Assembly: GCA_026417375.1 (NCBI GenBank)
Contig: JAOADJ010000033.1
Span: forward strand, 62,001-126,000
Length of the DNA: 64,000 nt
Source: Melioribacteraceae bacterium
GTDB taxonomy: Bacteria; Bacteroidota; Ignavibacteria; Ignavibacteriales; Melioribacteraceae
Reading direction: 5' to 3'
Position numbers and translations under genes: made by a program. How positions within the stretch are numbered: the first letter of the stretch is position 1; the number at the start of each line of letters is the position of its first letter. The notes beneath the pieces were generated by a model. The model was not told the origin of the DNA and did no database searches. It worked only from the letters and a program-made list of their open reading frames with translations. Positions 1-64,000 of this stretch are shown here, piece after piece.

Positions 1-32
1 ATTTTTCTTTTCATTTATTTACCTAAAATTTT

Positions 33-2111
33 TTATCTGATAATTGTAAACTTAACTATGTGATTTTCACCAGTTTTATGATCTGTAATTACAGCAATAT
101 AAATTCCACTTACAATTATTTGATTTGATGATGTAACCTGATACCAATATTCATCACCGCTACCATTTGTATGTTCAATGGTTTTAATTAATTCACCAAT
201 TTCAGAATAAATTCTGATTGTGCATTCACCAGGAATATTGTAGAAAGCAATTTTATCTTCATCAATTGTTCCGGGGAAACGAACTTTTCCTTTAGCTGAA
301 TAATTGAATGGATTTGGAACTATTCTTATATCTGTTAATTTTTCTCCAGCTTTACGTTTCAAATTTGCAGGATCATAAGTTTGAGTGTAATAACGACTAC
401 TTTCAAGTCTTGTTGCCGGAGTTCCAGGTCCTGCAGGTGTAGGGCTACCAACAGAAGTGATGTAATAATAATAATTAAAACCACGGACAACATTTTTATC
501 ATCATAACTTCTTGTAGATGCAGGCACTTCAGCAATCATTGTATAATTACTATCAACTTCACCTAAAGCACGGTAAATTCTGAATGCTGTTGGTGGATTC
601 GGATCGGTAGCATCAACATCCCATTTCAAAGAAATTCTATCTCCACCCGAATTAACTTCAAAAGTAGTTGGTGGCAAAGGTGGTTGTGGAATTTTCCAAC
701 CCGATTGAAAATTTTCTGTTGCACGTTTGAATGTTAGCATTAATGAATCTTTACCTGTTAATACAATTTTATTTTTATCTAACGCTGAGATTTGTCCTTT
801 TTTATATTTAACACCAACATCAACTTGTTGTTTTCTGCTAATTCCATTTGCCCCTTCAGCAATAACAATTCTGATACTTTGTTTTGGTCCAATAGTATAA
901 GGACCATAGGCATTATTAAATGAAATACCACCGGAAGCATTACCAATATTAGGAGCATTTTTTTGATTTGCGTAATCGCCACTTGGTTCAACAGCATCTG
1001 CATGTCTTGGAGAACGATGACCAAATGCCATCAAAGCATATTCTTGAGTCATTCTATCTGTATTATAAGCATTTGCACCAGCTAATAACATTGGATGATC
1101 AGAGTTTATATAATCTGTTGTTCTTGGTTGAGAAGGATCATCTACTTTTTCTGTTGCCGATTTATCTGCATAAAGAGTTACAACACCAATAAACTGAGTA
1201 GCTCCTAATCTACCAATTGTATCTGCTTTATTATTGTAAATTGCTGCATTAGCATTTAACGCCCAGATTGGTCCACCAATGTTGTCATATGCAACATCTT
1301 TTCCCGGAAAGAATCCATGCCAAGAAAATTGTGCTCTAAATCTTTCATTAGGTGGATCTGTTTTAACACCATCACCACGAGCATCATTCATTGTATTAAT
1401 TCCCCAACCTGAAGCATTTCCAATTACATAACGTGTTGATTGATTTATTGAATTTCTATAAGTAAACCAGAAATAAACATCTTTTAATGTTGTGTTTGGT
1501 AACTCAATTTCAGAATCAGCATCTGTATTTCCGGTATTTGTAAATGTGTATTCATATACTATGTAATTATCATGATACTGTTGAGAGAATTGGAAAATTT
1601 TTCTTGTAACTGTAATACCTAATTGTGAATTAACAACATTTTCAATTACTCTGTCATAAGGTAATGATTTATCTATTTTATCAATATCAACATTTTTTTG
1701 GAAAGACAAATTTCCATCAACAAATACATTTGGTTTATCAAATTTTGAAATAAGCTGATGTTTAACCGGATAAAAAGGATAGAATTGTGGAGTACGTGGT
1801 CCTACTGTACAAACTTTAAATGGGTAATAAGTACCTTTTTCGTCAGTAAAATCTTTAGCACCAATCCACATTCCACGAGCTGCTTGCATATCCTGATAAT
1901 TATAAATTGCCGGCCATTGCATACCATACTGTTGTCTTCTTACCGGACCAGCTTCTTCTAATTCTGAACCAATTTCAGAATACCAGCTATGAAGCGAACC
2001 AGCATTCATCCAAATGTTTTTAAATTGTGCAAAGTTTGTAAACTGAATTGATAAAGATACAATCATCAGCAGTGCAAAATTATTTTTTATACTATATAAT
2101 ACTGATTTCAT
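33..2111 (-). CDS. Secreted protein with fibronectin III domain and T9SS-type C-terminal domain
   Basis: A 692-residue exported protein. The N-terminus (about residues 1-28) is a hydrophobic signal peptide ending in NFAQ. The central 400 residues match no enzyme family I recognise. A fibronectin type III-like module lies at about residues 470-570, and the last 85 residues (from the IVPNPFN stretch to the end) look like a type IX secretion sorting domain, so the protein is expected on the cell surface or outside. It starts 14 bases after the TonB receptor stop, behind a GAGGAAAC ribosome binding site, so it is the second gene of that operon. By analogy with other FCB bacteria it may be the partner of that receptor; this is inference, and no substrate can be read from the sequence. 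Confidence 0.8.
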   Translation of the reverse strand: MKSVLYSIKNNFALLMIVSLSIQFTNFAQFKNIWMNAGSLHSWYSEIGSELEEAGPVRRQQYGMQWPAIYNYQDMQAARGMWIGAKDFTDEKGTYYPFKVCTVGPRTPQFYPFYPVKHQLISKFDKPNVFVDGNLSFQKNVDIDKIDKSLPYDRVIENVVNSQLGITVTRKIFQFSQQYHDNYIVYEYTFTNTGNTDADSEIELPNTTLKDVYFWFTYRNSINQSTRYVIGNASGWGINTMNDARGDGVKTDPPNERFRAQFSWHGFFPGKDVAYDNIGGPIWALNANAAIYNNKADTIGRLGATQFIGVVTLYADKSATEKVDDPSQPRTTDYINSDHPMLLAGANAYNTDRMTQEYALMAFGHRSPRHADAVEPSGDYANQKNAPNIGNASGGISFNNAYGPYTIGPKQSIRIVIAEGANGISRKQQVDVGVKYKKGQISALDKNKIVLTGKDSLMLTFKRATENFQSGWKIPQPPLPPTTFEVNSGGDRISLKWDVDATDPNPPTAFRIYRALGEVDSNYTMIAEVPASTRSYDDKNVVRGFNYYYYITSVGSPTPAGPGTPATRLESSRYYTQTYDPANLKRKAGEKLTDIRIVPNPFNYSAKGKVRFPGTIDEDKIAFYNIPGECTIRIYSEIGELIKTIEHTNGSGDEYWYQVTSSNQIIVSGIYIAVITDHKTGENHIVKFTIIR

Positions 2112-2125
2112 TGTTTCCTCAAACT

Positions 2126-5100
2126 TTAATTAATGTCAAAATTAAATCTTATTCCCCAAAAGATATTTCTTGGGTTTAAGAAACCTGTATATTCTAAATT
2201 TGGCATATCAATGTATGCTTTGTTTTTCATTACTTCATCAATTTTAGAATCGTCAACTTTATTCCATGTAGTGCCATTCCATTGATAATATTTTTTAGAA
2301 ACTTCATCATAATAAAATGCTCTTTGATTTGGTTTAGTAACTTTAGCCAAATCGTTTGCATATTCCAATGGTTGATATTCAACGCCTGGTTTTCTTATAT
2401 CACCAGGTTTATCATTGCCCGGGAAAAAGCTATAATTACGTGCGAACTCTCTGTATTTTTCCGGAAGATGAAGTGATTTCATGTAATAATCATAATCATT
2501 CAAATCAACAAAACCTGCTCTGTAATCAAGTTGTTTTAAGTTCAAGAAATTATAAACATCAGCAAATAATTCAATATTAAGTCTTCCAAAATTGATCGAT
2601 TTTGTAAATCTTAAATCAAAACTCCAGGTATCGGTCCACTGAATATTATTTTCAAAACCAGGTTTAACTCCACCAGGACCAGTCCATGAGAAATAAACAC
2701 CAGCACGCCAAGCTGCAAGAATATTCAATCTTAAATCTTCAAGAGGTTTGACGCCAAAAACTTCTGGTCCAAAATCCATTGGAGTTACAAAGTCAATATT
2801 TGCTCTTGCATAAGGACGTGGAATTGGCTTATTCTGTTCGAAGAATGATTTATTTCTAAGATTTTCTCTTTGAATAGCTGGATTTTCTGAATTACTGCTT
2901 AATCCAAAATTACCACTTGTTGAAACCTGATATGTATAATTAATGAAACCTCTAACCCATTCGCCTCTATTTTTTGTGAGTGTTATTTCAAATCCACGAA
3001 TGTCTTCATAGCTTTCTGGTTCAGGAATAGTATAACTTACAGAATTATCGCGACTTGTATATGTAACTAATCTCGGTTGTTCAGAAACATCTTTATAATA
3101 ACCGGCAATTCTTAACAAATATTCATCAAACAAATTATGTTCATATCCTAATTCATAAGCTATTGTTTTTGGTAAAGGATTATTTGGATTAGCTAAACGT
3201 GTAACAGCTTGTGTTACAGAACTTCTTCTTAATAAATATAAATTTTCTGGTGAAGGCATTGATCTAAAATGCCCATAGTTAAAAAACAATTTGCTATCAA
3301 CTGAAATCGGGAAAGCTATTCCCAAACGTGGGCTTACATTAACAATTTTTTTAGTTGGTTCTTTTGCTAAAATTGTATCAATACCTAAAGATTGTGCACC
3401 AGACAAAGCTTTATCGAATGGATTTCTTAAAACATACCAATCACCATTTGCATCACTATAATCAACTCTTAATCCAACATTTGCAATCATACCTTCAAAT
3501 TCAAGTTTATCTTGAATATATAAAGCACCTCTAATTGGATATGTATGCCATTTAGATTGGCTATTACTACTTGGTAAAGCTGGTTCAATTAATGCATAAT
3601 TTACATTATTATCAGTATAAACTAATTCAGCACCAGCTTTAATATTATTATATCTATCTAATTGGCTGACAAAATCAATTTTTGCTGACCATGTATTTAC
3701 TCTTGATGAATCGCGTGAGTTACTAAAACCAAGTCCCATATTCATTGAAGAACCAATTCCAGAACTTGTACCACTATAGTAGCCAAAAGGAGCTTCATCA
3801 AATTTAACTCCTCCAAAATCATATATTTTTTCTGTATTACGATAACCACCTGGGTTTGTATTATATTTTGTTCCAAATTCACTTATTGTTACATCATAAT
3901 AAGTTGTATTACTTAAAACGTGCGTAAATTTAATTCCAAAACCAGAGAGGTCTTTAAAAGTTGGTGCCCAATAATCCGTTGCATAAACACGGGCATCAAG
4001 ATAACTTGCACCCGAGCGTGTATCTAATTCACTAGCAATTTCACCGGCACTTCTAAAAATTCCAGGTCCACCACTTCTTGAACTTGTTGTTCCTTTTTGT
4101 TTTCCAATTAATCCATCAACAGATAACTTCATTCCATTGCCAATATTTGAAGTTAGTTTTAAAGAATAATTGAAATCGCGGTAAGCATTAGTTGAAAGTG
4201 GTATGTAATAAGCGTTTTGAGATGAACGATATGATGTAATAAATGTCATATCTCCAAGTTCTTTACTGATGAAAGGAACAGGTCCACTAAAACTCAAATC
4301 TGCATCATAATCTGGAATTGTTATATCAGTTTGTTTTCTATGTTGCCAAAGGAATAATCTTTTTGCTGCTTCAGGTGTTAAATCATTACCAGGATCGTTA
4401 TCAGAAATTAATTGTTGTGATACTACATTCCAACCACGGAAAGGTTGATATTGTCTTTTTGTATATTCATCCCAGTTTCCATTATCTGTACCAGTCCACG
4501 CAACTGCATCATCAATATAAGGTCTTATCCAATATGAATTAGGAGAGTTAACAGCATCGCCGAAATGTTTACGAGCTGGAGCTTTATATCTTCCGAGAAA
4601 TGATACAGAATATTTTTGTTTATCACCTTCTTTAGTAACAACATTAACTAATCCAGAACGGATATTTCCATATTCGGCATTGAAACCACCTGTTTGAACC
4701 TGAATTTCTTTAACGGCTGTAAAACTAATACCAGTATATGGTGTGTTATCTCTTTCATCGCGAAGAGTCATACCATTTACTACGAAAGCTGTTTGATCTA
4801 CACCACCACCACGAATAACAGGACCGGATGTTGTAGCCAATATTCCAGCTTGAAGATTTATAACACTTTGAACGCTAGCAACAGGTAAGTTCTGAATTTC
4901 TTCAACATTTAAATTAACACGGCTTGAAGAAACATCTTTTTGAACAATTGGTTGCTGAGCAACTACAATAACTTCACCTGCAAGAATTGCTTCTTCAGTA
5001 AGATTAATATCGAGGTTGGTCGTCTGGTCAATGTTAACACGAACATTTCTTATTGTTGCAGATGTGTAACCAACATAAGAAGCTTTAATGGTGTAGGTTC

Positions 5101-5305
5101 CGGGGGGCACATTCAAAATAACATAATAACCATCAATATTAGTTGAAGCGCCCATGTTAGTTCCAACGAGCATAACACTTACACCAATTAATGGATCTTT
5201 GGTTTTAGAATCTACAACTATACCAGAGATTTTTCCCGTTGTTTGAGCGATGATATTTGTAACAATAAACAAGGTGAGAATTGAGAGAAGTAAAAGTTTC
5301 CTCAT
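2126..5305 (-). CDS. TonB-dependent outer-membrane receptor with carboxypeptidase regulatory-like domain
   Basis: A 1059-residue outer-membrane transporter. A signal peptide (1-20) is followed by a carboxypeptidase regulatory-like domain at about 25-105 (GKISGIVVDSKTKDPLIGV), a plug domain at about 120-230 that includes VIRGGGVDQTAFVVNGM, and then a long beta-barrel rich in aromatic alternation. This architecture is usual for large SusC-like or uncharacterised TonB receptors of the FCB group. The start is supported by TTAGGAG 8-10 bases upstream. It heads an operon with the T9SS-sorted protein and has no SusD-like partner here. The T9SS-sorted GHL10 hydrolase lies upstream in the same orientation, suggesting uptake of cell-wall or other glycan fragments; the substrate is unproven. 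A TACC-N5-GGGT palindrome lies 65 bases upstream. Confidence 0.93.
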   Translation of the reverse strand: MRKLLLLSILTLFIVTNIIAQTTGKISGIVVDSKTKDPLIGVSVMLVGTNMGASTNIDGYYVILNVPPGTYTIKASYVGYTSATIRNVRVNIDQTTNLDINLTEEAILAGEVIVVAQQPIVQKDVSSSRVNLNVEEIQNLPVASVQSVINLQAGILATTSGPVIRGGGVDQTAFVVNGMTLRDERDNTPYTGISFTAVKEIQVQTGGFNAEYGNIRSGLVNVVTKEGDKQKYSVSFLGRYKAPARKHFGDAVNSPNSYWIRPYIDDAVAWTGTDNGNWDEYTKRQYQPFRGWNVVSQQLISDNDPGNDLTPEAAKRLFLWQHRKQTDITIPDYDADLSFSGPVPFISKELGDMTFITSYRSSQNAYYIPLSTNAYRDFNYSLKLTSNIGNGMKLSVDGLIGKQKGTTSSRSGGPGIFRSAGEIASELDTRSGASYLDARVYATDYWAPTFKDLSGFGIKFTHVLSNTTYYDVTISEFGTKYNTNPGGYRNTEKIYDFGGVKFDEAPFGYYSGTSSGIGSSMNMGLGFSNSRDSSRVNTWSAKIDFVSQLDRYNNIKAGAELVYTDNNVNYALIEPALPSSNSQSKWHTYPIRGALYIQDKLEFEGMIANVGLRVDYSDANGDWYVLRNPFDKALSGAQSLGIDTILAKEPTKKIVNVSPRLGIAFPISVDSKLFFNYGHFRSMPSPENLYLLRRSSVTQAVTRLANPNNPLPKTIAYELGYEHNLFDEYLLRIAGYYKDVSEQPRLVTYTSRDNSVSYTIPEPESYEDIRGFEITLTKNRGEWVRGFINYTYQVSTSGNFGLSSNSENPAIQRENLRNKSFFEQNKPIPRPYARANIDFVTPMDFGPEVFGVKPLEDLRLNILAAWRAGVYFSWTGPGGVKPGFENNIQWTDTWSFDLRFTKSINFGRLNIELFADVYNFLNLKQLDYRAGFVDLNDYDYYMKSLHLPEKYREFARNYSFFPGNDKPGDIRKPGVEYQPLEYANDLAKVTKPNQRAFYYDEVSKKYYQWNGTTWNKVDDSKIDEVMKNKAYIDMPNLEYTGFLNPRNIFWGIRFNFDIN

Positions 5306-5369
5306 ATTCGGAATCTCCTAATTTTCGGATTTAATTAATTAATAATAAAAAACTACTTTTGTTTCGAAA

Positions 5370-5385
5370 CTACCCAATAGGGTAG
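5370..5385. promoter_or_regulatory. Perfect inverted repeat CTACCC-AATA-GGGTAG, putative operator
   Basis: A 6-bp perfect inverted repeat around AATA, in the 137-base gap between the GHL10 gene and the TonB receptor start. The embedded TACC-N5-GGGT pattern recurs in the gap before the response regulator gene and, with one mismatch, before the divergent peptidoglycan operon. Palindromes of this shape are typical of NarL/LuxR-type regulators, and such a regulator is encoded at 7894-8532. Assignment as its operator is inference. Confidence 0.35.
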
Positions 5386-5442
5386 ATTTCTAATTTATAT
5401 TTTCAGACTTATTTTACATTAACTATTAATTAAAATACAACT

Positions 5443-7824
5443 TTACTTCACAATTACAAATTTTTTGATTGAAGTAAATTCATCTGCCTGTAATTTATAG
5501 AAATATACACCGCTTGAAAATCCATATTTTGTAATTGATAGCGAATAATTATAAAATCCTTGTGTTTGCTTTTCATTTATTAATACCGCTAATTCTCTAC
5601 CAAGTAAATCATAAACAGATAACCTGACATTACATTCTTTTGGTAATTGATATCTAATTATAGTTTCCGGGTTAAATGGATTTGGATAGTTTTGATATAA
5701 TAAAAATTCTGTTGGTAATGAAATTTCTTCAAGATGTGAAGGTGATTGTGTTTTGAATTTATATGGTTCAGCCAATTCACTTTTTCCAAATTGATTTGAA
5801 GCGAGAACAGACCAGGTATAAATTTTATTCTCTGCCAACTGTTTTTTAAATGTATAAAATGTATCAACAAGAGTTGTATCTAAAATTGTATTTGAAGGTG
5901 CAATTGAAAGACCATCAGCAACCTTTAAATTGTATTGCGATGCACTTTTAGATTTATTCCATATTAATTTTGGTGTTAAAGTTACATTTGTTGTTTTATC
6001 AAGTGGAGAAACCAAAGTTGGAGAATTTGGAAAACCAGTAGTAAAACTTCTTACATCCGAAAAAGTACTTTCGCCTGCTAAATTTGATGCTGATATTCTC
6101 CAGTAATATGTTGTCAACCCTTTAAATCCAGTTACAACTTTAAATGTATCAACAATACTATTTTGATTAAAAATAATATTTGTGAATTCTTTGTCACTTG
6201 CAATTTGTAATCTGTTATAGTTTGAATGTGGTGTATTTTCCCAAACAAATTTTATTGTATCTTTTTGATTAACTGCATTATTTGTTGGTAAAATTTGCAA
6301 TGGCTTTTGTGGTACTGAAACATTTACGGCAATAATATTTGAATTTGTACTTTCATTATAATTTCTATCTAAAGAAGTAACGGTAAAATATAGAGTGCCG
6401 GAAATGTTTTCTGAGGGTTTTAATGCTGCATAGTTTGTTCCAACTATGTTATAAAGATTATTTGATTTTTCTAAATCACCTTGTTGTAATGTTATTGAAT
6501 TAATTTTATATACTGCATACATAAAAGCTTTATCACCATCAGAAGCTTTAGAAGGTTCATTCCAAATTAAACCATAACCACGCGCACCAGCTAATTTATC
6601 CCAACGTAAATTAGTTGGTGGATTTGGTTTTATTTTATCTTTCCAATCCATTGTTGGAATTAATGCCGGATATTTATATAAACTATTTTTTAATGAATCT
6701 GTAAATTTTAATGTATTACCCGGAATATGTTTTGCACTAAATAAAACCATTCCACTTGTTTTTGAATAATTACGATTTGCTTTCAGTTGATTTGGCAATT
6801 CGGAATTAGTATAACTACTTCCATAAATATTTCCGGTGTAATGATGCCTGCCATAAAAATATGTTGAATCTGCCCACCAGGGCATTAATCTATTATAATC
6901 CTGACTTCCGCCAATTCTCCAATATAACTGTGGAATCAAATAATCAACCGTTCCTTGTTTTAACCATGCAATTGGGTCGGCATAAATAACATTATAAGCA
7001 TCCATTCCTGTAATTCCGGATGGAACATTATTTTTCCAAATACCGAAGGGACTAATACCAAACTTAATATGAGGTTTAACTTTTTTGATCGAATCGTTTA
7101 TAGCTTTCATTAAAATATTTACATTGTCTCTGCGCCAATCATCTTTGTTTTTAAATCCACGTGGGTCATTTGCAAAATCTTTATCATCATAAGCATTATA
7201 TGTTGTACTGGAAGTCATATTATCTGGTGGATATGGATAGAAATAATCATCAAAATGAACGCCATCAATATCATATCTTCTAACTATATCCATTACAACC
7301 TGAGTGTTATAATTTCTAACTTCTGGATTACCGGGATTTAGAATCCATAAATTTCCAAATTTCATAATCCATTCAGGTTTTGTATTAGAAATATGTGATG
7401 ATGCTCTTGTATAAGTTGAAGCCTGACGTGAACGATAAGGATTTAACCAAGCATGTAGTTCTAAACCTCTTTTATGTGCTTCTTGAATTGCAAATTCAAG
7501 CGGGTCAAAATTATCTGCCGGAGCTTTACCTTGCACACCAGTTAACCAATATGACCATGGTTCTATTGAAGATTTATAAAGGGCATCACATTCTGGTCTT
7601 ACCTGAAAAAAAACTGCATTTAAATTTGCATCTTTAATAGCATCGAGTAAATCTGTCAGACTTTTCTTTAATTCTGCAACTGATAAATTAGTAGATGAGG
7701 GCCAATCTATATTTGTAACACTTGCAATCCAGGTTGCTCTAAATTCTCTTTTGGGTAAAGAAGTTTGTGATAAAATTTGTGAAGTAAAAATAATTGTGAT
7801 AATAATAACTAATAACTTTTTCAT
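5443..7824 (-). CDS. GHL10 (DUF187) glycoside hydrolase-like protein with Fn3 repeats and T9SS sorting domain
   Basis: A 793-residue secreted hydrolase. A signal peptide (1-19) is followed by the GHL10/DUF187 TIM-barrel at about 24-400, carrying the family motifs FRATWIASVTNIDWPS, GVHFDDYFYPYP (paired acidic residues), SPFGIW and PQLYWR. Three fibronectin-like modules fill about 405-700. The C-terminus (NYPNPFNPETIIRYQL to the end) is a classical type IX sorting domain. The family includes E. coli DigH (YddW), reported to cleave peptide-free (denuded) peptidoglycan glycan strands. The catalytic domain is paralogous to the lipoprotein at 11850-13391, so the organism has one secreted or surface copy and one lipid-anchored copy near the same regulator pair. 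Substrate specificity is inferred from the family and the context. Confidence 0.88.
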   Translation of the reverse strand: MKKLLVIIITIIFTSQILSQTSLPKREFRATWIASVTNIDWPSSTNLSVAELKKSLTDLLDAIKDANLNAVFFQVRPECDALYKSSIEPWSYWLTGVQGKAPADNFDPLEFAIQEAHKRGLELHAWLNPYRSRQASTYTRASSHISNTKPEWIMKFGNLWILNPGNPEVRNYNTQVVMDIVRRYDIDGVHFDDYFYPYPPDNMTSSTTYNAYDDKDFANDPRGFKNKDDWRRDNVNILMKAINDSIKKVKPHIKFGISPFGIWKNNVPSGITGMDAYNVIYADPIAWLKQGTVDYLIPQLYWRIGGSQDYNRLMPWWADSTYFYGRHHYTGNIYGSSYTNSELPNQLKANRNYSKTSGMVLFSAKHIPGNTLKFTDSLKNSLYKYPALIPTMDWKDKIKPNPPTNLRWDKLAGARGYGLIWNEPSKASDGDKAFMYAVYKINSITLQQGDLEKSNNLYNIVGTNYAALKPSENISGTLYFTVTSLDRNYNESTNSNIIAVNVSVPQKPLQILPTNNAVNQKDTIKFVWENTPHSNYNRLQIASDKEFTNIIFNQNSIVDTFKVVTGFKGLTTYYWRISASNLAGESTFSDVRSFTTGFPNSPTLVSPLDKTTNVTLTPKLIWNKSKSASQYNLKVADGLSIAPSNTILDTTLVDTFYTFKKQLAENKIYTWSVLASNQFGKSELAEPYKFKTQSPSHLEEISLPTEFLLYQNYPNPFNPETIIRYQLPKECNVRLSVYDLLGRELAVLINEKQTQGFYNYSLSITKYGFSSGVYFYKLQADEFTSIKKFVIVK

Positions 7825-7893
7825 TTAGAACCTGTATTTAAATTTTTGGCAGTTAGTTAAACTTTGTTTTCTTTGATAAATGAATTTGTTCAA

Positions 7894-8532
7894 TTACCAT
7901 TTTGAAAGTATTCTAAGTTTTTGTCCTTTGTTAACAGCTTCAGCTCTACTATGAACATGTAATTTTTCGTATATACTTCTTATATGATATTTAACACCAT
8001 CAACAGAAAGAAATATTTCTTCAGCAATTTTTTTATACGATTTACCTTCAGCAAGAAGATTTAGTATTGTTTGTTCTTTTTCTGTAAGCATGTCATCTTC
8101 ATGCATTGGTTTAAATTTATGAAATGATTTTAGCACTCTTCTTGCAATTTGTGGAGTCATTGGAGAACCACCTTTAATTGCAAGCTTAATTGCTTCAACT
8201 AATTCTTCGGGGGATACAGATTTATGTAAATAACCAATTGCGCCTGCTTGAAGAGAACCAAAAATGCTTTTATCATCATCCTGAATTGAGATCATTATAA
8301 TTAAAACTTTGGGATTTATACCGGAAAGAATTTCAGCTCCTTTAATTCCACTTACTCCTTTCAATCCAATATCAAGCAAAATAACATCGGTTTTTTTTAT
8401 AATATCTTTTTCAATTGCTTCTTCGCAGGAACTAAAAGAACCGACAACCACAAAATCTTCTATTGTTGATAGGGTGGTTTCCCATGCTGTTCTTGCAAAA
8501 ATATTATCTTCAATTAAAGTAATTCTTACCAT
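7894..8532 (-). CDS. NarL/FixJ-family response regulator
   Basis: A 212-residue DNA-binding response regulator. The receiver domain (1-120) has the acidic pocket IEDN, phosphoacceptor Asp54 in VILLDIG, the switch region and a conserved Lys in YLHKS. The C-terminal LuxR-type helix-turn-helix at about 148-205 begins LTEKEQTILNLLAEGKSYK. It lies 63 bases downstream of the propeller histidine kinase on the same strand and is almost certainly its partner. It sits between two GHL10 genes and next to the TonB receptor and the divergent cell-wall operon, which are plausible targets. A TACC-N5-GGGT motif in the gap just upstream may allow autoregulation. Confidence 0.93.
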   Translation of the reverse strand: MVRITLIEDNIFARTAWETTLSTIEDFVVVGSFSSCEEAIEKDIIKKTDVILLDIGLKGVSGIKGAEILSGINPKVLIIMISIQDDDKSIFGSLQAGAIGYLHKSVSPEELVEAIKLAIKGGSPMTPQIARRVLKSFHKFKPMHEDDMLTEKEQTILNLLAEGKSYKKIAEEIFLSVDGVKYHIRSIYEKLHVHSRAEAVNKGQKLRILSKW

Positions 8533-8578
8533 ACAAAATTTTTTTTTGAAAAATGAACGAATTAATTAGAGTTATCAC

Positions 8579-8591
8579 TACCTACACGGGT
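8579..8591. promoter_or_regulatory. TACC-N5-GGGT motif, putative regulator site
   Basis: TACC at 8579-8582 and GGGT at 8588-8591, separated by five bases, in the short gap between the sensor kinase gene and the response regulator gene. It has the same pattern and spacing as the palindrome at 5370-5385. Low-GC background makes GGGT/ACCC pairs rare, but no genome-wide count could be done. Confidence 0.25.
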
Positions 8592-8595
8592 GAAT

Positions 8596-11500
8596 TTATA
8601 TTCTGAATGAAAAAAACCATTTTGTTCCTTTACCTAAAGAAGTTTCAAGTTTATATTCAGCTTTAAGTGCTTCGGCTCTTTCTTTTATATTTCTTATTCC
8701 ATTATTATAAATTTTAGATTCATTGTTAAAACCAATTCCATCATCTTCAATTATAAGTTCTAATTTTTGGTTATCCATTATGACTTTAATATTAACATTT
8801 TTACACTGAGAATGTTTTACAATATTTGTAATTGTTTCTTTACATATAAGCCATAGGTTTTGTCTTTTCTCCATTGAAATAGATTTATTAATAGTTTTTA
8901 AAGGTAATTCTATTTTATAATTAATTTCTTTAGTATCAAATAAATCGGAAGCATATCGATTAAGTTTTATAAAAAATTTATCTAATCCATCTTCATCAGG
9001 GTTGACTGTCCAAATCAAATCTTTAATTTTTTCTTGTGCATCGGATGAACTTTCTAAAATTAGATTCAGATATTTATTAGTATTTATGAAATCGTTGTTT
9101 TGAATTTCTTTTTCAATTGCTCTAACAAAATATTGAATACTTGAAAGTGTTCCACCAACTTCGTCATGTAGATTTCTGGCAATTTTAGAGCGGGTTCTTT
9201 CAATATCAACCAGTTTGTTTAATCGAATTTCATAAAAAATAAAAATTACAAAAAGAATAGCAACTACAAAGAGAGAGCGGAACCACCATGTTTGCCAATA
9301 AGGTGGTGTTATTATTATTGATAAAATTCTTTCGTCACTCCAAATTCCATCGTTGTTTGATGCTTTTAATCTTAATTTATATTTACCGGGATCAAGATTA
9401 GAAAATTTTGCTATGCGATTATTTGCATCTACAATTATCCATTTATCTAAAAAGCCTTCTAATTTATAAGCATATTTATTTTTTGATGGAATTGCATAAT
9501 GAAGAGCTGAAAATTCTATTCCAATAATTTTATCCCGATACGAAAGTGTAATTTCATTTAATTCGTTTATACATTTATTAATTGGTGAATTTTCGCCCGG
9601 AATAACTTCTTCATCCATTATTGTTAGTTTGGTTAAAGCTACAGTTGGTTTAAATTTATTTTCAATTATTTGATTTGGATAAAAACCAATTAAACCATTT
9701 GCAAAACCGAAATAAATTTTCCCGTCATAGTTTTTGATTGAAATATTTCCATTTAATTCTAACCCCGGAATTCCATCATTTATATCAAAATTTTTAAATA
9801 TTTTTTTCTTTGGATCAAATTTTGAAATTCCATCATTAGTTCTTAACCAAAGATTTCCCTCTTCATCTTCCTGAATACTATAGATTGAATTATCACTTAA
9901 ACCATCATTAGTTGTAAACTGCTCAAAATTATTTTTTTCGCGATTGAATTTATTTAATCCCTGATAAGTGCCAATCCATAAATCTCCATTTTTTGATTCG
10001 TAAATAGCATATATTCTATCATTCGAAATGGAATTTGTGTCATTGTAAATAACACGATAGTGTGTGAAAGTTTCATCTGCTTCGTTTAATAAATCGAGCC
10101 CGCCGAAAGTACCAATCCAAATTTTTCCAAATTTATCTTGTAAAACACAACTCACACGGTTATCACCCAAAGTTTTTAAGTTTGTTTCATTGTGTATAAA
10201 CCTTTTGTAAATATTTTTTTGTGGATCGTAGTAATTGAGCCCCCCTACCATTGTTCCAGCCCAAAATCTTTTTTGTTTATCTATATAAAACCATCGGATA
10301 TAATTATTTCCCTGAGTAGGTGTTCCATCATCAAAATATTGCACATTATGAAATTCATTTTTATTAGGTTCATAAAAATGTATTCCATTGTAACTTCCAA
10401 CCCATAAATAATTTTTTTCATCTAAATAAAAATTAATTGAATGGTTTAAAGAAATTTGTTTTTGATTTTGATTACTTCCAAAAATCTGAATTTTTCTATT
10501 TCTTGTTTTTGAAATAATATTTTTTCCGGGACCTGCCCAAATAATTTTTTCAGTTATAAATTCAGATGGAACAAAAATTTTGTTGTCTATCTTTTTTTGA
10601 TAATCTTGATTAAACAAAAGAATATCAAATTTCTTTTTATTTGTATCATATTTATTTAAGCCTACAATAGTACCAATCCAAATTACACCGGTTCTATCTT
10701 TGAATACTGAACGAATTTTATTGTCGTTTATTGTTTTTTGATTATTAGGGTTTGAATATAAATCTGTTTTAGCAAATGTTTTTTTATCGAACTTAAATAA
10801 TCCATTGTATGTAGCAACCCAAAATGAATTTTCATCTTCAAAAAGTTTCCGGATATTTAGATTGTCAGGTTTTAATGGAAAGTTGGGATCATTTTTAATA
10901 TTATAAAATTTTTTGTAATTTCTATCAAACAAATTAATTCCTACACCAAAAGTAGCAATCCAGAAATTTCCCTTTTCATCTTCAAGAAAATCCATCACCT
11001 GATTATGACTTAAACTAAATTTATCTTTTGGATTATATATAAAACGAGTGAAGTTATTTTCTTTTTCGTTAAATAAATTCATTCCATTATCAAATGTTCC
11101 GACCCATAAATTGTTAAATTTATCTTCATAAATAGCACTTACCATATTACTGCTAATTGAGTTTTTATCATTTTTGGAATTTTTAAAGTGTGTGAATGAT
11201 TCTTTTTGGGGATCAAAAATATTTAAACCACCGCCAAGTGTAGAAATCCAAATTCTATTTTTAGAATCGCGAAATATTTTATAGATATTATTATTGCTTA
11301 ACGAGTTATTTTTTTCATCATATTGATAACGTTTAAACTTTCCAGTTTTACTGTCAAATTTATTTAAACCGCCACCAAGTGTTCCGACCCAAATTATTCC
11401 ATTTTTATCAAGCAATAAAGAAAAAACGTGATTATAACTTAAACTAGTTGGATCATCTTTCTGATTTTTGAAATAAATAAAATTATATCCATCAAATCTA

Positions 11501-11688
11501 CATAACCCGTTTTCAGTTGCTAACCAAATAAAACCTACACTATCCTGAACAATATCGTTTACATTCCCGGGAATTAAACCTTGTTCTTTACCAATTCTTT
11601 CAAAAATAATTTTTTCTTCTTGAGCAAAAAGAAAAGAAGATAAAAGTAAGAATATGAAAAGAAATTTTTTGATATAATTATTTTTCAT
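8596..11688 (-). CDS. Two-component propeller sensor histidine kinase (HisKA_3 type)
   Basis: A 1030-residue membrane sensor. After a signal peptide (1-22, ending LFAQ) come about a dozen propeller repeats (WIGT.GGLNKFD-like units) forming a large periplasmic beta-propeller up to about residue 715, a Y_Y_Y-type immunoglobulin-like domain at about 720-795, one membrane helix at about 805-825, a HisKA_3 dimerisation domain with phosphorylated His841 in ARNLHDEVGG, and a HATPase_c domain at about 930-1030 (DDGIGF, GKGTKW). This is the layout of Bacteroidetes glycan sensors, except that the receiver and regulator are on a separate protein encoded just downstream. Its flanking genes suggest it senses cell-wall fragments; the ligand is not visible from sequence. 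Confidence 0.94.
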   Translation of the reverse strand: MKNNYIKKFLFIFLLLSSFLFAQEEKIIFERIGKEQGLIPGNVNDIVQDSVGFIWLATENGLCRFDGYNFIYFKNQKDDPTSLSYNHVFSLLLDKNGIIWVGTLGGGLNKFDSKTGKFKRYQYDEKNNSLSNNNIYKIFRDSKNRIWISTLGGGLNIFDPQKESFTHFKNSKNDKNSISSNMVSAIYEDKFNNLWVGTFDNGMNLFNEKENNFTRFIYNPKDKFSLSHNQVMDFLEDEKGNFWIATFGVGINLFDRNYKKFYNIKNDPNFPLKPDNLNIRKLFEDENSFWVATYNGLFKFDKKTFAKTDLYSNPNNQKTINDNKIRSVFKDRTGVIWIGTIVGLNKYDTNKKKFDILLFNQDYQKKIDNKIFVPSEFITEKIIWAGPGKNIISKTRNRKIQIFGSNQNQKQISLNHSINFYLDEKNYLWVGSYNGIHFYEPNKNEFHNVQYFDDGTPTQGNNYIRWFYIDKQKRFWAGTMVGGLNYYDPQKNIYKRFIHNETNLKTLGDNRVSCVLQDKFGKIWIGTFGGLDLLNEADETFTHYRVIYNDTNSISNDRIYAIYESKNGDLWIGTYQGLNKFNREKNNFEQFTTNDGLSDNSIYSIQEDEEGNLWLRTNDGISKFDPKKKIFKNFDINDGIPGLELNGNISIKNYDGKIYFGFANGLIGFYPNQIIENKFKPTVALTKLTIMDEEVIPGENSPINKCINELNEITLSYRDKIIGIEFSALHYAIPSKNKYAYKLEGFLDKWIIVDANNRIAKFSNLDPGKYKLRLKASNNDGIWSDERILSIIITPPYWQTWWFRSLFVVAILFVIFIFYEIRLNKLVDIERTRSKIARNLHDEVGGTLSSIQYFVRAIEKEIQNNDFINTNKYLNLILESSSDAQEKIKDLIWTVNPDEDGLDKFFIKLNRYASDLFDTKEINYKIELPLKTINKSISMEKRQNLWLICKETITNIVKHSQCKNVNIKVIMDNQKLELIIEDDGIGFNNESKIYNNGIRNIKERAEALKAEYKLETSLGKGTKWFFSFRI

Positions 11689-11764
11689 TTAAGAAATAAA
11701 ATACTTTTTAAGTTAAAATAAACAAGCATAATTAAAATAAATATAGTTTATTAATATTAAAACC

Positions 11765-11777
11765 ACCCGAAAATGTA
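11765..11777. promoter_or_regulatory. ACCC-N5-TGTA, degenerate copy of the TACC-N5-GGGT motif
   Basis: Located in the 161-base divergent gap between the sensor kinase and the peptidoglycan operon. Read on the minus strand it is TACA-N5-GGGT, one mismatch from the other two sites. It is about 73 bases before the operon start codon. A role in operon control is inference. Confidence 0.2.
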
Positions 11778-11849
11778 GTTCATTATTCTCATCCTTAATT
11801 AATTTCATATCAGTAGAAATATTTTTACAAAATTTTTGAGTTACATTTT

Positions 11850-13391
11850 ATGATAAAGAGAAAATTATTATCAATTACTTTATTGATATTTACAATCTCT
11901 TGCTCTTCTTTACAAATTCAAAATAGTGAAGAGAAAGAAGTTAATAAAGATATTCCAAAAGTGATGAGGGAATTTAGAGCAGCCTGGGTTGCAACAGTAG
12001 CAAATATAAATTGGCCAAGTAAAAAAGGTCTTTCAACTGAAGAGCAGAAACAAGAAGCAATTTTTATTCTTGACAAATTAAAAGAGAATAATTTTAACGC
12101 CGTAATTTTCCAGGCGCGTCCACAATGCGATGCTTTTTATAAAAGCAATTTGGAACCATGGTCATATTATTTAACAGGAAAACAAGGTGAAGCTCCAAAT
12201 CCATTTTATGATCCTTTGGAATTCTGGATTGAAGAAGCTCATAAACGTGGTTTAGAATTACATGTTTGGTTGAATCCTTATCGCGCTCATCATATAACAG
12301 GTGGTGAAGTTTCAGATTATTCAATAGTTAAAAAAAATCCTGATTGGGTTGTAAAATTAAAAAGTGGATATTATTGGTTAGACCCTTCAATGAAAGAAGT
12401 ACAAGATCATTCATTGAGTGTTGTTTTAGATATTATAAAAAGGTATGATGTTGATGGAATTCATTTTGATGATTATTTCTATCCATATCCTTCTTATAAT
12501 AATGATGAAGATTTTCCTGATGATAAATCTTGGGAACTATACAAAAAAAATGGTGGAAAATTAAAACGTGATGATTGGAGAAGAGAAAGTATCAATAATT
12601 TTATTGAAAGAGTTTATAAAGGAATTAAAGAAACAAAACAAACTGTAAAATTTGGTTTAAGTCCTTTTGGAATTTGGCGACCGAATTTTCCGGAAAGTGT
12701 TGACGGTTTTGATCAATATGATCAACTTTATGCAGATGCAAAACTTTGGTTAAATAAAGGGTGGATTGATTATTGGTCACCTCAACTTTATTGGAAAATC
12801 AGTTCCATGCAACAAAGCTTTCCTGTTTTAATTGATTGGTGGAAAAATGAAAATACTTTTCAAAGACATTTTTGGCCCGGAATAAGTATTGACAGAGTTA
12901 ATAATGATTTAAATAATATTGAGATAATTAATCAAGTAATGATTGTTCGTGGAATGCTTTCTAATTCACCGGGAAATATTTTCTGGAGTGTCGGACCAAT
13001 TTTGAAAAATAATCAACTGGATAGTTTGTTAATAAATGGACCTTATAAAAAAGAAGCTTTAGTACCTTCAACTTTCTGGTTTCCTAAAAGTAAATTGCAA
13101 AAGCCGGGAATATTTTATTCGAAAGAAAAGGACAAAATAAAAATTAGTTGGAAATCATCTGATAAAAATATTTTTAAATGGGTTTTGTATTTTAAGTTTG
13201 GTAATAAATGGGATTATAAAATTTTTACTAATGATATAAATGAGTTTTTCATTCCTTATGAAAAAGAAATTACTTTTTATGAAAAGGAAGGAAAAGAAGT
13301 AACAAGAAAATTTAAGTTGGAAAAAACCGGCATCTCTTCTGTTGATAGAATTAGCAACGAAAGTGAAATAAATTTTTTAAATATTGAATAA
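11850..13391 (+). CDS. GHL10 (DUF187) family lipoprotein, DigH-like peptidoglycan glycan hydrolase
   Basis: A 513-residue protein with a lipoprotein signal (TISCSS, lipidated Cys18) and a GHL10 domain at about 38-400. Motifs seen are FRAAWVATVANINWPS, GIHFDDYFYPYP, SPFGIW and SPQLYWK. E. coli DigH is also an outer-membrane GHL10 lipoprotein, reported to cut denuded glycan strands left by amidases. Here the next gene, 14 bases downstream, is exactly such an amidase. It is the first gene of a six-gene operon (11850-20515) for stripping, importing and processing peptidoglycan fragments. It lacks the Fn3 and T9SS parts of its paralog at 5443-7824, so it probably works in the periplasm. Enzymatic specificity is inferred. 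Confidence 0.9.
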   Translation: MIKRKLLSITLLIFTISCSSLQIQNSEEKEVNKDIPKVMREFRAAWVATVANINWPSKKGLSTEEQKQEAIFILDKLKENNFNAVIFQARPQCDAFYKSNLEPWSYYLTGKQGEAPNPFYDPLEFWIEEAHKRGLELHVWLNPYRAHHITGGEVSDYSIVKKNPDWVVKLKSGYYWLDPSMKEVQDHSLSVVLDIIKRYDVDGIHFDDYFYPYPSYNNDEDFPDDKSWELYKKNGGKLKRDDWRRESINNFIERVYKGIKETKQTVKFGLSPFGIWRPNFPESVDGFDQYDQLYADAKLWLNKGWIDYWSPQLYWKISSMQQSFPVLIDWWKNENTFQRHFWPGISIDRVNNDLNNIEIINQVMIVRGMLSNSPGNIFWSVGPILKNNQLDSLLINGPYKKEALVPSTFWFPKSKLQKPGIFYSKEKDKIKISWKSSDKNIFKWVLYFKFGNKWDYKIFTNDINEFFIPYEKEITFYEKEGKEVTRKFKLEKTGISSVDRISNESEINFLNIE

Positions 13392-13405
13392 TTCATGGAG
13401 ACTCT

Positions 13406-15955
13406 ATGAAAAAATTTTTTTTATTATTTCTTTTATGGGCTGTAAATATTATAACCGGACAAAATTTTTATAAAGATAAATTTGTTTCGATAGAATTTGA
13501 AAATTATTTAACATTAGAAAATAAGCTAAACGAAATAAACAGCATAAACATTGATGCTTTAGTAGTAAAATCTTTACTAACAAAAGAATTAATAAATTTA
13601 AAGAAAGATGATTTAGTCAAATTAAAATCAGTTTTAGAAAAAATTAAAAACAAAGAAATTTATTTTGAAATAGATTTTTCGAATCCGCAAATAAGTTTTC
13701 AAAATATTTCAATAATAAAAAAAAATATCAATCAATTTGTTTCAATAATTAATTTTCGTGGTTTTATTTTTTCAAACATAAACCTTAATGATGAATTAAA
13801 TTATTCAATTTTCGAAAATATTGTTGCTGAAGCTGCAATTGTAAAACCACACTTACATACTTTAATAAATAAAAATTCTTTTGATGAATCTAAACAAGCC
13901 GGTTTAATTTCGAAAGGTATCGTTGATTTCATTTTTGATGTTGATAAAATTTTAAGAAATGATAATTTCAAGGAAGATTTTGTTTTAAAAACATATTTAA
14001 AAAAACTCTCACCTTTTAATTTTTATAAATTAAATATTTCAGAAGTAATCAACTCAACCCAAAGTTATCTAACTCTTATCAATAACAAGTCAAAAATATT
14101 TATTGACATAGATTACAATATCAATTTTATACTTACAGAAATTAGCGATACAATTAAATTTCAAATTGATAATTCTATTTTTACTATTTCAAAAAATGAT
14201 TGGGTAATTCCTTATAATTATAAAATAAACAAAGAGGGTTTGGCTTTTCGTATTGATAACTGGATTGAATTCAGAAGACCATTTGAAAGAATAACTTCAA
14301 ACAATATTTACAACTTACTCTGCAAAACCACATTTCCATCAACTGTAAAAATTAATGATGAAGATGTTAAAATTTACAAAACAGGTGTGTTCTTTAAGAA
14401 AATAAATTTAAATGTTGGTTTGAACAAGTTAAAAGCTGAAGCAATAAATAAAAATGGTAGTTATTCAATTTATGAAGATGAAATTTTACTATTAAATAAA
14501 ATGGATAATTCAGATTTACTTACAATTGATGAGTTATCAATTTATCCAAATGAAAATCTTCAACTAACAAAAAATGATTTTATAATTATCACTTTCAATG
14601 GAACTAAATCACAAAAAGGATTTGTTGAAGTTCTACCATCAAATAAAATTTATCCTTGTCAATCAAAAAATTTTTCTAACTCAACACAATATTCTGTTCA
14701 ATTGAATTTATCAGATTTTCCTGAAAATGAAAATTTATCATTCAAATTAATTTTACAATCATCAACAAATGAAAATGAAAAAATTTACAAACAATTAAAA
14801 CATACTATTACAATAAAAAATCAAAATGAATTTCCACACTTAATTACAAATCAGGATTATTCACTTTTAGCATATACACTTGCACCAATAAGATTAGGAG
14901 CACCTCTAAGAAACGAATTACCAAAAAATGTAATATTAAAATCAAATGGAATATTTGGTGATTATTACAGAATAAAATTGAATGATTCAGAAGAAGGATA
15001 CATACATAAAGAATTTGTTAAAGAATTATCAAACGAAACTGTTCAACCAGGTTATTATATTTCTTCAATTACATCATTCACAGATACAAATTATGATGTC
15101 GTTCGAATTCCCTATTTAGAAAATGTGCCTTATGATATATACTTCGACCCACAACTCAAAAGAATAACAATTAGTTTATATGGAGTTAAAACAAGTAGCA
15201 CATGGATAATTCACAAACCAAATCTGCGTTATATACAAGAAATTACCTGGCAACAAACTTCAAAGGAAACGTATAAAATTTATATTAATCTTAACACAAA
15301 TAAAATCTGGGGATTTGAAATAAAACCGAACGGCAATGAATTGTTAGCAAGAATAAAATATCCGCCGAATTTTAATTTGAAAAGTAAACTTCCATTGAAA
15401 GGAATTAAAATTTCTATTGAAGCTGGTCATGGAGGAACAAACACAGGTGCAATTGGTCTTTCGGGAATGAAAGAAAAAGAATTAAATCTGGACTTAACTA
15501 AAAAACTGGAAACATTATTTAAAAAATTTGGTGCTGAAGTTTATATGGTGAGAGATTCAGATAAAGACATGACCCTGCTCGAAAAAAGAACACTTGCAAT
15601 TAATTCCGGTGCAAATATTCATTTTAGCATACATGCAAACTCAAGCGAACCCACAAATGAATTTTTAGGTGCAAATGGAACTTCAACTTTTTATAATAAT
15701 CCATTTTGGGCACCACTCGCAGAAAAAGTTTTTTATAAATTAACCGAACTTAATTTAGCACCATTTGGTTCAGTTGGTTCTTTCAATTACCGAGTTTCAA
15801 GAATTAATGAAATGCCCTCAATTTTAGTTGAACAAGCATTCATGTCACACGCTGAAGATGAAGAAAAATTAGCGGATGAAAATTTTAGAAATAAAATGGC
15901 ACAAAAAATTTATGAAGGTTTAATTGATTATTTAAAATATATGAGTGAAAAATGA
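13406..15955 (+). CDS. N-acetylmuramoyl-L-alanine amidase (Amidase_3), large exported form
   Basis: An 849-residue exported zinc amidase that removes stem peptides from MurNAc. A signal peptide (1-19) precedes about 450 residues of unassigned sequence. An SH3-like segment lies at about 490-540, a beta-rich AMIN-like region at about 550-660, and the catalytic Amidase_3 domain at 664-845. Zinc ligands are predicted as His675 (AGHGG), Glu690 (MKEKEL) and His743 (FSIHAN), with catalytic Glu809 (LVEQAF). The protein is much longer than AmiA/AmiC enzymes because of its N-terminal half, whose role I cannot name. The start follows GGAG 6-9 bases upstream. Its stop overlaps the kinase start by ATGA, indicating translational coupling. 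Confidence 0.93.
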   Translation: MKKFFLLFLLWAVNIITGQNFYKDKFVSIEFENYLTLENKLNEINSINIDALVVKSLLTKELINLKKDDLVKLKSVLEKIKNKEIYFEIDFSNPQISFQNISIIKKNINQFVSIINFRGFIFSNINLNDELNYSIFENIVAEAAIVKPHLHTLINKNSFDESKQAGLISKGIVDFIFDVDKILRNDNFKEDFVLKTYLKKLSPFNFYKLNISEVINSTQSYLTLINNKSKIFIDIDYNINFILTEISDTIKFQIDNSIFTISKNDWVIPYNYKINKEGLAFRIDNWIEFRRPFERITSNNIYNLLCKTTFPSTVKINDEDVKIYKTGVFFKKINLNVGLNKLKAEAINKNGSYSIYEDEILLLNKMDNSDLLTIDELSIYPNENLQLTKNDFIIITFNGTKSQKGFVEVLPSNKIYPCQSKNFSNSTQYSVQLNLSDFPENENLSFKLILQSSTNENEKIYKQLKHTITIKNQNEFPHLITNQDYSLLAYTLAPIRLGAPLRNELPKNVILKSNGIFGDYYRIKLNDSEEGYIHKEFVKELSNETVQPGYYISSITSFTDTNYDVVRIPYLENVPYDIYFDPQLKRITISLYGVKTSSTWIIHKPNLRYIQEITWQQTSKETYKIYINLNTNKIWGFEIKPNGNELLARIKYPPNFNLKSKLPLKGIKISIEAGHGGTNTGAIGLSGMKEKELNLDLTKKLETLFKKFGAEVYMVRDSDKDMTLLEKRTLAINSGANIHFSIHANSSEPTNEFLGANGTSTFYNNPFWAPLAEKVFYKLTELNLAPFGSVGSFNYRVSRINEMPSILVEQAFMSHAEDEEKLADENFRNKMAQKIYEGLIDYLKYMSEK

Positions 15956-16881
15956 AAAAATATTTAGTTGGATTAGATGGTGGTGGGACAAAAACAAAAT
16001 GTGTTGTAACAGATTTACAATTCAATAAGCTTTATGAATGTGTTGGAGGTGCTTCAAATTTTTTGATTATAGGAACAGAAAAAGTATCAGAAACAATTTT
16101 TAATTTAATTAATGACTCGATTCAAAAACTTGGAATTAACTACAATGAAATTGCATCTGTACTTATTGGAACTACTGGTGCTGGCAGAATTGAAGATGCC
16201 GATAAATTAAAAAATGATTTTATTGAATATTCAAAATCTAAAGGTGTTGAACTAAAATTTTTTGTTGAAAGTGATGCAAGAATTGCTCTTGAAGGTGCTT
16301 TCTCCGGCAAATCAGGAGCATTATTAATTGCTGGCACAGGTTCTATAATCTTTGGAAAAGATAGAAATAATAAAATTTATAGAGTAGGTGGATTTGGAAA
16401 ATTAATTGGTGACGAAGGTAGTGGTACAACACTTGGCAAACGAGGTTTAAATGCTATTGCAAAATTTTTTGATGGACGTGGTAAAAAAACAATTCTTGTT
16501 GATTACTTAAAAAATGATTTTAATATTTCAGATGGGCAATCATTAATTAGCGCTGTTTACAGAAATAATTTTGATATTGCATCATTTGCACCGAAAGTAA
16601 TTGAAGCGGCAAATCAAAATGATGATGAAGCAATCAAAATTTGTGAAGAAGAAACCGATGAATTAATACTTCATGTTAAATCTATGTTTAAATTGCTTAA
16701 CGAAGAAAAAATGAAATTATGTTTAGTTGGTGGAATAATTTCAAATGAAAATTTTTATTCAAAACTTTTTAAGAAAAAATTAAATAAAGAATTATCAAAT
16801 GTTGAACTTGTTCTTCCAGAATATCCACCGGAAATGGGAGCCATCTTTTTAGCAAATGAAAAAATCAATCTGCCGGAGTAA
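15952..16881 (+). CDS. BadF/BadG/BcrA/BcrD-type ATPase, predicted N-acetylglucosamine/MurNAc kinase
   Basis: A 309-residue cytoplasmic sugar kinase of the ASKHA fold. Motifs are GLDGGGTKTKCVVTD (phosphate 1), GTTGAGR, LIAGTGSI (phosphate 2) and GKLIGDEGSG. Members of this family include eukaryotic NAGK and bacterial MurK-type kinases acting on GlcNAc or MurNAc. Position between an amidase and an AmpG permease in overlapping reading frames supports phosphorylation of amino sugars released from peptidoglycan. Whether it prefers GlcNAc, MurNAc or both cannot be decided from sequence. No MurQ etherase or NagZ is in this window. Confidence 0.85.
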   Translation: MKKYLVGLDGGGTKTKCVVTDLQFNKLYECVGGASNFLIIGTEKVSETIFNLINDSIQKLGINYNEIASVLIGTTGAGRIEDADKLKNDFIEYSKSKGVELKFFVESDARIALEGAFSGKSGALLIAGTGSIIFGKDRNNKIYRVGGFGKLIGDEGSGTTLGKRGLNAIAKFFDGRGKKTILVDYLKNDFNISDGQSLISAVYRNNFDIASFAPKVIEAANQNDDEAIKICEEETDELILHVKSMFKLLNEEKMKLCLVGGIISNENFYSKLFKKKLNKELSNVELVLPEYPPEMGAIFLANEKINLPE

Positions 16882-16884
16882 TTA

Positions 16885-18168
16885 ATGTCTTCTAAAAAAA
16901 ATTACAGAAATCCATGGTTATGGATTCCATCACTTTATTATGCAGAAGGAATACCATACGTTGTTGTTATGTCTGTTTCAGTAATAATGTATAAGAGATT
17001 AGAAATTTCAAATACAGAAATAGCACTTTATACAAGTTGGCTTTATTTACCTTGGGTCATAAAACCTTTATGGAGCCCCTTTGTCGATTTAATTGGAAAA
17101 AAAAGAAACTGGATTATTTTAATGCAAGTATTAATCGGAGCCGGATTAGCAGGTGTGGCTCTTACAATACCTACTTCAAATTTTTTTCAATACTCATTAG
17201 CTTTTCTTTGGTTACTTGCTTTCAGTTCTGCAACGCATGATATTGCTGCAGATGGATTTTATATGCTCGGTCTTTCCCAAGGAGAGCAATCTTTTTTTGT
17301 TGGAATCAGAAGCACATTTTATCGTTTGTCAATGATTACCGGTCAAGGTGTTCTTGTTATTCTTGCCGGCTATCTTGAAAAATCAAAAGGAAATATCTCT
17401 TTAGCCTGGTCAATTACTTTTTTAATTATTGCTGGTCTTTTTGGTTTATTTTTTATTTATCATAAATTTATTTTACCTTATCCAACAAACGATTTACCAG
17501 CAAAAAAAGAAGAATCAAATTCAATTCTAAAAGAATTTACAAAAACTTTCGTTGCTTTTTTTAAGAAAAAAAATATTGGAATTATTTTAGGATTTATTTT
17601 GCTATACAGACTTGCAGAATCACAATTGGTAAAAATCGCTTCCCCATTTCTTTTAGATTCTAAAAATGTTGGTGGAATTGGATTATCAACTTCTGAAGTA
17701 GGATTAGTTTACGGCACAATTGGAATAATTTGTTTAACACTTGGTGGAATTATAGGTGGTATTGTAATTTCAAAAAAAGGATTAAAATTTTGGCTTTGGC
17801 CTATGATTCTTTCTATCAATGTTCCGGATATTGTTTATGTTATACTTGCTTATGTGCAAACATCAAATCTTTGGTTTGTTGGAACTATGGTTGCTTTCGA
17901 ACAACTTGGTTATGGTTTTGGATTTACTGCTTATATGCTTTATTTAATTTATATTTCTGATGGCGAATACAAAACTTCTCACTTTGCTATTGCAACTGGT
18001 TTTATGGCTTTAGGAATGATGATTCCCGGTATGTGGAGTGGTTGGTTACAGGAATTAATCGGCTATAAATTATTTTTTATATGGATTTGCATTGCAACTA
18101 TTCCGGGCTTTATCATAGCAAAATTTGTTAAAATTGATGAGAACTTTGGAATAAAAAAATCAAATTAA
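16885..18168 (+). CDS. ampG: AmpG-family muropeptide permease (MFS)
   Basis: A 427-residue major facilitator with about 12 hydrophobic helices. The N-terminal LYYAEGIPYVVVMSVSV and the segment SSATHDIAADGFYMLG are characteristic of AmpG/acetyl-CoA transporter-like permeases, which import GlcNAc-anhydroMurNAc and its muropeptides. It starts 3 bases after the kinase stop, in the middle of a peptidoglycan-processing operon, which strongly favours a muropeptide role over other MFS functions. The last helix ends close to the C-terminus, so no extra domain is attached. Confidence 0.9.
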   Translation: MSSKKNYRNPWLWIPSLYYAEGIPYVVVMSVSVIMYKRLEISNTEIALYTSWLYLPWVIKPLWSPFVDLIGKKRNWIILMQVLIGAGLAGVALTIPTSNFFQYSLAFLWLLAFSSATHDIAADGFYMLGLSQGEQSFFVGIRSTFYRLSMITGQGVLVILAGYLEKSKGNISLAWSITFLIIAGLFGLFFIYHKFILPYPTNDLPAKKEESNSILKEFTKTFVAFFKKKNIGIILGFILLYRLAESQLVKIASPFLLDSKNVGGIGLSTSEVGLVYGTIGIICLTLGGIIGGIVISKKGLKFWLWPMILSINVPDIVYVILAYVQTSNLWFVGTMVAFEQLGYGFGFTAYMLYLIYISDGEYKTSHFAIATGFMALGMMIPGMWSGWLQELIGYKLFFIWICIATIPGFIIAKFVKIDENFGIKKSN

Positions 18169-18182
18169 TATTAAGGACTAAT

Positions 18183-19373
18183 ATGAATAAAAGATTTTTT
18201 TTCGGACTTATTTTTTTATTTTCAGTAAAAATACATTCACAAGGAATTAATATGAATATTGTTGATAAAATTATTTCTAATATTAAAGCTACTATTGTTA
18301 CCGATAAAAGAGTTGCAATTTTTAATGTAGAATTTGATCAGCAAAATAAAATATTAAAAGGTGAAACAAACTTAAAACAAGTTAAAGATATTTTAATTCA
18401 GGAAATAAAGTTTTATAAAATAGATTTCAAAGATGAAGTTGAAGTACTTCCTTCAAAAAATTTAGGTGATAAAATTTATGGAGTTGTTAATCTTTCCGTT
18501 TCGAATATAAGAACTAAACCTGATCATCCCGAAGAATTATCTACACAAGCTTTATTAGGCACACCTGTTAAAATTTTTAAAAAGCAAGATGGCTTTTATT
18601 TAATTCAAACTCCCGATAAATATATTTCCTGGGTTGATGATGATGGAATAACTCCAATGAACAAAAAAGAATTAGATGAATGGATTAAATCACCAAAAAT
18701 AATTTTCACAAAAGAATTTGGATTTTCTTTTTCTAACCCTGATATAAATTCGCTTCGTGTATCTGATCTTGTTGCAGGTAATTTATTATTACTACTAAAT
18801 GAAGAAAATAATTTTTACAAAGTAAAATATCCCGATGGAAGAATTGCATTTGTAGAAAAAATTAATTGTGAGGTTTATTCAAACTGGCTTAATAATCTGA
18901 AACCAACTAAAGAATCAATAGTAAACACTGCAAAACTTTTTATGGGTGTTCCCTATTTATGGGGTGGAACTTCCGTTAAAGGTATGGATTGCAGTGGATT
19001 TACGAAAACTGTTTATTTCTTAAATGGAATAATTCTACAACGGGACGCATCACAACAAGTTAACGACGGAATTTTAGTTGATACCCGTGATGGTTTTGAT
19101 AAACTTCAACCAGGTGATTTACTCTTCTTCGGAAAACATGCAACTGATTCTACTAAAGAAAAAATAACACACGTTGGAATTTATATTGGCAATTATGAAT
19201 TTATTCACGAAGCCGGACGGGTTAAAATAAATTCTTTTGATAAAGATGCAGAACATTTTAGTGAATACAGACTTAAACATTTTATCAGAGCAAAAAGAAT
19301 TCTAAATTCAATTAACAGAAATGGCATTACTACTTTAAAGACAAATAAATTTTATTTAGGAGAAATGGAATGA
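18183..19373 (+). CDS. NlpC/P60 cell-wall endopeptidase with SH3 domains
   Basis: A 396-residue exported cysteine peptidase. A signal peptide (1-20, ending HSQ) is followed by two SH3-like segments at about 95-155 and 165-230, and the NlpC/P60 domain at about 243-365. The predicted catalytic residues are Cys270 (GMDCSGFT), His330 (ITHVGIYIG) and His342 (FIHEAGR). The layout resembles YkfC-type gamma-D-glutamyl-L-diamino acid endopeptidases, which release L-Ala-D-Glu from stem peptides. The next gene, overlapping by four bases, is a dipeptide epimerase that would use exactly this product, so the pair forms a logical two-step path. Confidence 0.92.
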   Translation: MNKRFFFGLIFLFSVKIHSQGINMNIVDKIISNIKATIVTDKRVAIFNVEFDQQNKILKGETNLKQVKDILIQEIKFYKIDFKDEVEVLPSKNLGDKIYGVVNLSVSNIRTKPDHPEELSTQALLGTPVKIFKKQDGFYLIQTPDKYISWVDDDGITPMNKKELDEWIKSPKIIFTKEFGFSFSNPDINSLRVSDLVAGNLLLLLNEENNFYKVKYPDGRIAFVEKINCEVYSNWLNNLKPTKESIVNTAKLFMGVPYLWGGTSVKGMDCSGFTKTVYFLNGIILQRDASQQVNDGILVDTRDGFDKLQPGDLLFFGKHATDSTKEKITHVGIYIGNYEFIHEAGRVKINSFDKDAEHFSEYRLKHFIRAKRILNSINRNGITTLKTNKFYLGEME

Positions 19374-20515
19374 AATCCAACAGACGTAACTTTCTCTTAA
19401 AAGCTTCTTTAATAAGTGGAGCTATTTTTTCAAATGGAATTTTTAATAACATCGAAGCAAAAAAATTTTTTATTAATAAAAAGAATAAAAAAATGAAATT
19501 GACATTTAAACCTTACACATTACAACTAAAACATGTATTTACTTTAGCAACAAGTTCAAGAACAACAACTCCAGTAATGTTGACCCAAATTGAATATGAT
19601 GGAATAACTGGTTATGGCGAAGCATCAATGCCACCATATTTAGGTGAATCTCATGAAACAGCAACAAAATTTTTATCTAAAGTTGATTTAACTCAATTTA
19701 AAGATCCGTTTCAAATGGAAGATATACTTGATTACGTAGATAAAATTGAACCATTAAATCCGGCTGCAAAAGCATCAATTGATATTGCCCTTCACGATTT
19801 AGTAGGGAAATTAATTGGTAAACCTTGGTTTAAAATTTGGGGTTACGATAAAGAGAAAACTCCTTTTACAACGTTTACAATCGGAATTGATAAACCAGAA
19901 GTTGTTCGTCAAAAAGTTAAAGAAGCTGAAGAATATAAAGTTTTAAAAGTTAAACTAGGAAGAGATACAGATAAAGAAATGATTGAAACAATTCGTTCAG
20001 TTACAGATAAACCAATTACTGTTGATGTTAATCAAGGTTGGAAAGACAAACATTTTGCTCTTGATATGATTCACTGGTTAAAAGAAAAAAATGTTAATAT
20101 GATCGAACAACCGATGCCAAAAGAAATGATTGAAGAAAATGCTTGGTTAACTGAAAGAAGCCCGCTTCCAACTTTCGGTGATGAATCTGTTCAACGATTA
20201 CCTGATGTAATTAAAGCTCATGGTGTTTATTCAGGTATAAATATAAAACTTATGAAATGCACAGGAATGAGAGAAGCTCATAAAATGATGAACCTTGCTA
20301 AATCACTTGGAATGCAAGTAATGTTGGGTTGTATGACAGAAACCTCATGCGCTATTTCTGCTGTTTCTCAATTATCTTCAGGTATAAAATGGGCAGATTT
20401 AGATGGTGCTTTGTTAATCAGCAACGATCCTTTTGAAGGAACAAAAGTAATTAACGGTAAAGTAACTTTAACAGAAGCTTCTGGAATTGGTTTGACAAAA
20501 ATTGGAAAGTTTTAA
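19370..20515 (+). CDS. Dipeptide epimerase (L-Ala-D/L-Glu epimerase type) with Tat-like signal
   Basis: A 381-residue enolase-superfamily enzyme of the muconate lactonising subgroup. Predicted active-site residues are Lys193 and Lys195 (VLKVKLG), Asp219 (TVDVNQGW), Glu246 (MIEQP), Asp271 (FGDES) and Lys293 (NIKLMK). These match L-Ala-D/L-Glu epimerases that recycle peptidoglycan dipeptides. The N-terminus NRRNFLLKASLISGAIF is a twin-arginine signal, implying export of the folded enzyme; most studied homologs are cytoplasmic. The start is supported by TTAGGAG and the ATGA overlap with the NlpC/P60 gene. An alternative start at Met42 would remove the signal but has no ribosome binding site. Confidence 0.9.
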   Translation: MKSNRRNFLLKASLISGAIFSNGIFNNIEAKKFFINKKNKKMKLTFKPYTLQLKHVFTLATSSRTTTPVMLTQIEYDGITGYGEASMPPYLGESHETATKFLSKVDLTQFKDPFQMEDILDYVDKIEPLNPAAKASIDIALHDLVGKLIGKPWFKIWGYDKEKTPFTTFTIGIDKPEVVRQKVKEAEEYKVLKVKLGRDTDKEMIETIRSVTDKPITVDVNQGWKDKHFALDMIHWLKEKNVNMIEQPMPKEMIEENAWLTERSPLPTFGDESVQRLPDVIKAHGVYSGINIKLMKCTGMREAHKMMNLAKSLGMQVMLGCMTETSCAISAVSQLSSGIKWADLDGALLISNDPFEGTKVINGKVTLTEASGIGLTKIGKF

Positions 20516-20813
20516 TTTATTTTCTTGATACTATTTAATCTTCATTTTGAAAAACAAATAAACCAACCACTTATGTGGAACTGAATTTTATTTTTCACTT
20601 CATATTTTTATACATTTTTATTTTTTAATAAAGTGATTTATTCATGGATACAATTCACCTGTTATCTACTTAGAAAAATATTATCAATTTGACTTTGTAA
20701 AACATTAATTACTGAATTAATATAACAGCTGCTAATACTTTTTTTGAACAATAAATTATTCTTTTCTTTACATTTTTTATTTAATTTGAATATGAAATTT
20801 AACGGAGAAATTT
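20516..20813. other. Intergenic region without a recognisable gene
   Basis: A 298-base AT-rich gap between the peptidoglycan operon and ettA. I see no coding region, only a very short hairpin (CCAC-TTAT-GTGG near 20570) and a TTGACT at 20689-20694 without a convincing downstream promoter box. The ettA promoter should lie here, and GGAG precedes its start codon. Confidence 0.5.
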
Positions 20814-22496
20814 ATGGCGCAAGAAGTAAATAAAATTATTTATTCTATGATTGGAGTTAGTAAATATTATAACCAAAAAGCTGTATTAAAGGATATTTAT
20901 CTATCTTATTTCTATGGAGCTAAAATTGGTGTATTAGGATTAAATGGTTCTGGTAAAAGTACTTTATTAAGAATTCTTGCAGGAATTGATAAAGATTTCA
21001 ATGGGGAAATTGCAATATCTCCAGGTTATACTGTTGGAATTTTAGAACAAGAACCAAAACTTGATGAAACAAAAACAGTAAAAGAAATTGTGCAAGAGGG
21101 TGTGCAGGAAATTGTTGATGTTTTAAAAGAATATGATGAAATAAATGCAAAATTTTCTGAACCAATGAGTGACGAAGAAATGAATGAATTATTAGAGCGT
21201 CAGGGAAAAGTACAAGATAAACTTGATGCACTTGGCGCCTGGGATTTAGATTCAAAACTTGAATTGGCAATGGATGCTTTAAATTGTCCTCCCGGTGATA
21301 CTCCGATAAGTGTTCTATCTGGTGGTGAAAAAAGAAGAGTTGCACTTTGTCGTTTGCTTTTGCAAAGACCCGATATTTTACTTCTTGATGAACCTACAAA
21401 CCATCTTGATGCTGAAACTGTTCTGTGGCTTGAAGCAGAATTAAACCGTTACCCGGGAACTGTTATTGCTGTAACTCATGACAGATATTTTTTAGACAAT
21501 GTTGCAGGTTGGATTTTAGAATTAGATCGTGGACAAGGAATTCCATGGAAAGGAAATTATTCATCATGGCTTGAACAAAAACAACAACGTTTACAATTAG
21601 AAGAAAAGAAAGAAACAGAAAGACAAAAAACTCTTCAAAGAGAATTAGAATGGATTAGAATGGCACCACGTGCTCGGCATGCTAAATCCAAAGCTCGTAT
21701 TAATGCTTACGAAGAAATGTTAAGTGAAGAAACTCAACAACGTCAAAAAGATTTAGAAATTTATATTCCACCCGGACCAAGATTAGGAAATGTTGTTATT
21801 GAAGCAGAAAATATTTCTAAAGCTTATGGAGATAAAATTTTGTTTGAGAATTTAAGTTTTAAATTACCACCTGGGGGAATTGTTGGTGTCATTGGTCCGA
21901 ATGGTGCTGGTAAAACAACTTTGTTTAGATTAATCGTTGGACAAGAAAAACCGGATAGTGGAAATTTCAAAGTTGGTGAAACAGTTAAATTAGCTTACGT
22001 TGATCAAAGCCGCGAAATATTAGATCCTGAAAAAACTGTTTGGGAAATGATAAGTGGTGGAGAAGAAATTATTTATCTGGGAAAAAGAGAAATAAATTCA
22101 AGAGCATATGTTGGACAATTTAATTTTACCGGTGCCGATCAACAAAAGAAAGTTGGAATGCTTTCCGGAGGTGAAAGAAATCGTGTTCATCTTGCAATAG
22201 CTTTGAAAGAACATGCAAATGTTATTCTACTTGATGAACCAACTAATGATTTAGATGTTAATACAATGAGAGCATTGGAAGAAGGTTTGTTAAATTTTGC
22301 TGGTTGTGCAGTTGTAATTTCTCACGATAGATGGTTTTTAGATAGAATTTGTACTCATATACTTTCTTTTGAAGGAGATAGTCAGGTTGTTTGGTTCGAG
22401 GGAAATTTCTCTGATTACCAGGAAAACAGAAGACAAAGATTAGGTAAAGATGCCGATATACCACACAGAGTTAAATATAAAAAATTAACGAGATAA
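20814..22496 (+). CDS. ettA: Energy-dependent translational throttle protein EttA (ABC-F)
   Basis: A 560-residue soluble protein with two ABC ATPase domains and no membrane segments. Walker A sites are GLNGSGKST (about residue 43) and GPNGAGKTT (about residue 363); signature motifs are LSGGEKRRVAL and LSGGERNRVHLA. The linker segment APRARHAKSKARINAYEEM is characteristic of EttA rather than other ABC-F members, and the length matches the usual 555. EttA binds the ribosomal E site and gates the first elongation step according to the ATP/ADP ratio. It is followed at 3 bases by a lipoprotein gene. Confidence 0.95.
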   Translation: MAQEVNKIIYSMIGVSKYYNQKAVLKDIYLSYFYGAKIGVLGLNGSGKSTLLRILAGIDKDFNGEIAISPGYTVGILEQEPKLDETKTVKEIVQEGVQEIVDVLKEYDEINAKFSEPMSDEEMNELLERQGKVQDKLDALGAWDLDSKLELAMDALNCPPGDTPISVLSGGEKRRVALCRLLLQRPDILLLDEPTNHLDAETVLWLEAELNRYPGTVIAVTHDRYFLDNVAGWILELDRGQGIPWKGNYSSWLEQKQQRLQLEEKKETERQKTLQRELEWIRMAPRARHAKSKARINAYEEMLSEETQQRQKDLEIYIPPGPRLGNVVIEAENISKAYGDKILFENLSFKLPPGGIVGVIGPNGAGKTTLFRLIVGQEKPDSGNFKVGETVKLAYVDQSREILDPEKTVWEMISGGEEIIYLGKREINSRAYVGQFNFTGADQQKKVGMLSGGERNRVHLAIALKEHANVILLDEPTNDLDVNTMRALEEGLLNFAGCAVVISHDRWFLDRICTHILSFEGDSQVVWFEGNFSDYQENRRQRLGKDADIPHRVKYKKLTR

Positions 22497-22499
22497 AAA

Positions 22500-23195
22500 A
22501 TGAAACATATTAAATTTATTTACTTGTTATTTATTTTGGGTTGTAGCTCAAAAGATATTTTTATTTCTCCTGATTATAAAAGTCAGAAGATTCAAGATGC
22601 TATTCTTTATATTTCTGCAATAGAAGAATTTAAAATTAAACACACCGAAAATGTTTTTACCGAAAGTGAATTAGCTTTAATAAACAAAAAATTAATAGGA
22701 ACAATAAACGAGCAATTAAAGCCAAATTTATTTTTACAAACATCATTATCTAAAATTGAATTCATTGATTTAAAATCCAAAGTAAGTTTAGAAGAGTCAA
22801 AACTGGAATTCAATGATGATAGTTTTTTTTCATTTAAAATACCTAAGAATAAAATTTCACTGAATGAAGAAAATTCATTTGTTCTGTTTATAGAAAGTTT
22901 TTCGGTTTCAATTTTTAAGAAAGAAAGAGAAACATCGGACCCGGCAAAAACATATTCAATATCAAATCCAACTCCTGCTGAAACAAAGTTAGCACCTGCA
23001 AAACTTGCAGACCAAATTATGTCCTGCGATTTCAAATATTTAATTTGGGATAATGCAAATCAAAAACCTGTTATTTATGGTTTTGTTAATGTAGATAGTA
23101 AATTTCAGGAAAATGATGATATAGATAAAATGATAAACAGAATTGTTGATAAAATTTCCAGTAGCTTAATTAAAAATTCACCTTTTAAAATTTAG
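22500..23195 (+). CDS. Hypothetical lipoprotein
   Basis: A 231-residue protein with a lipoprotein signal (LLFILGCSS, lipidated Cys15). The rest is mixed alpha/beta with no family I recognise. A TYSISNPTPAETKLAPA stretch resembles a flexible linker before the C-terminal 70 residues, and HTENVFTESELALINKKL may be helical. It starts 3 bases after the ettA stop and is followed by cyclophilin after 10 bases, so the three genes are probably co-transcribed. An antisense reading frame of 142 codons at 22607-23035 is judged a shadow. Confidence 0.75.
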   Translation: MKHIKFIYLLFILGCSSKDIFISPDYKSQKIQDAILYISAIEEFKIKHTENVFTESELALINKKLIGTINEQLKPNLFLQTSLSKIEFIDLKSKVSLEESKLEFNDDSFFSFKIPKNKISLNEENSFVLFIESFSVSIFKKERETSDPAKTYSISNPTPAETKLAPAKLADQIMSCDFKYLIWDNANQKPVIYGFVNVDSKFQENDDIDKMINRIVDKISSSLIKNSPFKI

Positions 23196-23205
23196 AGGAA
23201 GATAA

Positions 23206-23685
23206 ATGAAACAATGGAATAAACCACCTGAATTAACAATAGATGTTAATAAAAATTATAATGCATTAATTGTAACATCAAAAGGAACAATAGAAATAAA
23301 ACTTTATCCTGAATATGCACCTAAAACTGTAAACAATTTTGTATTTCTTGCAAATGAAGGCTTCTATGATGGAGTAACTTTTCATCGTGTTATTGAAGAT
23401 TTTGTAATACAAGGTGGCGATCCAACCGGCACAGGTCGTGGTGGTCCTGGTTACAAATTTGAAGATGAGTTTAATAACAATCCATTAAAACATGAACGCG
23501 GTGTTATCTCTATGGCTAATGCTGGTCCAAATACAAATGGAAGTCAGTTTTTTATTACTCACTCTCCACAACCTCATCTAAATGGACGTCATACTGTTTT
23601 TGGTAAAGTTATAAATGGTTTGGATGTTGTTGATTCAATTGAACAAGGCGATGAAATGCTTGAAGTAAAGATAATTGTTGAATAA
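23206..23685 (+). CDS. Cyclophilin-type peptidyl-prolyl cis-trans isomerase
   Basis: A 159-residue single-domain cyclophilin without a signal peptide, so cytoplasmic. Conserved motifs include [20 protein letters not shown] (catalytic Arg and the FVIQGGD block), [12 protein letters not shown] and HTVFGKV. It catalyses proline isomerisation in protein folding. AGAGGAAG precedes the start codon. A strong hairpin directly downstream ends the operon that begins at ettA. Confidence 0.95.
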
Positions 23686-23692
23686 TAATTTT

Positions 23693-23727
23693 GAACACAG
23701 ATTTATTAGATATTTAAATCTGTGTTC
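23693..23727. terminator. Bidirectional intrinsic terminator
   Basis: A perfect 12-bp inverted repeat, GAACACAGATTT / AAATCTGTGTTC, around an 11-base loop. It lies between convergent genes (cyclophilin and the DUF302 gene) and is flanked by AT-rich tracts on both sides, so it can serve both strands. Confidence 0.8.
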
Positions 23728-23732
23728 ATTAA

Positions 23733-24122
23733 TCATTTTATATTTTCTAATACCTTGTTAAGTTTTTCATAAACAACTGTTGCAAAATCTTTGAGAGCTT
23801 CATTTTTTACAGCTTGCATTGTTACAAGAGGATTAACACAGTTAACCTGAATTTCGTTTTCATTATTTTCTTTTACAACAAAATTACAAGGTAATAAAAC
23901 TCCAAGATTTTCTTCTGCTTCTAATGCCTGATGTGCAATTGGTGGATTGCAGGCTCCGAAAATTTTGTATTTCTTAAAATCAACATTCAATTTTTTCTTT
24001 AATGTTTGTTGAACATCTATTTCGGTTAATATTCCGAAGCCTTCTTTCTGAAGCTCTTCTCCTAATTTTTTTATTGTCTCATCAAATGTTAAACTAACTT
24101 TTTTTGATAAATAGTATTCCAT
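23733..24122 (-). CDS. DUF302 family protein
   Basis: A 129-residue cytoplasmic protein of the DUF302 family, recognised by FGILTEIDVQQTLKKKL, KYKIFGACNPPIAHQAL and GVLLPCNFVV. DUF302 domains form small alpha/beta folds, often near redox or sulfur genes; their biochemical role is unsettled. The conserved Cys in GACNPP and in LLPCN are both present. It lies downstream of, and in the same direction as, the bshB1 unit, with about 50 bases between it and the frameshifted membrane-protein gene. Confidence 0.88.
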   Translation of the reverse strand: MEYYLSKKVSLTFDETIKKLGEELQKEGFGILTEIDVQQTLKKKLNVDFKKYKIFGACNPPIAHQALEAEENLGVLLPCNFVVKENNENEIQVNCVNPLVTMQAVKNEALKDFATVVYEKLNKVLENIK

Positions 24123-24175
24123 AAAATTAATCTCTTAATTAAAAAATAGATTTACAAAAAAGTAACAACAAAAAT

Positions 24176-24566
24176 CTATATAAAGTTTAATATTAATCCG
24201 GTTTTTAACATATCAAAAATTCTAAGTTTATTGCTATTAAAAACTATCATGAAGATTCCATTTACTATTGTAATTGCGATTATAAATTCACCCAAGAAAA
24301 AAAGATTGCAGAGTTCATATAACCTTGCGAAATATCTTTTGCAGCTAAAACATTTGCTAATGGAAAAACAATCAATTGTAAAAGTGATGTTACAAAAAGT
24401 TGTATCGCTTCTGTAATCCAAAGAATTGACATTAAAATCGCAGTTGCAGCAATAACTTTTTCATTAATATTTGAATTTCCAAAATCAGCAATAAATAAAA
24501 ACAGTAGAAATGTTATAAAATTTAATAGATCACCAAACCGAATTAGTATTTCAAAAATTTTTTCAC
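24176..24566 (-). pseudogene. Frameshifted small membrane protein gene overlapping the end of bshB1
   Basis: On the minus strand, GTG at 24564-24566 overlaps the bshB1 stop (GTGA). Read as given, it stops after seven codons. Adding one A to the six-A tract (plus-strand T run 24558-24563) and one T to the seven-T tract (plus-strand A run 24297-24303) yields a continuous 130-residue frame ending at TAG 24176-24178. The restored product has about four hydrophobic helices, including FITFLLFLFIADFG, AATAILMSILWITEAIQLF and EFIIAITIVNGIFMIVF. I do not recognise the family. Both lesions are single-base losses in homopolymers, so sequencing undercalls are as likely as true decay. Confidence 0.6.
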
Positions 24567-25297
24567 TTAGTATTATTTTGATTAATTAAATCATTTATTG
24601 ATAATTCAATTTTTTCTTCTGTATAAAAAGCTTCACCATAATCTTTGCCAATTTTAAAACCAAAATATTTTGCCCGCGCTTCTATAAAATTTGTAAAACG
24701 TGGATTTGAAATAAATGTTTCCGGTTCTTTGCTTTCAGGGTTATGAAATTGCGAATCATAAGCAAAAATTGCTTTCATTTTTGTTTGAAAAGTTTCAGTT
24801 ATATCAATTATAAAAGTCGGCTCAAATTCAAATGTTTGCATATAATAAAATAATTTATTCGGTCTGTACGGAATCTGAATTTTTCCATTTTCTTTAGTAA
24901 CAATTTTAGGCAATCCGGAAAAAAACATTGCTTCTTTAACCAATTGTGAAGTGCCAATATGATCCGGATGCCGATCATTAAAATATGGAGCAAATAAAAT
25001 TTTAGGTTGATATTTTCTGATTTTTGTAATAACAGTCATTAAATAATTATTATTAAATTTTAGTGAACCATCTTTAAATCCAAGATTTTCTCTTACTTGT
25101 ATTTTCAAAATTTCAGAAGCTTTTTTTGCTTCTTTCATTCTTTTTGCGGAACTACCACGAGTTCCAAGTTCACCTTTACTTAAATCAATTATTCCAACTT
25201 TATAATTTTGAGATGTTAATTTTGCTATTGTTCCCCCCATTGAAAGCTCTCCATCATCAGGATGAGCTGCAAATATTAGTACATCCAGATTCATCAT
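24563..25297 (-). CDS. bshB1: Bacillithiol biosynthesis deacetylase BshB1
   Basis: A 244-residue zinc-dependent LmbE/PIG-L deacetylase. The zinc-binding motif AAHPDDGE lies at residues 10-17, and the second signature PYFNDRHPDHIGTSQLV contains a further His ligand and the active-site region. The stretch VGIIDLSKGELGTRGS is typical of BshB1, which deacetylates GlcNAc-malate in bacillithiol synthesis. Length fits the family. BshA and BshC are not in this window. The start is preceded by GGAG on the minus strand. The stop overlaps the frameshifted membrane protein start, suggesting former coupling. Confidence 0.93.
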   Translation of the reverse strand: MMNLDVLIFAAHPDDGELSMGGTIAKLTSQNYKVGIIDLSKGELGTRGSSAKRMKEAKKASEILKIQVRENLGFKDGSLKFNNNYLMTVITKIRKYQPKILFAPYFNDRHPDHIGTSQLVKEAMFFSGLPKIVTKENGKIQIPYRPNKLFYYMQTFEFEPTFIIDITETFQTKMKAIFAYDSQFHNPESKEPETFISNPRFTNFIEARAKYFGFKIGKDYGEAFYTEEKIELSINDLINQNNTK

Positions 25298-25433
25298 AAC
25301 TCCAATTAATAATATAAAATGTATGATGTTGTTTATTTAATTGCAAATTGAATGTAAATCCTATCTGCTACTTACCTTAAAAAAATTATTCATTATATTC
25401 GCAAACAAATTTTCAACAAGTCAAGGAATTAAA

Positions 25434-26885
25434 TTGTCAGACTCATCAAAATATGAAGCAGTAATTGGTTTAGAAGTACACGCACAATTAAAAACAAATA
25501 CAAAAATATTTTGTTCATGTTCTACAAAATTTGGTTCAGAACCAAATTCAAATGTTTGTCCTGTTTGTTTAGGTCATCCCGGTTCATTACCAGTGTTAAA
25601 CAAAAAAGTTGTAGAATTTACTGTTCTTATGGGTTTAGCAACAAATTGCACTATAAATGAAAAATCAATATTTGCAAGAAAAAATTATTTTTATCCTGAC
25701 TTGCCAAAGAATTATCAAATATCACAATATGAAGAACCGATCTGTGTAAATGGTTTTATTACAATTGAAAAGAAAGATGGTTCAGAAAAAAAAATTGGAA
25801 TTACAAGAATTCACATGGAGGAGGATGCAGGAAAATCTATTCATGATTTTGGTAATTATACAATGATTGATTTAAACAGAACCGGAACACCTTTAATGGA
25901 AATTGTAAGTGAACCAGATTTACGCTCCGCTGAAGAAGCTTATCTTTATTTAACTAAACTAAAACAAATTTTAACTTATCTTGATATTTGTGATGGAAAC
26001 ATGGAAGAAGGTTCTTTAAGATGCGATGCTAATATCAGTATTAGATTAAAAGGTGAAAAGAAATTTGGTACAAAAGTAGAAGTTAAGAATATGAATTCAT
26101 TCCGCAATGTTGAAAAAGCAATTGAAAAAGAAATTGAAAGACAAATTGATTTAATTGAAGATGGTAAGGAAATAATTCAACAAACACTTTTATGGAATGC
26201 TGATTTAGAAGATTTATTTCCAATGAGATCAAAAGAAGAAGCTCATGATTATAGATATTTTCCAGATCCGGATCTTATGCCTGTTGTTGTTAGTGAAGAA
26301 TGGAAAAATGAACTTAAAAATTCATTACCAGAACTTCCCGATAAAAAGAAAAAAAGATTTATTGAAGACTATAAACTTCCAGTTTATGATGCAGAAATTT
26401 TAACAAGTTCTTTAAAACTATCAGAATATTTTGAAGCCATCTTAACTGTAACTGATGATTATAAATCCGCAAGTAACTGGGTGATGACAGAAGTGTTAAA
26501 AATTATCAACGAACAAAAAATTGATTTAAATGATTTTAAGATTTCTCCGGAAAACATAGGTGAATTAATTAATTTAATTAATCAAAAAATTATTTCGCAT
26601 AAAATTGCTAAAGATGTTTTCAATGAAATGCTAACTGAAAATAAATCACCAAAAATAATTGTTGAAGAAAAAAATCTTATACAAATTTCAGATTCAGGTG
26701 AGTTAGAAAAAGAAATTGATAAAATTCTTGATGCTAATCCAAAAGATGTACAGGATTATCTTTCTGGTAAAGAAAAAGTGATTGGCTTTTTTGTTGGTCA
26801 ATTGATGAAAGCAACAAAAGGTAAAGCCAATCCTCAAACAGTAAATGAATTGTTAAAACAAAAACTGGAATCGAGAAGAAGATAA
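25434..26885 (+). CDS. gatB: Aspartyl/glutamyl-tRNA(Asn/Gln) amidotransferase subunit B
   Basis: GatB of the GatCAB complex, which amidates Glu-tRNA(Gln) and Asp-tRNA(Asn). The family signature [15 protein letters not shown] begins seven codons after the chosen start; SLRCDANIS and the C-terminal Yqey-like tail ([19 protein letters not shown]) are present. I place the start at TTG 25434, behind CAAGGAA, giving 483 residues, the usual length. The frame is open upstream to TTG 25341, but those 31 residues (rich in Leu, Phe and Lys) are not part of the family. Downstream, the stop is 14 bases from a convergent gene, so no room remains for a standard terminator. Confidence 0.93.
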
Positions 26886-26899
26886 TACATTAAGCCAAT

Positions 26900-27622
26900 T
26901 TACATTGAAATCATTTTACTTTTTTTTCCTGTTGTTTCAATTTTGGCATCTTCCATTAAAACTTTGTATGAGTATCCATAACCAAAATCTTTATTCAAAA
27001 CTATTTTACCTGTGACAGTTATTACATCATCTTTTGTTGCTAACTGATTTGAAGTAATTGTTAAATCATAATCATCATTAAATTTTGTTCCGTCTTGAAT
27101 GTGAATCCAGTTTTTGTCCATTATACCAGCATTAACTTTTACTACTTTCCCTTTAATTTTTACAGTTTTATTTTCATATTTATTTAAGTTAGCGAAAAGT
27201 TCAGCTATAGTAATTCCACCTTCAGCTTTATCAACCTGAACATTTTCTTTTTCAATATTTGGTTTCATTGGTTTATTCATTGCACCAACACCTAATTTTG
27301 CATCAATATTATCTACAAAAAAGATGGAATCGAAAGTTCTTTTTAAATCTTTGCTTTCAAAATTTTTCATTTCCATAGTTTGATTAAAATTAATTACAGT
27401 TCCTTCTTTTATTTCAACTTTTGGTGCAGCTATCCAATATTCTTTTCCCTTTTCATTAACTTTCATATATGTATATTGTGTTACTTGAATTACTTCTGTT
27501 ACTGTTGCCTGATGTAAATAGTTCTGTTTTGTATTGATTTGTTCATTTTCCTTTTTTTCTTCTTTAGAACAACTTATAAATAAAACCGAAATAATTAATA
27601 AAAATAGAAATTTACTTTTCAT
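26900..27622 (-). CDS. OB-fold lipoprotein, NrfJ-like
   Basis: A 240-residue lipoprotein (signal ending LFISCSKEE, lipidated Cys15). The first half (about 35-115) has TVTEVIQVTQYTYMKV, EYWIAAPKVEIKEGTVINF and FDSIFFVDNI, resembling NrfJ-related periplasmic proteins. The second half (about 145-235) is an OB-fold-like module with TVKIKGKVVKVN, IHIQDGT and VITVTGKIVLNKDFGYGY. I choose ATG 27622, behind AAGGTAT, over the longer frame to 27754, because it starts a clean lipoprotein signal and avoids overlap with the divergent DnaJ gene. Function is not known; cofactor or cytochrome maturation support is possible. Confidence 0.82.
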   Translation of the reverse strand: MKSKFLFLLIISVLFISCSKEEKKENEQINTKQNYLHQATVTEVIQVTQYTYMKVNEKGKEYWIAAPKVEIKEGTVINFNQTMEMKNFESKDLKRTFDSIFFVDNIDAKLGVGAMNKPMKPNIEKENVQVDKAEGGITIAELFANLNKYENKTVKIKGKVVKVNAGIMDKNWIHIQDGTKFNDDYDLTITSNQLATKDDVITVTGKIVLNKDFGYGYSYKVLMEDAKIETTGKKSKMISM

Positions 27623-27687
27623 TTTATACCTTATGTTTAAATTTGTGTTGTAAAATAATAAATTATTTTTAAACGATAGATCAAATA

Positions 27688-28686
27688 ATGAATATTTCAA
27701 AGTTGAGAAAACTTGCTGATTCAATTTTTGAACAGCACAATTATGACGATGCATTTATTATATACAATGAAATTTATAATCAAATCTGGACATCGCTCGG
27801 CTTAATTCAGAATGCATATAATGAGTTTTCAACAAAATATTTAGGCGGAAGTTTTAAATCGAGTTTTAAATTAAGAAGTGAATTCAATTTAGAAGTTTCA
27901 AACAATATCTTTAAAAAATGGTTCGATTTAGATAACGACCAGACTTTAAATGAATTTATTTTTACAATTTATAATCGCTTACAATCAATTTCATATTCAA
28001 CTTATTTATCAAAAACAATCAGCACAGATTCAGTTTATCTTGATTTTTTAATTCTTCAAAATTTAGTTAAAGATAATTACAATGATGATTGGGTTAATGA
28101 AATTTTAAAAATTACATCACCTGTTGTTGAAGAAAATTTTCTTAAGAAAATAAAAACTTCTTATAGTGATGTTACAATAAAAAAATTAATAATAGAAAAT
28201 GCGGAAAAATTAAAAGAAACTGATTGGAAAGAATTAAATGTTTGTATATTAGATTATCTTTTTAATATGGGTGATAATTCTTCTAATCTTTATGTCTCAA
28301 TTAAAAAGTTGGTTGGAGCGCATTTTAGTCAAAAGAAGCATAGGAAAAAAAGTCAATCTCATACTAAAGAAAAATTTGAAGGGAAAGAACAAAATTATTC
28401 ATATCAAAGATTTGAAAGACATGAAAAATTCTCCGGTTTTTTTGATGATAAATTTGATGCTACAAAAGCAACCGAATATGAAAAAGCAAAATATTATGGA
28501 AAGGTTCTTGGTTTAAGTGGAAAAGTTACTAAAGCCCATATAAGAAAAAAGTATATTGAGTTAATCGCAAAATATCATCCGGATAAAGTTTTTGATTTAG
28601 GTGAAGAATTAAAAATTTTAGCCGAGTTAAAAACCAAGCAAATAAATGCTGCTTATGAATGGATGAAAAAAAAGTATAATATTTAA
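27688..28686 (+). CDS. Protein with C-terminal J domain
   Basis: A 332-residue cytoplasmic protein. The last 66 residues form a J domain with the HPD tripeptide at 297-299 (AKYHPDKV), preceded by YGKVLGLSGKVTKAHIRKKY. The first 220 residues are helical and unassigned, followed by a basic, low-complexity linker (HFSQKKHRKKSQSHTKEKF). A J domain at the C-terminus after a long helical part resembles TerB/DjlA-like co-chaperones, but I see no clear TerB motif. It should stimulate a DnaK ATPase. A -7-like box TAAATTTG lies at 27638-27645. A hemerythrin-like gene follows after 20 bases. Confidence 0.8.
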   Translation: MNISKLRKLADSIFEQHNYDDAFIIYNEIYNQIWTSLGLIQNAYNEFSTKYLGGSFKSSFKLRSEFNLEVSNNIFKKWFDLDNDQTLNEFIFTIYNRLQSISYSTYLSKTISTDSVYLDFLILQNLVKDNYNDDWVNEILKITSPVVEENFLKKIKTSYSDVTIKKLIIENAEKLKETDWKELNVCILDYLFNMGDNSSNLYVSIKKLVGAHFSQKKHRKKSQSHTKEKFEGKEQNYSYQRFERHEKFSGFFDDKFDATKATEYEKAKYYGKVLGLSGKVTKAHIRKKYIELIAKYHPDKVFDLGEELKILAELKTKQINAAYEWMKKKYNI

Positions 28687-28706
28687 CAAAATAAAAAACG
28701 ATTTAC

Positions 28707-29423
28707 ATGAATATGAAAAAAATTAATTTTATAGAAAGCAATATTAAAGCATCGGATTTAATTTTTGAATTTCCCACATCATTGTTATTAATGGAGCATT
28801 TTGGAATTTCTTTTCAAATTCACAATAAAACAATTCAGGAATTATGTGATGAAATTGACTTGAATTCAAATGTTTTTATTACAATAGTTAATATGTACAA
28901 TAAAAATGCAATTATTAATTCTAATTTATATTCAAAAAAAGATTTAATAAGAATTATTTCATTCCTGAAAAATTCTCATAAGTATTATGAAAATGAAAAA
29001 TATCCTGAAATTAAAAAAAGTATTGATTCACTTTATAACTACAACAGATTACCCGAGATAAAATTAATAGGTAAATTTTTCGACGAATATTTTGAAGAAG
29101 TTAAAGAACATCTTAATTATGAAAATGATATTGCTTTTCCCTATTTCGATATGATATTAAATAACAAATCAGATTCTCTATTTAAATATAATTTTTCGGT
29201 TAAAGAATACAGTGAACATCATAGCGATATTGAATACAAACTGGAAGATTTAAAAGAACTTTTATTAAATCATATTCCAATTCAAAATGACAGATTGATT
29301 AGAAGAAATATTATTTTTTCACTTTACGATTTACAGCATCATTTGAATGTTCATTCAGAAATTGAAGATCATATTCTGGTTCCGGCAATTGCAAAATTTG
29401 AGAAAGAATTAATTGGCAAATAA
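28707..29423 (+). CDS. RIC-family (YtfE/ScdA-like) di-iron protein with degenerate ScdA_N domain
   Basis: A 238-residue protein. Residues 1-55 resemble the ScdA_N/DUF542 domain, but the usual Cys-Cys pair is replaced (GISFQIHNKTIQELC). The rest is a hemerythrin-like bundle with the expected iron ligand pattern: His in NSHKYYEN, HxxxE in KEHLNYEND, His in YSEHHSD and HxxxE in NVHSEIEDH. YtfE/ScdA proteins repair iron-sulfur centres damaged by nitric oxide or peroxide. The gene overlaps by 11 bases with a LuxR-type regulator, so the two are probably co-regulated and may form a sensing pair; that is inference. Confidence 0.85.
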   Translation: MNMKKINFIESNIKASDLIFEFPTSLLLMEHFGISFQIHNKTIQELCDEIDLNSNVFITIVNMYNKNAIINSNLYSKKDLIRIISFLKNSHKYYENEKYPEIKKSIDSLYNYNRLPEIKLIGKFFDEYFEEVKEHLNYENDIAFPYFDMILNNKSDSLFKYNFSVKEYSEHHSDIEYKLEDLKELLLNHIPIQNDRLIRRNIIFSLYDLQHHLNVHSEIEDHILVPAIAKFEKELIGK

Positions 29424-30012
29424 AAAAATAAACATAGTTATAATTGAACCCTCCTCAATAATAAGAGAAGGCATTTTAAGTTTATTAAAAAAAAGCGGAT
29501 TCTATTTTGAAGCTTTCCTGTTTGATGAAATTGATAAACCTTTGATAAACTTAAACACTAAAATTGATTTTTTTATTGTTGCACCAATTAAAGTTTATAA
29601 TAAAGAAGAAGATATTAAAATTCTTAAAAGAAAATTTCCTTCATCTATTTGGTTATCTTTTGCAACAACTATCTTTGAAAGTAATTTACTTACAACATTT
29701 GATAAAGTATTTTCTATTTATGACTCTCATGAAACTATCAGCAATACGATTTCTGATTTCATATTAAATGAAAATCAAACTACCAAAAATTTTGTTCAAG
29801 AATTTTTATCTTCAAGAGAAATTGATGTATTGAAATTAGTTGTTGCTGGTTTATCTAATAAAGAAATTGCCGAAAAACTTTTCATAAGTACACATACTGT
29901 AATTAGTCATAGAAAAAATATTTCCAAAAAAACCGGAATTAAAAGTCAATCGGGATTAACCATTTATGCCATTGCAAATAAAATTGTTAATCTTGACGAT
30001 TATTCGAAGTAA
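29413..30012 (+). CDS. LuxR-type regulator with degenerate receiver domain
   Basis: A 199-residue transcription factor. The C-terminal LuxR helix-turn-helix at about 133-190 is clear (LSSREIDVLKLVVAGLSNKE, then VISHRKNISKKTGI). The N-terminal 115 residues look like a receiver fold (INIVIIEPSSIIREGI), but the position of the phosphoacceptor Asp reads IDFFIVAPI, with no acidic residue, so control by phosphorylation is unlikely. The start is TTG 29413, inside the preceding RIC-like gene; an internal start cannot be excluded. It ends 26 bases inside the convergent PepSY gene. Likely regulated by protein-protein contact or by its neighbour. Confidence 0.83.
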   Translation: MANKKINIVIIEPSSIIREGILSLLKKSGFYFEAFLFDEIDKPLINLNTKIDFFIVAPIKVYNKEEDIKILKRKFPSSIWLSFATTIFESNLLTTFDKVFSIYDSHETISNTISDFILNENQTTKNFVQEFLSSREIDVLKLVVAGLSNKEIAEKLFISTHTVISHRKNISKKTGIKSQSGLTIYAIANKIVNLDDYSK

Positions 30013-30763
30013 TTTTTTTAATTCTGAATATTTTTTTCCGAAGCCACATATAAACACCTGTAAAAACCAAAACAAACAAACTTGTAGATACAATTGTTAT
30101 CCAAATCCATTCTAATTTTTTTCCGAACAAAGCTTTACCAGTATGTAAATCTATAGTAAGATCTTTTAAACTAATCTGATTTTTTTTATATGTTGAATTT
30201 GAAATTTTTATTTGAGCTAAACTTAAGTTGTATTCACTCATTAATTTTTTATTATAATCATTAAACATATTGTTACTTTGTATTATACCCTCTTTTCCAA
30301 GAGAAGCATAAATATTTCCGTCAGCATCGAATGCAATATCATGAACTTCTTTATTAAGAATTTTAGACCAATTACTTTTTTCTTTTACATATAAACCATT
30401 TTTTGTTGCTATATAAATTTTATTATCATATTCCAGAATTTTTCTAATCTCAATACCCGAAAATTCATTTACAATTTCAATCTTATTGTCATATTTAATT
30501 AATAATCCACCTTTTGAACCGATGAATATTGTATCATTTTTTACTAAAAGACTTTTTATTTCTTTAAACTCAAGATTTGTATTGTAGTTTTTTTCGAGTA
30601 AATAACCCGGAAAAAATTTTTTATTAATAAAAATATTTCTCAAACCTAATTCATCATTAAAAGCAATAAGCAAAGCTGTTATACTTACAATTAAAATAGG
30701 TAGGGATAAAATTATCCCTACCCAATTATGCCATTTATGAAAAAGAATTATAATTTTTTTCAC
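29987..30763 (-). CDS. PepSY-associated membrane protein with propeller-like periplasmic insert
   Basis: A 258-residue inner-membrane protein. The first helix carries LFHKWHNWVGIILSLPIL, and the C-terminal part has the PepSY-TM hallmark IDLHTGKALFGKKLEWIW followed by a membrane helix at about 218-240. Between them, a periplasmic region at about 75-170 has repeated short strands (IFIGSKGGLLIKYDN, IYIATKNGLYVKEKS, IYASLGKEGII) like two-component propeller blades. PepSY-TM proteins beside TonB receptors are often linked to ferric-siderophore reduction. Only two main helices are seen, fewer than in full-length reductases. It lies 11 bases after the TonB receptor gene, as an operon partner. Confidence 0.82.
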   Translation of the reverse strand: MKKIIILFHKWHNWVGIILSLPILIVSITALLIAFNDELGLRNIFINKKFFPGYLLEKNYNTNLEFKEIKSLLVKNDTIFIGSKGGLLIKYDNKIEIVNEFSGIEIRKILEYDNKIYIATKNGLYVKEKSNWSKILNKEVHDIAFDADGNIYASLGKEGIIQSNNMFNDYNKKLMSEYNLSLAQIKISNSTYKKNQISLKDLTIDLHTGKALFGKKLEWIWITIVSTSLFVLVFTGVYMWLRKKIFRIKKITSNNRQD

Positions 30764-30774
30764 ATTAATCCTTT

Positions 30775-33141
30775 CTAGAATTTCCAGGTTGTAGTTAATG
30801 TAATTATTCTTCCGGTTGTATTTTCAACTTCTCGGCTTGTTGTTAATCCCGATTTTGTATTTTTAATTTTTCTTAATGAATCAAACAAATCGGAAATTCT
30901 TAAACTTATCTCACCAAAATCATAAATTGATTGCGTTATTCCAGCATCGAGAAAAAATATTTTATCTTCATAATTAGTTGAAGATGGTTCCGGACCCAGA
31001 TAATTAGCAATCAATTGAATATTACTTGAAGACCACAAATTTATATCAGTTATTAATTTTGCGGTCCATTTAACCTGATCTTTCATTGCGTCACCTTCAA
31101 ATGAAGTATCAAGCACTTTAGAATCAAAGTATGAATAAGCACCATTAATTTGCCACCAATCAAAAATTTTAATTGCAGAGATAAATTCAATTCCTGCTAA
31201 ATAAGCTTTGCTAAAGTTTTGTGGTGTTTCAACAAAAATTCCATTTTGATTTGTTGTTGTAACTTTTTGAATTAACTCCTTTATGTTTCTGTAAAAAATA
31301 TTAACACCAGCATTAAATGTTTCAAAATTTTTCATATAACCAATTTCATATAACCACGCTTTTTCAGGTTGAAGATCCGGATTACCAAATTTAATTTTCA
31401 ATGGATCGCTTGTATCAACAAAAGGATTCAAATCATTAAAACCAGGTCTTCTTAATCTTCTTCCGATTGCAAATGTTAAATATTGAGTTTTATCTAAATT
31501 GTAAATTGCATTTATGTTCGGCAAAAAAATCAAATAATTACCTGAATTTGTTTTGTTATCCAAAAGAGAAACAGAATTCAATTTTGTGCTTTCAATTCTA
31601 AATCCAAAAGTTAAATTCAAATTTCCAATGTTTGTTTTTGAATCTATAAAAAATGCATTTGTTTTTTCATTGAGATTAAAATTATCAACGCCGGATGTTG
31701 TTAATTTCCATGTTTGATTTTTATAATCAAATTCTTTTTTAATTTTTTCTGCATCACGCTCAATTGATGAATATGAATAACCTAATTTAATTTTACCAAA
31801 TCCACCAATATTAAATTTATAATTTATCAACGCATTTAAATCATTAAGATTCACTTTCTCGCTTTCATCTTTGAGTGTTGGATTAGTTGAAATCAGATTT
31901 CCATTTTTATCAAATTTATTTTCAGCTGCTGATTTATTATTTCTAACTCTGCTTGGATTGTAATTGATTGATAATTTAAAACCATCTTCATTATTAAATG
32001 AATGATGAAATTCAGCAAAGTATTCGTTGAATTTATTATTCTTATTTTCTTTCGAGTCTTCTTTTTTATTTTCTTTGAATGAATTATCCGCTTTATAAGA
32101 AATTGAATTCAAATTTTTGCTTTTGTCTTCTAATTGTTTTCCAAATGTAGTTTCAAAATTGAGATAAGTATTTTTAGAAAAGTAATACTTGAAATTCGAC
32201 TTAACTAAATCATTGGTAAAATATTTTTTTTCATATTCAGATTGATTTTGCATTCCATCGAAAACAGTACCTTTATAATTTATTTTATTAACATCTTTTG
32301 GTTTATCGACTAATCTTTTTAATCTTCCTGCCTGAATACCAAAATCAAAATTTTGAAATGAATTATAAAAAGATATATCTCCACTATAACCTTCGTTGTT
32401 ATCTACACCAGCTGAAAAACTTCCATGTAAATTATTCTGATTTTTCTTTTTTGTTACAATGTTAATTAAACCATTTATTCCATCGGATGAAAATTCAGAC
32501 GTTGGATTTGATAGTATTTCAATGTAATCAATTTTTTCAGCTGGAATAATATCCACAACAGATTCTCTATTGTTTCCGGTTATTCCGCTTTTTCTTCCAT
32601 CAATCAAAACCTGAGTGTATGAATTACCAAGACCACGATAACGTACATCACGATTATGATTCGGACTTCCCCCCATAAAAACAGAAGGCATGTTTTTAAG
32701 TATATCGCCACCAGTTCCCCCTTTTTGTGATGTTAAATTTTCAGTGTTATAAGTTACTTTTCCCGGACTAAGTTTAGTAATTCCAAATTTACTTGTTACA
32801 AGAACTTCCGATAATTCTGTTTGATTATAATCTAAAATTACATTTCCTAAATCAACCAAATCATTTTTAACAAAAACATTTTCAATACTTTTTATTTTAT
32901 ATCCGACATTAGAAATTTTAAGATCATAATAACTTTGACCGTCAACTTTTATGACAAACTCACCTTTGTCATTTGCCAATAAGCTTTCAATTAATTTATT
33001 TGTGTTTGATTGAAAAACCTGAATAGAAGAAAAAGGTAATGCATCTTTATCTTCATTTAAGATTTTACCTTTTATAACTTGTGAATTAATATTTACATAA
33101 AATAAAATACTTATTAAAAAAGAATAAAAAATGAATTTCAT
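30775..33141 (-). CDS. TonB-dependent receptor, outer-membrane beta-barrel family
   Basis: A 788-residue receptor. It has a signal peptide (1-20), a carboxypeptidase regulatory-like domain at about 22-105, a plug at about 115-230 (LKNMPSVFMGGSPNHNRDVR, VLIDGRKSGITGNNRES), and a barrel ending in the typical aromatic C-terminus TTTWKF. Sequences of this subgroup are frequently annotated as siderophore or peptide receptors. Pairing with a PepSY protein suggests iron or another metal chelate as substrate, by inference. The start has no strong Shine-Dalgarno beyond GGAGA (on the minus strand, ATTGGAGATTTTATG). Confidence 0.92.
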   Translation of the reverse strand: MKFIFYSFLISILFYVNINSQVIKGKILNEDKDALPFSSIQVFQSNTNKLIESLLANDKGEFVIKVDGQSYYDLKISNVGYKIKSIENVFVKNDLVDLGNVILDYNQTELSEVLVTSKFGITKLSPGKVTYNTENLTSQKGGTGGDILKNMPSVFMGGSPNHNRDVRYRGLGNSYTQVLIDGRKSGITGNNRESVVDIIPAEKIDYIEILSNPTSEFSSDGINGLINIVTKKKNQNNLHGSFSAGVDNNEGYSGDISFYNSFQNFDFGIQAGRLKRLVDKPKDVNKINYKGTVFDGMQNQSEYEKKYFTNDLVKSNFKYYFSKNTYLNFETTFGKQLEDKSKNLNSISYKADNSFKENKKEDSKENKNNKFNEYFAEFHHSFNNEDGFKLSINYNPSRVRNNKSAAENKFDKNGNLISTNPTLKDESEKVNLNDLNALINYKFNIGGFGKIKLGYSYSSIERDAEKIKKEFDYKNQTWKLTTSGVDNFNLNEKTNAFFIDSKTNIGNLNLTFGFRIESTKLNSVSLLDNKTNSGNYLIFLPNINAIYNLDKTQYLTFAIGRRLRRPGFNDLNPFVDTSDPLKIKFGNPDLQPEKAWLYEIGYMKNFETFNAGVNIFYRNIKELIQKVTTTNQNGIFVETPQNFSKAYLAGIEFISAIKIFDWWQINGAYSYFDSKVLDTSFEGDAMKDQVKWTAKLITDINLWSSSNIQLIANYLGPEPSSTNYEDKIFFLDAGITQSIYDFGEISLRISDLFDSLRKIKNTKSGLTTSREVENTTGRIITLTTTWKF

Positions 33142-33397
33142 AAAATCTCCAATAGTTAAAATTTCACACTGAAAACTTAGAATCAGATATAAGAATCCAC
33201 AATCACTAAAAGTTGGGGTTTTGAGGGAAGATTATTAACAAAAAATAGTTAGCAGGTTTGAAGAATTAAAGGTAAATATGATATTATTTATAAAGAGCTA
33301 AATTTACAAACAGAACATAAAAACATTATAATATGTTTATTTTTTAAGTATATAATAAAGTTAAATAAAATTACTATTAAGAGTTTATGTATAAAAC
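33142..33397. other. Intergenic region without a recognisable gene
   Basis: About 256 bases of AT-rich DNA between the TonB receptor start and the tRNA terminator. It should hold the receptor promoter, but I find no confident box and no Fur-like palindrome. There is a short inverted repeat AACAT-TATAAT-ATGTT near 33328. Confidence 0.4.
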
Positions 33398-33430
33398 AAA
33401 AAAAGCCTACCTTTTTGGTAAGCTTTTTTA
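33398..33430 (-). terminator. Intrinsic terminator downstream of tRNA-Ser
   Basis: On the minus strand the sequence is a 7-bp stem GCTTACC / GGTAGGC (one T-G wobble) around AAAAA, extended by A-T pairs and followed by a run of seven T. It lies 6 bases beyond the tRNA 3' end. Confidence 0.8.
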
Positions 33431-33436
33431 ACTTTG

Positions 33437-33523
33437 CGGAGAGTCAGGGATTCGAACCCCGGAAGGACTTGCATCCTTAACGGTTTTCAAGACCGCCGCA
33501 TTCAACCACTCTGCCAACTCTCC
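33437..33523 (-). tRNA. tRNA-Ser (anticodon UGA)
   Basis: An 87-base tRNA read on the minus strand. The acceptor stem GGAGAGT pairs with ACTCTCC, with discriminator G. The anticodon stem-loop is CGGTCTTGAAAACCG with anticodon TGA, reading UCA/UCG-type serine codons. There is a long class II variable arm (AAGGATGCAAGTCCTT) and a T-loop GGTTCGAATCC. CCA is not encoded. A terminator follows directly. Confidence 0.97.
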
Positions 33524-33684
33524 AATATTTTTTTGCTCTAAAAAATTTTTATTCTTTTCAGAACAACATCTTTTCAAATTTTTGCGTTGCAACTATAATA
33601 AATTTTTTAGAAAATCTCCATAACTATTTAAATAAAATTTATTTTCTTTTATTAATTTGCTAATAAATTATTGTTGAGATTAAA

Positions 33685-35517
33685 ATGAAAAAAATAATTG
33701 CACTATTAATTGCTATTAACTCATTATTATTTGCACAAACCAACTTCAATGAACCACCAGCCTGGGCAAAAGAAGCAATTTGGTATCAAATTTTTCCTGA
33801 AAGATTTTTTAATGGTGATAAATCCAATGACCCAAAGCCAATTGATATGCAAGGTGCCTGGCCCTTTTTTGTTCCTCAAGATTGGAAAATAACTCCCTGG
33901 ACCTGGGATTGGTATAAACTTCAGACTTATGAAAAAAAATTAAATAAAAATTTTTATGAGATTGTAAATATTCGTCGTTATGGTGGTGATATTCAAGGTG
34001 TGATTGATAAACTTGATTACCTTCAGGATTTAGGAATTACAGCTATTTATTTAAATCCAATTTTTGAATCACCTTCTTTGCATAAATATGATGCAACTAT
34101 GTATCATCATGTTGATAATAATTTTGGTCCTAATCCTGAAAGAGACAGAAAAATTTGGAGTGAAGAAAATCCCGCTGATCCATCAACTTGGCAATGGACT
34201 ACCGCAGATAAACTTTTTCTAAAATTAATTGATGAAGTTCATAAACGTGGAATGAAAATAATTATTGATGGCGTTTTTAATCATATGGGTTTAACTTCCT
34301 GGGCTTTTCAAGATGTTGTTAAAAATCAGGAGAAATCAGAATTTAAAGATTGGTTCACAATCAAAAAATTTGACGACCCGTCAACTCCACAAAACGAATT
34401 TGATTATGCTGGTTGGTATGGAATAAAAGATTTACCGGAACTAAGGGAAGATGAAAATGGAATTGTTGAAGGTCCACGTGAACATATTCACGCAGTTGTA
34501 AAAAGATGGATGGACCCTAATAACGATGGCAATCCAAGTGATGGTATTGATGGCTGGAGACTTGATGTTGCCGAAATGGTTAATCATAATTTCTGGAAAA
34601 TTTTCAGAAAGTGGGTTCGCGATATAAATCCAAATGCTTATTTAGTTGGTGAAGTATGGTGGGAAGATTGGAGAAATGATAAAATGTTTGATGCAAGCCC
34701 CTGGCTTAAAGGTGATCAGTTTGATGCTGTTATGAATTATAGATTTACCCGTGCAAATAAAAATTTTGTTCTTAATAAAAATAACAAAGATGATGTTTTT
34801 GCTTATATCGACTCAATAAAAACAATAATGAATAACTATAAAGAAAATTATTTTGTAATGATGAATTTATTAGGAAGTCATGATACCGAAAGATTAGCTT
34901 CTGTTGTTGTAAATCCGGATTTTAAATATGACCATGGAGCTAATGCAAGAGATAGTAAAAATTATGATATAAGAAAACCAACAGATAAAGAAAGATTGAA
35001 ACAAAAATTTGTAGTTGCATTACAATTTACTCAACCGGGTGCCCCTCATATTTTTAATGGTGATGAAGCAGGAATGTGGGGTGGTGATGATCCGGATGAT
35101 CGTAAACCAAACATTTGGAAAGAATTTAAATATGATGACGAAACCACTCATCCATTTGGAAAACCACGAACAAAAGATAAGGTGGAATTCGATCAACAGC
35201 TGTTTAATTTTTATAAAACTTTTATAAAAATCCGTAATGAAAACAAAGTTTTATCTTTAGGAACAATTGAGTTTTATCCATTTAGGGATGATACGGATAT
35301 AATTATCTATGAAAGAAAATTTAATAATGAAAGATTAATTATTGTTGGTAATAATTCATTTTCTAAAAAGGTTATAGATTTTTCTTCTATTGAGTTGTTT
35401 AAAAAATTTAACTCAGTTAAAGATTTTGTTTCTGATAAAGTATTTGATATGAAAAAGTTACATAACAAAATAAAAATTAATCCTTATCAGTTGATGATTC
35501 TAAAAACTTATGAATAA
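33685..35517 (+). CDS. Exported alpha-amylase family glycoside hydrolase (GH13)
   Basis: A 610-residue exported enzyme. The signal peptide (1-18, ending LLFAQ) precedes a GH13 barrel whose four conserved regions are IIDGVFNH (about 193-200), GWRLDVAE with nucleophile Asp294, LVGEVWW with acid/base Glu323, and GSHDTE with Asp400. The sequence AIWYQIFPERFFNGD near the N-terminus is typical of cyclomaltodextrinase/neopullulanase-like and maltogenic enzymes. There is no C-terminal T9SS domain, so the enzyme is probably periplasmic. It should hydrolyse alpha-1,4-glucans or maltodextrins. The next gene overlaps by eight bases, though its role is unrelated at first sight. Confidence 0.93.
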   Translation: MKKIIALLIAINSLLFAQTNFNEPPAWAKEAIWYQIFPERFFNGDKSNDPKPIDMQGAWPFFVPQDWKITPWTWDWYKLQTYEKKLNKNFYEIVNIRRYGGDIQGVIDKLDYLQDLGITAIYLNPIFESPSLHKYDATMYHHVDNNFGPNPERDRKIWSEENPADPSTWQWTTADKLFLKLIDEVHKRGMKIIIDGVFNHMGLTSWAFQDVVKNQEKSEFKDWFTIKKFDDPSTPQNEFDYAGWYGIKDLPELREDENGIVEGPREHIHAVVKRWMDPNNDGNPSDGIDGWRLDVAEMVNHNFWKIFRKWVRDINPNAYLVGEVWWEDWRNDKMFDASPWLKGDQFDAVMNYRFTRANKNFVLNKNNKDDVFAYIDSIKTIMNNYKENYFVMMNLLGSHDTERLASVVVNPDFKYDHGANARDSKNYDIRKPTDKERLKQKFVVALQFTQPGAPHIFNGDEAGMWGGDDPDDRKPNIWKEFKYDDETTHPFGKPRTKDKVEFDQQLFNFYKTFIKIRNENKVLSLGTIEFYPFRDDTDIIIYERKFNNERLIIVGNNSFSKKVIDFSSIELFKKFNSVKDFVSDKVFDMKKLHNKIKINPYQLMILKTYE

Positions 35518-37336
35518 TAAGTCAAATAAAAATCCTATATGGTTTTATTTTGTTGCTATTTTAGTTTCTTTTTCATTTATAGTTTTAATAGAGGTTGGAC
35601 TTAGAATTTTTAATTATGGCAATGATTACTCATTATGGATTGAAAAGGGAAATTATCTAAAGTTAAATCCTTTAATTGCAAAAAAGTATTTTAAAAATAC
35701 CGAAGCTATTCCATATCCCATTCCTGATCTTTTCGAAAAAATAAAATCCCAAAACACAATAAGAATATTTGTAATCGGAGAAAGTAGTGCCGCTGGGTTT
35801 CCATATTCTCCAAACGGTACTTTTTCAAAATACATAAGATTGAAATTAGAAGATGAATTTCCTGCCAACAATATTGAAGTTATAAATCTTTCTATGGCTG
35901 CAATTAATAGTTATACTTTTTTAGATTTCGTTAAATCATTAATCGAGTTTGAACCGGATGCAATTTTAATTTATGGCGGGCACAATGAATATTACGGTGC
36001 TTTAGGTGTTGGCTCTTCTGAATTTTTAAGTTCATCTGTTTCATTAAATAGATTTTTATTAAAACTACAAGATTATAAGCTGTTTCAATTAGTTGAAAAT
36101 TTTATTTTGTACTTATCTAAAGCTATTGATAAGAAAGATAATTCTGGCACTCTTATGCAAAGGATGGTTCAAGAGAAATATATTCCTTATGAATCAGAAA
36201 TTTTTTTTGAAGGAGTAAAACAATTCGAAAATAATTTAAATGAATTATTATTTATAACATCAAAAAATAATATTCCTGTTATAATTGGGAACTTAGTTTC
36301 GAACATTAAAGATCAGAAACCATTTCTTTCAAAAAAATTTGAAACCGCTTTTGATGCTAATACTTTTTTTAATTTAGCTATTAAAGAAGAAGAAAATAAA
36401 AATTTTCATAAAGCCGATTCATTTTACAGATTAGCTAAAGATTATGATTTGTTAAAATTCAGAGCACCCGAAAAAATTAATAAAGTCATTAATTCCTTTT
36501 CGAAAAAATATTTTGTTCAGAATATAAATATTGATTCTCTTTTCAAAAATTATAGTCCAAATGGTTTAATTGGAAATAATTTAATGACAGATCATCTTCA
36601 CCCAACTTTAGAAGGTTACAAATTAATTGGTGAACTTTTTTATAAAGAGCTAAAAAAAATATTTAACACAAAAAAAAGTTTTATTCCTAAAAAAGAATCG
36701 CCCGTTATTGATTATAGTTTTACACAGCTAGATTCTACAATTGCAGATTTTCGAATTAAAGTTTTAAAAAATAGTTGGCCTTACAAATTAGAAGAAACAA
36801 ACACCAAAAATGCATTCAGTAAAATCGGATTAAACACAATAGTTGACACACTTGCAATTAATGTATTAAAAGAAAATATTTCATGGGTTGATGCACATAG
36901 TAAATTAGCTGATTTTTATTTTATAAATAAAAACTACAAAGCTTACTTTAGAGAAATGGAAGTAATTATTGATCAACTTCCTAAAGAAAATATTATTTAT
37001 GAAAGCGTTGCTACTAAGTTAATTGAAGTTAGAAAATATGATTTAGCAGAAAAAATTCTTTTGAAACAAAACAGGCAAGAGGAAACTTTTTTTTCTAATA
37101 AATGGCTTGGCAATATTTCACTTCAGAATAAAAATTATGAAATGGCTGTAAAATATTTGGAGAATTCACTTCAATTCAGAAATAACGATGCACAAGTTTT
37201 ATATAATTTAGCGGGTTGTTACTTAATGCTTAATCAAATTGAAAAAGCTAAAGACAAATTGATTACTTGTCTTAAAATTAATCCTGATTATCAACAAGCC
37301 AAATTATTATTGGAAGAAATAAAATCTTTCAATTAA
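35510..37336 (+). CDS. Membrane-anchored SGNH-hydrolase-like protein with C-terminal TPR repeats (copy 1)
   Basis: A 608-residue protein with one N-terminal membrane helix at about 10-33. The SGNH blocks are GESSAAGFP (nucleophile Ser in block I, about residue 86), GGHNEYYGALG (Asn block) and MTDHLHPTLEG (Asp/His block). The last 120 residues contain two TPR-like units (KWLGNISLQNKNYEMAVKYL, ALYNLAGCYLMLNQ-like). The family is predicted to act on acyl or acetyl groups of polysaccharides or lipids in the periplasm; the substrate is unknown. It overlaps the amylase gene by eight bases and is a clear paralog of 37562-39451. Confidence 0.85.
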   Translation: MNNKSNKNPIWFYFVAILVSFSFIVLIEVGLRIFNYGNDYSLWIEKGNYLKLNPLIAKKYFKNTEAIPYPIPDLFEKIKSQNTIRIFVIGESSAAGFPYSPNGTFSKYIRLKLEDEFPANNIEVINLSMAAINSYTFLDFVKSLIEFEPDAILIYGGHNEYYGALGVGSSEFLSSSVSLNRFLLKLQDYKLFQLVENFILYLSKAIDKKDNSGTLMQRMVQEKYIPYESEIFFEGVKQFENNLNELLFITSKNNIPVIIGNLVSNIKDQKPFLSKKFETAFDANTFFNLAIKEEENKNFHKADSFYRLAKDYDLLKFRAPEKINKVINSFSKKYFVQNINIDSLFKNYSPNGLIGNNLMTDHLHPTLEGYKLIGELFYKELKKIFNTKKSFIPKKESPVIDYSFTQLDSTIADFRIKVLKNSWPYKLEETNTKNAFSKIGLNTIVDTLAINVLKENISWVDAHSKLADFYFINKNYKAYFREMEVIIDQLPKENIIYESVATKLIEVRKYDLAEKILLKQNRQEETFFSNKWLGNISLQNKNYEMAVKYLENSLQFRNNDAQVLYNLAGCYLMLNQIEKAKDKLITCLKINPDYQQAKLLLEEIKSFN

Positions 37337-37491
37337 AATATTGCATAAATAAATGGTGCTAAAGCAGATCCTTTAGTTAAAATAATTAAACCACCTAAAA
37401 GAATTAAAAAAAATACTATTGGCATTAACCACCATTTTTTATTTTCACGTAAAAATTGCCAAAGTTGTTTTATTGTAGAAAGTTTACTCAT
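37333..37491 (-). CDS. DUF5989 family small membrane protein
   Basis: A 52-codon gene hidden between the two SGNH paralogs. The product starts MSKLSTIKQLWQFLRENKKW, followed by one hydrophobic helix (LMPIVFFLILLGGLIILT) and the ending KGSALAPFIYAIF. The pattern WxFLRxxKKxWLxP...LLGGLI.LT.GSALAPFIY is what I recall for DUF5989. Members are often found near carbamoyltransferase and SGNH genes, which fits the neighbours here. The stop overlaps the end of the upstream SGNH gene by four bases in convergent orientation. A -7-like TATCTTTG lies 20 bases upstream of the start. Confidence 0.85.
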   Translation of the reverse strand: MSKLSTIKQLWQFLRENKKWWLMPIVFFLILLGGLIILTKGSALAPFIYAIF

Positions 37492-37511
37492 ATGAAATCA
37501 TTATTTTTGTG

Positions 37512-37519
37512 CAAAGATA
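37512..37519 (-). promoter_or_regulatory. Candidate -7 box TATCTTTG for the DUF5989 gene
   Basis: An exact match, on the minus strand, to the Bacteroidetes-type TAnnTTTG box, ending 20 bases before the DUF5989 start codon. No TTG is seen at the expected -33 spacing, so support is only the box and its position. On the plus strand TAGATTTA at 37533-37540 could serve the second SGNH gene. Confidence 0.3.
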
Positions 37520-37561
37520 ATTCATTTCAAATTAGATTTAAAAATTATTTATGGTGATAAT

Positions 37562-39451
37562 GTGGCTGAATCAAAAAATAAAATTAATGCTGAAATAAAA
37601 AATCAAAAGAATAAAGTTCCATTCTATTTTTATTTAATATTAATTTCTATTCCAATTATATTTTTCATTCTATTAGAAGTTGGATTAAGAATATTTAACT
37701 ATGGCGAAGATTTATCAATGTGGGTTCAGGCAACACCCGGCAAAAAAATAATAAACGCAAATGTTGCTAAAAGATATTTTTCTAATGTTAAAAATTTTCC
37801 AACTACAATAGAAGATATTTTTGACTCAACTAAATCTGATAATTCATTCCGGGTTTTTGTTTTGGGTGAAAGCAGTGCCGCTGGTTATCCATTCATGCCA
37901 CTCGGTTCTTTTTCCCGCTATTTAAGAAAACGACTTGAAATTACTTATCCACAAAAAAACATCGAAGTTATTAATCTTGGAATGACAGCAATAAATTCTT
38001 ATACAATTCGGGATTTTATGCCTGAAGTATTAAAACAAAAACCTGATGTAATTTTAATTTATACCGGACACAATGAATATTATGGTGCACTTGGTGTTGG
38101 TTCACTTGAATCATTAGGAAATTCCAGATGGTTAATAAATCTTTATTTAAAGTTAATTCATTTTAAAACAGTTGAATTAATAAAAGACTTTTTGCAATGG
38201 AGTGGCAGATTTGTTTTCGGTGAAGAAAAACAAAAAACCGGAACATTGATGAGTCGCATGGCTAAAGAACAATCAATTGATTTCAACTCGGAAACATTTT
38301 TAGCCGGAATTGAACAATTCGATGGAAACATGCGCGATATAATTGAAATGTGTAAAGATGAAAATGTGCCATTAATATTTGGCACACTTGCAAGTAATTT
38401 GAAAGATCAAAAACCTTTTGTTACAAAAAATGAAAATGAAATTTTTTCTGCATCAAAAGTTTATAAACAAGCTGAATTAGAAAATCAAAAAAGTAATTTT
38501 AAAAAAGCAGATTCTCTTTATAGAATTGCGAAAGATTATGATCTTTTAAGATTTCGTGCGCCAGAAAAAATTAATCGGTTAATTAAGCAATACAAAAAGG
38601 AATATGGTGTTGAAGTTGTTGATATTGATTCAATCTTTTCATCATTAAGTCCTAATGGAATTATTGGTAACAATTTGATGACAGATCACCTTCACCCGAC
38701 ATTAGAAGGATTTCAAATAATAGGAAAAGCTTTTTATGATAAAATGGATTATCTTAAATTGCTACCGAAAGATAAACCCGCAATAGAAAGTTCTCTTCAA
38801 GATGAAAGAACTAAAAAAGAATTTATTTTTCCAGAACTCGATTCAGTCATGGCTGTTCAAAGAATTGCATTATTAAAAAATGATTGGCCCTATGTTAAAC
38901 CGGAAGAAAAAAAATTGGAATCTGAAATAATTCCGCTAAGAAATCTGGTGGATTCATTATCATATGAATTTTTAAAGAACCGAATAACCTGGCTTGATGC
39001 TCATTTTAAACTTGCTGAAAATTATTTGCTAAAAAAAGATTTTGATAATTTCATTATTAATATGTCTGCATTAATTTATCAATATCCTGTTATTGTTGAA
39101 TATTATAATTACATGGATAATGTTGGTTTAGTTTTACTTAAACAAAAAGATTATGTAAATGCAAAAAAAATATTCTGGGCAAGATATAAACTAAGACCCG
39201 ATGCAATTACAACTAAATGGTTAGGCAATATTGCTTTAGCAAATAATGAAATTCAAACATCAATTAAATTTTTAGAAGAAAGTATGAAGTATAACCCGGA
39301 AGATTTACAAGTGTTGTATAATTTATCAGGCGCATATGCATTAAATAAAGAATTTGAAAAAGCTAAACTCACATTAAAAAAACTTTTACAAAGAGAACCA
39401 AATTATCCGGGCGCAAATGAATTAGCTCAACAATTATTTATTTCAAATTAA
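37562..39451 (+). CDS. Membrane-anchored SGNH-hydrolase-like protein with C-terminal TPR repeats (copy 2)
   Basis: A 629-residue paralog of the previous SGNH protein, with the same order: membrane helix at about 20-42, GESSAAGYP block (about residue 102), TGHNEYYGALGVGS, MTDHLHPTLEG and C-terminal TPR-like units (KWLGNIALANNEIQTSIKFL, LYNLSGAYALNKEFEKAK). The segment EVGLRIFNYG is identical in both copies. The chosen start is GTG 37562. The end overlaps the convergent MOSC-MogA gene by four bases. The duplication with separate promoters suggests two related acyl-handling reactions in the envelope; no substrate is evident. Confidence 0.85.
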   Translation: MAESKNKINAEIKNQKNKVPFYFYLILISIPIIFFILLEVGLRIFNYGEDLSMWVQATPGKKIINANVAKRYFSNVKNFPTTIEDIFDSTKSDNSFRVFVLGESSAAGYPFMPLGSFSRYLRKRLEITYPQKNIEVINLGMTAINSYTIRDFMPEVLKQKPDVILIYTGHNEYYGALGVGSLESLGNSRWLINLYLKLIHFKTVELIKDFLQWSGRFVFGEEKQKTGTLMSRMAKEQSIDFNSETFLAGIEQFDGNMRDIIEMCKDENVPLIFGTLASNLKDQKPFVTKNENEIFSASKVYKQAELENQKSNFKKADSLYRIAKDYDLLRFRAPEKINRLIKQYKKEYGVEVVDIDSIFSSLSPNGIIGNNLMTDHLHPTLEGFQIIGKAFYDKMDYLKLLPKDKPAIESSLQDERTKKEFIFPELDSVMAVQRIALLKNDWPYVKPEEKKLESEIIPLRNLVDSLSYEFLKNRITWLDAHFKLAENYLLKKDFDNFIINMSALIYQYPVIVEYYNYMDNVGLVLLKQKDYVNAKKIFWARYKLRPDAITTKWLGNIALANNEIQTSIKFLEESMKYNPEDLQVLYNLSGAYALNKEFEKAKLTLKKLLQREPNYPGANELAQQLFISN

Positions 39452-40401
39452 TGCCCTAAACCATGAAGCATTAAAATTGCATGTTCAAGTATTTTTGTTA
39501 TTTCATCAATATAATCTTGAACGGCTTTTACACTACCGGGTAATGCAAAAATCAAAGTTTTATCTTTTACAGCAGCAAGAGATCTGCTTAAAATTGATGA
39601 AGGAATTTTATCATAGTATTTTAATCTTATGTTCTCCATAATTCCGGGAATTGTTTTATCACAAAATTTTTCAATAACATCAGGAGTAAAATCTTTTGGT
39701 CCAATTCCAGTTCCACCGGTTGTAAAAATTATATCAACTTTTTCATTTACAGAATTTTTTAATTCTTCTTCCAGTAAAATTTTATCATCGGCTAAAAGTT
39801 TATAAAAATATTCAGCATGCCAACGTTTATCTTCAAAATATTCATTTAATAATTCTAAAATTTTAGGACCACTTTTATCTTCATATTCACCATAAAAAGC
39901 TCTATCACTTAAAGTAATCACTTTAATTTTTAAAGGACGTGGGAAATATTCTATCTTGTCATTTTTATTTATAGTTCCACTTTTAATTACTCTTGCAAAT
40001 ACTCCGGATTTAGGCATAACACATTTACCAACTTCAACAAAAATTGCACAGCCATCACCATGACAGCTTTTTCCTATTTGAGAAATTTCTAATTCGGTTT
40101 CACCAATTTTTAATCGATCAAGTATTGCAACTTTTTTAAAATCTATTCCTTTGGTTGTAATATTTTCAGCAAATTCACCTGGAAGAAATTTTCGGTTATT
40201 CGCATCGAGCAAAGAAAATTTATCAATATCTTCTTGTGCCAATAAACTTACCTGCCTGTGCCATGAACCTGAATGGGCATCTCCAACTACTCCAAAATTA
40301 TTTAACTCAATTTTTTCTTGTGGTGTTTTACTTGTCCCTTTTTCTTTTGAAATATTTACAGAAACAACGTATTTATTTTTTTCGTCAAATTCTAAATTCA
40401 T
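39448..40401 (-). CDS. MOSC domain-MogA/MoaB fusion, molybdenum cofactor biosynthesis
   Basis: A 317-residue two-domain protein. Residues 1-150 form a MOSC domain (GVVGDAHSGSWHRQVSLL, PGEFAENITTKGID, and a conserved Cys in KSCHGDGCAIF). Residues 155-317 are a MogA/MoaB molybdopterin adenylyltransferase domain with FTTGGTGIGPKDFTPDV and FALPGSVKAV. The MogA part would adenylylate molybdopterin before metal insertion by MoeA, encoded three genes upstream. MOSC domains bind sulfur or cofactor and may hand over or sulfurate it. It is the last gene of the Wtp/Moa operon, 11 bases after moaC. Confidence 0.92.
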   Translation of the reverse strand: MNLEFDEKNKYVVSVNISKEKGTSKTPQEKIELNNFGVVGDAHSGSWHRQVSLLAQEDIDKFSLLDANNRKFLPGEFAENITTKGIDFKKVAILDRLKIGETELEISQIGKSCHGDGCAIFVEVGKCVMPKSGVFARVIKSGTINKNDKIEYFPRPLKIKVITLSDRAFYGEYEDKSGPKILELLNEYFEDKRWHAEYFYKLLADDKILLEEELKNSVNEKVDIIFTTGGTGIGPKDFTPDVIEKFCDKTIPGIMENIRLKYYDKIPSSILSRSLAAVKDKTLIFALPGSVKAVQDYIDEITKILEHAILMLHGLGH

Positions 40402-40412
40402 TTTTAACCTTT

Positions 40413-40865
40413 TTATAAATCTAATTTTTTCTTTTCAATTAATTTTATATCAGAAATTTTCATTTCTTTATCAACTGCTTTGCACATATCATAAATTGTC
40501 AAAAGTGCAATTGATGTTGCGGTAAGAACTTCCATTTCGATTCCTGTTTGCCCGATACATTTTGCATAACTTGTTACTGACACACCATTTTTTTTCAAGG
40601 ATGTTTTTACATCAATTTTTTTTATTTCAATTGGATGACATAATGGAATTAATTCGCTTGTTTTTTTTCCACCTTGAATTCCGGCAATTTCAGCAATTGT
40701 TAAAACATCACCTTTTTTAAGTTTATTTTCTTTAATCAATTTTATCGTATTATTACTTAATGAAATAAAACCTTCAGCAAATGCTTCTCTAATTTGAATT
40801 TTCTTTTCACTTATATCAACCATATTTGCTTTTCCATTTTCATCAACGTGAGAAAATTTTTTCAC
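40413..40865 (-). CDS. moaC: Cyclic pyranopterin monophosphate synthase MoaC
   Basis: A 150-residue enzyme that completes the conversion of GTP to cyclic pyranopterin monophosphate together with MoaA. Signature segments are MVDISEKKIQIREA, ELIPLCHPI (active-site His) and GIEMEVLTATSIALLTIYDMCKAVDK-type C-terminal core, here split as GIEMEVLTATSIA and IYDMCKAVDKEM. Length is normal. It starts directly after the moaA stop with no gap, which indicates translational coupling. Confidence 0.96.
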   Translation of the reverse strand: MKKFSHVDENGKANMVDISEKKIQIREAFAEGFISLSNNTIKLIKENKLKKGDVLTIAEIAGIQGGKKTSELIPLCHPIEIKKIDVKTSLKKNGVSVTSYAKCIGQTGIEMEVLTATSIALLTIYDMCKAVDKEMKISDIKLIEKKKLDL

Positions 40866-41672
40866 TCATCCTCCTATGTTATAAAATTTATGAGATGCAC
40901 CTGAAAGACCGCAAGCCGGTTTATTTTCAATAACGAATTTAATTGCTTCATCATATTTGACTTTTCTAATGTTAATTGAAATATCATTAAACAAACAAGG
41001 TTTTAAATTTCCATCGCTTGTTAAACGAAGGCGATTACAATTTTCACAATCACCACCATTTCCGCCATGAACTACACCAAATTCCCCTTTTTCAATATCC
41101 ATCTCCTGAATAAACCTTGGTATTAATTCATTTTCTTCACAATAGTTTTTTACATCAATTGCATTTTTCTCTTTTGTGGATTTTTGAATTACACAATTAA
41201 TTTTAATCGGAGATAATCCAACTTCTTTAGCTATTCTAATTCCATTTAAAACTTCTTCTACATTTCCACCACAAGTAATTCTTGAATATTCATTTTTGTC
41301 GATGGCATCAAGACTCACATTTACTCGCATTAAACCAGCTTCTTTTAATTCTTTTGCATAATGGGAAAGTAATAATCCATTTGTAGTAAGTGATAAATCT
41401 TTAATTTCTTTTATTGAAGAAATCATTTTGACAAGATTAACAAAGCCTTTACGAACTAATGGCTCTCCACCTGTAAATCTTATTTTATTTATTCCAAATT
41501 GAACGGCTACCTTCACAAACTCAAAAATTTCTTCGTAAGAAAGAACATCTTCATGTTTAATAAGTTTAATTCCCTCTTCAGGCATACAATAAATGCATCT
41601 TAAATTGCATCTATCTGTAACACTTATTCTTAAGTAATTTATTTCTCTACCAAATTGATCTAACATTAACAA
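40866..41672 (-). CDS. moaA: GTP 3',8-cyclase MoaA, unusually short
   Basis: A radical SAM enzyme of 268 residues. The N-terminal SAM cluster motif CNLRCIYC (Cys22, 26, 29 region), FTGGEPLVRKG and the C-terminal second cluster CENCNRLRLTSDGNLKPC are all intact, and the C-terminus ends in Gly-Gly as required for catalysis. Typical MoaA proteins are about 320-340 residues; here some 45-60 residues are missing between RFIQEMDI and the second cluster, with a Gly-rich VHGGNGGD linker instead. The reading frame is continuous, so this is a compact form, not an obvious frameshift. Start Met1 or Met3 both possible; it overlaps moeA by 26 bases. Confidence 0.93.
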   Translation of the reverse strand: MLMLDQFGREINYLRISVTDRCNLRCIYCMPEEGIKLIKHEDVLSYEEIFEFVKVAVQFGINKIRFTGGEPLVRKGFVNLVKMISSIKEIKDLSLTTNGLLLSHYAKELKEAGLMRVNVSLDAIDKNEYSRITCGGNVEEVLNGIRIAKEVGLSPIKINCVIQKSTKEKNAIDVKNYCEENELIPRFIQEMDIEKGEFGVVHGGNGGDCENCNRLRLTSDGNLKPCLFNDISINIRKVKYDEAIKFVIENKPACGLSGASHKFYNIGG

Positions 41673-42822
41673 TTGTTCCTTTTTTTAATTCCTGTACACC
41701 AATTGGTATTGAAACTATGCCATCAGCTTCTAATAATGAATTAATGTGCGCTGAACCATGATATTCAATTGGAAAAACTTTTCCATCAATAATTTTAATT
41801 GGGATTCTTCCGAGTCGTTCACTTCTTTTTCTTACATAATCAACTGCCAACTCAAGTTGAATTTCTTTATAATAATTTTTAAATGATAACATTCCGGCTA
41901 AAAGTTCTTTAGCAAAAAATTCAAACACAAAAAATGAAGAAACAGGATTTCCCGGCATACCAAAAACAAATTTATTTTTATCTCTACCGAATACAGTTGG
42001 CTTACCTGGTTGTTGTTGAACTTTTTGAAACAATAAATTAAACCCGATTTTTTTTAGTGAGCCTGGAATTAAATCATATTCACCCATCGAAACACCACCA
42101 GTTAAAATCATCAGGTCATTTTCTTCTTTTGCTTTTGATATTAAAGGTAAAATTTCTTCTTCTTTATCTTTTATTATTCCATAATAACTAGGTGTGCATC
42201 CAAATTTTTCTACCTGAAAAATTAATTGATAAGCATTTGTATTTCTAATTTGAGATGAATTTGGAAATTCATAAGGTTCAACAATTTCATCACCAGTAGA
42301 AATAATTCCAACTTTTGGTTTTTTACTAACAATTAAATTCCATTTACCAGACATTGCTAAAGATGAAATTTCTTTTTCTGTAATTCTGGTTCCGGAAGTC
42401 AATAACAACTCACCTTTTTTTACATCTTCACCTTTGTAGCAAATGTTATTTGAAGTATTATCTTTTTTATATCTTATTTTATTTTGAGTAATGTATTCAA
42501 CATCTTCTACTATTATTACACAATCAGCACCTTCGGGAATTTCAGCACCTGTCATAATTTTTGAACATTGATTTTTACCAACAATTTTTTGTGGTTTGTA
42601 TCCAGCCTGAATTGATTCAATAATTTCAAGCTCATTCTTAATATCTTCTTTTCTACAAGCAAAACCATCCATTGCAGATTTATTAAATGGTGGCATATTC
42701 ATATCAGCATAAACATTTTCTCTAAGAACGCGATTTAATGAATTTACCAATTCAATTTTTTCAGTATCAAGTTGAATTATATTTTCTTTAATTATTTTTA
42801 ATGCTTCTTCATATGTAATCAT
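41647..42822 (-). CDS. moeA: Molybdopterin molybdenumtransferase MoeA
   Basis: A 391-residue enzyme that inserts molybdate (or tungstate) into adenylylated molybdopterin. Family motifs are NMPPFNKSAMDGFA, KIMTGAEIPEGADCV, ISTGDEIVEP, TGGVSMGEYDLIP and FGMPGNPVSSFF. Length and domain order are normal for MoeA. It lies 3 bases after the transporter ATPase gene and overlaps moaA, linking metal uptake directly to insertion in one transcript. Confidence 0.95.
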   Translation of the reverse strand: MITYEEALKIIKENIIQLDTEKIELVNSLNRVLRENVYADMNMPPFNKSAMDGFACRKEDIKNELEIIESIQAGYKPQKIVGKNQCSKIMTGAEIPEGADCVIIVEDVEYITQNKIRYKKDNTSNNICYKGEDVKKGELLLTSGTRITEKEISSLAMSGKWNLIVSKKPKVGIISTGDEIVEPYEFPNSSQIRNTNAYQLIFQVEKFGCTPSYYGIIKDKEEEILPLISKAKEENDLMILTGGVSMGEYDLIPGSLKKIGFNLLFQKVQQQPGKPTVFGRDKNKFVFGMPGNPVSSFFVFEFFAKELLAGMLSFKNYYKEIQLELAVDYVRKRSERLGRIPIKIIDGKVFPIEYHGSAHINSLLEADGIVSIPIGVQELKKGTIVNVRSIW

Positions 42823-42825
42823 TTT

Positions 42826-43875
42826 TTACCTATAAATTTTACAAGCAGATGCTTTAAAAGAAAGCCATACTTCTTTTCCGATTTTTAAATCTAAATTTTC
42901 AATCGACTCTTTTGAAATTGCAACTGCAAATTTATAATTAGAATCAATAATTATCTCATATCCGATTCTTGCTTTTGCTATATCAATTATTTTCCCATAA
43001 AAATTGTTTCTATTACTTGATTTCTCTTTTTGATTTGATATTGAAATGTCATTTGAGGAAATAGTTAAAAAAGCTTCACCATCATCAATATCAGTTAAAC
43101 AATAAATATCAATATCGTAATCTGATGTAAATATTTTTAAATCAGAATTATTTACAGATTGAATTTTACCTTTAATAAAATTTTTATGACCAATAAAGTT
43201 TGCAATAAATTCAGATTTTGGATTTTTGAAAATTACTTCGGGTGAGTTAAGATCAACTATTGTTCCTTTTTCAAGAACAGCAATTTTATTTGCCAATGAA
43301 ATTGATTCTTCATAATCGTGTGTAACGTGAATAAAAGTTATACCTTCTCTATTTAATTTTCTTAGTAACATTTTAAGTTCATATTTCGATTTCACATCAA
43401 GCGAAGCTAACGGTTCATCAAGTAAAATTAAATTATATTCTGTGGCTAAACATCTTGCTAATGCAACTCTTTGAGCTTCTCCGCCAGATAGCGTTTCTGG
43501 TTTTTTTTCAAGTTTATTTTCTATTCCAACTTTTTCTGCGTAGTGTAAAACTTTTTGATTAACATTTTTTGATTTTTTAATTCTTAAAGGATAGGCAATA
43601 TTTTCATATACGGTATAATGTGGAAATAAATCAACTGATTGTAAAACAATAGATAATTTTCTTTCATTAATCTCTTTATGAGTTATATCTTCATTATTTA
43701 AAATTACATTCCCACTTTCAATTTTCTTTATTCCAACAATGGATTCAAGTAAAACAGATTTACCCACACCACTTGCACCAAGTACCACAAAATAATCTCC
43801 GCTTTCAACATTGAAATTAATATTAGTGAGATTAAATTCACCTAAATTTACATTTATATTTTTTACTAATAACAT
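42826..43875 (-). CDS. wtpC: Tungstate/molybdate ABC transporter ATP-binding protein (WtpC/ModC-like)
   Basis: A 349-residue ABC ATPase. Walker A is GASGVGKSVL (about residue 34), Q-loop LQSVDLFPH, signature LSGGEAQRVALAR and Walker B LILLDEPLASLD. The C-terminal 120 residues (about 230-349) contain a TOBE-like module as in ModC/WtpC, which can bind the oxyanion and regulate transport. It directly abuts the permease gene, the two forming a transporter with the binding protein at 44639-45589. The named substrate rests mainly on that binding protein. Confidence 0.92.
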   Translation of the reverse strand: MLLVKNINVNLGEFNLTNINFNVESGDYFVVLGASGVGKSVLLESIVGIKKIESGNVILNNEDITHKEINERKLSIVLQSVDLFPHYTVYENIAYPLRIKKSKNVNQKVLHYAEKVGIENKLEKKPETLSGGEAQRVALARCLATEYNLILLDEPLASLDVKSKYELKMLLRKLNREGITFIHVTHDYEESISLANKIAVLEKGTIVDLNSPEVIFKNPKSEFIANFIGHKNFIKGKIQSVNNSDLKIFTSDYDIDIYCLTDIDDGEAFLTISSNDISISNQKEKSSNRNNFYGKIIDIAKARIGYEIIIDSNYKFAVAISKESIENLDLKIGKEVWLSFKASACKIYR

Positions 43876-44658
43876 TTATTTTTTCTTAGTTAATCTTATT
43901 AAAACAAAAAGAATTAAACATATAGAAACAAAAATAACAGTAACAGGTATAGCATATTTCAATCCGAAAGAAGTAAATCTCTCATAAATTAAAACTGGCG
44001 TAATTTTAGGGTTATAAGCAATTATCATTACTGCACCAAATTCACTCATTCCTCTTGCCCACATTAATATTAAACCACTTAATATAGAACGCCACGCTAA
44101 AGGAAGTGAAATTGAAAAAAACACTTTCAATTTTGATGCACCAAGATTTAATGCAACTTGTTCAAATCTTTCCGGAACAGATGCAAATCCATCTCTTGCA
44201 GAGTTAATTAAAAATGGTATGCTTACAAATGACATTGCTAAAATAATTCCTATTGGATTACCAATAAATTTAACACCAAAAAATTCTGCTGCTTCACCAA
44301 AAAAAGTATTTCTATTTATAATTCCCAACAAAGCAATTCCTGCAGCAGTGTGAGGAATTATAACCGGAATATCAATTAATCCGTTTATTAAATTTTTGAA
44401 CATAAAGTTTTTTCGTGCTAACAAATAAGCAAATGGTATTGCAAAAATTGAAAACAAAAGTGTTCCGGTCATTGATGTCCATAAAGTTAACCAGATACTT
44501 TCCTGTACTTCACTTTCATTAATAGTTTCAATTATTCCATTAAATGTTGAATTGAAATAGAGACCAATTATTGGTGCAACTATAAAAAGTATTACTATTC
44601 CACTTAAAAAAGTAAAAATTAAGTTCAGGTAATTATTTTTAATTTTTTTTAACATCAC
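43876..44658 (-). CDS. wtpB: Tungstate/molybdate ABC transporter permease (WtpB/ModB-like)
   Basis: A 260-residue inner-membrane protein with about six hydrophobic helices. The EAA loop typical of ABC permeases appears as ERFEQVALNLGASKLKVFF, ahead of SLPLAWRSILSGLILMWARG, and the C-terminal stretch contains RGMSEFGAVMIIAYNPK, as in molybdate/tungstate permeases. The gene overlaps the binding-protein gene by 20 bases and adjoins the ATPase gene without a gap. Confidence 0.93.
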   Translation of the reverse strand: MMLKKIKNNYLNLIFTFLSGIVILFIVAPIIGLYFNSTFNGIIETINESEVQESIWLTLWTSMTGTLLFSIFAIPFAYLLARKNFMFKNLINGLIDIPVIIPHTAAGIALLGIINRNTFFGEAAEFFGVKFIGNPIGIILAMSFVSIPFLINSARDGFASVPERFEQVALNLGASKLKVFFSISLPLAWRSILSGLILMWARGMSEFGAVMIIAYNPKITPVLIYERFTSFGLKYAIPVTVIFVSICLILFVLIRLTKKK

Positions 44659-45589
44659 TTTTCAAGGCAAATTTTTTTAATTCATTTGGTAATTTTTCAA
44701 ACTGCACACAATTTGAAGGTATTGTGGATTTTTGACCATACTTTTCAATTATTTTAATTCCTTTATTTTTTTCTAACATAAATTCTAAAAACTTTATTGC
44801 TAAGTTTTTGTTCAATGAATTTTTAGGAATTGTAACACCGTATGAAATAGCTTCACCAAATTGAATTATTTTGTTATTTGAATTTTTTCCTGATAATTCC
44901 AGACTTACTGATTTATAGTAATCATTTAATTTTTCGTCACTTAAATTTATTTCTTTTGGAAGTTGTAAATAATTCAATTTAAGTTGTTCAGCAACCGAAC
45001 GATATATGAAAATATAATCAACTTCACCCAAGTCCAACAACGATATTAAATCAATTTCTTTTGGTCGAATAAGTTCATTGTTTTTCAAAATTATTGGTTG
45101 AGCAAGATTTTTTTTTGCATAATATTTTTCTGCAAGTTTTAGAGTAATAACAGTTCTGTATCCACAAGGGTCTGAATTTGGGTCTGATCTACCAATTGTA
45201 ATATTTTTATCCAATAAAACTTTCCACCAATTGTTTGAATTAATTTCTTTTGCCTTTTTTGATTTAGTATTATAAGCAATAACTATTTCATTGTTTGCAA
45301 ACTTTAAATACCAGTCTGCATATTGTGGAAATAATAATTGTTCAATTACCAGATAATCTGAAGAAACAAAAACATCACAGTTTTTATTTAGCTCGGTAAT
45401 TTTTCTTGCACATTCACGACTCCCAGCAATTTCTCTTTCAAATTTTACATTTGGATTTTCTTTCTTAAATTCTTCAATAATCTTGTTCATAGTTAAACTG
45501 AAACTACCTGCATGAAAAATTATTAATTTATTATTTTGAGCAAATGATAAATTAATTATTAAAAGTATGTTTATTAAAAATATTTTCAT
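44639..45589 (-). CDS. wtpA: Tungstate-type ABC transporter substrate-binding protein (WtpA family)
   Basis: A 316-residue exported binding protein with signal peptide 1-18 (LSFAQ). Motifs LIIFHAGSFS, ERAGSR-type EIAGSRECARKITEL, DVFVSSDYLVIEQLL, YADWYLKFANNEIVIAYNT and GRSDPNSDPCGYRTV match the WtpA/ModA-archaeal family, which binds tungstate and molybdate octahedrally with very high affinity, rather than classical E. coli ModA. It lacks a visible lipobox Cys, so is periplasmic. First gene of the uptake-to-cofactor operon; the upstream 124-base gap with the divergent small barrel gene should hold the promoter. Confidence 0.92.
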   Translation of the reverse strand: MKIFLINILLIINLSFAQNNKLIIFHAGSFSLTMNKIIEEFKKENPNVKFEREIAGSRECARKITELNKNCDVFVSSDYLVIEQLLFPQYADWYLKFANNEIVIAYNTKSKKAKEINSNNWWKVLLDKNITIGRSDPNSDPCGYRTVITLKLAEKYYAKKNLAQPIILKNNELIRPKEIDLISLLDLGEVDYIFIYRSVAEQLKLNYLQLPKEINLSDEKLNDYYKSVSLELSGKNSNNKIIQFGEAISYGVTIPKNSLNKNLAIKFLEFMLEKNKGIKIIEKYGQKSTIPSNCVQFEKLPNELKKFALKSDVKKN

Positions 45590-45713
45590 TCAAGAACTAA
45601 TATTTTAATTTTCTTTTTCTTAAGAAAATTAATGAAATATATTCAATTTCAATTAATTACTTTTACTTTATTAAGTTTATTTGATAATATTGCTATAAAA
45701 ATCCGGAGAAAAA

Positions 45714-46169
45714 ATGAAAAAGAGTTTACTTGTTTTGTTTTTCATATCAATGTTTACTACACAAATAAATTCACAAGAAAAAGGTATTGGAATTGGAATA
45801 ATAATTGGAGAACCAACCGGTATAAGTGCAAAATATTGGCTTGATAATAATGCTGCATTGGATTTTGGATTGGCTTATTCATTATTTCATACAAAAAGCA
45901 GTTTTTCATTGCACACAGATTATGTTATTCATAATTATTCTATAATTAAATCCGAATTCAAAATTCCGGTTTATTATGGCATTGGTGGACGAATTAGATC
46001 TTATTCTGAAAAAATATATTTGGGTGCAAGAGGTGTTGCTGGGGTTTTATACATAGATAAAAATTTACCGATTGATGCTTTTATAGAAATTGCACCTGTT
46101 TTTAATTTATTACCTGAAACAAGTTTGCACTTAGATCTATCAATTGGCGTAAGATATTATTTAAGGTAA
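45714..46169 (+). CDS. Small outer-membrane beta-barrel protein
   Basis: A 151-residue exported protein. The signal peptide (1-20, ending INSQ) is followed by alternating hydrophobic strands (GIGIGIIIGEPTGISAKYW, IPVYYGIGGRIRSY, IYLGARGVAGVLYI) and a C-terminal strand SIGVRYYLR ending near an aromatic residue, as in small eight-stranded barrels. The family is widespread but has no clear function. CCGGAG precedes the start at good spacing. The sensor kinase gene begins 4 bases after its stop, so the two are likely co-transcribed. Confidence 0.8.
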   Translation: MKKSLLVLFFISMFTTQINSQEKGIGIGIIIGEPTGISAKYWLDNNAALDFGLAYSLFHTKSSFSLHTDYVIHNYSIIKSEFKIPVYYGIGGRIRSYSEKIYLGARGVAGVLYIDKNLPIDAFIEIAPVFNLLPETSLHLDLSIGVRYYLR

Positions 46170-46173
46170 AAAA

Positions 46174-47319
46174 ATGAATTATAAACTTGAAACTTTTTTT
46201 GATACTCCGGAAAGAAAGTCAGATGAAGATGTTCTTAATGAGATATTAAGTTTAAAACAAAACTCATTAATGAATCAGATAATAGAAGGATTTCCAGAAC
46301 TAGCAATTATTTTAAATGAGCACAGACAAATAATTGCATTTAATTCCAAAGCTTTAAAAACTTTTAATGTTGATATTTATTTAGATATTGTAGGAAAAAG
46401 ATTGGGTGAAGCACTGAATTGTATTTATAGTAATGAAACAGAAGCCGGTTGTGGAACTTCAAAATTTTGCAGAGAGTGTGGTGCTGCAAAAGCAATTAAG
46501 AAATGTAAAGATGAGAATATTGAAACAACCGAAGAATGTAGAATAACCGCTCTTAAAAATGGGAAACAAATTAATTATGATTTTAGTGTTTATGCACATC
46601 CGATTTTTATAAATGATAAACAATATACTTTTTTCACTGTAAAAGATATATCAAGTGAAAAAAGAAGAGAAGCATTAGAAAGAATTTTCTTTCATGATAT
46701 TTTAAATACTGCAGGAGCTATTCGTGGTTTAACTGAAATCCTAACTGAAACAAACGACATAATCGAAAGAACCGAAATTGAAAAAGCAATTAATGATTCA
46801 ATAAATCAACTGATAGAAGAAATTTTAGCTCAACGTCAATTAAGAAATGCTGAAGATGGAAATTTAACTCCAGACTTCGAAACAATTTCAGCTAATTTTA
46901 TTATAGAAAGAATATTTGAAATGTATAAAAATCATGAACTAACACATAACAATTTGATTATAAAAAAACTTGAAAATGATATAAATATAATTACTGATAA
47001 AATGCTTATTATAAGATCATTATCAAACTTAACAAAAAACGCATTAGAAGCATCTTCATCTGAACAACTAGTTGAATTAGGTATAAATTTAACTTCAGAT
47101 CAAATTGAATTTTATGTAAAAAATGAAAATTTAATTCCTGAAAATGTGCAGTTGCAATTATTTCAAAGATCATTTTCAACAAAAAATAGTAAAGGGAGAG
47201 GTATAGGTTTATATAGTGTTAAATTAATTGTTGAACAATATTTAAAAGGCACAGTAAGTTTTGTATCAAATGAAATTGAAAGAACAGTATTCAAAATAAA
47301 ATTACCAGTTAACAATTAA
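46174..47319 (+). CDS. Orphan histidine kinase with cysteine-rich PAS domain
   Basis: A 381-residue cytoplasmic kinase with no membrane segments. A PAS domain at about 35-165 carries six cysteines (Cys83, 93, 99, 102, 111, 122) in the pattern C-x9-C-x5-C-x2-C-x8-C-x10-C, suggesting a metal, iron-sulfur or thiol-based sensor. The phosphoacceptor is His174 in FFHDILNTAG, and the HATPase domain (about 265-378) has NLTKNALEAS and GRGIGLYSVKLIVE. No response regulator is adjacent. It converges on the carotenoid operon with a four-base overlap. Confidence 0.87.
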   Translation: MNYKLETFFDTPERKSDEDVLNEILSLKQNSLMNQIIEGFPELAIILNEHRQIIAFNSKALKTFNVDIYLDIVGKRLGEALNCIYSNETEAGCGTSKFCRECGAAKAIKKCKDENIETTEECRITALKNGKQINYDFSVYAHPIFINDKQYTFFTVKDISSEKRREALERIFFHDILNTAGAIRGLTEILTETNDIIERTEIEKAINDSINQLIEEILAQRQLRNAEDGNLTPDFETISANFIIERIFEMYKNHELTHNNLIIKKLENDINIITDKMLIIRSLSNLTKNALEASSSEQLVELGINLTSDQIEFYVKNENLIPENVQLQLFQRSFSTKNSKGRGIGLYSVKLIVEQYLKGTVSFVSNEIERTVFKIKLPVNN

Positions 47320-47993
47320 TTTTTTAATTGATATAACTTCCACCAGGGAACAAATGGTTTATCATGATGTTCGTAATGATAACCGAAAAAGTAACAGGTT
47401 ATCATTGCCCACAAATGATTTTTAATTTGGCTTCTTGCTTTATGTGGTTCCATTTCATCTGTGTGAGGTTTTTTATGTGGCAAATAAGTTCCAAAGTAAA
47501 ATAATTGTAATGAACTTAAAAAAGCAGGTATAACCCAATAAAACCATAATTTTATTTCTTCAACCCAAATCTTTAAAACGTTAAAAGCTAAACCCATTAT
47601 AATCAACTGAACAATTGATGAATAACGAATTAAAAAGGTTAACCACCAGATAAAAAAGTTTTGAGTTTTTATATTAAAATCCGGATCGTTTTCACTTCCG
47701 GGATATTTATGATGTTTGAAATGATTTACTTTTAATTTCTTGTAAGACATTCCAGCATATAAATATGATGTAATAGTTCCAATCAGATTATTAATAAATA
47801 AATTTTTACTAACAGTTTTATGCATTGCATCATGTGCTGTTATGAATAACCCGGTATAAAAATATGTTTGAATAAGAATATGAATATATGTTATAACAGA
47901 TTTTAGGTTTACTTCTACATATACTAAGCTGTAGTATAGATGAGAGAACCACAAAAGAAAAATTATAGATGAAATTAATATTCCCATTTGCAA
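47316..47993 (-). CDS. crtW: Beta-carotene ketolase, CrtW type
   Basis: A 225-residue integral-membrane di-iron oxygenase. The histidine motifs are TAHDAMHKTV, NHFKHHKYPG and YHYEHHDKP, with FGTYLPHKKP, in the order of CrtW ketolases. CrtW introduces a 4-keto group on a beta-ionone ring. It is the last gene of the carotenoid operon, one base after cruF. The family is broad (fatty-acid desaturase-like), but the motif spacing and the neighbouring lycopene cyclase support ketolase. No CrtZ-like 3-hydroxylase is present in the cluster. Confidence 0.87.
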   Translation of the reverse strand: MQMGILISSIIFLLWFSHLYYSLVYVEVNLKSVITYIHILIQTYFYTGLFITAHDAMHKTVSKNLFINNLIGTITSYLYAGMSYKKLKVNHFKHHKYPGSENDPDFNIKTQNFFIWWLTFLIRYSSIVQLIIMGLAFNVLKIWVEEIKLWFYWVIPAFLSSLQLFYFGTYLPHKKPHTDEMEPHKARSQIKNHLWAMITCYFFGYHYEHHDKPFVPWWKLYQLKN

Positions 47994-47994
47994 C

Positions 47995-48636
47995 TCATAA
48001 AAATATTTTAAGAATTAAAAAGAAAATTAACTGAACGATGAAATATTTCATTGATATATTGTTTTTTAATTCGATTTTCATAAAACTAAAAAACATTACT
48101 GCAACCAAAGAAATTATATACCAAGCGATATAATTTTGAATTGGTATTGTATTATTATGCCATGACCAGTAATCAAGTTTTATTGCTACCGGTTCAAGAA
48201 TAAAATCAAATAATACTGTGAAAACAGGAGCTACCAATAAAATCAATAATTTTTTATTAAATAATTTGTTCGATAACTGAATGGCACCAAGAATTATCAA
48301 AACCCAATTAAAACCAATAATTATTGGAACACCAAAAATTTTAATACCCAAAGTATTGCCATATTGATAGTTCCCAAAAATTATTTTTGTATGAACTCCA
48401 ATTATCTCAATAAGCATTGTTATAAAAAATACAATAAGCAACCATAAAAATATTTTTTTGTTATCATCTGTCAGTAAATTCATAATAACTATTGAAGTAG
48501 TAATGAATAATGTAAATGGAGTAAGCATAATCATATATTTTTGTAAATATTGAATTGGATGTGCTAATGCTCCAACGAAAAATAAAATGTATATGATTGT
48601 ATCTGAGTATTTAGTTATAATTTTCTTCCCTTCCAT
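47995..48636 (-). CDS. cruF: CruF-type carotenoid 1',2'-hydratase
   Basis: A 213-residue membrane protein with about six helices of the carotenoid-synthesis family that includes CruF and bisanhydrobacterioruberin hydratase. Recognisable segments are IEIIGVHTKIIFGNYQYG, VPIIIGFNWVL and DFILEPVAIKLDYWSW, which are the conserved core. The enzyme adds water across the 1',2' double bond of an acyclic psi end group, giving the hydroxyl that is later glycosylated. The gene overlaps the glycosyltransferase gene by 22 bases. Confidence 0.9.
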   Translation of the reverse strand: MEGKKIITKYSDTIIYILFFVGALAHPIQYLQKYMIMLTPFTLFITTSIVIMNLLTDDNKKIFLWLLIVFFITMLIEIIGVHTKIIFGNYQYGNTLGIKIFGVPIIIGFNWVLIILGAIQLSNKLFNKKLLILLVAPVFTVLFDFILEPVAIKLDYWSWHNNTIPIQNYIAWYIISLVAVMFFSFMKIELKNNISMKYFIVQLIFFLILKIFL

Positions 48637-49709
48637 TCCAATTTGCCCAATGAATTTGTCATCATTGAATTAATACCAACTAAAAAAACTGCAACCATTT
48701 GAAAAGGATGTAACAAAACATTAAGAAATATATTCTGATTGCTTAAGTGTGATATAATTATTCTTGATATGATAATCATAAATACAATTGTTATAAATTT
48801 TATTTCGAACAAGACAAGAATTGTGGGTAACATAAAAACAGATTGAATAAAAATTAATAACAAAGAAAACATAACAGTTGAGATGTTAAATCCAGCATAA
48901 AAATTTTTGGAAAATCCATTAAATGCTTCATCTAATTTGGAATACATTTTACATTTAACAAAATTATTTCCAAGTAAAGTAATTATCTTGAATTTTCCCT
49001 CTTTCACCTTACGCGCAAGTTCCATGTCTTCAACAATTTTATTTTTAACAGAAACATGTCCACCAATTTTTAAATATGTTTCTTTATCAATCATAATAAA
49101 TTGTCCATTTGCTGCTACAAATGATTTGTTTGTTGAAGTATATACTTTTAGAAGTGGTAGAAATGTTAACAAAATCCAATTCATCATTGGAGTAATTAAA
49201 TAAGTTGAAATATTGGGAATTATTTGTGTTGGAAATATTGATAACATATTAACTTTTTTTTCTTTGAATATTTTCAATACAGATTCAATTGAATTTTCAT
49301 TTATTGAAACATCCGCATCTAAAAAAAGGAATATATCTCCATTTGCTTTTTGTGATAACTGATGGCAGGCAAAATTTTTTCCTAACCAACCTTTTTGCAA
49401 TTTTTCACCATTAATTAAATGTATTCTATTATCTAAAACAGAAAATGATTTAACTATTTTTTGAGTATTATCAGTTGAATTATCATCAAGCACAATAATT
49501 TCAAGATTTTTATATGATTGATTTATTAAATTATTTAACAAAGTAGTTATATTTTTCTCTTCATCTCTTGCAGGAATTAATACACTTATCTTTTCACTTT
49601 GATTTTCAAGACTAAATAATTTCACTCTTGGTGCAAATAACAAGTTATATATAACAATTAAGAAAAAAATAGAGTTACTAACTAACAATATTGTAAATAC
49701 AACGTCCAT
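48615..49709 (-). CDS. Family 2 glycosyltransferase of the carotenoid cluster (CruC/CrtQ-like)
   Basis: A 364-residue membrane glycosyltransferase. A first helix (about 5-25) is followed by the GT2 catalytic domain (SVLIPARDEEKNI, VLDDNSTDNT, FLDADV with the DxD motif, GQFIMIDKE and VEDMELARKV), then C-terminal helices at about 270-345. The arrangement matches CruC/CrtQ-type enzymes that transfer a sugar to hydroxylated or carboxylated carotenoids. It lies between the acyltransferase and cruF genes with overlapping ends, so a sugar on the CruF-created hydroxyl is the most direct reading. Sugar identity cannot be told. Confidence 0.87.
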   Translation of the reverse strand: MDVVFTILLVSNSIFFLIVIYNLLFAPRVKLFSLENQSEKISVLIPARDEEKNITTLLNNLINQSYKNLEIIVLDDNSTDNTQKIVKSFSVLDNRIHLINGEKLQKGWLGKNFACHQLSQKANGDIFLFLDADVSINENSIESVLKIFKEKKVNMLSIFPTQIIPNISTYLITPMMNWILLTFLPLLKVYTSTNKSFVAANGQFIMIDKETYLKIGGHVSVKNKIVEDMELARKVKEGKFKIITLLGNNFVKCKMYSKLDEAFNGFSKNFYAGFNISTVMFSLLLIFIQSVFMLPTILVLFEIKFITIVFMIIISRIIISHLSNQNIFLNVLLHPFQMVAVFLVGINSMMTNSLGKLEWKGRKL

Positions 49710-50368
49710 TAATTTTCTTCAAAAATATTTTTTATAAACAATTTTTTATTTGATAATTCATTTAATAATGAAACGTTTTTAATGAACTCATTAATATACA
49801 ATTCATAGTTTTCATTAATTATCTTTCCGTCAAGATAGTTTCCAAACCGGGTAATAATTGCAGGTTTTTTTTCTTCATAAAATTGGATCTTAAATGCAAC
49901 CGGTAAAACCATAAAATTGTCTTTAGTTTTTTTTGTAAATAATTGTAATCCTTTTTTGATATTTATTTGTTCCGGATCAAAAGGTTCAATATTGCCTTGA
50001 GGATAAATTACAACAACATTTTCATTTGTAATTAATTGTGATGTATAATTTGATGTTTCAATAATACTTTTTGAATTGTTTGGATTTATTGAATATGCAC
50101 CAACTTTTTGAAAGAACCAATATTTACGAAGTTGTTCTTCCAACATCATAATGTGAATTTTTCTTTTAATAAATTTTCTTTCAACATAACCAATAAAAAA
50201 ACCATCCCACCAACTAAAATGATTTGGTGTAATAATTAAACCTAAGTTTTTATCTATTTGAGGTAATTCATTTGTAAAATAAAAGTGAGAAAAATTTTTT
50301 TTAAGAAGTCTTTCCAAGTAAGGATAAAAAATTTTCTGAGCTAAAAAATTATGTTGAGCTTTTAGCAT
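49709..50368 (-). CDS. PlsC-family acyltransferase of the carotenoid cluster (CruD-like)
   Basis: A 219-residue acyltransferase of the lysophosphatidate family. Block I is TPNHFSWWDGFFIG (the NHxSxxD variant of HxxxxD) and block III is YPQGNIEPFD. No clear membrane helix beyond a short amphipathic start. In carotenoid clusters of the FCB group such proteins (CruD) add a fatty acyl chain to the carotenoid-bound sugar. The gene shares one base with the glycosyltransferase gene and abuts crtD, which supports that role over general phospholipid synthesis. Confidence 0.85.
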   Translation of the reverse strand: MLKAQHNFLAQKIFYPYLERLLKKNFSHFYFTNELPQIDKNLGLIITPNHFSWWDGFFIGYVERKFIKRKIHIMMLEEQLRKYWFFQKVGAYSINPNNSKSIIETSNYTSQLITNENVVVIYPQGNIEPFDPEQINIKKGLQLFTKKTKDNFMVLPVAFKIQFYEEKKPAIITRFGNYLDGKIINENYELYINEFIKNVSLLNELSNKKLFIKNIFEEN

Positions 50369-51859
50369 TTATTTCTCGTACTTAAAGATTAATTCAGCTG
50401 TAATTTTTCCGGACAAAATTGTCAAAGGTATTCCACCACCCGGATGAACACTCCCTCCACAAAAGTAAAGCCCATCAACTTCTTTGGATTTATTCTGTTG
50501 TCTTAAGAAAGCAGCTTTTCTATTGTTAGAAGAAATTCCATATAAACTTCCTAAATAACTTGAAGTTTCATATTCAATATCTTCAGGTGTTAATATTTTT
50601 TCAAAAAATATTTTTTCTTCTAAATCAATTTTTAATACTTCATTTATTTTACTAATTATTTTATGCTTGATTCTATCAATTTCCTTTTTGAAGTCGAAAT
50701 TAGAATTATTTGGTGCATTAATCATAACGAACCAATTTTCGAAACCATTGGGTGCATCATCTTTTTTATACTTAGATGATATATAAATATAAATTGTTGG
50801 ATCATTTGGAATAATTTTTTCATCGAATATTTCTTGAAATTCTTTTTCGTAATTATCAGAAAATAAAATATTATGAATTTCAAGATTATCGTATGTACCT
50901 TTAACTCCCCAGTAAAAAACAAGTGCAGATGAAGATGGTTCTAACTTCTTTATTTTCTCGGCTGATTTTAGATTTTTACTTTTAATCAATTTTTGATATG
51001 TATAATTAATATCAGCGTTTGATATTACAATATCGTAATTAATAATGTTCGGATTATTTTTTTCTTTAATGCCAACTATTTTGTTTTTTTCAATTAATAT
51101 TTCTTCAACTTCTGTATTAAAATGAAATGTTACATTTTTCTTTTTTGCTAATTCAAACATGCTTTCAACTATTGAATAAATTCCTTTTTCAGGAATGTAT
51201 CCACCTATGTTATATTCAACATGAGGAATAATGTTTAATGTTGCAGGTGCTTTGTATGGATTTGATCCATTATAAGTTGCATATCTATCAAATAACTGAA
51301 TTATTTTTTTATTAGTAAAATAACTTGAAATTGATTGATGCATTGTTCTGAATGGATCAATTTTCCAAATATTAAAAAGAGTTTTAAGTGATTTAAGATT
51401 AAGAAATGTTTTAATTTCACTAAAACTTTTAAATAAAAATATTTCGGCTGTTAAATCGTAGATTGTTTGAGCATACTTCAAAAACTTTTTTACATTCGAT
51501 GAATCTGCTGAAGATATTTTTCTTAATTCACTTTCAAATTTATTCAAATCAGAATAAGCATTAATTGTAACACCATCTCTCCAAAAATATTTACAATAAA
51601 CATCTAATTTTTTTATTCTTAAATAATCCTCAAAGTTTTCATTTACATTTTTAAATACATCTTCAATTACAAATGGCATTGTTAAAAGAGAAGGACCTTT
51701 ATCAAATCTAAAACCATTTTCATTTATGAAGTTAGCTTTTCCACCCGCAAAATTATTTTTTTCATATACATGAATTTCTTTAAAATATTTTGACAAGTAT
51801 AATGCTGAACTTAAGCCGCCAAAACCCGAACCAATAATAGCTATTTTTTTCTTGGACAT
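50369..51859 (-). CDS. crtD: 1-hydroxycarotenoid 3,4-desaturase, CrtD type
   Basis: A 496-residue flavoprotein of the phytoene desaturase family. The FAD motif IAIIGSGFGGLSSALYLS is N-terminal, and the C-terminal flavin motif is LYFCGGSVHPGGGIPLTI. The segments FDKGPSLLTMP, FDRYATYNGSNPYKAPATL and HVEYNIGGYIPEKGIYS are hallmarks of CrtD rather than CrtI, so the predicted reaction is 3',4'-desaturation of a 1'-hydroxy end group. It cooperates with CruF. The gene overlaps the cyclase gene by 19 bases. Confidence 0.9.
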   Translation of the reverse strand: MSKKKIAIIGSGFGGLSSALYLSKYFKEIHVYEKNNFAGGKANFINENGFRFDKGPSLLTMPFVIEDVFKNVNENFEDYLRIKKLDVYCKYFWRDGVTINAYSDLNKFESELRKISSADSSNVKKFLKYAQTIYDLTAEIFLFKSFSEIKTFLNLKSLKTLFNIWKIDPFRTMHQSISSYFTNKKIIQLFDRYATYNGSNPYKAPATLNIIPHVEYNIGGYIPEKGIYSIVESMFELAKKKNVTFHFNTEVEEILIEKNKIVGIKEKNNPNIINYDIVISNADINYTYQKLIKSKNLKSAEKIKKLEPSSSALVFYWGVKGTYDNLEIHNILFSDNYEKEFQEIFDEKIIPNDPTIYIYISSKYKKDDAPNGFENWFVMINAPNNSNFDFKKEIDRIKHKIISKINEVLKIDLEEKIFFEKILTPEDIEYETSSYLGSLYGISSNNRKAAFLRQQNKSKEVDGLYFCGGSVHPGGGIPLTILSGKITAELIFKYEK

Positions 51860-52521
51860 TTTTCTTTAAATAATTTATAGAAAAATAAGTTAAATGATAA
51901 AAGTGAAAATGAATAAAAAAAATCTTCCAATGGAATTGTTATTATTCTGATGTTCCAGATAGCATTTGATGAATAGCTTACAATTGGCAATGAAGTTAAA
52001 ATATAATTTACTACAAAAAATGGAAGGTAAGTAAACAAAATCCATATCCAATAAATATTTGATGACAACAAATAATTTTTTGTGAAATAGTTTATCAAAA
52101 AGAAAATTGAAACAAATATCATAACAGTGAAAGTGTAATACTGTTTATAATAAACTATAGAAATTGTAACTGCAATTAAACTTATTATTATAGAAAGATT
52201 ACGTGGAAAATTAATTTTACTCTCGGGCAAATAAGATTTTGCAGTTTCATACAAAAAAATTGAAGCAAATGGTACTGTAACAAAAAACAAGATTTCTTCT
52301 AATGGCAAATGAAAAAATTTTATACCTAAAATATATTTAGTGTTAAAACTCCAATCATTTCTAATTGTTGCAATAATATCCCAAATAATAAAAACAAAGC
52401 CAACTAGTGAAATAGAAAGAAATAAATGTGAATAATTTTTATAAAATTTTATCTTTTTTTCAAAAGACATAATTAAAGGAATAATAATAGTAAGAATATT
52501 TATTAGTAGATAAATACTCAT
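51841..52521 (-). CDS. Lycopene cyclase, fused CrtYc-CrtYd type
   Basis: A 226-residue membrane protein with about seven helices made of two cyclase domains. The first contains VGFVFIIWDIIATIRNDWSF and HLPLEEILFFV, the second NAIWNIRIITIPLEDFFYSF. Heterodimeric or fused CrtYcd enzymes cyclise a psi end to a beta-ionone ring. Together with CruF acting on the other end, the product would be monocyclic. The gene overlaps the neighbouring TPR-like gene by four bases (ATGA-type) and crtD by 19 bases. Confidence 0.9.
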   Translation of the reverse strand: MSIYLLINILTIIIPLIMSFEKKIKFYKNYSHLFLSISLVGFVFIIWDIIATIRNDWSFNTKYILGIKFFHLPLEEILFFVTVPFASIFLYETAKSYLPESKINFPRNLSIIISLIAVTISIVYYKQYYTFTVMIFVSIFFLINYFTKNYLLSSNIYWIWILFTYLPFFVVNYILTSLPIVSYSSNAIWNIRIITIPLEDFFYSFSLLSFNLFFYKLFKEKCPRKK

Positions 52522-53096
52522 CTTAAGAGTGAGAGTTCTTTTTGTAATATTTTAATTGAAGCATTATCAATTCTTTCACTTGAAATCATAAATTCAAAAA
52601 TTCCTATTTGAATTTCTTTATTCACAAGTGAAAAATCTTTTTTCATTAAAAGTTTAAAGATCTCGTTAGCATCTTCTTCTCTTTCTTTGCCATAACCAAG
52701 AAAAGATGGGACGTAATGCAAAATTGAAAATCTTAAAAATCTTATTTCAAGATTATCAGGAGCTAAATCAATTGCCTGTGATAAATATTTCATTGCTTCT
52801 TTTAAATGATTTAGTTTTTTCATCGGCCAGAATGCATGTTTTGATTTTACCGCTTCAATTCCACCAAGATATGCAATTTCATACAACTTAAATTTTGGAT
52901 TATTTGAAATGTACTTATAAATGTATTTTTCTAAATCATTTATATAAAAATCATCTTCAACAGCTTTATAATAAACTGCGCGTAAATCATCAATAATCTT
53001 TATTTCAGATTCACTGAATTTATCAGTTGATGATGCATTAATATTAAATTTAAATGTAAAAATTAATATTAGTATTAATTTGTAAAATTTATTCAT
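52518..53096 (-). CDS. Exported helical-repeat protein of the carotenoid cluster
   Basis: A 192-residue protein with a signal peptide (1-21). The body is helical, with one TPR-like unit (KEAMKYLSQAIDLAPDNLEIRFL) at about 102-124 and the motif AYLGGIEAVKSKHAFWPMKK before it. I do not know an enzymatic role. It is locked into the operon by four-base overlaps with crtB and with the cyclase gene, and similar small exported proteins occur in carotenoid clusters of Bacteroidetes as far as I recall. A role in carotenoid transfer or complex assembly is speculation. Confidence 0.75.
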   Translation of the reverse strand: MNKFYKLILILIFTFKFNINASSTDKFSESEIKIIDDLRAVYYKAVEDDFYINDLEKYIYKYISNNPKFKLYEIAYLGGIEAVKSKHAFWPMKKLNHLKEAMKYLSQAIDLAPDNLEIRFLRFSILHYVPSFLGYGKEREEDANEIFKLLMKKDFSLVNKEIQIGIFEFMISSERIDNASIKILQKELSLLR

Positions 53097-53935
53097 ACAC
53101 TTTTCAAAATTTTCACTTCGAAAATTGATTTTAATAATAAAACAATTTTATAAATGTTTGAAACACGAACTCTTTTTCTTAATAATTTTTTTACATCTAA
53201 TTTTTTAATTTTTCTAAATAAAACATAATAGTATAAATATGCTGAATAAACACCTAATTTAACTCCAATAGGTAATTTGTAAATACCTTTCAAAGCTTCA
53301 CTGAATTCTTTTTCAACTTCATTTTCTAATCGTTTTTTATTTTCATTATCAATATTCATTGTCGAGTGAACATCCGGCAGATAAATTCTTCCTCTTTCAT
53401 CAATATCACTTTTAATATCTCTTAAAAAATTTACTTTTTGAAATGCAGAACCCAACATTTTAGCTGGATAAAGAAGCTGATTATATTTTTCTTCATCTCC
53501 ATTTACAAAAACTTTTAAACACATTAATCCTACAACTTCAGCAGAACCATAAATATATTGGTCATAAACATTTCTTTGATAAGAGGACTTATCTAAATCC
53601 ATTTCCATGCTTCTTAAAAAAGCATCAATCAATGATAAATCAATTTTATATTTATTAACAACAATTTGAAATGAATTTAATATTGGGTTTGTCGAAATTT
53701 TTTCTTCAATTGCTTTAAAAGTTTCTTCACGAAATTTTTGCATCAACGATTTTTTATCATATTCCTGAAATGAATCAACTATTTCATCAGCAAGACGAAC
53801 AAATCCATAAACGGCATAAATTGGTTTCTGAAACTCTTTAGTAAAGGCTTTTATTCCTAAACTAAAGGAAGTGCTATATGCATTTGTTAATTTTTTGCTT
53901 ATATCAAAAGAAGTTTCATGATATAGTTGAATCAT
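53093..53935 (-). CDS. crtB: Phytoene synthase CrtB
   Basis: A 280-residue squalene/phytoene synthase. The first aspartate-rich motif is DEIVDSFQEYD (about residue 48) and the second is NFLRDIKSDIDERGRIYLP (about 168-186). It condenses two geranylgeranyl diphosphates to phytoene, the first step of the pathway. Length is a little short of 300 but complete. The start codon lies 20 bases inside the end of crtI. Confidence 0.95.
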   Translation of the reverse strand: MIQLYHETSFDISKKLTNAYSTSFSLGIKAFTKEFQKPIYAVYGFVRLADEIVDSFQEYDKKSLMQKFREETFKAIEEKISTNPILNSFQIVVNKYKIDLSLIDAFLRSMEMDLDKSSYQRNVYDQYIYGSAEVVGLMCLKVFVNGDEEKYNQLLYPAKMLGSAFQKVNFLRDIKSDIDERGRIYLPDVHSTMNIDNENKKRLENEVEKEFSEALKGIYKLPIGVKLGVYSAYLYYYVLFRKIKKLDVKKLLRKRVRVSNIYKIVLLLKSIFEVKILKSV

Positions 53936-55394
53936 TAAAAATTCTCTCCGTTACTAATTTTGAACTAATTATTACCATTGGCAATCCTGTGCCTGGTGTT
54001 GTAGATGCACCTACATAATAAAGATTTTTTAATTGTTCATCTTTATTCTTCGGACGAAAAGCTCCAACCTGATTAATATCATGTGCTAAACCTAATCCAG
54101 AACCTTTATACAAGTTTAATGTTTTTGACCAATCTTCTGGCGATAATATTTTTTTAACAACCATATTTTTTTGCAAATCATAATCAATTCTTTCAGATAA
54201 ATCATTTATAATATTATCAGCAAGTTCATCTTTATCTTTCCAATCCTTTTTATATCTTAAATCTGGTACTGGACAAAGAATAAAAATATTTTCATGATTA
54301 TCAGGAGCAGTAGTTGGATCAGATTTCGACAATACATTTACATAATAATATGGTTTTTGAGGCGCTATTGAAGAAGTAAAAATAGTATCAGCATAGCCTC
54401 TAAAATTGTTTCCAAGAAAGTAGTTGTGATGCTCTAATTTATTTACTTTTCCTTTAACTCCCAAATAAATAGTAAAAGGTGCTAAAGTCCAATGCATTTT
54501 ATCCAATTTTTCTTCTGAATATTTTTTTCTATTTAAATACTTTCCTCTGAACCAGGCTGCATCAGCATTTGAAACAAAAATATCTCCTTCCCAAATTTTT
54601 CCATTCTGATCAACAACATTTTTAACATTATTATTTTCATAATTTACATCAGTAACTTCAGTATTGTAGTAAATTTTTATGTTTCTTTCTTTCATCATTT
54701 TCAACAATTCTTCAATCAAACGATACATTCCCCCTTTGACCCGCCAATAACCATTATGCTTCATTTCTGTGTAATTTAACAGAGAATAAATTGCTGGTGT
54801 TTGAAATGGAGTAGCACCAAGAAAAAATGCAACTAATGAAAAAACAATTCTTAATTCTTCAGATTCAAATGTTTTTTCAACTTCACTCCACACAGTTTTT
54901 TGTAAATATGGAATATGTTTCCAGGGAACTTTTGCAAGTTGTAAAATATAACTCAACTTGTTATCAAAATTTGATTTTACAACTGTTTTTTCTGTATCAT
55001 GAAAAAATTCTCCGGCTCTTTTTAAATACTTTTCTGCTTTTTCTTTAAGATTTGTTTCAACATCAGAAAATTCTTCTTCTAATTTTTTAAGGTCTTTATA
55101 AATTTTTCTTGATTTGCTTTTACCGGCAAAATTAACTGTATAAAGTGGTTCTAATTCTTCGAACACAACTGGATTTTCGACACCAATGAAATTGAAAAAC
55201 TCATCGAATTCATATGTCATACTCATAAAAGATGGACCCATATCAAATCGAAAACCATCCATTTCAATTATATTCATTCTTCCACCAGCAGTTGAATGCT
55301 TTTCGAGAATTGTAACATCATAACCAATTTTGTTTAATCTTAATGCTGTAGCAATACCACCAAGACCAGCACCAATTATTATAGCTTTTTTCAT
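53916..55394 (-). CDS. crtI: Phytoene desaturase CrtI
   Basis: A 492-residue flavoprotein, first gene of the operon. The FAD motif IIIGAGLGGIATALRLN opens the protein; DMGPSFMSMTYEFDEFF, RVKGGMYRLIEELLKMM and the C-terminal YYVGASTTPGTGLPMVI are typical of CrtI enzymes that convert phytoene to lycopene. It differs from the second desaturase at 50369-51859, which has CrtD signatures, so the two are not duplicates in function. The 113-base divergent gap to the S46 peptidase gene should contain both promoters. Confidence 0.93.
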   Translation of the reverse strand: MKKAIIIGAGLGGIATALRLNKIGYDVTILEKHSTAGGRMNIIEMDGFRFDMGPSFMSMTYEFDEFFNFIGVENPVVFEELEPLYTVNFAGKSKSRKIYKDLKKLEEEFSDVETNLKEKAEKYLKRAGEFFHDTEKTVVKSNFDNKLSYILQLAKVPWKHIPYLQKTVWSEVEKTFESEELRIVFSLVAFFLGATPFQTPAIYSLLNYTEMKHNGYWRVKGGMYRLIEELLKMMKERNIKIYYNTEVTDVNYENNNVKNVVDQNGKIWEGDIFVSNADAAWFRGKYLNRKKYSEEKLDKMHWTLAPFTIYLGVKGKVNKLEHHNYFLGNNFRGYADTIFTSSIAPQKPYYYVNVLSKSDPTTAPDNHENIFILCPVPDLRYKKDWKDKDELADNIINDLSERIDYDLQKNMVVKKILSPEDWSKTLNLYKGSGLGLAHDINQVGAFRPKNKDEQLKNLYYVGASTTPGTGLPMVIISSKLVTERIFNDSTIS

Positions 55395-55507
55395 ATTATT
55401 AATTATTATTTATTAACTAAACTTTAATTTTTTTCGATTAGTTCCTAATTAAAATTTTTTCTAATATTAATTAGATTTATTTTTCACCTGCATAAATTGG
55501 AGTAATA

Positions 55508-57697
55508 ATGAGATTTCTAACTCTATTGAAAAAATCTGTCTTAGTAATTTCAGTAATCACAATATCATCAATTTTTTTAGGAATGATTTCTTCATCGCCA
55601 GATGAAGGAATGTATCCTTTAAGCGAAATTCAAAAAGTTGATTTAGTAAAAGCTGGTTTAAAGATTAATCCAAATGAAGTATATAATCCAAACGGAATAA
55701 GTTTAGTAGATGCACTTGTTAATCTAAGTGGATGTACTGGTTCATTTATTTCGGAAAACGGATTAATAATCACTAATCATCATTGTGCTTATGGTTCAAT
55801 TGCAAGAGCAAGCACTGTTGAAAACAATTATCTTGAAAATGGATTTCATGCCAAAACTTTGGAAGAAGAAATTCCTGCAATAGGCTCGACTGTTAAAATC
55901 ATAGATTCCTATCAAGATGTTTCTGATGAAGTTTTGAATTCAGTAAAAAATATTAATGATCCATCTGAAAGAGCAAAAATTTTAGCAATAAAGATTAAAG
56001 AAATTTCTGATAAAGCTACAAATGAAAAAGAATCTATTGTTGCAGAAGTTGCTGAAATGTTCGCTGGAAAATCTTATGTGTTATTCAAATACAAAATTCT
56101 CCGTGATGTAAGATTAGTTTATGCCCCACCTCAATCAATTGGAAACTTTGGCGGCGAAACTGATAATTGGGTTTGGCCTCGTCATACCGGAGATTTTTCT
56201 CTACTTCGTGCTTATGTTTCAAAAGATGGAAGTTCTTCATCATTTTCTAAAGAAAATGTACCATATAAACCAAAAAAATATTTAAAGATAAATTCAAATG
56301 GCGTTGAGGAAGGAGACTTTACTTTTATTTTAGGTTATCCGGGAAGAACATTTCGCCATCGTCCTGCTGCGTATTTAAAGTATCAGCAAGATTATTTACT
56401 TCCATATATTTCAAATCTTTATGACTATGCTATTAAATCAATGCAAGAAATTAGTAAAGATGATAAAGCCCTTAAATTAAAATTTGCAAGTAGAATTAAA
56501 GGTCTTGCAAATACAATGAAAAATTATCAGGGAAAGTTGAAAGGATTAAGAAAAATAAATTTAGTTGATAAAAAATTTGAAGAAGAAAAAGAATTACAAA
56601 AATTTATTAATTCTAATTCTGAACTAAAATCAAAGTATGGAAATCTGTTAAATGAAATAAATTATGTTTATAGTAAAATCGATGAAACGGCTCAGGCAGA
56701 TTTATGGTTAAGACAAATACAAAATTTTTCAACAACATTATCACTTGCAAATTTCATTCTTAATTATGTAGAAGAAATTCAGAAACCCGATTCAGAAAGA
56801 AGAATTCAATTTCAGGATAAAAATATAAAACAAACTTTAGCTTCATTAGAAAATTTAAAATCAAATTACAATTCTGATTTTGAAGAACAGATACTTATGA
56901 AAATGTTTGCAGATGCTTCAAAATTTAAATCAACATCCAGAATCAATGCTGTAGATTATCTACTTGAAGGAAATGGTTCAAACCCGGATGAAATTTTTTC
57001 AAACTTCATTGAAAATAATCTGGTCAATTCAAAAATCAGAGAAAAAGAATATTTCGAATCGTTAATGAAAAAAACACCGGAAGAACTCTCAAAATCTCAA
57101 GATGAATTGTTCATATTCACATCAAAACTTCGCAAACAAATTTTACAAAATGATAAAGAGAACCAAAAGAATGAAGGTAAATTAAATAAACTTTATGGTG
57201 ATTTAGTTGATGTAAAAATGGAATGGAAAAAAACTAATTTTATACCTGATGCAAATAGTACTTTACGTTTGACATATGGTTATATAAAAGGATATAATCC
57301 AGCCGATGCAGTTTATATGGAACCATTTACAAGTATAGATGGAGTTATCGAAAAAAGTTTAACAGGTGATGAAGATTTTGCAATTCCGGATAAATTAAAA
57401 ACCCTTTATGATAAAAAAGATTTTGGAAATTATTTAAACAAGAAAACAAATAAACTTCCCGTTGCTATGCTTTACAATATGGATACTACAGGAGGAAATT
57501 CCGGAAGTCCAATATTTGATGCGTACGGAAATCTTATTGGTGTAAATTTCGATAGAGCTTATGAAGCAACAATAAATGATTTTGCCTGGAATGAATCATA
57601 CAGTCGTTCAATTGGTGTGGATATAAGATATGTACTTTGGGTTTTAGATAAGTTTTCGAATGCAAAAAATATTTTAAGTGAATTAAATATCAACTGA
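55508..57697 (+). CDS. S46-family dipeptidyl-peptidase (DPP11-like)
   Basis: A 729-residue exported serine peptidase. After a hydrophobic N-terminus (about 10-27) the catalytic elements are TNHHCAYG (His91/92), ETDNWVWPRHTGDF (Asp) and GGNSGSPIFD (Ser665). In S46 enzymes the residue in the xFD(R/G) segment sets specificity: Arg in DPP11 (prefers Asp/Glu at P1), Gly in DPP7. Here VNFDRAYE has Arg683, so acidic specificity is predicted from established knowledge of the family. It would liberate dipeptides in the periplasm. There is no T9SS tail. The start is preceded by TTGGAG. Confidence 0.93.
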   Translation: MRFLTLLKKSVLVISVITISSIFLGMISSSPDEGMYPLSEIQKVDLVKAGLKINPNEVYNPNGISLVDALVNLSGCTGSFISENGLIITNHHCAYGSIARASTVENNYLENGFHAKTLEEEIPAIGSTVKIIDSYQDVSDEVLNSVKNINDPSERAKILAIKIKEISDKATNEKESIVAEVAEMFAGKSYVLFKYKILRDVRLVYAPPQSIGNFGGETDNWVWPRHTGDFSLLRAYVSKDGSSSSFSKENVPYKPKKYLKINSNGVEEGDFTFILGYPGRTFRHRPAAYLKYQQDYLLPYISNLYDYAIKSMQEISKDDKALKLKFASRIKGLANTMKNYQGKLKGLRKINLVDKKFEEEKELQKFINSNSELKSKYGNLLNEINYVYSKIDETAQADLWLRQIQNFSTTLSLANFILNYVEEIQKPDSERRIQFQDKNIKQTLASLENLKSNYNSDFEEQILMKMFADASKFKSTSRINAVDYLLEGNGSNPDEIFSNFIENNLVNSKIREKEYFESLMKKTPEELSKSQDELFIFTSKLRKQILQNDKENQKNEGKLNKLYGDLVDVKMEWKKTNFIPDANSTLRLTYGYIKGYNPADAVYMEPFTSIDGVIEKSLTGDEDFAIPDKLKTLYDKKDFGNYLNKKTNKLPVAMLYNMDTTGGNSGSPIFDAYGNLIGVNFDRAYEATINDFAWNESYSRSIGVDIRYVLWVLDKFSNAKNILSELNIN

Positions 57698-57702
57698 TTT
57701 TT

Positions 57703-57984
57703 AATGTGGCTAAAGCCGAATAAAATTTTAGTTTTTTATTTCACTTGACTAAAGTTAAGTGCTATTGATTTTTAATAAATTTTGCTCTTGGATTTAGTGC
57801 TCGTGTGAAAACTAATGGATTAGTGGATTTTGTCATACTGAGCTTGTCAAAGAATGGCAAAATCAAAAAAAATTAAAACATTGTCATCCTTTGACGAGCT
57901 TAATGACATGAAAAGAATTTTCACACAGGCTCTTTAGCTGGGTGACAAAAAACAAAGTAAAGATAAAATGGCTTTAGCCACATT
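57703..57984. mobile_element. MITE-like element with nested inverted repeats
   Basis: A 282-base non-coding block bounded by a perfect 15-bp inverted repeat, AATGTGGCTAAAGCC (57703-57717) and GGCTTTAGCCACATT (57970-57984). Inside are GTGTGAAAA (57803-57811) / TTTTCACAC (57918-57926) and a longer imperfect pair, 57831-57860 with 57881-57908, containing GAGCTTGTCAAAGAATG and CATCCTTTGACGAGCTT. CACTTGACTAAAGTTAAGTG is a further local palindrome. The whole can fold into a large nested hairpin. No open frame of note. The central arm resembles a repeat common in FCB genomes (ACTGAGCTTGTC...), from memory. Confidence 0.75.
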
Positions 57985-58025
57985 ATTTCTTAATAAAAGT
58001 TTAAGAAAGATTCAATGTAACTTTT

Positions 58026-58679
58026 CTAATACTCAATAAAAAAAGCAAGTAACCCAACAATAAGAAGTATAATACCACTAATTAATTTTTCTCTGTGTTC
58101 GAAAAAATTAATTTTAAATTTTTCAATTCCTTTTGAAGCAAAATAAACCAATAACATCATTCCCGAAATTGTAACAATAAAATAAGTCAAAGAAACAATT
58201 GCAATTCCAAGCCAGCCAATCCTTGCTGCAGTGAAATAATATATTTCAACTTCAATGCAGGGAGAAAAAAACATAGCTAAACTTAATGAAGTAACAATAG
58301 CCCTTTTTGTTTTTTTCTTTTGTATTAAATTATTAACATCAATATGACTATGTTCATGTGGAATATCTATTTTACTATGCCTATAATCCTGATAAAAATA
58401 TATTAACCCAAGAACAATTAAAACTAATGGAGCAACTATGTGAGTTACAAAATGATAAGTTTCTGTAAGCTGATAACCAATCAACCCAACTATAATTCCA
58501 ATTACAATTGTACTAATTGTATGAGATACACCCGTTATAAAAGTTACAAATAAGGTTTCCTTTAAATTCCATTTTTCTACTTTGCCAATTGCAACCAATG
58601 GAAGCCAATGATTAGGAATTGAAGCGTGAACAATACTTAACAAAACGCTTCCAATAAATATTTGAATTATAGCATTCAT
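58026..58679 (-). CDS. Multi-helix membrane protein, possibly NicO/UreH-like transporter
   Basis: A 217-residue protein with about six hydrophobic helices. The first helix contains SIVHASIPNHWLPL, the second HTISTIVIGIIVGLIGYQL, and a loop is rich in histidine (PHEHSHID), followed by a helix with LAMFFSPCIEVEIYYF. Histidines in the first helix plus a His-rich loop resemble nickel/cobalt or heavy-metal exporters of the NicO/UreH/LysE group, but I cannot place it firmly. I choose ATG 58679, behind TTAGGAAAG, rather than the frame to 58784, which would overlap the divergent hemerythrin gene. Confidence 0.7.
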   Translation of the reverse strand: MNAIIQIFIGSVLLSIVHASIPNHWLPLVAIGKVEKWNLKETLFVTFITGVSHTISTIVIGIIVGLIGYQLTETYHFVTHIVAPLVLIVLGLIYFYQDYRHSKIDIPHEHSHIDVNNLIQKKKTKRAIVTSLSLAMFFSPCIEVEIYYFTAARIGWLGIAIVSLTYFIVTISGMMLLVYFASKGIEKFKINFFEHREKLISGIILLIVGLLAFFIEY

Positions 58680-58752
58680 AACTTTCCTAAAAAAATTTAA
58701 TTGCTCTTTTATAAAAAATAGCAGAATTTGATATTGAAAATTTGGAGTAGTT

Positions 58753-59169
58753 ATGAGAAAAATGAATTGGTCACCCGAATGCAAAACAGGATTTGATGAA
58801 ATTGACTCTCAACATAGACTTTTATTTGCAATATCAAATGAATTACTTGATATTGAAAATCCTGTTAGACAACAAGATGAAATAAAATATCTTCTTCATC
58901 ATTTATTGGATTACACTACTATTCATTTTAAAACCGAAGAAGAATATTTTCAAAAACATAACTACCCTTCATACAAAGAACACAAACAACGTCATGAAGA
59001 AATTTTATTAGAAATAAAAAACACAATTAAAAATTCAAAATCCATGACAGAATTAAAAAACAACTTAGATACGATGCTCGATAAATGGATTAAGATTCAT
59101 GTGTTAATCGAAGACAAAAAATTTTCAACCTGGGCTGAATCTAAAAACATTATTCAAAAACAATCTTAA
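58753..59169 (+). CDS. Bacteriohemerythrin
   Basis: A 138-residue single-domain hemerythrin. The full set of iron ligands is visible: His in DSQHRLL, HxxxE in IHFKTEEEYF, His and His in YKEHKQRHEE, and HxxxxD in KIHVLIEDKKF. The N-terminal WSPECKTGFDEID is typical. It binds oxygen at a di-iron centre, for storage, delivery or sensing. It is transcribed away from the membrane protein and ends one base before the convergent aspartase gene. Confidence 0.95.
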   Translation: MRKMNWSPECKTGFDEIDSQHRLLFAISNELLDIENPVRQQDEIKYLLHHLLDYTTIHFKTEEEYFQKHNYPSYKEHKQRHEEILLEIKNTIKNSKSMTELKNNLDTMLDKWIKIHVLIEDKKFSTWAESKNIIQKQS

Positions 59170-59170
59170 C

Positions 59171-61033
59171 TTATACTTTTGGACCGATCATATTTTCCGG
59201 TGCTAAAAGTTTATCTAATTCATCCTTTGATAATAAATTTTTTTCTAAAACTAATTCATAAACTCCCCGATTAGTTTCCAAAGCTTCTTTTGCTAAACTT
59301 GTTGATACTTCGTAACCTAAAACCGGATTTAATGCTGTAATAATTCCAATACTATTTTTAACTAGATTTAAACAATGTTCTACATTTGCAGTTATTCCAT
59401 CAATACATTTATACTTTAATGTTGTCATTCCATTTTTCAACATTTCAATTGATTCAAAAATACTTTGAACAATTACTGGTTCCATTACATTTAATTCCAA
59501 CTGTCCAGCTTCTGCTGCAAGAGTAACGGTTAAATCATTTCCAATCACTTTAAAAGCAATTTGATTTACTACTTCTGGAATAACCGGATTAACTTTTCCC
59601 GGCATTATTGATGAACCCGGTTGCATTGGTGGTAAATTTATTTCATGAATTCCTGTTCTGGGACCAGAAGAGAGTAATCTTAAGTCATTACTAATTTTTG
59701 AAAGTTTTACGGCTAATCTTTTTACGGCTGATGAATAAATTACAAAAGCACCAGTATCTTGTGTAGCTTCAACTAAATTCTTTGCAAGCTTAATATCTAA
59801 ACCGGTAATTTCTCTTAAATGTTGAATACATTTTTCACTATAGCCGGGTTCGGCATTTATTCCAGTACCAATAGCTGTTGCACCCATATTTACTTCTAAA
59901 AATAGATTTGCATTTTCTTCAAGCCGTTGTATTTCTTCTTCAAGAGTAACAGCATATGCTTCAAACTCTTGACCTAAAGTCATAGGTACTGCATCTTGAA
60001 GTTGCGTTCTTCCCATTTTTATAACATTTGAAAATTCTTTTGCTTTATTATGAAATGATTCAATTAATGATTTTAATACTTCTATTAAATTTTTATTACT
60101 CTTTATCAAAGCAATTTTTATTGAAGTCGGATAAGCATCATTTGTTGATTGAGATAAATTAACATGATTATTAGGATGACAGTATTTATAATTTCCTTTT
60201 TCGTAACCAAGAATTTCCAATGCACGATTAGCAATTACTTCATTTGCGTTCATGTTTGTTGAAGTTCCTGCTCCACCTTGAATCATATCAATCACAAAAT
60301 GACCATGAAATTTTCCACTTATAATTTCCTGACACGCCTGAACTATTGCATCATGAATTGGTTTTGAAAGTAAACCTAATTCAAAATTTGCTTTTGCTGC
60401 TGCCATTTTTACTATTGCTAAAGCTTCAATTAAGTTTGGATAAAAAGAAAGTGTAACTCCACTTATATTAAAATTTTCCAATCCTCTTAATGTTTGAATT
60501 CCATAGTAAACTTCGCTTGGTACTTCTCTATCTCCCAATAAATCATGTTCTGTTCTTGTTCTTCCACTTTGATATTGTGCCCCTAAGTTTATTACCCGCG
60601 TATTTGAAAATTGCATTCTTCGAAAAATTACTTTTGCCATTCTACTTAAAATTTTAACAGGTAGATTTGGATATTCTTTAGATATTTCAAAGAATTTTTC
60701 TTTGGATAAAACTAATGCTGTTGTATTTAAAGTTGCTCTGGCATTTGTTGAGTGTGGAGTATCATCAATCAAAACACCTTCACCAAGAAAATCATATTTA
60801 GTAAAAATTGTTAATCTTTTTTCTTCTCCAAATGGAGTCTTTTTAAATAGCTCTATTTCACCATCAACAATTATGTATAAGTTTTTTCTTGGGGTGTTTT
60901 CTACAAACAGAAGAGAATTTTGCTCATAATTATTTATTTCAAAATTTTTTGACAGAACATTACATTCAGCGTCATTTATATCTTGAAATAATTCAATTCG
61001 TTTGATAAAACTTTTTATTTGTTCTTCATTCAT
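59171..61033 (-). CDS. aspA: Aspartate ammonia-lyase fused to N-terminal cyclic-nucleotide-binding domain
   Basis: A 620-residue fusion. Residues 10-115 form a CRP-like cNMP-binding domain (NLYIIVDGEIELFKK, and a phosphate-cassette-like FLGEGVLIDDTPHSTNARA with Gly-Glu and Arg99). A helical linker (about 115-155) leads into a complete class II fumarase/aspartase at 157-620, with RTEHDLLGDREVP, the HPNNHVNLSQSTNDAYP region and GSSIMPGKVNPVIPEV (473-488). Aspartase deaminates Asp to fumarate. Typical AspA has about 470 residues and lacks the added domain, so cyclic-nucleotide or other allosteric control is plausible. Distinguishing aspartase from fumarase C rests on overall similarity. Confidence 0.92.
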   Translation of the reverse strand: MNEEQIKSFIKRIELFQDINDAECNVLSKNFEINNYEQNSLLFVENTPRKNLYIIVDGEIELFKKTPFGEEKRLTIFTKYDFLGEGVLIDDTPHSTNARATLNTTALVLSKEKFFEISKEYPNLPVKILSRMAKVIFRRMQFSNTRVINLGAQYQSGRTRTEHDLLGDREVPSEVYYGIQTLRGLENFNISGVTLSFYPNLIEALAIVKMAAAKANFELGLLSKPIHDAIVQACQEIISGKFHGHFVIDMIQGGAGTSTNMNANEVIANRALEILGYEKGNYKYCHPNNHVNLSQSTNDAYPTSIKIALIKSNKNLIEVLKSLIESFHNKAKEFSNVIKMGRTQLQDAVPMTLGQEFEAYAVTLEEEIQRLEENANLFLEVNMGATAIGTGINAEPGYSEKCIQHLREITGLDIKLAKNLVEATQDTGAFVIYSSAVKRLAVKLSKISNDLRLLSSGPRTGIHEINLPPMQPGSSIMPGKVNPVIPEVVNQIAFKVIGNDLTVTLAAEAGQLELNVMEPVIVQSIFESIEMLKNGMTTLKYKCIDGITANVEHCLNLVKNSIGIITALNPVLGYEVSTSLAKEALETNRGVYELVLEKNLLSKDELDKLLAPENMIGPKV

Positions 61034-61110
61034 ATAAAACTCATATTAATTGCTGTGTAAAAATAAGTAAATGTTTGATAGGAAATTAAGTTGATATTTG
61101 TGGTTAAGAA

Positions 61111-61142
61111 AAAAAGTCACCCTTAAATTTGTAAAGGGTGAC
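61111..61142 (-). terminator. Intrinsic terminator of the cytochrome/barrel operon
   Basis: On the minus strand, GTCACCCTT pairs perfectly with AAGGGTGAC (9 bp) around a nine-base loop, followed by seven T. It starts 11 bases beyond the stop of the heme-barrel gene. Confidence 0.88.
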
Positions 61143-61153
61143 TTCATATAATT

Positions 61154-62320
61154 CTAAAATGCGGATACAAATCCTAAAGTAAACTGACTGAATTTATTTT
61201 TGAAGTCGTAAGATAGTTCAGATATTAATCTTAAATTTCTTCTTAACAAATATCCCAGATGTAATGAACCAGTTTGATAATCATATCCATCAAAATCTGA
61301 ATCAATCCAATTGTAAAGTGCAACTGCATACCATTTACTTTCATCCCCCTTTGGAGTATAAATTAATTCACCAAAACCACCTTTTGTATTTATTTCTTTT
61401 TTGTTACCAAAAGCATTATCATCAATTCTATTTCCATATTGAAAATTAAATTCCAACTGGTCTTTAAATTTAAAAGTTAAATCTGGACCAAACATTGTAA
61501 AACTATTAATGAAAGTAGTATTTGTTTCTAATTTTTCTTTTCCGAAATAACCAAAAGCACCTATTCTAAAATCATCAGAAATATCCTGAGAAATTCTTCC
61601 GAAAAAGTTTTTGTACTTATCATCATCAAAATTTCTAAAATTATCTGGTGCTCCTATTCCGGTTCCATTCAGTATTTCTATAACAATATCAGTTTTTGAA
61701 GGTAACCCATATGTCAACATTATTCCTCTGTCATAAGTAAGATTTGCTTTTGAAAATCCGGGTTGAATATTATAAAGTTGATAATCATCAAAGGTTAATC
61801 TTAATTCTCTTTTAAATAAAGGATCAGAAACCTGAAACTGACCAATATATAAATCCAAATCTTGTTCGAATAAATCATTAAACATTATGAAAGCATCTTC
61901 AATACCTGCAACTTCGCCACGTTCACTAAAAAAGAAATAAAAGTAATAAGAAATATTTTTTGCTAATGCACCACCTGAAAGAAATTTCAAAAGATATGGT
62001 GAAGTGAAATCAAGTTTTTCAGAATTTTTATTATTATAAGTAACAAAGCCTTCTAATCTTAATGCTATTGGTAAATCACGAATCAGAGATAATTGATCAT
62101 CACCTGTATCAACAAAATATCGGGGTGCATCTTTATCAGCCAGAACAAATCCATTTCCAGCAAATTCATCACCATAAGGTTTTAATTTTGGAAAAGGGGA
62201 ATGACAAGTTTGACAACTCATATTATACTTTCTTGCAAAAGCAGGAATAGCAAATACATTTTCTGTTAAAAGAATAAATGTAATTACAAATAAAAGTGTA
62301 ACAGATAAATATTTTTTCAT
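61154..62320 (-). CDS. Outer-membrane beta-barrel protein with N-terminal CXXCH heme site
   Basis: A 388-residue exported protein (392 if the upstream Met at 62332 is used). The signal peptide ends near FAIPA, followed immediately by FARKYNMSCQTCHSPFPKL, a single c-type heme motif. The remainder is a barrel with alternating strands and aromatic girdles (YYFYFFFSERG, DLYIGQFQVSDP, FNFQYGNRIDD) ending in Phe (FTLGFVSAF). Families with FARKY..SC..CH heads before a barrel occur in metal-respiring bacteria but lack known function. I favour ATG 62320 with GAGG seven bases upstream; the start at 62332 overlaps the cytochrome stop as ATGA. Confidence 0.85.
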   Translation of the reverse strand: MKKYLSVTLLFVITFILLTENVFAIPAFARKYNMSCQTCHSPFPKLKPYGDEFAGNGFVLADKDAPRYFVDTGDDQLSLIRDLPIALRLEGFVTYNNKNSEKLDFTSPYLLKFLSGGALAKNISYYFYFFFSERGEVAGIEDAFIMFNDLFEQDLDLYIGQFQVSDPLFKRELRLTFDDYQLYNIQPGFSKANLTYDRGIMLTYGLPSKTDIVIEILNGTGIGAPDNFRNFDDDKYKNFFGRISQDISDDFRIGAFGYFGKEKLETNTTFINSFTMFGPDLTFKFKDQLEFNFQYGNRIDDNAFGNKKEINTKGGFGELIYTPKGDESKWYAVALYNWIDSDFDGYDYQTGSLHLGYLLRRNLRLISELSYDFKNKFSQFTLGFVSAF

Positions 62321-62328
62321 AATAAACC

Positions 62329-63660
62329 TCATTGTAAAATTGTAACTTCTGTTGAATGTTTATTTACTTCTACAATTTTTGATTCGCTTGACGGTACTCC
62401 AAGAAAATCTGCAACTGGTTTAACTAATAATTGATAATTTAATGTTGCTGTTACTTTTAATTTGCCTGGAGAAATTTTTTCGGGAACTTTAAAAGTAAAT
62501 GTTTCAATTTTTGTTTCTCTTGGGCCGATTCTGTAATCAACACCAAATGATGCTGTATTCCATTGTTGAATTGTCATTCTTCCTTTAGGATCAAAATAAG
62601 GTTTTCTGAAAATTCTATCCCCAATCGGAATTCCATCTCTTTGAACACCTTTAAAATTCGGATCATTTAAAGCAATACCCATATCCTGATATGCAAGAAC
62701 ATCTTCACCAATTAAATATTCTTCCCCCTGAAAACCTTTTTTATCAACAGGTAAATGATATACATTTCCCTTTTCATCTATGGCTTCCACATGTAGCCAT
62801 ACAATTCTATCTTCAACTGAGCCAGTTGGAAATTTGTGTCCTGTTTTTTGATTAAACAATGCAACAGTAAATTTAACAACTTCACCGGGTTCAACTTCTT
62901 TAATGTCAGGATTAATTCTTATTTCAATTACACCTTTAACTTTTCCCTCATCATGAGCCCCATGAAATAAATGTAATCTTGCATCGTTGTAAGTGTTTCC
63001 CATTGAAGCTGTTTTAAATTCTGCTTTTGGCATATGACAATCTTGACATTGAACACCTTCTTTATAGTAAGGACCATCTTTCCATTCAAGATGTGTTGAT
63101 TTTACCCAAGTATCAAATGGTGATTTTTCATTATGACATATTCCACAAAAATCACCGGTTTTCATAATTGGATTAACTTCAATTTCATGTGCCGGAGATT
63201 GCACTCCTGATTTTCTTGATGAATATTTTGTTTTACCCGGTTTCATTATGTAATTGAAATTATATGGAGTATCACCCGAAAAACCTGCTATACTATGACA
63301 AACATCGCATGAAACAGATTCATTAGCTCTCGAGTTTTTACTTGGGAGTGGTGGAGGAACATCTCCAACTACATATGCAATTGGTGAATGACAACCATTA
63401 CAACCAGCTTTAACTTCAGCAACTTTCTCATCTTTTTCTGCATGTGGAACAGCTAATTTGAAATATTCTATTTCATCCCATTCATGTGTATATGCCTGAG
63501 ACATCATTGCTTGTTTCCATTGTTGATGAAACTCTGTATGACATGATGTGCCACAAAATTCCGGCGTTTTAAAATCGTCATATTTCAAAACACCTAATTT
63601 TGTTTGTGCATTTATCAAAGAAAATTGAATTACAATTAAAAATAAAATTTTGCCCTTCAT
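62329..63660 (-). CDS. Multiheme c-type cytochrome (five heme motifs, one CX3CH)
   Basis: A 443-residue exported cytochrome. The signal peptide (1-19) ends at NAQ. Heme motifs are C36-GTS-C40-H (three residues between cysteines), C87NGCH, C118DVCH, C172GICH and C205QDCH. The first is followed by FHQQWKQAMMSQAY, as in cytochrome c554-type domains. Residues about 250-443 have no heme sites and look like an immunoglobulin-like beta domain. It has a strong AGGAGG ribosome site and is the first gene of a two-gene operon with the heme-barrel protein, so electron transfer at or across the outer membrane is likely but unproven. Confidence 0.92.
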   Translation of the reverse strand: MKGKILFLIVIQFSLINAQTKLGVLKYDDFKTPEFCGTSCHTEFHQQWKQAMMSQAYTHEWDEIEYFKLAVPHAEKDEKVAEVKAGCNGCHSPIAYVVGDVPPPLPSKNSRANESVSCDVCHSIAGFSGDTPYNFNYIMKPGKTKYSSRKSGVQSPAHEIEVNPIMKTGDFCGICHNEKSPFDTWVKSTHLEWKDGPYYKEGVQCQDCHMPKAEFKTASMGNTYNDARLHLFHGAHDEGKVKGVIEIRINPDIKEVEPGEVVKFTVALFNQKTGHKFPTGSVEDRIVWLHVEAIDEKGNVYHLPVDKKGFQGEEYLIGEDVLAYQDMGIALNDPNFKGVQRDGIPIGDRIFRKPYFDPKGRMTIQQWNTASFGVDYRIGPRETKIETFTFKVPEKISPGKLKVTATLNYQLLVKPVADFLGVPSSESKIVEVNKHSTEVTILQ

Positions 63661-63746
63661 AGAACCTCCTTATAAAGTTCATTTTTAACGTAATCATAAA
63701 GTTATAATTAATCAAGACAAATTTATCTTATGATAAAAGTGATTAA

Positions 63747-63778
63747 TTGTTACAGCTAATCATTCTTTATTATCTTTG
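63747..63778 (+). promoter_or_regulatory. Bacteroidetes-type promoter (TTG-N21-TATCTTTG)
   Basis: TTG at 63747-63749 and TATCTTTG at 63771-63778, separated by 21 bases, matching the -33/-7 consensus TTG...TAnnTTTG of FCB-group housekeeping promoters. Transcription would start about 63785, some 15 bases before the small membrane protein gene that leads into miaB. Confidence 0.55.
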
Positions 63779-63799
63779 CACACTAAAATTTTATTGAAT

Positions 63800-63925
63800 A
63801 TGCGATTTGACCCTAAAAATATTTTTGAATATGAAAGAAAAAAAAGAAGACTTATTTCAATTGTCTTCTACATTTTAATTTTAATATTAATTAATGTTAT
63901 CATTTATTTTTTAACGAAAGTATAA
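63800..63925 (+). CDS. Small single-helix membrane protein
   Basis: A 41-codon gene. The N-terminus is charged (MRFDPKNIFEYERKKRRL), followed by one hydrophobic helix (ISIVFYILILILINVIIYFL) and TKV. I do not recognise a family. It is supported by its promoter, by the single base separating its stop from the miaB start, and by a composition unlike random DNA. The charge pattern predicts the N-terminus in the cytoplasm. Confidence 0.6.
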   Translation: MRFDPKNIFEYERKKRRLISIVFYILILILINVIIYFLTKV

Positions 63926-63926
63926 A

Positions 63927-64000
63927 ATGAAAAATAATGTATATATAGAAACATACGGTTGCCAAATGAATTTTGCTGATTCAGAATTAGTAATGGGAAT
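63927..64000 (+). CDS. miaB: tRNA-2-methylthio-N6-dimethylallyladenosine synthase MiaB (partial, cut by window end)
   Basis: Only the first 24 codons are in the window. The start reads MKNNVYIETYGCQMNFADSE, where ETYGCQMN is the signature of the MiaB/MTTase N-terminal domain that binds the auxiliary iron-sulfur cluster. MiaB methylthiolates A37 of tRNAs. It begins one base after the small membrane protein gene, as part of the same transcript. Confidence 0.9.
   Translation, partial: MKNNVYIETYGCQMNFADSELVMG

Follow-up and report, generated by a model that had tools for sequence, protein, structure and literature searches.

What does a porin-like barrel that carries its own heme do beside a pentaheme cytochrome? 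The question is raised by two adjoining genes near one end of the window, i.e. the whole stretch of 64,000 nucleotides analysed here. The original prediction described a five-heme cytochrome coupled to a barrel bearing a heme motif of its own; both open reading frames are present as described:

61154 to 62332, minus strand: open reading frame of the barrel, a Cyc2-like fused monoheme cytochrome-porin of 392 aa (from the ORF, its 16 strands and its fold matches).
62329 to 63660, minus strand: open reading frame of a pentaheme c-type cytochrome of 443 aa, PHC/ExtKL-like (from the ORF, five CX2-3CH motifs, the fold and NCBIfam).
62321 to 62331, minus strand: junction, with the cytochrome stop TGA, a Shine-Dalgarno-like GAGG overlapping this stop, then 8 nt to the conserved barrel start (from the sequence and gap statistics in relatives).

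Each of the two genes occurs once in the genome (2.83 Mb). Read from its first ATG, the barrel gene overlaps the cytochrome stop by 4 bp (ATGA), but relatives conserve Met5 (at 62320) as the start, found in 96% of the aligned sequences and leaving a protein of 388 aa. Counted from Met5 the two genes are separated by 8 nt, and the commonest gap in relatives is 8–10 nt. Thus the proposed translational coupling holds in part: tight coupling of the two genes is likely, but it probably does not operate through overlapping start and stop codons, because the conserved start sits 8 nt past the cytochrome stop. Reinitiation across the short gap is the probable mode. Just downstream, and outside the conserved pair, the window encodes an N-terminal cNMP-binding domain fused to an aspartase/fumarase-type lyase (59171–61033, minus strand). 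A carotenoid-type gene run lies at 47316–55394 (minus strand), with two phytoene desaturase-like, a phytoene synthase-like, a glycosyltransferase-like and small membrane proteins.

The N-terminal part of the barrel protein contains four short elements:

62249 to 62320, minus strand: signal peptide, counted from Met5 (from the sequence; Met5 in 96% of aligned relatives).
62225 to 62251, minus strand: Cyc2 signature AIPAFARKY, i.e. AXPXFAR[Q/K][T/Y] (published consensus, PMC8406198; retained in relatives).
62201 to 62215, minus strand: single heme motif CQTCH, residues 40–44 (from the sequence; Cys and His invariant in 72 relatives).
62183 to 62191, minus strand: PKL, the PXL motif of the Cyc2 heme domain (published consensus; P48 and L50 invariant).

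CQTCH had been placed directly after the signal, and it indeed lies about 11 residues past the predicted cleavage site (between VFA and IPAFARKY). The residues C40, C43 and H44 are invariant across the 72 aligned relatives, so the motif is not there by chance. The premise that porin-cytochrome systems normally combine a heme-free barrel with separate cytochromes proved incomplete, since a heme-bearing barrel is the well-known Cyc2 type, a fused monoheme cytochrome-porin (PMC8406198, PMC5566968). Cyc2 is defined by AXPXFAR[Q/K][T/Y] before a single CXXCH, PXL after it, and a length of at least 365 residues (PMC8406198). The N-terminus of the barrel reads AIPAFARKY-NMS-CQTCH-SPF-PKL, which agrees exactly with this consensus and is kept in relatives, and the 392 residues hold one CXXCH. 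Cyc2 of Acidithiobacillus ferrooxidans and Mariprofundus ferrooxydans PV-1 and Cyt572 of Leptospirillum (clusters 1–3) likewise have a signal peptide, the signature, CXXCH and PXL in this order, one heme, and a 16-stranded OprP/OprO-like barrel of about 400 residues.

The fold agrees with this assignment. The AlphaFold2 model (mean pLDDT 84) is a 16-stranded barrel, as is the barrel of Cyc2, which was modelled on OprO and OprP, the templates for Cyc2PV-1 (PMC8406198). With VIA-align the best matches of the model are OprP (2o4v) and OprO (4rjw/4rjx), with Z of 24.7–24.9 over about 300 residues at 3.1–3.2 Å. They are barely ahead of general porins (Omp32, Z 24.1), so the model agrees with an OprP/OprO link but does not settle it. 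The heme region is modelled at low confidence (pLDDT 44–62) and without heme; its presumed position at the barrel mouth is taken by analogy from the Cyc2 literature. Outside CXXCH the aligned relatives share no invariant His or Met, M150 and M205 being the most conserved (94%). The barrel of the window matches no Pfam or NCBIfam family, and MtrB_PioB (PF11854) has no match in the genome; BBP2, an OmpL-like porin family, gives weak matches in 5/72 barrel relatives. Against PDB sequences neither the single sequence nor the profile found a match, and a search of a plasmid collection returned weak partial matches only. By signature and fold together, the barrel is Cyc2-like.

The cytochrome gene shows six features:

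63538 to 63555, minus strand: heme 1 motif CGTSCH, of the CX3CH form (from the sequence; CX3CH or CX2CH in relatives).
63388 to 63402, minus strand: heme 2 motif CNGCH (C87, C90 and H91 invariant).
63295 to 63309, minus strand: heme 3 motif CDVCH (C118, C121 and H122 invariant).
63133 to 63147, minus strand: heme 4 motif CGICH (C172, C175 and H176 invariant).
63034 to 63048, minus strand: heme 5 motif CQDCH, followed by Met (C205, C208, H209 and M210 invariant).
62332 to 62934, minus strand: C-terminal beta-sandwich (Ig-like) domain, residues 243–443 (AlphaFold2 model and VIA-align matches restricted to that part).

All five heme motifs are retained in relatives. At the heme 1 site, 54/62 of the relatives with five motifs have CX3CH and 8/62 have CX2CH; this alternation at the same position led us to reject a sequencing error or a chance motif, and judging from the alignment CX3CH is most likely a real heme site. 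Beyond the motif histidines exactly five further His are invariant among the aligned relatives (H59, H158, H230, H236 and H275), which suggests five bis-His electron-transfer hemes and hence a cytochrome that would act as an electron carrier. The protein has a Sec signal and no lipobox was seen, so that it is probably a soluble periplasmic protein.

Among solved structures, sequence comparison picked out one that is relevant, that of penta-heme c552 from Thermochromatium tepidum (E = 1.7e-6 with the single sequence, 1e-9 with the profile in hmmsearch). The model of the cytochrome superposes on c552 (5ZE8) over nearly its full length (VIA-align; Z 25.0, 342 residues, 3.7 Å), with about 21% identity over the aligned residues, and the next structure scores Z 10.1. 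The two proteins share five hemes and the Ig-like C-terminal part. c552 has been grouped with Geobacter ExtKL and the pentaheme cytochromes of cable bacteria, Ig-like domain included (PMC11976967), and the cytochrome of the window has the pentaheme fold and Ig-like C-terminal domain by which this PHC family is recognised. The PHC genes of cable bacteria differ in that no porin gene is adjacent to them (PMC11976967). As for ExtKL itself, all 59 members of our cytochrome alignment match the NCBIfam model NF040886 (best E 1.3e-17), but that of the window scores 48.6 bits, far under the curated cut-off of 250; it is therefore a relative of ExtKL and not ExtKL. Nor does its ORF contain an in-frame TGA before the stop, i.e. 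a selenocysteine codon.

The kinship with ExtKL brings in another reading, in which the pentaheme protein would be an enzyme reducing a specific substrate (selenite or tellurite, for instance, which have been proposed as substrates of ExtKL), while the heme barrel would mainly admit and sense the oxyanion. The resemblance to ExtHIJKL of Geobacter sulfurreducens is real: there too one periplasmic PHC-type pentaheme cytochrome is encoded beside a barrel of similar size, ExtI. Reduction of selenite and tellurite requires ExtI, a protein similar to phosphate-selective porins (PMC5877670), and the best fold matches of our barrel, OprP and OprO, are of this fold. The differences are several. No gene for a rhodanese-like lipoprotein or for ExtJ was seen beside the pair of the window, the available account of ExtI describes no heme motif like that of our barrel, and the cytochrome neither comes near the ExtKL cut-off nor contains a selenocysteine codon. 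Moreover the five additional invariant His suggest two His ligands per heme, which leaves no obvious open catalytic site. We regard a substrate-specific reductase as improbable.

To see how constant the association is, GTDB species genomes were scanned with the barrel alignment, giving at least 564 relatives, the best 80 of which were analysed. In 74 of these 80 loci the cytochrome gene is directly upstream of the barrel gene (73 on a strict count, the cytochrome match of L113 being in pieces). Five of the six remaining loci have less than 180 nt of upstream sequence, which makes 73–74 paired loci among 75 informative ones; the sixth (L166) has an in-frame piece of the cytochrome C-terminus fused ahead of the barrel. 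According to the record titles, which can be wrong for bins, the carriers are Ignavibacteria, Kapabacteria, Bacteroidales, Aminicenantes and other Acidobacteriota, Zixibacteria and Glassbacteria; one "Clostridiales" bin clusters with Aminicenantes. Among 146 related genomes the barrel is present in 49, the cytochrome in 46 and both in 45, for 15.4 expected by chance; because these genomes share ancestry, a formal p-value would have no meaning here. The exceptions are remnants or contig edges, save the genome with the L166 locus (G084), where the barrel survives beside a cytochrome remnant only. In a congener (L193, G005:C23:5000-20000) one deletion at the same site, beside miaB, joins residue 24 of the cytochrome to residue 83 of the barrel, and a stop codon interrupts what is left of the barrel reading frame.

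The genes on either side differ between loci. A larger conserved operon is thereby ruled out, and the module is these two genes. Distant pentaheme relatives of the same class (25–30% identity) have no adjacent heme-bearing barrel in the four loci considered (L094–L097). Divergence in one protein is matched by divergence in the other (r = 0.64, the largest value in 2000 permutations being 0.19), as is expected of any linked pair; contact between them is not required to explain it. These data bear on the most sceptical reading, that of an ordinary porin with a relic heme motif, whose gene is merely co-transcribed with that of the cytochrome. The variable flanking genes would fit such a porin, and heme binding by the barrel is so far a prediction. 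This seems very unlikely because the heme motif and the Cyc2 signature are kept in the 72 relatives although the barrel has diverged about 1.7 times faster than the cytochrome, and because several phyla retain both genes as a pair, and the two decay jointly. A search of open-access full texts found no description of such fixed pairing across phyla, which is weak evidence of novelty; it appears that the pairing is undescribed while each type of protein was already known.

In a tree of the Cyc2-like proteins found here, the subfamily of the window forms one well-supported clade apart from the others compared (100/100); among those others, certain branches are very long and the branching order is uncertain. 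Within the same order of bacteria, divergent Cyc2-like barrels adjoin other electron carriers: a monoheme cytochrome together with caa3-oxidase genes (L186, a different subfamily), a protein with two heme motifs (L184), or a monoheme and a nonaheme cytochrome (L189 and L190). The general layout thus appears to be a heme-bearing porin combined with an interchangeable carrier in the periplasm, and the pentaheme partner marks the present subfamily. At two other loci (L179 and L187) Cyc2-like barrels with a heme motif (PAFSRKY...CDMCH) are encoded just downstream of genes resembling an RND metal-efflux pump. One of the weak plasmid matches is on pSBC1_3 of Caballeronia sp. SBC1 (L098, 6052–7260), where the annotated start of a "cytochrome C" (WP_206366205.1) is downstream of the CXXCH, so the database protein lacks the heme site; immediately upstream of it is a gene for a HiPIP.

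We consider it probable that the pair is a two-protein outer-membrane redox relay, made of the Cyc2-like barrel and a soluble periplasmic pentaheme protein. A short N-terminal domain of the 16-stranded OprP/OprO-type pore, just after the signal peptide, would hold a single c-type heme at the mouth that faces the periplasm; the pentaheme protein would approach from the periplasm and exchange electrons with it, and a small soluble substrate would enter the pore to reach the same heme. The make-up of both proteins, their folds, the invariance of the heme sites and the strict pairing come from the data; the outer-membrane location of the barrel, its heme loading, the contact between the proteins and the small soluble substrate are inferred. 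The minimal conduit originally proposed is thus upheld as the best reading, with a tie between the two genes that is conserved across phyla, but "across the membrane" is too strong. For Cyc2, published work proposes that the single heme plugs a 16-stranded barrel at its periplasmic opening; one heme cannot span the membrane, and the substrate would have to come into the pore (PMC8406198). For the same reason a soluble substrate is favoured over wiring to minerals or electrodes. Here the pair parts from MtrAB, MtoAB, PioAB and Geobacter OmbB-OmaB-OmcB: these too combine a multiheme cytochrome gene with an adjacent outer-membrane barrel gene, but their barrels are larger (26 strands), heme-free, and enclose a decaheme wire.

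The direction of electron flow is less sure. The main rival to an outward relay is an Fe(II) oxidase in the Cyc2 sense, in which dissolved Fe2+ would enter the barrel and reduce its heme, and electrons would run inward through the pentaheme cytochrome to alternative complex III and terminal oxidases. The barrel does have the Cyc2 signature and fold, and Cyc2PV-1 oxidises Fe(II) (PMC8406198). A sampling of the respiratory chain from raw ORFs of the same genome found gene products resembling alternative complex III beside a caa3-type oxidase (G000:C10) and a second COX1-family oxidase, cbb3-like (G000:C50). In addition FeGenie hits to Cyc2, mostly of cluster 3, were reported in communities with Ignavibacteriales and Zixibacteria that were credited with iron oxidation (PMC8478452). 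But the fixed partner here belongs to the family of a low-potential cytochrome, while described Cyc2 genes go with the usual high-potential carriers, rusticyanin, Cyc1 or HiPIP; the divergent Cyc2-like gene that does lie beside caa3-oxidase genes (L186) is of another subfamily, and the hosts are mostly uncultured relatives of heterotrophs. Iron oxidation by the pair seems to us possible but rather unlikely.

We lean slightly, and no more than that, towards outward flow, from the pentaheme cytochrome to the barrel heme and on to a soluble oxidant. The lean comes from the potentials of relatives, not of the proteins of the window: a paper cited in PMC11976967 describes c552 in its title as low-potential, the one neutrophile Cyc2 measured, Cyc2PV-1, stands at +208 mV, and ExtKL-type pentaheme cytochromes are tied to extracellular reduction (PMC6148476, PMC5877670). 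The same genome, again read from raw ORFs, also has a second multiheme cluster (L202, G000:C14:58000-71000). Its proteins of 16, 4, 14, 8 and 11 hemes surround an exported protein of 420 aa which lacks a heme motif and could be a barrel; the cluster is perhaps a conventional porin-cytochrome system, and a conventional route of extracellular electron transfer may thus exist beside the two-gene module.

As a tentative generalisation, which we hold at somewhat less than even confidence, the pair may be a widespread module in mostly uncultured phyla, where a low-potential pentaheme cytochrome, together with a porin gated by heme, would reduce a soluble extracellular acceptor, distinct from both MtrAB-type wires and Cyc2 iron oxidases, while its barrel is at present taken to indicate Fe(II) oxidation. 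Cyc2 serves as a marker gene for microbial iron oxidation, and our finding bears on how this marker is read. The iron oxidation ascribed to Ignavibacteriales and Zixibacteria rests partly on FeGenie hits to Cyc2 (PMC8478452). At least two loci of the module (L122 and L145) come from assemblies labelled DeMMO, the site of this survey, and we infer that part of its "cluster 3" hits belong to the present subfamily. If the partner is a low-potential pentaheme cytochrome and the flow is outward, such iron-oxidation assignments would be wrong. Being constant, the pairing also offers a compact system of only two proteins with six hemes between them, in which the mechanism and direction of a single-heme porin may be probed.
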